A stretch of DNA of 20,363 nt from a virus. Position numbers and translations under genes: made by a program. Shown here piece by piece: positions 1 to 20,363 of this stretch. Position 1 is the stretch's first letter. Each line of letters starts with the position of its first letter. Location: IMG/VR virus record IMGVR_UViG_3300009414_000100, positions 1 to 20,363 of that record. One strand, written 5' to 3'. The notes beneath the pieces were generated by a model that worked only from the letters and a program-made list of their open reading frames with translations, did not search any database and was not told the origin of the DNA.

Positions 1-2
1 AG

Positions 3-362
3 CAGCAAGTGCATCTTATGCAGCAGGCCGATGAGTATGGCAAGCATATCCAGGGCAAGCAGATGGCGGCGGAGCATTTTATTAAGAAGTACGGGCTTAC
101 CATAGACGACTTCTCGGAACTTAGAAAGTACGAGGATCCCGCATCCATGGATCAAGCGGCGCAAAGGTTGTCAAAAGACCGGCAGCGCGATTCGGAGCTC
201 GCGACACTAAAGCAGGCTCGCGTCCCGCCGCAGGCACTTGACAATAGCCAGGGCAACCCGGGAGTGGCTGCCAATGAGGGGGGCTGGCTAGATAGGTACA
301 ATGTTGGCGATCGGTCGCCTAGCGCGGTGGCCGCAGCAAGACGAGCAACGGGGCTACAGTAA
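3..362 (+). CDS. Scaffold-like protein, C-terminal part (5' truncated)
   Basis: The frame is open to the left edge of the window, so the start lies outside; the GTG at 9 is only the first possible start codon visible. The visible 119 or so residues are rich in Gln, Ala, Lys and Glu, predicted mostly helical, and end in a disordered Gly/Ala/Arg-rich tail. No catalytic motif is seen. It lies directly upstream of the major capsid gene, where tailed phages without a capsid delta domain usually encode a scaffolding protein; that role is inferred from position and composition only. It could also be another minor head protein. Confidence 0.55.
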   Translation, partial: QQVHLMQQADEYGKHIQGKQMAAEHFIKKYGLTIDDFSELRKYEDPASMDQAAQRLSKDRQRDSELATLKQARVPPQALDNSQGNPGVAANEGGWLDRYNVGDRSPSAVAAARRATGLQ

Positions 363-382
363 TCTAGCTAGGAGGCTTTAGG

Positions 383-1261
383 ATGGCGCAGACGGCGACG
401 ACGGGCAATCTGGAAAATGCCCAGAAGATCATTCTTGCGGCAAGTAGGTATACGGAGGAGCATAACGCTCCTGCGCTGGCGTTGATCGAGCAGTTTAGCC
501 TTCCGAAGGGGGCAAAGCAGGTCACCGTCCCCAAGGTTGGCCAGATGTCCATGTCTGACCTCGTAGACGGCCAAGATATTATTGACGAGGAAGACATCGG
601 CATGACCACGGTTGATCTCACGGCGAGCGAGGTTGGCGCTAAGGTTATCCTCACTGACAAGCTGGTCCGGCAGGCCGCCGACAACGTCTTCTCCATGATA
701 GGAAGGCAGCTTGGTGACGGCATGGCGAGAAAAAAAGACACGGACGTAATTGCCCTGTGGCCTAACCTTAATGATGGCACGATCTTATCTGCGGATAACC
801 AGACATTCTCTACGGCGAATGTTCATGCCGCTATAAGTAGGGCGAAGGCCAATAAGTTTGGAAGCCAGCTTTACATAATTCATCACCCAAACGCGGTTGC
901 GGAACTTTCTAAGGCATCGGCTACAACTGCCGACACTGCTGCCGCTGCTGGACTTACGAGCGGTTGGAGCGTCGATCTGTTGCAGAACTTCTACAGCGGG
1001 CTCCGCCCCATCAACGGCGTCAGCATTTTTGAGGACGGGAATATCGCAAAGATTGGCACCACGGACTCGGGATATGGCGTTATCGCTGACAAGACGGCCA
1101 TGGCGGCCCTTACCAGCGTAGACACGAGGACTGAGCGACAGCGCGACGCCTCTCTCAGGGCCACGGAACTGGTAATGACCGCAGACTACGGTGTGTTTGA
1201 GCTAGACGACAGCCGGGGCGCAGCGTTCAGGGCAGAGATTGGCGACCTTGCCTTCTCGTAG
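383..1261 (+). CDS. Major capsid protein (HK97-fold type)
   Basis: This 292-residue protein builds the icosahedral head. It starts at ATG 383 after the SD AGGAGG at 371-376. The N-terminal part (about 1-45) is helical; residues about 48-95 contain beta strands and an acidic loop (DLVDGQDIIDEEDIG) followed by 'TASEVGAKVILTDKLVRQAAD', the type of segment that precedes the spine helix in P22/N4-like coat proteins. The C-terminus (about 225-292) has the usual 'ELVMTADYGVFELDD' strand. There is no N-terminal delta domain, which fits a separate scaffold gene just upstream. The family is recognised by pattern and gene order; no alignment was run. Confidence 0.8.
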   Translation: MAQTATTGNLENAQKIILAASRYTEEHNAPALALIEQFSLPKGAKQVTVPKVGQMSMSDLVDGQDIIDEEDIGMTTVDLTASEVGAKVILTDKLVRQAADNVFSMIGRQLGDGMARKKDTDVIALWPNLNDGTILSADNQTFSTANVHAAISRAKANKFGSQLYIIHHPNAVAELSKASATTADTAAAAGLTSGWSVDLLQNFYSGLRPINGVSIFEDGNIAKIGTTDSGYGVIADKTAMAALTSVDTRTERQRDASLRATELVMTADYGVFELDDSRGAAFRAEIGDLAFS

Positions 1262-1284
1262 GCATAAGTAAGTGAGGGTAAGTA

Positions 1285-1758
1285 GTGGTAGGGATAACTG
1301 AGCGCAACCAGCAGAAGCTGGAGCTAGCTAATGCAGGCTTCTCGTTAAAGTACATAGACGAGTGGCAACCCAAGGCGACCCTATATCGGCACAAGCCTAG
1401 CTACAATGCAGAAGGCAGTGTGTCAGAGGATATTGGCACTACGGTAAAAGGGGTTCCTGGAGAGCCCGGATACGTGTTGCGTAAGGCTAAGATCGGACTA
1501 TTCCCCTGGGCTCCTGGTGCAAGCTGCGAGTGCCAGTGGTGCGTCGGGCAGCGCCCCGGGCCTACGGACTCGTCCGTCAGGCAGGCTGCTGATAGCGTTT
1601 TCGCGATTGTCGGTAGCCAGCTTGGCAATGATGTGGCGCAGGCTGTGCCTGCAAAGCCCTCGATCAGCGTCTATTGCCCGGTCTGCAATGCGGAGATTAT
1701 AGGGGCATCGCGTGCGGGGGCTCAGTCTAAGCTGAGGGCTCACGCCAAAACTCACTAA
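1285..1758 (+). CDS. Zinc-finger head-region protein carrying a capsid-like peptide
   Basis: GTG start at 1285 with a purine-rich GAGGG upstream; 157 residues. The N-terminus begins GITERNQQKLELANAG. A CxCxxC cluster lies at about 82-87, and the C-terminus has CPVC followed by HAKTH, a C2H2-type zinc site. Residues about 98-121 (VRQAADSVFAIVGSQLGND) closely match residues about 94-117 of the capsid protein just upstream (VRQAADNVFSMIGRQLGDG), suggesting partial duplication or a shared assembly segment. Function is unknown; the place between capsid and decoration genes suggests a head or packaging accessory role. It may instead be a DNA- or protein-binding regulator. Confidence 0.65.
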   Translation: MVGITERNQQKLELANAGFSLKYIDEWQPKATLYRHKPSYNAEGSVSEDIGTTVKGVPGEPGYVLRKAKIGLFPWAPGASCECQWCVGQRPGPTDSSVRQAADSVFAIVGSQLGNDVAQAVPAKPSISVYCPVCNAEIIGASRAGAQSKLRAHAKTH

Positions 1759-1771
1759 GGGTTAATGCTTG

Positions 1772-1829
1772 GGGCGGCTGTAACGATAGGCCGAGGCCGC
1801 CCTCGGGCAGTGCAAATATCGGCCTATCG
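1772..1829 (+). promoter_or_regulatory. Two mutually exclusive hairpins in a leader region
   Basis: The 117-nt gap between the zinc-finger gene and the next virion gene contains a perfect 11-bp inverted repeat (CGATAGGCCGA at 1784-1794 and TCGGCCTATCG at 1819-1829, 24-nt loop). A second 7-bp pair (GGGCGGC at 1772-1778 with GCCGCCC at 1796-1802) surrounds its left arm, so the two stems cannot form together. No U-tract follows, so this is not a standard intrinsic terminator. A role in mRNA stability, processing or attenuation before a highly expressed gene is plausible but inferred. A smaller repeat TTTAAG-C-CTTAAA lies at 1851-1863, next to the SD. Confidence 0.6.
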
Positions 1830-1875
1830 CAGGACATAGGAGCCTGTAAATTTAAGCCTTAAAGGAGGTTTGGAA

Positions 1876-2622
1876 ATGTCGTTTCCAAAAACAATTAGTG
1901 GAAGTTATGGGTGGGAAAAACAAACCACATCAGCACAGAGGCAAGTCCTTGGGGCTGAGATGGTGTTTGCAGATGGTAGAAAGTACAGATATGTAGAGAA
2001 TGGCGGCACTGCTATTGAGGAAGGAATGATTGTAGCGAGTGAGGCTCCTGCCGGTAACCATGATGAAGACCTAGCGGTAGCAACAACTGCTGCTGGCTCT
2101 AGTTCGGTTACCGTCACGCTTGGTGCAACCGCTGCTGCAAAGAATCTATATGCAGAGGGGTATCTGTTCTTCAACTTACCTACGCTTTCAACAGCGGGGT
2201 CAAGGGTCTTTTACAAGATCAAGAGCCATCCTCAAGCTGACGGTTCTGCTACATTAGCCCTGACTCTTGATGAGCCAGATGCTACAGTTATTGCCGTTAC
2301 TAACGGAACAGAGACAGCGGGTCTAATCAAGAGCCCTTATAAAGATATAGTAGTAGCTCCTGCTGCTGTAGCAGGACGCTTTGTAGGTCTGTCAGTTTGT
2401 CAGGTTGCTGCTGACTACTTTGGGTGGGTACAGGTTGCAGGCATGGGTGTAGCTGCTATGGACGGAACACCTGCCGTTGGCACACTTGTTGGTGCTAGTT
2501 CTAACCACGCAGGTTCGTTACTTGCCGTTGGGGCAGATACGACTCCTGCTCTTGCTAGGACACATGGTAAAGCTGGTGTGAACGACGAGTATCACACCGT
2601 AATGTTGATGAACCTGTACTAA
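1876..2622 (+). CDS. Putative capsid decoration / abundant virion protein
   Basis: The chosen start is ATG 1876, 7 nt after a strong SD (AAAGGAGG at 1861-1868); an in-frame TTG at 1870 is too close to the SD. The 248-residue protein is rich in Ala, Gly, Thr and Val with regular beta strands and no Cys cluster, as in head decoration or head-fibre proteins. A separate leader with hairpins and the strong SD suggest high expression. Its codons are visibly richer in A/T at third positions than the neighbours (for example GTAGCAGGACGC, GCTGCTGTA), which may reflect selection for expression or recent transfer. The virion role is inferred from position. Confidence 0.55.
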   Translation: MSFPKTISGSYGWEKQTTSAQRQVLGAEMVFADGRKYRYVENGGTAIEEGMIVASEAPAGNHDEDLAVATTAAGSSSVTVTLGATAAAKNLYAEGYLFFNLPTLSTAGSRVFYKIKSHPQADGSATLALTLDEPDATVIAVTNGTETAGLIKSPYKDIVVAPAAVAGRFVGLSVCQVAADYFGWVQVAGMGVAAMDGTPAVGTLVGASSNHAGSLLAVGADTTPALARTHGKAGVNDEYHTVMLMNLY

Positions 2623-2624
2623 AA

Positions 2625-3059
2625 GTGGTAACTGAACTCTGGACCCCGCAGGTGGTCACGAGTCACGCCGTGTCCCCTGCGGGGCACAACGCTGAGACCG
2701 GCGGGCAGATACAGTCACACATCTTCCGGGTACACGACCCTGTCACGGGCAAGAGGCATAAGTTCTGCGTCCTTGCAGACGACGAGACCTCACAGGCGCA
2801 CCTCGAGGACATGGCTGCCCAGGCCGTTGACACTTGGCTTACCGAGATCAGGCAAAAAGATCATAAGCCTGCTCCTAATGCTGGGCAGCGTAAGGAGATA
2901 GGCAAGATCCTGGACGAGATCAGGACCAACCGCATCAAGCGCAAGGAAAGTTCCAACGGCAAGATCTACTACTCTGGACTGAAGGGGGCTAAGTATGGCG
3001 GGCACGGAAATACAGGTAACGGAAGGCGACCTGTCAGAGGTGCTTCGCCTCAAGGTTAA
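2625..3059 (+). CDS. Hypothetical virion-region protein
   Basis: GTG start at 2625, two bases after the previous stop, so translation is probably coupled; no clear SD. The 144-residue protein has a middle beta-rich part (about 25-55: QIQSHIFRVHDPVTGKRHKF), a helical stretch (about 60-80), and a strongly basic, glycine-rich tail (about 95-144, with many Lys/Arg and NTGNGRR). The tail may be a nucleic-acid-contacting or disordered arm. The family is not recognised. The 3' end overlaps the next gene by 65 nt in another frame. Confidence 0.55.
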   Translation: MVTELWTPQVVTSHAVSPAGHNAETGGQIQSHIFRVHDPVTGKRHKFCVLADDETSQAHLEDMAAQAVDTWLTEIRQKDHKPAPNAGQRKEIGKILDEIRTNRIKRKESSNGKIYYSGLKGAKYGGHGNTGNGRRPVRGASPQG

Positions 3060-3216
3060 CGAGGTTACGAACCTGCAAGTCCAGCTAGTTGCGATGACCC
3101 GGGCAGTGACCGAGCGCAACCAGAGAATAGACGATCTTGAAGCCAGGCTTGCCAGCTTGAATAGTAAGGAGGCTGTAGATGCCGAGGGTAGGGAAGAAAA
3201 AGTTCCCGTACACTAA
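2995..3216 (+). CDS. Small coiled-coil protein
   Basis: ATG at 2995 with the purine stretch GAAGGGGG upstream. Residues about 14-58 form heptad-like repeats (LSEVLRLKVNEVTNLQVQL, then IDDLEARLASL), so a coiled coil is likely. The 5' end overlaps the previous gene by 65 nt and the 3' end overlaps the next tiny gene by 38 nt. Small coiled-coil proteins in this position are common in phage head modules, but no specific function can be given. The overlaps on both sides are unusual but each start has its own SD. Confidence 0.6.
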   Translation: MAGTEIQVTEGDLSEVLRLKVNEVTNLQVQLVAMTRAVTERNQRIDDLEARLASLNSKEAVDAEGREEKVPVH

Positions 3217-3286
3217 GAAGGGCAAACAGGCCGCCGCTGCCTACGCGAAGAAAACTCGCAAGAAGGCACGCCGGTCTGGATACTAG
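3179..3286 (+). CDS. Tiny highly basic head protein (35 aa)
   Basis: A short gene with a near-perfect SD (AAGGAGG at 3166-3172, 6 nt from ATG 3179) ending at TAG 3284-3286. The product begins MPRVGKKKFPYTKKGKQ and continues Ala/Lys/Arg-rich: 13 of 35 residues are Lys or Arg. Very similar tiny proteins with a 'GKKKFPYTKKG' core recur in many phage head modules. The charge suggests contact with packaged DNA or with acidic capsid surfaces, but the role is not known. It overlaps the end of the coiled-coil gene by 38 nt. Confidence 0.75.
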   Translation: MPRVGKKKFPYTKKGKQAAAAYAKKTRKKARRSGY

Positions 3287-3305
3287 TATTTGATGGGGTG
3301 CAGGG

Positions 3306-4571
3306 ATGGCAGTTATCCAAGGAAGAACCCGCGCCCAGCTTCGCCGGAGCATTGGCTACAACTTAGGCGCAGTATATGTCTCGTCGGCTAGTGACAATTC
3401 CACTGCCACGAATGAGATAACCGACAACACGCTTATAGGCGCGGACGACAACCACAACGGCAAGTGGGTAGTCTTTAACGACGCTAGCGGGACAGCGGGG
3501 CAGGTTACCCGTGTCAGCGACTACACCTCTAGCTCGACTAAGCTCGAGGTGTCTCCTGCGCTGGCCGCCAATCCAGCCACCAGCGACAGCTACGAGCTGT
3601 GGGATGCTGAGTTTAACCCCGCGGTTATCGACGACTTCCTCAACCAGGCGATCATAGAGTCCACGGGTCACGCCTGGGACCCGGTAGAAAGCCTGGCTTT
3701 CCATACAGATGGGGGCATATTGCGGCTGGATGTCCCGTCCGGCATCTCTATGGTTCGAGACCTCTTCTACCGCAATAGCGTGGACTTTACCCGGCTTCAC
3801 TCCTGCAACAGCGCATTCGATGAGACCGTGGACTCGGACTTCACGGTCACTGCTGATACGGAGATCAAGAAACAGGGCACTGCCAGCAACAAGTTTGTCA
3901 TAGCTGGCGGAGCCAGTGCTGGCGACATTGCCACCGACTCGTTTGGCAGCAAGGATATCAGCGGGTACGACTACATCGAGCTCTGGGCCAGGAGTACGGT
4001 GGCCACCAGTGCTGGCAACCTGAAGATACTCCTTGACGACACGGCCAGTTGTGCTTCGCCCCTAGAGACCCTGAGCGTTCCTGCCCTAACGGCGGATACT
4101 TGGACATTCTGCCGGGTGGCCTTGGCCAACCCTGAAAGCGATACCGCGATCATCTCGATAGGCCTTGAGTACGACTCCGACCTCGGGGCCTGCACCGTCT
4201 GGCTGGACGATATCAGCGTCGTCAAGAACGATACGGCTAAATGGATTAAGCTGCCGCGTCACCTGTGGTGGATAGACAAAGAGGCTAAGGACGTTGTGAT
4301 GGATAGCTACGTCCATGGCGTGGCCCGCTACAATCTCCTCAAGCTCGTAGGCGGGGACAAGCCCGCGCTACTTAGCGCAGACTCGGACACCTCCGAGATC
4401 AGCGAGCGTTACCTGATCGCGGCTGCCACAGCCAGGGCTTTCGCGGCCAACTCTGGCGGGCAGGGCACGGACCCAGACCAACGACGCGGCCAGGCGGGCT
4501 TCTGGTTTGGCATGGCAAACTCTGCCAAGAGGGCGCTGCCCCTTCTGACTAATGTACGGCTGGTCGAATAG
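3306..4571 (+). CDS. Head-tail adaptor-like protein with an inserted beta-sandwich domain
   Basis: ATG 3306 after a G-rich SD (GGGGTG), 421 residues. The N-terminal (about 1-165) and C-terminal (about 316-421) parts are helix-rich and resemble adaptor/neck proteins of short-tailed phages (FNPAVIDDFLNQAI; ERYLIAAATARAFAANS). Between them, about 165-315, is a beta-rich module with the pattern of a carbohydrate-binding jelly roll (KDISGYDYIELWARS, LDDTAS, TWTFCRVAL, VWLDDISVV). The TAG stop overlaps the next GTG start (TAGTG). Adaptor identity is inferred from the pairing with the following gene, as in T7 gp11/gp12; similarity was not computed. Confidence 0.55.
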   Translation: MAVIQGRTRAQLRRSIGYNLGAVYVSSASDNSTATNEITDNTLIGADDNHNGKWVVFNDASGTAGQVTRVSDYTSSSTKLEVSPALAANPATSDSYELWDAEFNPAVIDDFLNQAIIESTGHAWDPVESLAFHTDGGILRLDVPSGISMVRDLFYRNSVDFTRLHSCNSAFDETVDSDFTVTADTEIKKQGTASNKFVIAGGASAGDIATDSFGSKDISGYDYIELWARSTVATSAGNLKILLDDTASCASPLETLSVPALTADTWTFCRVALANPESDTAIISIGLEYDSDLGACTVWLDDISVVKNDTAKWIKLPRHLWWIDKEAKDVVMDSYVHGVARYNLLKLVGGDKPALLSADSDTSEISERYLIAAATARAFAANSGGQGTDPDQRRGQAGFWFGMANSAKRALPLLTNVRLVE

Positions 4572-6499
4572 TGGCCGCCAAGGTAGAGAGCCCTAACGAG
4601 ATTAGCCTGAACGGGGTATTCTACCCTATCGCCAGGCCTGTCCAGAGCGTACTCGCTTCCTTATACCCCTCCAAGGTCGTCATAGGCGACACCACCAAGG
4701 ACAGCCAGGCCCGCACCTCCGTTATTGCGTGGTCGGACTGGCGTGGAGGGATAGGCGTCAACCGCATGGAACACGGCGGAGACGTTAACCGTGCGTGGTG
4801 GAGTACCCTCCAGCTACGCTATAAGAACCACCTGATCCTGCCTGGGCTGGACAACGACGCTGCGGCCAATGGCACCGCCACCAGCCTAACAGGCCCTACG
4901 ATAGGCGCTATCGCAGAGTACGCGAATGCTGTGTATGTGGCCTGGAACGGCTCTATATCCCAAGACGCCAAGGTATACCTGTACAACAATACGTCCGACG
5001 CCTGGGGCTCGGCTCTAGCTACGCCTAGCGACCAGGTTACGGATACCGTAACGTGGCGCACCTTGGCCTCAGAGACATTCCTGATCTTCGCCCACTACGA
5101 TACCAACGGATCGGGCTACACCCGGTTTGATGGCTCTACGTGGACGGAGGACGCCTTTGACACACAGTATGTGGCGGTCTGGGACGACCGTCTCTGGGGC
5201 ATAAGCTATGCAGGGCAGCTATGGTACTCAATCGTAGCTGGCACCGAGGTGACCGACGCCAAGCTGCCCCTGCCTCCTGGCTCTGTTACTGCTCTATTTG
5301 TGGCCCGAGACGCTGGCGGTGAGCCGATTATCTATGCGGCCACCAAGAAGGGGTTGTTTGCCCACGATGCCGCAAACTCTCAGTTTGTGCAGACGGAGCT
5401 GACCCTGCCCAATCATCCCTTTGCTGGTCGGGGCACGATCAGATGGCGCGACAGTATCTACATGCCTGCGGGGCTGGGGCTGTACAGGTATATCAACCAG
5501 GCTGGCGGGGCCGTCCTGACCATCGCAGGGCCTGACCGCGATGACGGGCTCCCAGCCGACAACCGAGGCACCATCAAGTACATGAGCGGCTCTCACAACG
5601 AGCTGTTCGCTGGCGTGGACTCCTCCACGGCTGCAAAGATAGTATCCTCTAGCTCCTTGCCGTATCAGTGGCAGAGCCACCAGGGGTCTACGGTAATTGA
5701 TGCGGACACAGGCTACTCATCTATCCTGGGGTATAACGAGCTAGGCTGGGAAACTAAGTGGGCAGCCACCACCGTAGGCAAGAGCATTCAGCATATGCTG
5801 GTCAGTGACGCCTACAGTGAGTACCGTCTCTGGTGGGGGTTCGACGGCGAGATCAAGTTTATGAAGATCCCGTCGGACATCATCAACCCCTCCTTTGTGT
5901 CGGACTTTGAGTTTCGGGTCAGCGGAACACATGAGACGCCCTGGTTCAACGCGGGCCAGAGCGAGGTCGATAAGCTGGCACTCAAGCTGCGGACCGAGGT
6001 GCAGGACGCCAGCAGCACCGAGACGGTGACCGTCTCGTATGCCACAGATTACAGTGAGAGCTATACGTCGGCGGGGTCGGCTATTACCTCAGATGGCATC
6101 ACCACCTACACGTTTGGCTCCAAGGCGGGCACCACGTTCCGGGCCATCAAGTTCAAGGTTGCGCTGGCTCGGACAACGAACACATCGACGGCTAACTACA
6201 AGAAGCTGACCCCAGACATGGTTAGCCTGACCCTCGAGTGGCGAAAGAAGCTGCCGGCTAAGTGGGGCCATCAGATTCAGATAGATCTTAGCAAGGACGA
6301 CTACAAGGGCAAGAGCCCGAAGGACTTGCGGGCCGCGCTCCTCTCCGCGATCGAGTCAACCACGCTGGTGGAGTTCACCTTCCGGGACGACTCGGGAGGC
6401 GACCGCAACTTCTACGTGGACGTTACCTCTGCTACCGGGTTGGAGTTTTCGGGCTACGACGAGCGGGGGCAGTCTACGGTCAGCTTGGTGGAACCATGA
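4571..6499 (+). CDS. Large beta-propeller-like tail ('nozzle'-like) protein
   Basis: GTG at 4571 overlaps the previous stop by one base. The 642-residue protein has no signal peptide. Repeated short beta blades with aromatic/Gly turns (DRLWGISYAGQLWYSIV, GEPIIYAATKKGLFAHD, GRGTIRWRDSIYMPAGLGLY) run through about 30-440, typical of a beta-propeller. The last 200 residues form beta sandwiches ending 'VEFTFRDDSGGDRNFYVDV', similar to C-terminal domains of phage tail components. Size, fold pattern and position after an adaptor-like gene suggest the tail nozzle of a podovirus. The role is inferred; another tail or baseplate protein is possible. Confidence 0.55.
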   Translation: MAAKVESPNEISLNGVFYPIARPVQSVLASLYPSKVVIGDTTKDSQARTSVIAWSDWRGGIGVNRMEHGGDVNRAWWSTLQLRYKNHLILPGLDNDAAANGTATSLTGPTIGAIAEYANAVYVAWNGSISQDAKVYLYNNTSDAWGSALATPSDQVTDTVTWRTLASETFLIFAHYDTNGSGYTRFDGSTWTEDAFDTQYVAVWDDRLWGISYAGQLWYSIVAGTEVTDAKLPLPPGSVTALFVARDAGGEPIIYAATKKGLFAHDAANSQFVQTELTLPNHPFAGRGTIRWRDSIYMPAGLGLYRYINQAGGAVLTIAGPDRDDGLPADNRGTIKYMSGSHNELFAGVDSSTAAKIVSSSSLPYQWQSHQGSTVIDADTGYSSILGYNELGWETKWAATTVGKSIQHMLVSDAYSEYRLWWGFDGEIKFMKIPSDIINPSFVSDFEFRVSGTHETPWFNAGQSEVDKLALKLRTEVQDASSTETVTVSYATDYSESYTSAGSAITSDGITTYTFGSKAGTTFRAIKFKVALARTTNTSTANYKKLTPDMVSLTLEWRKKLPAKWGHQIQIDLSKDDYKGKSPKDLRAALLSAIESTTLVEFTFRDDSGGDRNFYVDVTSATGLEFSGYDERGQSTVSLVEP

Positions 6500-6789
6500 T
6501 CCTTGATGTAGGCACTACAACCGTCTCTACGGCTGGTACTGAGCAGCGGATATCGAACACTGCCAACAGGGTGCTGTGGATCAAGGCCAAGGCGCTTGCG
6601 GCGAACTCGGGCATTGCCTACCTCGGGGTGTCCGACGTTACGGCGACCAATGGCTACGAGTTGTCGGCGGGCAACGAGATCGAAGTCAGCTTCAGGGAAC
6701 TGGGGGGCTCGATCGAGTTCTCGTCTATCTATGTGGATGTGGCCACTAACGGGGACAAAGTGTGCTGGGCTGTGGTGTTGGAGGGGTAA
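6496..6789 (+). CDS. Small beta-rich virion protein
   Basis: ATG 6496 overlaps the previous TGA stop (ATGA), so it is probably translated by coupling. The 97-residue product is all-beta: TTTVSTAGTEQRISNTANRV, then a Gly/Ala loop, then strands ending in VCWAVVLEG. Small beta-sandwich proteins of this type often sit among phage tail genes and may cap or decorate the tail. No specific family is recognised. Confidence 0.6.
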   Translation: MILDVGTTTVSTAGTEQRISNTANRVLWIKAKALAANSGIAYLGVSDVTATNGYELSAGNEIEVSFRELGGSIEFSSIYVDVATNGDKVCWAVVLEG

Positions 6790-6851
6790 ATGACCCTTCT
6801 TGCGAGTCGCACGAGAGGATGAGGCTGGGGCCGGCGCTGCGGCGATGAAAG

Positions 6852-6872
6852 AGACAATGACAAGAGTTGTCT
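6852..6872 (+). promoter_or_regulatory. Small hairpin just upstream of the FTR start
   Basis: AGACAA (6852-6857) is complementary to TTGTCT (6867-6872), leaving a 9-nt loop that shows the only SD-like purines (AAGAG) ahead of ATG 6874. The start codon follows the stem by one base. The stem could limit initiation of the selenoprotein gene. The arms are short, so the effect is uncertain. The gap 6790-6873 holds no convincing ORF. Confidence 0.35.
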
Positions 6873-6873
6873 T

Positions 6874-7338
6874 ATGCCCCGAGAGCTGACCGAGGAGGAG
6901 GCGCTGGAGCGCGCCATAAAGTTCTCTGAGAGATACGTCGCGCGAGGACCCTACGAGTTTTTTCCCGATGCAGAGGTGGTTAAGCTCGTCCAACAGGGGT
7001 TGGGCGAGAACGAAAAGGCCCATGGCTACCGGTACTGCCCTTGAATGCCTCTCAGCGGCGATCCCGTGGAGGATCGCAAAAAGATCTGTCCCTGCGAGAG
7101 GCATCACGAGGACATCGAGCGTGACGGCTTCTGTATATGAATGTTCTTCGTGAGCGAAGAGTTTCTTCGCAAATACGAATCAGGGGAGGAGTTCGAGCAG
7201 ACCATCGACGAGGCGGTGCCCGTCGGCCAGGAGCTGTTCGAGCAGTCCAGCGGGAAGCGCGACCACAACCTGAAACGCCGTGAGCACTCGGGACGAAAGT
7301 CAGAAGGCACGGCCCGAGGACGGACTGGAAAGGGATAG
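6874..7338 (+). CDS. Ferredoxin-thioredoxin reductase catalytic subunit with two UGA-encoded selenocysteines
   Basis: Translated as one frame with TGA 7042-7044 and TGA 7138-7140 read as Sec (U), this gives 154 residues. Residues about 15-56 (FSERYVARGPYEFFPDAEVV, then GLGENEKAHGYRYCP) match the N-terminal half of the FTR catalytic subunit. The metal/redox motifs follow in family order: C55-P-U57, C72-P-C74, C87-I-U89, then MFFVSEEF. In characterised FTR the first and third motifs end in the active-site cysteines and the other four Cys bind the 4Fe-4S cluster, so both Sec replace exactly the redox pair. FTR passes electrons from ferredoxin to thioredoxin disulfides. ATG 6874 is the only ATG/GTG/TTG start in the open frame; its SD is weak. 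A basic low-complexity tail (about 115-154) is added. A cargo or auxiliary metabolic gene amid virion genes. The alternative, a double nonsense pseudogene, is unlikely. Confidence 0.85.
7058..7077 (+). promoter_or_regulatory. SECIS-like hairpin after the first in-frame TGA
   Basis: A perfect 7-bp stem (GCGATCC 7058-7064 with GGATCGC 7071-7077) closes the 6-nt loop CGTGGA. The stem starts 13 nt after TGA 7042-7044 and the loop 20 nt after it. Bacterial SECIS elements lie in the coding region just downstream of UGA with a short apical loop having G in the first two positions, often GU, which binds SelB; this fits. A competing, weaker fold (7048-7072) also exists. Confidence 0.7.
7154..7170 (+). 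promoter_or_regulatory. SECIS-like hairpin after the second in-frame TGA
   Basis: A perfect 7-bp stem (GCGAAGA 7154-7160 with TCTTCGC 7164-7170) closes a GTT loop, or AGTTT if the top A-U pair opens. It starts 13 nt after TGA 7138-7140, the same distance as in the first element, and both stems begin GCGA. An alternative 8-bp stem with a UGAG tetraloop (7143-7162) shares part of the sequence, so the fold needs testing. Confidence 0.7.
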
Positions 7339-7340
7339 CT

Positions 7341-7724
7341 TTGAATAACGGATACCAGGTTTATACTTCTAGCGCGACTAAGGTTCCAGAGGGCTGGCAG
7401 GGCAGCGAGGCAGCGTACAGGGCTTTTGAGGCGTTGATACGAGCGGGCAAAGAGCCCAGGAGGGATTTCAGCTATGCACCTCGCATGGAAGGCAGCGCGG
7501 CTGATTTTACGTTTGCGAACCCGCCCGACTTGGCGATGCAGGTCCAAGAGTCGTTTTATAGCCATCATAGCGGGATCGAGACTCGGGGAACGGACATGCT
7601 GGCAAAGGCCCAACTTGCCGGACGAGGCATAACGCTTATAATGTTGGAGCATGACAAGCTAATACAAGATCCCGACTGGCTCATACGAGAGGCTCTTCAA
7701 TATCGGGACCATAGCTGGGAGTAG
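7341..7724 (+). CDS. Small PD-(D/E)XK-like protein with atypical core
   Basis: TTG start at 7341, two bases after the FTR stop, with AAAGGG 7 nt upstream. The 127-residue protein has the layout of small nuclease-fold phage proteins: AADFTFANPPDLAMQVQ (about 52-68) looks like the 'PDF...(D/E)xK' core, followed by a helix and GRGITLIMLEHDKL, a strand typical of the fold. The usual acidic-x-Lys triad position reads QVQ, so cleavage activity is doubtful. It may be an inactive or structural relative. The position directly after the FTR suggests joint translation. Family assignment is tentative. Confidence 0.45.
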   Translation: MNNGYQVYTSSATKVPEGWQGSEAAYRAFEALIRAGKEPRRDFSYAPRMEGSAADFTFANPPDLAMQVQESFYSHHSGIETRGTDMLAKAQLAGRGITLIMLEHDKLIQDPDWLIREALQYRDHSWE

Positions 7725-7727
7725 GCC

Positions 7728-10397
7728 ATGGCTATAACTGACATCAAGCTATCCGGTAAGGTCTTCACCGATGCGGGCACCGCCGTTAACGGGGCTACTG
7801 TAGCCCTGCTGGAAACAGGCACATCGACGGAGGAAGCCAGCACTACTACAAACTCTAGCGGGGAATGGTCGTTCACGGAAACCTCTCTAGATGCCACATA
7901 TGATGTGAAGATTTCAGTGGGCTCTAGCGTAAGGTACATCCTCTGGTCCGACGAGATCACGGTCACGGGCCTGGATGCAGCCTCAGTGAAGATACGGGGC
8001 GTGGAGGGAGCAGCCGCCCCGCTCTATTTCTTTGCCGACCAGGCCGACGATGCGGGTGATGGCTGGAGAATACAGGCATCTGCCTCCGACACGCTGGCAA
8101 TAGGCTCCGACAAGGCCAGTGCGGGCACGATCATTGACTACCTGACGATCACCAACGGGGCCAATGCGGCGGCGTCTACAGTAACTGTGGGGGGAATCCT
8201 GGCTGTTACTACGACGTTAGATGTAAATGGCACCGCTGATTACGATGTCACAGACTATGACATCGCATCCTCCGGGGACATAGACCTAGTATCCACCAAC
8301 GATGCTGCTGCTGCTATTTATCTACGAGAGAATGCAGGCACAAGCGGGACGGTCAAAATTCATGCCGACCAAGGAACCAGCGTTGCTGAGGGCGCAGAGT
8401 CAGTAACTATCCTCTCTGATGCGGGTGGCGTGGGGGTACGCAGTACCGCCAACCTGGCCAACGCCGTAAACATCACGGTGGACGGCGGTAGCACCTCTAG
8501 CATGACCCTCTTTAATGACCAAGGAACCTCTGTTACTGAAGGGGCTGCATCAATACAGCTTCTATCAGATGATGGAGGCATTGGGATTAAGTCAACTGCG
8601 AACCTTGCTAGTGCAATCCTGCTAACTGCTGATGGAGGAACATCGGAGACAATCAAGATTCATGCCGACCGAGGTACAAGTGAAAGCTCTATACAACTTC
8701 TCTCAGATGCCGGCGGTGTCGATATCAACGCTGCCACAGGGAAGGATGTGGACATAGCTGGCGGCACCGTTAACCTAACTTCTTCTGACGATGCGGCTTC
8801 GGCTATCTATGTTAGGGCCAATGCTGGTACGAGTGAGACTATTAAAGTTCATGCAGACCAAGGCACCTCAGAGAGTTCCATCCAGCTTCTATCAGACGCT
8901 GGTGGCGTAGACATAGATGCCGCTACAGGCAAGGACGTAGATATTGCCGGGGGTACTGTTAACCTAACCTCCTCTGATAATGCCGCTTCAGCTATCTACT
9001 TGAGGGCTAATGCAGGCACTAGCGAGACCATTAAGATACACGCTGATCAAGGCACCGGCACTGGCTCTATATCAGCCGTATCAGATGTAGGTGGGATAAC
9101 GCTGGATGCAGGGCTGGATATAGTCCTCTCCGCTGACGGCGGCAACGTCACTATGGATGACGGTACATCTACCATCTTTGACTTCAATGTAGACGACACA
9201 ACCCTGACGATACATGACGACCAGGATACTGGTGACACGGCTGTCATCACGATGGCCCAACACGGGGCATTGAGCATCGTGACCACTGATGACGATGCAG
9301 CAGCAGCTAATATTCAGATAACAGCGGATGGCACGGCTGAATTGGCAGGCACTACTGTCACCTTAGATTCTGCTGCCGACATAGAGCTAGAGGCAACTGA
9401 TGACATCAATATCCCTGTCGATGTTGGGCTCACCTTTGGTGATGATGGAGAGAAGATCGAGGGTGATGGTACTGATCTAACAATCAGTGGGAACATAATA
9501 AACCTAAGCGGTGCGGTTACCGCGACGGGGATTCTCAAGACTGAGGACTCAACAGCAGCGACAAGCACCACTGATGGCTCTCTCCAGACAGGCGGGGGCC
9601 TATCAGTAGCGGGGGATGCCATCATCGGGGATGATCTCAAACTACTGTCTGATAGTGCGGTGTTTGGAATGGGTGTGGATAGTGACTTCACGATCACCCA
9701 TGATGGTTCAGGGGCGGCAGTAATAGATATAGGGGGCTCAGGGGGCAGCATCACCAATGTCGGAGCGTCTGGTAATGACTGGACGTCATCGAGTCTAACG
9801 TTTGCCGCCGCCTCCAGCGTCAAGACTTCCGCCGGCATCTTGACCATTGACGGGGACGATGGTTTGCTCCTCAAGACCACTGGTAGCACAGGCTCGTACA
9901 TCACCCGTGGCACGTACCATATCTCCCAGGTCGTGACGAAGACGAGTATCGCTGACAATAGCGCCACAGCCGTCTTTACTATCACAACGACAGACGGGTT
10001 GGGGAATATTGACGGCGGTGGCTATGCCTGTCATGTCCGTGCCTTGGTCGGACATTCACTCAACGCGACAGCGTCCGACTTCCAAGCTGCGAGGTCGTTC
10101 CAGGCCCACTTCGCCCGCGCTATGAGTACAGACGGAGCGCAGGGGAACTCCTCGGCGGTGGCCGAGATCGCCGAGTCGGCATCGGGCGTCGCATATGCTG
10201 GAAACGCATCGAGGAGGGATATTGGCACAATCACTATGACTACCGCGGACACGAGCGAATACGTTCAGACGGTATCGTTCACGGTAGACCTCACAAACCC
10301 CGGCGCTGGCGGATCGATTGGGACGGCTGAAGTTATTGCCGAAGTGGATTTGATTTACTACGGATTTCAGGTCGCGCCGGTCATAGCGGTAGCGTAA
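7728..10397 (+). CDS. Repetitive tail fibre protein
   Basis: ATG 7728 with GGGAGTAGG upstream; 889 residues. Residues about 3-85 form a transthyretin/carboxypeptidase-regulatory-like beta sandwich (SGKVFTDAGTAVNGATVALL), probably an attachment domain. Residues about 185-560 are Ala/Gly/Ser/Thr/Asp-rich tandem beta repeats ('HADQGTS...LLSDAGGVDI'), expected to make a long trimeric shaft. Residues about 735-889 form a terminal beta sandwich (ARSFQAHFARAM...VIAEVDLIYYGF) seen in marine phage fibres, likely the tip. It probably binds the host surface. No transmembrane segment or catalytic motif is seen, so depolymerase activity is not indicated. Confidence 0.75.
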   Translation: MAITDIKLSGKVFTDAGTAVNGATVALLETGTSTEEASTTTNSSGEWSFTETSLDATYDVKISVGSSVRYILWSDEITVTGLDAASVKIRGVEGAAAPLYFFADQADDAGDGWRIQASASDTLAIGSDKASAGTIIDYLTITNGANAAASTVTVGGILAVTTTLDVNGTADYDVTDYDIASSGDIDLVSTNDAAAAIYLRENAGTSGTVKIHADQGTSVAEGAESVTILSDAGGVGVRSTANLANAVNITVDGGSTSSMTLFNDQGTSVTEGAASIQLLSDDGGIGIKSTANLASAILLTADGGTSETIKIHADRGTSESSIQLLSDAGGVDINAATGKDVDIAGGTVNLTSSDDAASAIYVRANAGTSETIKVHADQGTSESSIQLLSDAGGVDIDAATGKDVDIAGGTVNLTSSDNAASAIYLRANAGTSETIKIHADQGTGTGSISAVSDVGGITLDAGLDIVLSADGGNVTMDDGTSTIFDFNVDDTTLTIHDDQDTGDTAVITMAQHGALSIVTTDDDAAAANIQITADGTAELAGTTVTLDSAADIELEATDDINIPVDVGLTFGDDGEKIEGDGTDLTISGNIINLSGAVTATGILKTEDSTAATSTTDGSLQTGGGLSVAGDAIIGDDLKLLSDSAVFGMGVDSDFTITHDGSGAAVIDIGGSGGSITNVGASGNDWTSSSLTFAAASSVKTSAGILTIDGDDGLLLKTTGSTGSYITRGTYHISQVVTKTSIADNSATAVFTITTTDGLGNIDGGGYACHVRALVGHSLNATASDFQAARSFQAHFARAMSTDGAQGNSSAVAEIAESASGVAYAGNASRRDIGTITMTTADTSEYVQTVSFTVDLTNPGAGGSIGTAEVIAEVDLIYYGFQVAPVIAVA
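8646..9023 (+). repeat. Two tandem 189-bp units in the fibre gene, conserved in protein but recoded in DNA
   Basis: Units 8646-8834 and 8835-9023 each encode 63 residues and agree at 58. Of these 58 conserved residues, I count 42 encoded by different codons and only 16 by the same codon. A partial third unit begins at 9024, and looser copies lie upstream (from about 8300). The pattern is strong protein conservation with near-saturated silent change. Confidence 0.85.
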
Positions 10398-10413
10398 GCA
10401 TAGGAGAATAGGT

Positions 10414-10626
10414 ATGGCAACTAACGAGGCAACGATTACACATCTGGAGGCAGTTAGGGCGGCAGTCAATACGGCCATCAACAACGTAAGGCGCTACCAG
10501 ATCTACAACGGCGACATGACCTCAGCGGCCAAGAATTCACTATTGGCCACGGTCACGACGGTTCCAGCGGCGCTCCAGCATGCGAGTGATTGCTCGACAT
10601 GTACTGCATGGGACGGCTCCACGTAG
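10414..10626 (+). CDS. Hypothetical small protein
   Basis: ATG 10414 with GGAG upstream (TAGGAGAATAGGT). The 70-residue product is largely helical (ITHLEAVRAAVNTAINNVRRY) and ends in a Cys pair CSTC near the C-terminus (about 60-63). It follows the fibre gene by 16 nt and is probably in the same transcript. No family is recognised; a fibre-associated or lysis-accessory role cannot be told apart. Confidence 0.55.
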   Translation: MATNEATITHLEAVRAAVNTAINNVRRYQIYNGDMTSAAKNSLLATVTTVPAALQHASDCSTCTAWDGST

Positions 10627-10631
10627 CAATT

Positions 10632-10793
10632 ATGGAGGACCGGGTATACGACCACTTGGCCCTCGTGATTGGGCCGTTGATCCGGGACATGCGCCGACGC
10701 CAGCGGGTGCTGCTGAAGCTGCAAGTGGCAGAGGTTCTGATCCTGCTGGTGGGCTTTACGGCTATCGTTGGGATACTGCTGGCCGGGATCTAA
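10632..10793 (+). CDS. Small single-pass membrane protein
   Basis: ATG 10632 (an earlier in-frame ATG at 10590 overlaps the preceding gene and is less likely) gives 53 residues. A basic helix (RDMRRRQRVLLKL) precedes a hydrophobic C-terminal segment (about 32-53, VLILLVGFTAIVGILLAGI), so the N-terminus is probably cytoplasmic. Such proteins near phage lysis genes may be holins or related helpers. No SD is obvious. The role is inferred. Confidence 0.5.
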   Translation: MEDRVYDHLALVIGPLIRDMRRRQRVLLKLQVAEVLILLVGFTAIVGILLAGI

Positions 10794-10806
10794 TGAGGAG
10801 GACGCT

Positions 10807-11040
10807 ATGAGATTATTGATATCGCTCCTGCCGCGCCGGGTACGGGGGTATGTCGAGGCAGGCGAGGTTCTGTTTGCGGACCTCGACACCCAGGCCGAGC
10901 GTGATGCCGTGCTGCGATATATCGCCAGCATGAGGTGGCCTGACGGCAAAGCCTCTGTTGGAGAATGGGCGCACCTGGGAAAGCAGCTCCGCATCCTCGG
11001 CAAACCCCATAAAACGAAGAAGGGGGCTCGGCTGTCTTGA
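10807..11040 (+). CDS. Hypothetical basic protein
   Basis: ATG 10807 follows the SD AGGAGG (10796-10801) by 5 nt; 77 residues. It starts RLLISLLPRRVRGYVEAGEV and has a central helix pair (TQAERDAVLRYIASMRWPDG) and a basic end. The TGA stop overlaps the next TTG start. It is not recognised as a known family. Its place is between membrane-protein genes of the late block. Confidence 0.6.
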   Translation: MRLLISLLPRRVRGYVEAGEVLFADLDTQAERDAVLRYIASMRWPDGKASVGEWAHLGKQLRILGKPHKTKKGARLS

Positions 11041-12023
11041 GGCTGCGACACCGTATCCTTCATCGCCCCTGGGGATGGCTCTGCGCTCAGGGTCGTGCCC
11101 TCCGCGCTTCGCCGCTGGCGTTCTACCAGATGCTGGGCCGCCGCCGAGACTGGGTCGTGGCGAAGGTGGAATACGTCCACTCTGAGTCGGCCAAATGGAG
11201 GGCAGCCTGGACGGCTATTAAGCTCCCATATACCGCTCTTCGGGCGATGGGATTGAATCCTCAGATGGCGATAGGGTTGCTCGTGGCTGGCTCCACGGTT
11301 GGCGGCGGCTATGCTGCCGCAGAGGTATTCGCAGATAGGTCGTTCTCAAGGGGTGACGCGGGTGTGTATAGTGCGCCGCTCGATACCCCTACATTCTACA
11401 GCGAGGGCGATAATACGCTGAGGGTAGACCTGGGCTCGACCGCTGTGGGCGAGCTAACTATTGAGAACGTGACAGTAGGGACAGCCTTCACCGGCTCGAC
11501 GCTCCCATCTGGTCATACCAGCGTAATCTCGGTGGGAGGGACTGCGGCGTCGTCAGGATTCACAGCGACCTGGCTTGAGGTGGGGCATCTTATCATTGAC
11601 CGGTGGCGGTGTACCAGCTTCAGCATGACCGATATCGAGGCGCATACTTTGAATATCCGCTACAACGCCTCTGACGGGCAGAGCATCTCCCCAGTGGCAG
11701 GGACTCCCAGAGCCAGGGCCATCGGAGGAGGGAATCGGGCCGACTCGATGATAACGAGCGGAGGCACCTATGACATGATAGTCATCGGCGCTCCGACCTC
11801 AAATGTCAACGGGAAGGTCGATGTTCTGAGGCTTTCCAATCTCCTCACGAAGGGCGGCGCTTGCAAGCTCTCGCGTATCAAGGCCGGAACGATTGACGTG
11901 GAGTACCTTGAGGTGGGGGCCGGAAATGGCTTCGCCACAAAGGAGTTTGTAGTGGCAAGCTCGACTGTTTACAAGATTGCAAGTATCGTCGATAACGTGG
12001 AAGTGAGCATAAGCCCACCGTGA
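11037..12023 (+). CDS. Membrane-anchored or virion protein with one TM segment and a beta-rich domain
   Basis: TTG 11037 overlaps the previous stop (TTGA). The 328-residue product has a basic N-terminal region (about 1-72), one hydrophobic segment (about 75-95, MAIGLLVAGSTVGGGYAAAE), and a beta-rich domain to the end (FSRGDAGVYSAPLDTP; ASDGQSISPVAGTPR; NVEVSISPP). Related proteins with this same C-terminal pattern occur in environmental phage contigs, with unknown function. It could sit in the host envelope or contact the cell surface during entry or lysis. The SD is a G-run about 10 nt upstream. Confidence 0.6.
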   Translation: MRLRHRILHRPWGWLCAQGRALRASPLAFYQMLGRRRDWVVAKVEYVHSESAKWRAAWTAIKLPYTALRAMGLNPQMAIGLLVAGSTVGGGYAAAEVFADRSFSRGDAGVYSAPLDTPTFYSEGDNTLRVDLGSTAVGELTIENVTVGTAFTGSTLPSGHTSVISVGGTAASSGFTATWLEVGHLIIDRWRCTSFSMTDIEAHTLNIRYNASDGQSISPVAGTPRARAIGGGNRADSMITSGGTYDMIVIGAPTSNVNGKVDVLRLSNLLTKGGACKLSRIKAGTIDVEYLEVGAGNGFATKEFVVASSTVYKIASIVDNVEVSISPP

Positions 12024-12151
12024 AGAGCGATGCTATAGCCCTCAGAGCGGAGAGGGTGGCACATAACCACCCGGCGGTCGCACTATGCGCCTCTACGGCC
12101 ATCCTGGGGGCCTCACTGGCGATTCTCCTCTGGAGGCGACGTGGTGGATGA
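12020..12151 (+). CDS. 43-residue single-TM protein (possible lysis accessory)
   Basis: GTG 12020 overlaps the previous stop (GTGA). The product has a polar N-terminus (MKSDAIALRAERVAHNH), one hydrophobic span (about 18-38) and a positive C-terminus WRRRGG. The charge bias favours a cytoplasmic C-terminus. Its SD is weak; translation is likely coupled. It lies with two other tiny membrane genes. Confidence 0.5.
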   Translation: MKSDAIALRAERVAHNHPAVALCASTAILGASLAILLWRRRGG

Positions 12152-12278
12152 GTGCGCGGTCTGCCGGTGGATTGTAGCGTACCGGCAGAGGGATCTCTCC
12201 CCGATGGAGCGGCGGGCGTTAGTGGATGTGGAGTCAGAGCATCGGCAGCGGATACACGTCAACAGTATAGGAAGATGA
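12141..12278 (+). CDS. 45-residue zinc-finger-like protein
   Basis: GTG 12141 (or the adjacent in-frame GTG 12144) after the SD GGAGG at 12132-12136. The residues CAVC at about 5-8 and HRQRIH at about 34-39 make a C2-H2 zinc site. It overlaps the preceding tiny gene by 11 nt. Function unknown; a small DNA- or protein-binding factor is likely. Confidence 0.55.
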   Translation: MVDECAVCRWIVAYRQRDLSPMERRALVDVESEHRQRIHVNSIGR

Positions 12279-12279
12279 T

Positions 12280-12450
12280 ATGAACCTTGACAGATTTTTG
12301 GGGAAGCTTCGCCCCCAGATATTCCTGGCCTTACTAGGCCTGATTGCGATTTCAATCCTGGCTCTCAGGGCTGGTCAGACGGAGATTGGAGTCGGGTGCA
12401 TTGCCGGGATAATCGCCCTTAGCAAGGACGTACTCCAGTCCGATGCTTAA
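12280..12450 (+). CDS. Holin-like protein, two TM segments (56 aa)
   Basis: ATG 12280, one base after the previous stop, with AGGAAG upstream. After a short basic N-terminus (MNLDRFLGKLRPQ) come two hydrophobic spans, about 14-29 and 37-47, with a turn (RAGQTEIG) and a charged end (SKDVLQSDA). This is the layout of class II-type phage holins, which permeabilise the inner membrane at lysis. No endolysin is recognised nearby, so the assignment rests on topology. Confidence 0.6.
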   Translation: MNLDRFLGKLRPQIFLALLGLIAISILALRAGQTEIGVGCIAGIIALSKDVLQSDA

Positions 12451-12532
12451 CCGTGCGTCACAATGGGCGGGTATCGGGATCTGCCTGGGCGTCTGGCTGA
12501 CGCTGCTGTTCTTAGTGCTTACGCGGCCTTGA
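12443..12532 (+). CDS. 29-residue single-TM peptide overlapping the holin-like gene
   Basis: ATG 12443 lies inside the end of the holin-like gene in another frame and ends at TGA 12530-12532. The product is MLNRASQWAG followed by a hydrophobic span GICLGVWLTLLFLVL. It may regulate or partner the holin. The last 14 nt overlap the convergent gene on the other strand. Short, so coding is uncertain. Confidence 0.4.
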   Translation: MLNRASQWAGIGICLGVWLTLLFLVLTRP

Positions 12533-12716
12533 GGTTGGCGAATGCGATACGCCTGGCAAACCCATGGCGGTTGCGAACCCAAAAGCTAACACCGTCCCGG
12601 AATTTATGACTGACCATCCCTGGCTGGTGGAAGCATTCCCGCACATCGGCAGACCCCAGGCCACTGGTCCGATGCTCACATATCCCGGTCATTCGTACCA
12701 TCGCTCCGACTATCAT
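12519..12716 (-). CDS. Small basic protein, last gene of the leftward block
   Basis: The start is ATG 12716, which overlaps the VRR-NUC stop (ATGA) and follows the SD AGGAGG; an upstream in-frame ATG at 12734 is inside the nuclease gene. The 65 residues include two Cys (one in CEHR) and a basic C-terminus (VRNRHGFARRIAFANLK). Function is unknown. The gene converges on the + strand membrane-protein genes. Confidence 0.6.
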   Translation of the reverse strand: MIVGAMVRMTGICEHRTSGLGSADVRECFHQPGMVSHKFRDGVSFWVRNRHGFARRIAFANLKAA

Positions 12717-13027
12717 ATCTCGCCTCCTAGGCATGTTAGAATCTCGTCTATATCATCAGGCGTCCAGAGATAGGCCTCTACGCCCGGCACGGCACCCAGC
12801 GCCTCGAGCCATTCCTGTTGCGCCACAGTCGCCTTCTTCTTGGGCATCTTCAACTCGGCGAATACCAATCGGTCGCCCTTGACCATGCAGAGGTCCGGGA
12901 ACCCTGGCGTCGATCTCTGGGAGTTATAGGTATGATACACCCTCTCCCAGCCGGCGAGATTCGCCTCGTACCGCACCCGATCCGTGAACTCTCGTTCGTT
13001 TCTAATCCTCTCCCTTATCAGGTTCAT
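12713..13027 (-). CDS. VRR-NUC domain nuclease
   Basis: The start ATG 13027 is preceded by AAAGG; a longer frame runs into the upstream gene. About 104 residues, a stand-alone VRR-NUC. The PD-(D/E)XK core is visible: TPGFPDLCMV (PD), then FAELKMPKKK (E-x-K), then a helix with QQEWLEAL. VRR-NUC proteins cut branched DNA such as Holliday junctions, and in phages probably act in recombination or resolution before packaging. It overlaps both neighbours, so it is translated as part of the replication/recombination operon. Confidence 0.85.
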   Translation of the reverse strand: MNLIRERIRNEREFTDRVRYEANLAGWERVYHTYNSQRSTPGFPDLCMVKGDRLVFAELKMPKKKATVAQQEWLEALGAVPGVEAYLWTPDDIDEILTCLGGEI

Positions 13028-13478
13028 CCTTAGCCTTTCCGCAGCTCCTGCACAGCACTGGGCTCTCGGGGTCACATCCCTCTGGCCCTATCGGGCACCC
13101 GCCGCCGTACTCGCCATAGCCACGCAGCAGCATGTCTAGCAGGTCCCACCGCACGATCGAATCCCAGTACAGGTCTGCTTTGCGTTCAGAGCCTGCGGGA
13201 TTGCCCTCCTCCGTCCACATGCGCTCTTGCATCCTGAGCAAGAGCCCTTGCCCTTTTCGCAGCCGTTCGACCGTGTTGGCTATGCCTGGCGACGGATTCG
13301 TCAGTAGCCGGGCGATCAACGCTTTGTGCGTTAGCAGCTCTGCCTCTATATCGGAGCCCTTCAGGCTGGAGGGGCCTCGCAACCGGAGCCTGCCGTTGTC
13401 GAGGACACTCAGCGTGATCCCCATGTCCTTCGCCTTGAGGAGCGTCCTTCGCGCCTGTGCTATTTTCAGATCGTCCAA
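13002..13478 (-). CDS. TubC-like N-terminal domain protein with zinc ribbon
   Basis: The start is TTG 13478 (in the frame downstream of GGGAGG), overlapping the ATPase stop by 13 nt; the longer frame is inside the ATPase gene. 158 residues. About 20-60 (MGITLSVLDNGRLRLRGP, then ELLTHKALIARLL) matches the pattern of TubC-type docking domains, often found beside phage primase or helicase genes. Residues about 125-150 have four Cys (CPIGPEGC... CRSC), likely a zinc site. It may help primer synthesis or helicase loading; that role is inferred from neighbours. Confidence 0.6.
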   Translation of the reverse strand: MDDLKIAQARRTLLKAKDMGITLSVLDNGRLRLRGPSSLKGSDIEAELLTHKALIARLLTNPSPGIANTVERLRKGQGLLLRMQERMWTEEGNPAGSERKADLYWDSIVRWDLLDMLLRGYGEYGGGCPIGPEGCDPESPVLCRSCGKAKDEPDKGED

Positions 13479-14740
13479 TCGGCACCTCCCGGATCGTCCA
13501 TCTTTTGCTGGATCGCCAGCTCTCCGTTGAGGTCCACGATACGCTGGGCCTTTATGTGCCGGCTGATTGCCGTGGCAACAGCGCCAGAGATTTTCTCTGC
13601 GGGCTCGTTGCGATACACGGCCACCCGTCCACTTAGAGCGTCCCGGTTCACCGGGCCCTCCCGTGCCACGATCTGGTAAGCGAGCTCGGAGATGGAGAGG
13701 CTCTCTGCGACTACCTCGGTCTCCATTGGGTCTCGCGCCACGACGGAGACGGCGTTCTCGTCGAACCTGATGCCAAAGGCCCGGGGCCGCTGTTTGCCTA
13801 CCAGGTTGACCTTGCGGTGCCAGATCCCCACATCTATGCGCTGATCGCCCTCCTCTCCAGACTTTTTGCACTCCCATATCGATCTTCCACAGTTCAGGGT
13901 ATAGACGCTGCCGAAGATCTTTCCCTCCTTGTTGGTATGCGTGATCGTGAGCGACGTGCCCCCGACCCAGCGCAGCGCCCGGAAATAGTTCAATACTGAT
14001 TCAGCCTCGTCTAATCCTCCACCGGTGGCCAGTCCGAGGGAGTCCACGATAACCATGCTTATCTCATAGCGATCGACCAGGTTTTTAATTAGATCCGCCT
14101 CGCTGGCCAGTGACTGGGTGCAGCGACGGTAGACGATGTTGGACTTGTGCCCGTTGAGGCCCATGCCCGCCTGGAGGTCGCGCACGCGGCCTGCGATCTC
14201 CAGTGTGTCCGTCTCCCAGTCGAGGTATAGCACCCGGCCCGAGTTGATCGTCAGCTCGTGCTGCGTGTCCACATGGCCAGTGTCCATAAGGACAGCCAGC
14301 CACAACGAGAGCATGGACTTCCCGGACCCTCCCGGGCCGAACAGGACGTTGGGCTGGTCTGCCAGCAGCATTGGCTCGATCAGCCACCGGACGTTGGTCG
14401 GAACCGTCACGTCCTTGATGACCACCTCGGGCTCGCCCTCTCGGTAGGCGTCGATCACTCTGCCGGCGAGGCCCTCGATGTAGGCCTCCCAGTCAATGCC
14501 CCAGTCGGCCACGGGCAGCCGCCGGGCCAGCTTGCGCCACCAGGCATCAAGGCCCGACACGGATGTCAGGGTCGGGCTGTTGCGGGCTATGCCGTGCCCG
14601 TCCACCGTGATGGCCATCTCGGCCTTTATGCGGTCACCCGAATCCTTGACTCGCGTGATATGGGCTTCCACTGTATGGCCGGCGATAGTCTGCACGTATA
14701 CATAGCCGGACCCGATCCGGCTGAAGTCTACGGTCGCCAT
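13466..14740 (-). CDS. RepA/DnaB-like AAA ATPase (AAA_25 type)
   Basis: ATG 14740 lies 13 nt inside the end of the preceding gene; 424 residues. Walker A is GPGGSGKS at about 135-142, DWE at about 174-176, and Walker B MVIVDS at about 229-234, with an ITHTNK sensor-like strand about 40 residues later. The C-terminal part (about 345-410) has winged-helix-like features (REGPVNRDALSGRV). RecA-fold ATPases of this family act as replicative helicases or helicase loaders in plasmids and phages. Its place between nuclease genes supports a role in phage replication or recombination. It ends in TGA, showing TGA is a normal stop here. Confidence 0.8.
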   Translation of the reverse strand: MATVDFSRIGSGYVYVQTIAGHTVEAHITRVKDSGDRIKAEMAITVDGHGIARNSPTLTSVSGLDAWWRKLARRLPVADWGIDWEAYIEGLAGRVIDAYREGEPEVVIKDVTVPTNVRWLIEPMLLADQPNVLFGPGGSGKSMLSLWLAVLMDTGHVDTQHELTINSGRVLYLDWETDTLEIAGRVRDLQAGMGLNGHKSNIVYRRCTQSLASEADLIKNLVDRYEISMVIVDSLGLATGGGLDEAESVLNYFRALRWVGGTSLTITHTNKEGKIFGSVYTLNCGRSIWECKKSGEEGDQRIDVGIWHRKVNLVGKQRPRAFGIRFDENAVSVVARDPMETEVVAESLSISELAYQIVAREGPVNRDALSGRVAVYRNEPAEKISGAVATAISRHIKAQRIVDLNGELAIQQKMDDPGGADWTI

Positions 14741-14988
14741 TTGTAGCCTATCCCAGGATTTGGTGGCGGGGCTGGCGTTGGCGACGGAGGCGCAGGGGGC
14801 CTCGGCGCAGGCCTTGGCGGGGCTATAACATTACCAATGCCCACCTCGCCGAGTTCGAGGGCCTGGGTGAGCGTATCCAGCTTCTCCCCGAGCGCCTCGA
14901 GCGCGGAGGCCTTGCGGACCTCCTGCTCGATCGCGTGGCAGGCCTGGCACCAGAGGGTGGTATGTTGGAAGTCGAGGTTACACTCCAT
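14728..14988 (-). CDS. Small CxxC protein with proline-rich tail
   Basis: The start ATG 14988 follows GGAGGG and overlaps the nuclease stop by 11 nt; an ATG at 15009 would extend further into that gene. 86 residues. CQACH at about 14-18 plus Cys3 may bind zinc. Residues about 25-50 are helical (heptad Leu), and the last 30 are Pro/Ala-rich (PRPAPRPPAPPSPTPAPPP), a likely disordered linker. It could bridge the nuclease and the ATPase; no family is recognised. Confidence 0.55.
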   Translation of the reverse strand: MECNLDFQHTTLWCQACHAIEQEVRKASALEALGEKLDTLTQALELGEVGIGNVIAPPRPAPRPPAPPSPTPAPPPNPGIGYKWRP

Positions 14989-15772
14989 TCTTGCGGCCCT
15001 CCAGTGCATGGTAGAAGTGCAGCGCAGCCTGCCACACCTTAGTCAAGCGCCTTTCGTGGTCGTCGATATCCCTGACCTCGAAGTCGGGCACCTCCTTGCC
15101 GAGCCTGATCACCTGGCCGTCCATGTGGCAGTCCCCGGGCACGCTGTTCATAATCGCTTCCCGGTAGGCGTGAACCTGCACCTCGGCCTCATCGTAGATG
15201 GCCTTCGATGTCTTAAAGTCCACTAGCAGGTACGAGCCATTTGGGCGCTTGAACAGCGCATCGATGGTGCCCGCGTGAGCGAGAGGTTGCTCTGAGTAGA
15301 TAGCCGTCTCGGTATCGAGGAGCTCAAGATCCTCCTCGGCATACCACTTGTGATATGCTTCCATCACTGCCTTCAGCTCGGCGGGCACGACTACTGTCTC
15401 GCCCTTCAGCTCTCGCGAGATGAGGTCGTGGGCTGCGCTCCCGAGATCGGCAGCCTCTTGGGCGTCGGTCTTGGGGCGCAGCTTGGCCTCGGCCACGGCG
15501 TTCTCTAGGATGCCGTGTTCGATGGGTTCCCCGAGATGCTCGCCGAGATACTCCGCCATGGCCTCCCGGCCTCGCTTGGCATACCAGTTATAGAGGGCCG
15601 GCTTGGGCCAGACTCGGCCCAGCACGGTCGTGACCGACGGCATCTCCTTGCCGTTCACCACGTAGTGCCTTGCCTTGCGCTTGGTCACTCGATCGATATG
15701 CGTCAGCTCCCAGCTACGCTGAAGCGAGTTCAGGGGTATCCGTTCGGTCGTTAAATAGCGAATCTTGGGCAT
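14978..15772 (-). CDS. RecB/Cas4-like PD-(D/E)XK exonuclease
   Basis: ATG 15772 overlaps the previous TAA stop (TAATG), with GAGGAGGAGG as SD. 264 residues. Motifs in order: GSAAH 111-115, acidic E155, GTID 168-171, VDFKTS 184-189 (D-x-K) and QVHAY 199-203, together the RecB-type nuclease signature. Cys clusters typical of iron-sulfur Cas4 are not seen. Phage enzymes of this type resect DNA ends for recombination. The neighbouring possible ssDNA-binding protein and the ATPase fit a recombination/replication module. Confidence 0.8.
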   Translation of the reverse strand: MPKIRYLTTERIPLNSLQRSWELTHIDRVTKRKARHYVVNGKEMPSVTTVLGRVWPKPALYNWYAKRGREAMAEYLGEHLGEPIEHGILENAVAEAKLRPKTDAQEAADLGSAAHDLISRELKGETVVVPAELKAVMEAYHKWYAEEDLELLDTETAIYSEQPLAHAGTIDALFKRPNGSYLLVDFKTSKAIYDEAEVQVHAYREAIMNSVPGDCHMDGQVIRLGKEVPDFEVRDIDDHERRLTKVWQAALHFYHALEGRKNGV

Positions 15773-16299
15773 TAGACCTCCTCCTCAAATAGCGAATCTT
15801 GCTCTTCGGTAACCGTCTCGATGATCTCTTCAATGGGCTCGCTGTAGCTATTGGTTAGTATCGCCTCGTACTCATCGGTGAGGTGGGCAATAGCGGCGGT
15901 CAGGTTTGTGACCTGGGTCTTGCCGGTCACCGACGCGCTGACGATCTCTATCGCGCCCTTGAAGGCGACGGCCCGGGCGATCTGGGCGTCCTTGCTGCCT
16001 GCCATAGGCGGTGCAGCGGCAGGGCTGCCGGCCTCTACGGTCTTGGCAGTGGTTACGTAGCGATTTGTGTAGACTACCCCGTTTTTGCCCGTGGACTCTT
16101 CCTCGGCGTAGTCGATATCCCAGACCGGGCGCTGATCGGGCGGCAGGGACTCATGCTGCCGCAGCGCGTCCGTGAGGGCCTTGTGGTCCTTGGTTCGGGC
16201 ACCAAGCCAGACCTTCCCATCGGCTCCTTGGATGGAAAATTTTGTGAGCCAGTCCAGCTTCTGGTCCAGCCGATCAAGAGTTCCTATGATTTTAGGCAT
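15772..16299 (-). CDS. Putative single-stranded-DNA-binding protein
   Basis: ATG 16299 after the SD AGGAGG inside the preceding gene's end; 175 residues. The N-terminal part (about 1-90) has beta-strand patterns compatible with an OB fold (KVWLGARTK; PVWDIDYAEEES; YTNRYVTTAKT), and the C-terminus is acidic and ends DSLFEEEV, like the acidic tips through which SSB proteins bind partners. It lies directly before the RecB-like nuclease. Sequence-level support is weak; a recombination mediator is an alternative. Confidence 0.4.
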   Translation of the reverse strand: MPKIIGTLDRLDQKLDWLTKFSIQGADGKVWLGARTKDHKALTDALRQHESLPPDQRPVWDIDYAEEESTGKNGVVYTNRYVTTAKTVEAGSPAAAPPMAGSKDAQIARAVAFKGAIEIVSASVTGKTQVTNLTAAIAHLTDEYEAILTNSYSEPIEEIIETVTEEQDSLFEEEV

Positions 16300-16300
16300 A

Positions 16301-16531
16301 CTATTCCTCCTGCTTTTTGATGGGATAGCCGAGTTCCCTGAGATGGCGGGAGTTGAAGAACAGGGTCCGCCCTAGCTTCAGCGCTTGGCGCTCATATTCG
16401 TTCGTCCCGGAATACCGGTACAGTCGCTGGAGCGATTGCGGGTGCAGCCCAATCAGGGCCGCAGCCGTCTCCAGCTTCCAGTACTCAGTATCACCGGATC
16501 GAAAGCCGGTTTCAGTTAAGTTGACTTCCAC
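16301..16531 (-). CDS. Excisionase/MerR-like HTH protein
   Basis: GTG 16531 after GGGAGG (9 nt). 76 residues. About 17-60 (YWKLETAAALIGLHPQSLQR...ALKLGRTLFF) matches the winged-helix DNA-binding fold of excisionase-type proteins ('AA.lIGvs..tl...G'). Such small HTH proteins regulate early phage genes or excision. No integrase is visible in the window, so a regulatory role seems more likely. It overlaps the preceding gene's 3' end by 20 nt. Confidence 0.65.
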   Translation of the reverse strand: MEVNLTETGFRSGDTEYWKLETAAALIGLHPQSLQRLYRYSGTNEYERQALKLGRTLFFNSRHLRELGYPIKKQEE

Positions 16532-17213
16532 GCTGCTTACCTCCCGTTAGGGCTTGAGCCAGCGACGCGCGCTGCTTTGTAGTCTCCGCCCACTGGGCCT
16601 GGAGCCGCACGAGGGTTTCTTCCATGGTTACGATTGCCTGGATCGCCTTCAGGGCCGCCTCGACCTGCTCGACGAGGCTATAGGCCTCGAGCTCCATCTG
16701 CCGCAGGCGATCGACGAGCTGCGCGGGTTTCTCTTCCGTGACTGTAGCCACAGCCTCACGGGTTTCGCCGGGGGCGGGAGCGGTAACGAGTACCGGCGCG
16801 GCGGCATTTGCATCATTGCCCTTCGCAGCGGCTTTGCTTACCTCCTCGCTTGCGTAGGACCCTCGCTCGTATACTCGCTTCCGGGTCCCTTTGATCGAGA
16901 TGCAGCGCTTACACGATCCCTCGTGCGCTCCCAGGGCCGTTGCGATCTTTTCGTTCCAGATGTATAACCCGCAGGCCGTCTGCCGCGTCCACTTTTCCTC
17001 GGGCCCCGGTGCGTTGCGAGTCACGAGCCGGGTGCCATGGTCGCTCGCTAGTTTTTCAAGCCATGGCCCGGCGGCGTGCCGCCTGGAGAAAGACGCCAGG
17101 GTCTCGGTTAGCCCGTGGATCACGACTTGCATGGCCCCCAGTCGCTCGAGTTTCCTGCGGATTTTCCCTGCGCCGTATGTGTGCTTTGACCTGAATTTTA
17201 CCCAAGCTGCCAT
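16512..17213 (-). CDS. Hypothetical protein with Cys pair and C-terminal coiled coil
   Basis: ATG 17213 follows GAGGAGG. 233 residues. The first half is basic with single Cys82 and CKRC at about 100-103. A Pro/Ala-rich linker (about 130-160) leads to a predicted coiled coil (about 165-220, LVDRLRQMELEAYSLVEQVE). No enzyme motif is recognised. It could be a DNA-associated structural or regulatory protein of the early region. Confidence 0.55.
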   Translation of the reverse strand: MAAWVKFRSKHTYGAGKIRRKLERLGAMQVVIHGLTETLASFSRRHAAGPWLEKLASDHGTRLVTRNAPGPEEKWTRQTACGLYIWNEKIATALGAHEGSCKRCISIKGTRKRVYERGSYASEEVSKAAAKGNDANAAAPVLVTAPAPGETREAVATVTEEKPAQLVDRLRQMELEAYSLVEQVEAALKAIQAIVTMEETLVRLQAQWAETTKQRASLAQALTGGKQRGSQLN

Positions 17214-17227
17214 TTCATACCTCCTCG

Positions 17228-17413
17228 TTAGCTTTTAGTTCTTAGAAACGGACGCAGCTTCCAAGCCGCGTGATCGTGTTGGCAGTGCGCGCATCGCCCG
17301 ACCAGCCAGCCTGGCCGCGTGTACACGGGCTTGAGCGGCGTCATGCGCCCGTAGTCCGCGCACCATGGGCATCGCAGCGCGGCGATCTGCTCCTTCGTAG
17401 GGTCCTCGTTCAT
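17228..17413 (-). CDS. Small zinc-ribbon protein (61 aa)
   Basis: ATG 17413 overlaps the previous stop (ATGA) and follows AAAGGAGG. CPWC at about 15-18 and CAHC at about 41-44 make a four-Cys zinc ribbon, with HDH following. Likely a small nucleic-acid or protein-binding factor; function unknown. Confidence 0.65.
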   Translation of the reverse strand: MNEDPTKEQIAALRCPWCADYGRMTPLKPVYTRPGWLVGRCAHCQHDHAAWKLRPFLRTKS

Positions 17414-17883
17414 CTCACCTCCTTTCTGGCCAGCTCGTTCAGGATTTCGACCCCAGGGCCATACTTTTTGACGAGGTGTTCTTTCACGACCTCAGAGTAT
17501 TTGCGCTTCAGGAAGTGGTATTCGCTATGCTGGTAAGTCTCGGCTGGGATGCGAAAGAGCGTCTGGGTTCGGCACCTCCTTTTCAAGTCCCGCTGCTCCA
17601 AGACATCATCCACCAGTTGGCCGATGTACGAGTCGAGGTTATGGTTGTGTGTCTCGCCCTCGTAGGACCAAGTGTGCGTTGCCGCCTCGGCTTCCATCCG
17701 ATCGAGTAAAGCTACATCCCAGCGGCCCTCCTTGTTGCGGACATCCACATCGTTGTTGCCCCCGTGACCTGCGTTCCTGGTCTCGCCTACCTTCTTGCCG
17801 TCAGCGTAGAGGCTAGCCGCGAAAGCGACCGTCTCCTGGGACAGACCGGCGTAGATCCTGACGTTCTTCAGAGTGATATCCAT
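17410..17883 (-). CDS. Hypothetical early protein (157 aa)
   Basis: ATG 17883 overlaps the previous TAA (TAATG). The N-terminal 45 residues (ITLKNVRIYAGLSQETVAF...) form a beta-rich segment; the rest is helical and basic with EHLVKKYG and HNHN. Similar proteins beginning 'VRIYAGLSxET' are common in phages and plasmids, often without known function. It is paired with the next upstream gene. Confidence 0.6.
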   Translation of the reverse strand: MDITLKNVRIYAGLSQETVAFAASLYADGKKVGETRNAGHGGNNDVDVRNKEGRWDVALLDRMEAEAATHTWSYEGETHNHNLDSYIGQLVDDVLEQRDLKRRCRTQTLFRIPAETYQHSEYHFLKRKYSEVVKEHLVKKYGPGVEILNELARKEVR

Positions 17884-18293
17884 TATGCAGTCACCTTTTC
17901 TTTCTGATTGAGCAACTCAGCTAGTTCAATATTGCGGTTGATGGTCTCTACCGTGAATTTGTAACCCTGCCCGCTGAGGACGTTATCAGCGCTGACGGGA
18001 TACTTCCGCCTTCTCAGGTTAAAGCCCGTAACTTTGAACTCGTCCCCATTGGACTTGAATATATAACCCACGTTGAATTTCGCTCCAAGCAACTCAGCAT
18101 CCCTGTTGGCGACCTTCTCCGCCATTGCAGGCACGTCTAGCTTGAAACTGAGGGTGGCTGTATGTCCGCCGTACCTGCCATTGCCATATGATGCCGTCAG
18201 GCCGTACTTGTTCACGGCCCGTTGGATCACTCCAGCAAGTTCCTCACTGAGTATCCTGCACTCTGCTCGCCCTATGTTCTTCATCTTAGCCAT
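17883..18293 (-). CDS. Hypothetical early protein (136 aa), first gene after the promoter
   Basis: The start is ATG 18293, 6 nt after the SD GAGGAGG; an upstream in-frame ATG at 18356 would overlap the promoter's -10 box, so it is rejected. The protein is beta-rich in the middle (ATLSFKLDVP; FKVTGFNLRRRKYP) with an N-terminal helix (RILSEELAGVIQRAVNKYG). It is the first gene of the leftward transcript and is likely expressed early. Family known only as hypothetical phage/plasmid proteins. Confidence 0.6.
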   Translation of the reverse strand: MAKMKNIGRAECRILSEELAGVIQRAVNKYGLTASYGNGRYGGHTATLSFKLDVPAMAEKVANRDAELLGAKFNVGYIFKSNGDEFKVTGFNLRRRKYPVSADNVLSGQGYKFTVETINRNIELAELLNQKEKVTA

Positions 18294-18354
18294 TTTGACC
18301 TCCTCTATTATTATAGCTGCTCGGCGAGACACGCTAGCTGTCCCACTACACCTC

Positions 18355-18383
18355 ATTGTAGCTAATTACAGGTGTTTAGTCAA
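18355..18383 (-). promoter_or_regulatory. Strong sigma70-type promoter for the leftward operon
   Basis: On the minus strand, TTGACT (18383-18378) and TACAAT (18360-18355) are separated by exactly 17 nt, near the consensus. Transcription would start near 18347, about 55 nt before ATG 18293. The -35 box overlaps the stop codons of the methyltransferase and of the overlapping +1 ORF. It probably drives the genes from 18293 down to 12519 separately from the upstream ones. Confidence 0.75.
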
Positions 18384-19413
18384 GCATTCCCTCCTTTCTG
18401 GCTACTAAGTATGATCCAAGCAAGGCCTCCCACTGCCGGAACGACTGCGTTGCCAAGGGCGCGGAGTCGTCGGGCCACTGAGGGGGCAGGCCCATCAGGT
18501 AGGACACAAACAGCGGGTTGAGCCGAAGGCACTTGTGCGAGCAGGCGTGCCCATCCGGCGTGGTCGCCTGGTCCTGGCGGATAGAGAGGTAGAGTTCCCT
18601 CGGGCGTGATGGCTTCTTCTTCTTCGCGCCATCGAACTGCTTGTGATCTCGCGCTGCCGGCGTGGGCCAGTTCTGAGCCACCTCCCCGAGATACAGCGGC
18701 ACTGTGTCCTGGTTTGCGTTCCTCTTGCGGAATGCCGCGCTCTTCGCCATTGTTTCTGGCGATCGAGGCCGATCCAGGGCCGTCGGCGTGGGCCAGTGCG
18801 TGCCCCCCGCCTGCATAGCTAGAGGTGTCCCGCCCTGCGCGTACTTGTTCTGCCTCATGGTCGCCGAGTCCTGCGTTGGCGTACCCCATAGCCTCGTTGC
18901 GGTAGGCCAGGAAGAAGAGTCGTTGCCTCTTATGCGGAGCGCCTGTTTCTGCCGCAGTAAAGAGTCCTTCCTGAGTGCTGTAGCCCACGCCGAGAAGCTG
19001 GGGCCGGATGGTGTGGTAGTAGTGGGAGAGCATCTTTCGACTGGCGACGTTTTCCATAAAGAGAGCTGGATACCCGAGGCCTTCTGCGATCCGTGCGACT
19101 GCGGGCCACAGGTTGCGTTCGTCATCAGCTCCTCGTTGTTGGCCGGCGGTTGACCAGGGCTGGCAGGGCGGGGAGCCAGCGATGAGATCCACTCGGCCAC
19201 GCCACGGTTGAGGGTTGAAGGACGTAATGTCAGACCAGATAGGGCACGGATCGATGGAGCCGTCTGCCATGCGCGCCGCAAGGATCGAGGCGACGCCGAT
19301 TTCCCGTTCCACCATGCACACCGTTCTAGTAGGGAGGACACTTCGCAATCCGAGGTCCAGTCCTCCGATGCCCGAACAGATGCTGAGGACGTTGACGGTA
19401 CGTGCAGCCACAT
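18376..19413 (-). CDS. ORF in another frame overlapping the whole methyltransferase gene (possible overprinted protein)
   Basis: This frame has no stop for 345 codons from ATG 19413, which lies in a TAATG junction with the previous gene, like other starts of this operon, and shares the methyltransferase's SD. The C-terminal half reads WPTPTALDRP, NWPTPAARDHK and LNPLFVSYLMGLPPQWP, ending SFRQWEALLG. I recall phage proteins with repeated WPTPTA and a 'LNPxWVEWLMGxPxGW' ending; they are often annotated near methyltransferases. The N-terminal half looks unlike a protein (for example SSASVRASEDWTSD). GC-rich genes can leave open shadow frames, so coding is uncertain. Confidence 0.4.
   Translation of the reverse strand: MWLHVPSTSSASVRASEDWTSDCEVSSLLERCAWWNGKSASPRSLRRAWQTAPSIRALSGLTLRPSTLNRGVAEWISSLAPRPASPGQPPANNEELMTNATCGPQSHGSQKASGIQLSLWKTSPVERCSPTTTTPSGPSFSAWATALRKDSLLRQKQALRIRGNDSSSWPTATRLWGTPTQDSATMRQNKYAQGGTPLAMQAGGTHWPTPTALDRPRSPETMAKSAAFRKRNANQDTVPLYLGEVAQNWPTPAARDHKQFDGAKKKKPSRPRELYLSIRQDQATTPDGHACSHKCLRLNPLFVSYLMGLPPQWPDDSAPLATQSFRQWEALLGSYLVARKEGMLD
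18380..19411 (-). CDS. C5-cytosine DNA methyltransferase
   Basis: The start GTG 19411 is the in-frame start next to SD GGAGG; the longer frame runs into the preceding gene. 343 residues. Motif I SICSGIGGLDLG (about 10-21), motif IV GSPPCQPWS with catalytic Cys83, ENV (about 120-122), motif VIII PHKRQRLFFLA, and motif X LRALGNAVVPAV near the end. The target-recognition region (about 175-300) is rich in 'LAHADG'-like repeats. It adds methyl groups to cytosine in DNA, probably protecting phage DNA from host restriction. The whole gene is overlapped by an open +1 frame (see the next entry). Confidence 0.9.
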   Translation of the reverse strand: MAARTVNVLSICSGIGGLDLGLRSVLPTRTVCMVEREIGVASILAARMADGSIDPCPIWSDITSFNPQPWRGRVDLIAGSPPCQPWSTAGQQRGADDERNLWPAVARIAEGLGYPALFMENVASRKMLSHYYHTIRPQLLGVGYSTQEGLFTAAETGAPHKRQRLFFLAYRNEAMGYANAGLGDHEAEQVRAGRDTSSYAGGGHALAHADGPGSASIARNNGEERGIPQEERKPGHSAAVSRGGGSELAHAGSARSQAVRWREEEEAITPEGTLPLYPPGPGDHAGWARLLAQVPSAQPAVCVLPDGPAPSVARRLRALGNAVVPAVGGLAWIILSSQKGGNA

Positions 19414-19652
19414 TATTTCCTCCAATCAAAGGGGCTTGTGAGGTCCCGCTCACCCATATCGTGAGCAAGGTCGATGGTATACAGGTCCGAGTGCGCCCAC
19501 TCTGTGATTCCACAGTCGCCACATTCCCAGGCGGCCAGCTTGCCGCAGCGAGGGCAGACGGTGAGAGGCGTGTTGTCATCAGCTTCTATCCCGCAACAAC
19601 GCGAGATAGGATTAGACTCTGACTCTGAGTTGGTTGTGCAAGTGTGTGTCAT
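19413..19652 (-). CDS. Small zinc-ribbon protein (79 aa)
   Basis: ATG 19652 overlaps the previous stop (ATGA) and follows GAGGAGG. CPRC at about 33-36 and CGDC at about 44-47 make a zinc ribbon; additional Cys occur near the N-terminus (RCCG). Its TAA stop overlaps the ATG of the following overlapping frame. Function unknown; such proteins are common in phage early regions. Confidence 0.65.
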   Translation of the reverse strand: MTHTCTTNSESESNPISRCCGIEADDNTPLTVCPRCGKLAAWECGDCGITEWAHSDLYTIDLAHDMGERDLTSPFDWRK

Positions 19653-19885
19653 AGCTCCTCCTCGGCGCGTTCTTTTGCTGCTGCGATCTCGATGGCGTGA
19701 ACCATGATATCCACCGGCACCAGGATCGGAGTATTATCCTCGCCGGCGAACATTGCCATGCACGGGATTAGGTCATTGGTTATGTATCCCAATGTGTATG
19801 TGATCAGCCTACCGGTCACGGGTTCGATGAATTCCCAACACGGCCTGTCGGCTGTGATGATCGGCTCTCTTCCTGTCTGTGTCAT
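19649..19885 (-). CDS. Hypothetical early protein (78 aa)
   Basis: ATG 19885 overlaps the previous stop (ATGA) with SD AGGAGG. About 15-60 is beta-rich (CWEFIEPVTGRLITYTLGYI; LVPVDIMVHAIEIA), followed by a charged helix. No family recognised; neighbours show it is translated by coupling in the upstream part of the early block. Confidence 0.55.
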   Translation of the reverse strand: MTQTGREPIITADRPCWEFIEPVTGRLITYTLGYITNDLIPCMAMFAGEDNTPILVPVDIMVHAIEIAAAKERAEEEL

Positions 19886-20103
19886 CTCACCTCCTCCTGG
19901 CCCGTGGCCTTGGGTTCGTGATAGGAAGCCGCGTCGAAGTCAGAGATATCCCCGTCCCGTGCCTCGGCCCGTGTGCGGTAGCCGTATCGGCTCACGTTGG
20001 TGACGTATTGGAGCCCGGTCCATACGTTTGTGTACCAGAGACCATCAGTGGGATTTTGTCGGACATCCCGATGTATGGGGTTGCCGTTCTGGTCAAATTT
20101 CAT
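19882..20103 (-). CDS. Hypothetical early protein (73 aa)
   Basis: The start ATG 20103 overlaps the preceding gene's end by 11 nt; an earlier in-frame ATG at 20199 would overlap it by 107 nt. Mixed composition with aromatic residues (GLWYTNVWTGLQYVTNVSRYGYRTR trimmed: WYTNVWTGLQY, RYGYRTR). Function unknown. Confidence 0.5.
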   Translation of the reverse strand: MKFDQNGNPIHRDVRQNPTDGLWYTNVWTGLQYVTNVSRYGYRTRAEARDGDISDFDAASYHEPKATGQEEVR

Positions 20104-20362
20104 CGAGTTCACCCTGGCCCGTGGCCCTGGCGATTGCGGCTTCGGCTTGCGCCCACGGTATTGCGTCGTAGGTTCGCCCATCGTCATCATGGACGCCAAA
20201 GTTTACGTTCTCGATGGACTCTACCAGCGCCGTCAACGCGGACAATAGATCGGACGCACTGGCGATCAGGCGTGCCTCACCAGGGGTCCGAGCTTGGACC
20301 ACAAGGTTGTGATCCTGATCGAGGACGGCGGTAGGCACTGCGAGGTGGACGGTCCACTTCAT
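20093..20362 (-). CDS. Hypothetical phage early protein (89 aa)
   Basis: ATG 20362 sits at the window edge, so its SD is not visible. The C-terminal half (SDLLSALTALVESIENV...AIARATG) has the pattern of a common small phage protein with unknown function that often precedes replication genes. An earlier start outside the window cannot be excluded. It ends in TGA overlapping the next ATG region. Confidence 0.6.
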   Translation of the reverse strand: MKWTVHLAVPTAVLDQDHNLVVQARTPGEARLIASASDLLSALTALVESIENVNFGVHDDDGRTYDAIPWAQAEAAIARATGQGELDEI

Positions 20363-20363
20363 C

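Follow-up and report, generated by a model that had tools for sequence, protein, structure and literature searches.

The window, meaning the whole 20,363-nucleotide stretch analysed here, belongs to a deep-sea bacterial virus and encodes a phage major capsid protein, an exonuclease and a DNA methyltransferase. In its tail/late module, a ftrB-like frame carrying two in-frame TGA codons lies between two conserved phage genes. The features discussed below are as follows.

383..1261, + strand: major capsid protein (tailed-phage context)
6496..6789, + strand: conserved phage gene directly upstream of the insertion
6874..7338, + strand: ftrB-like gene, predicted double-selenocysteine (Sec) ferredoxin-thioredoxin reductase (FTR) catalytic subunit, 154 aa with two TGA read through
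7036..7137, + strand: codons of the four cluster cysteines C55, C72, C74 and C87, all TGC or TGT
7042..7044, + strand: TGA, predicted Sec57, opposite Cys57 of Synechocystis FTR in the alignment; TGA in 58/58 cellular homologues
7058..7077, + strand: predicted bacterial SECIS hairpin 1, GCGAUCC-CGUGGA-GGAUCGC (7-bp stem, 6-nt loop CGUGGA, -10.6 kcal/mol)
7138..7140, + strand: TGA, predicted Sec89, opposite Cys87 of Synechocystis FTR in the alignment; TGA in 58/58 cellular homologues
7154..7170, + strand: predicted bacterial SECIS hairpin 2, GCGAAGA-GUU-UCUUCGC (7-bp stem, loop GUU, -7.7 kcal/mol)
7341..7724, + strand: conserved phage gene directly downstream of the insertion; adjoins the 6496-6789 homologue in FTR-less relatives

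The ftrB-like frame and its place in the phage genome

The frame runs from the ATG at 6874 to the TAG at 7336-7338, is interrupted only by the TGA codons at 7042-7044 and 7138-7140, and contains no frameshift. Read through, it yields a product of 154 residues with the motifs CPU-CPC-CIU. A first-pass annotation, made from the letters alone, had placed the start, both TGAs and the TAG at these same coordinates. It was also right about the motif order, about the TGC or TGT codons at the four cluster cysteines, and about the fragments of 56, 31 and 65 residues that standard gene calling would produce.

Two other viral records, IMGVR_UViG_3300025267_000081 and IMGVR_UViG_3300008218_001355, carry the same 601 bp around the gene without a single difference. 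The window shares 99.97% identity with the larger of the two (29 kb) across 18 kb, and 99.99% with the smaller across 10 kb. Since the three records agree, an assembly error at both TGA sites, three times over, is not credible. Together with the TGAs of 58 cellular homologues, this rules out the sequencing error that the first-pass annotation had named as a possible source of the two codons.

That annotation also held that the gene is carried by a virus, and the record is indeed viral: besides the capsid and exonuclease genes of the window, the 29-kb relative has both the large and the small terminase subunit. With the capsid as query, at least 597 related viral stretches were found. Homologues of the two flanking genes occur in about 70 related phage loci; among the 54 of these that were listed, they nearly always sit close together, and FTR does not separate them. 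In one related locus (L203, 3111-3629) another gene, about 172 aa long and nuclease-like by eye, occupies the FTR slot, and two others (L204, L205) show an equally large gap. Hence, the FTR gene was inserted by itself into a slot of variable content, which looks like a site for accessory genes.

Two further observations concern the phage genome. Imperfect internal repeats (about 74% identical) lie at 8646-9056 of the window, inside an 889-aa fibre-like protein (7728-10397). The C5 DNA methyltransferase has 399 aa in the window (18380-19579) and 355 aa in a nearly identical relative (L183, 10215-11282), the two differing in an in-frame middle segment.

Family membership and two SECIS hairpins

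The read-through product matches the Pfam family of the FTR catalytic chain (PF02943, E=1.6e-21) and the NCBIfam model NF041072, "FtrB family double-selenoprotein" (FtrB_double_U), with 229.5 bits for a cut-off of 160 (E=5.6e-69); with such E values the match is not due to chance. The NF041072 match is full length (1-121/121), has no net gap and covers both Sec positions. In a 28-member profile alignment, the TGA codons fall opposite Cys57 and Cys87 of Synechocystis FTR (1dj7), and the remaining four cysteines opposite its Cys55, 74, 76 and 85, chain numbers being counted off the printed alignment. Cys57 and Cys87 are the established redox pair of that enzyme. The phage protein thus keeps all six FTR motif positions, namely the four cluster cysteines and the redox pair, the latter as predicted Sec. 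The placement of the TGAs on the redox pair, proposed in the first-pass annotation, is therefore borne out by alignment to FTR families, and in-frame TGA at both redox positions is also what defines NF041072. An AlphaFold model of the protein was poor (pLDDT 62), too weak for a fold search.

A hairpin follows each TGA, and the loop of each begins 20 nt past it. Published limits for bacterial SECIS elements are a loop of 3-9 nt with a G in the first two positions, a stem of 4-16 bp, a spacing of 16-37 nt and a minimum free energy of -7.5 kcal/mol or lower (PMC13188914, Fig. 2), and both hairpins lie within them. In a synonymous-site test computed from cellular sequences only, strong conservation was found at 9 of the 14 codons at +5 to +11 after the TGAs versus 0 of 76 elsewhere (Fisher p=2.8e-9); along the rest of the gene, synonymous codon choice is free in the cellular homologues. 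The constrained bases are those that form the two hairpins, and in both hairpins the conserved bases are kept by the phage copy. For hairpin 2, all alignment cells (100%) are paired, and there are two compensatory changes (in L126 and L148), each accompanied by an amino-acid change. For hairpin 1, 95.7% of cells are paired, with mismatches at two pairs (11/280) and one more at the base pair, and no covariation was seen among cellular homologues. Thermodynamic scoring of long RNA windows was not decisive; the assignment as SECIS rests on the synonymous-site test and on these minimal hairpins.

Cellular relatives, decoding machinery and host

Around 85,000 prokaryote species genomes were searched with a pattern requiring TGA at both positions and the spacing of the phage protein. 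It matched 67 stretches, 58 of them true homologues; the other nine were unrelated chance frames and were rejected. All 58 homologues have TGA at both codons, and every one is from a record bearing the name SAR202, Chloroflexi/Chloroflexota or Dehalococcoidia. Among 197 genomes from the order of one carrier, 40 contain the NF041072 family above its cut-off, with exactly two TGA in all 40. Homologues with cysteine at the two codons, for which the first-pass annotation had suggested a search, also exist, including FTR relatives without TGA in Chloroflexota. Two Chloroflexota relatives have a single in-frame TGA, one at the third motif (CPC-CPC-CHU; L330, G421:C37) and one at the first (CPU-CPC-CRC; L336, G041:C292), so that either redox position can apparently be Sec alone. 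In another bacterial genome (L337, G379:C97 1700-2700), the double-Sec ftrB match is in two pieces and may represent a broken gene.

SelB is above cut-off in 21 of 24 carrier genomes, and the tRNA-Sec model in 23 of the 24. In most of these 23 the best tRNA-Sec score is 62-73 bits, which lies above the level of about 54 bits where, on our reading, other tRNAs appear to cross-match the model. The selenocysteine machinery, whose absence from the host would have spoken against the first-pass proposal, is thus present in most cellular carriers; the phage's own host is a deduction, set out below. The two related virus records gave no match to SelB or tRNA-Sec, and scans of the window and of the 29-kb relative for tRNAs and Rfam families found none; these records may be genome fragments. 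On the combined evidence from frame, family, hairpins and carriers, the two in-frame TGAs almost certainly encode selenocysteine.

A tree of the proteins places the viral copy next to a cellular sequence (L116, support 99/92), nested in the cellular double-Sec clade; the best identity to a cellular homologue is 90% at the amino-acid and 82% at the nucleotide level. The dN/dS to host copies is about 0.05 where dS is measurable, dS being saturated elsewhere. Against the nearest host copy, dS is about 1.4 or at saturation; the donor is therefore either ancient or missing from the genomes sampled, and the low dN/dS spans the whole path rather than the phage branch alone.

Capsid homologues with 50-59% identity are found in 5 of the 197 genomes of the carrier's order, whereas for named phages the capsid identity is only about 30%. 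One of the five genomes, of the SAR202 order, has its homologue in a prophage-like block (L342-L343; G467:C34, about 212-222 kb) of a 253-kb contig. The capsid and the syntenic terminase and tail genes of the block are related to those of the phage, and bacterial genes (DnaG, TrkH, phosphoglucomutase) flank it on either side. We read this block as a related prophage. Taken together, these matches suggest that the phage host likely belongs to this SAR202/Dehalococcoidia order.

Among viral contigs, the fixed-spacing double-TGA pattern was found in this virus only, and a close search for FTR relatives likewise returned this lineage only. Because the three FTR-holding records are nearly one virus, viral carriage rests on one lineage. 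A pattern allowing Sec or Cys added one convincing Cys FTR, an all-Cys protein of identical motif spacing, encoded on a 14-kb contig classified as viral (L167, IMGVR_UViG_3300048804_000049). Variable-gap TGA patterns in viral contigs gave mostly cysteine-rich chance frames, which were discarded. No FTR relative was found among 50,697 phage records, and no PHROG matched.

Proposed function and comparison with known systems

The bacterial-clade origin of the gene, the Sec machinery of the carriers, its absence from the virus records and the clean insertion together point to a host-acquired selenoprotein translated by host machinery. It is thus very probable that this tailed phage carries a double-Sec FTR of the NF041072 family, acquired from a Sec-decoding chloroflexotal host and decoded by that host's apparatus. 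The double-Sec FTR proposed in the first-pass annotation is supported by the family model, the alignment of the redox pair, the two hairpins under synonymous constraint and the carriers' Sec machinery.

Other readings were weighed. The product could be a real double-Sec protein that no longer works as an FTR, having a structural or regulatory role in the phage or using another electron donor or acceptor. Its location in the tail/late module would suit such a role, and in the host gene neighbourhoods examined no shared operon partner names a substrate; yet the six motif positions and the family match are kept under strong purifying selection, which makes a change of function unlikely. It is much less plausible that the gene is a decayed host fragment with two genuine stops and three non-functional pieces, as the split made by a gene caller and its occurrence in one viral lineage might suggest. 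This reading is largely refuted by the presence of both TGAs in 58 homologues from distinct genomes, the dN/dS to hosts, the SECIS bases kept by the virus, and a frame free of frameshifts and further stops. Even though the nearest relatives of the gene are all bacterial, a chimaeric or bacterial contig with the gene outside the virus is highly improbable, given that three assemblies agree, that about 70 related viral loci have the flanking phage genes side by side, and that capsid, exonuclease and, in the 29-kb relative, terminase genes are present. Finally, an altered code in phage or host, reading TGA as Trp, Cys or another residue, could account for in-frame TGAs at positions that are Cys in relatives, but is scarcely conceivable with SelB and tRNA-Sec in the carriers, a constrained hairpin after each TGA, and several other phage genes that simply end at a TGA, often within an ATGA that overlaps the next start codon; the two ftrB TGAs are thus recoded locally by context.

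In established FTR chemistry, electrons from ferredoxin reach the redox pair by way of the 4Fe-4S cluster; of the two residues, the outer one attacks the target disulphide and the inner one is held at the cluster. For the host-acquired double-Sec FTR, the following course can be proposed. A phage ancestor would have taken the gene from a Sec-decoding host of the SAR202/Dehalococcoidia group of Chloroflexota, as a single accessory gene entering between two conserved genes of the tail/late module. At each TGA, the SECIS hairpin would recruit host SelB with host Sec-tRNA-Sec. Electrons would arrive one at a time from reduced ferredoxin via the cluster held by the four cysteines, and Sec57, as outer nucleophile, with Sec89, as its cluster-side partner, would reduce thioredoxin or a substrate disulphide. 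Sec would be the more nucleophilic residue and the more readily reduced back after oxidation. Ferredoxin-driven thiol reduction may in this way be topped up during infection, possibly to the benefit of the phage through thioredoxin for deoxynucleotide synthesis or through protection from oxidation. We infer that the gene is expressed, that selenium is incorporated, that the product is catalytically active and that the phage profits. Host-derived and located inside a verified viral genome, the gene is a probable viral auxiliary metabolic gene, and would as such alter host metabolism during infection.

Ocean metagenomes had already yielded a double-Sec FTR, with Sec at both redox positions, in 2008 (PMC2398784), and a 2026 review lists it with two Sec (PMC13188914). 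With this report and an NCBIfam model of its own, the double-Sec FTR itself is not new. The first-pass statement that no double-Sec viral FTR had been described therefore holds for the viral part only: we found no precedent for a virus-borne form in the openly searchable literature, a scope that does not prove priority. The papers found on viral selenoproteins deal with viruses of people and animals, none with a phage. According to a marine survey, RNR II, plastocyanin and Cu-Zn SOD were the exceptions among the families examined, the others being scarcely or not at all represented in viral sequences (PMC9402790). The new part thus appears to be carriage by a phage, the family being known from marine SAR202-type Chloroflexota. 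On balance, we lean towards seeing in this gene a phage selenoprotein that is an accessory metabolic gene, with two host-decoded Sec and two SECIS, and with a Sec-Sec pair beside an iron-sulfur cluster. If so, genes that rely on the host to decode selenocysteine can be carried by phages, where standard viral gene calling breaks them up and overlooks them, and a large deep-ocean phage group would be tied to Sec-decoding SAR202-type Chloroflexota. It also suggests that ferredoxin-driven thiol reduction matters in infection of such a host, and a natural Sec-Sec FTR would offer a test case for selenium's role at an iron-sulfur active site.

Compared with the cyanobacterial and chloroplast FTR catalytic chain (1dj7, the 2pu9 series, 7bzk; PF02943), the phage protein has the same CPC-CPC-CxC motif order, its U positions aligning with Cys57 and Cys87. 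However, those chains have Cys throughout, spacers of 16 and 8 residues versus 14 and 12 in the phage protein, and work with a variable chain. Of the proteins with a solved structure, those nearest in sequence are 4tpu (in the PDB as "Rubredoxin") and 7pwe (FTR subunit B); they have nearly equal motif spacing but, unlike the phage protein, Cys at all six positions. The double-Sec FTR of the Global Ocean Sampling (GOS) data (JCVI_READ_1093012271142; PMC2398784) likewise has two predicted Sec at the redox-active cysteines of the catalytic subunit. That sequence is one read whose origin is unknown; it was placed with COG4802 and reported with no viral context, whereas the present gene lies in a phage genome. 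Similarly, the NF041072 members found here (58) are all from cellular Chloroflexota, while the gene described in this work is carried by a tailed phage.
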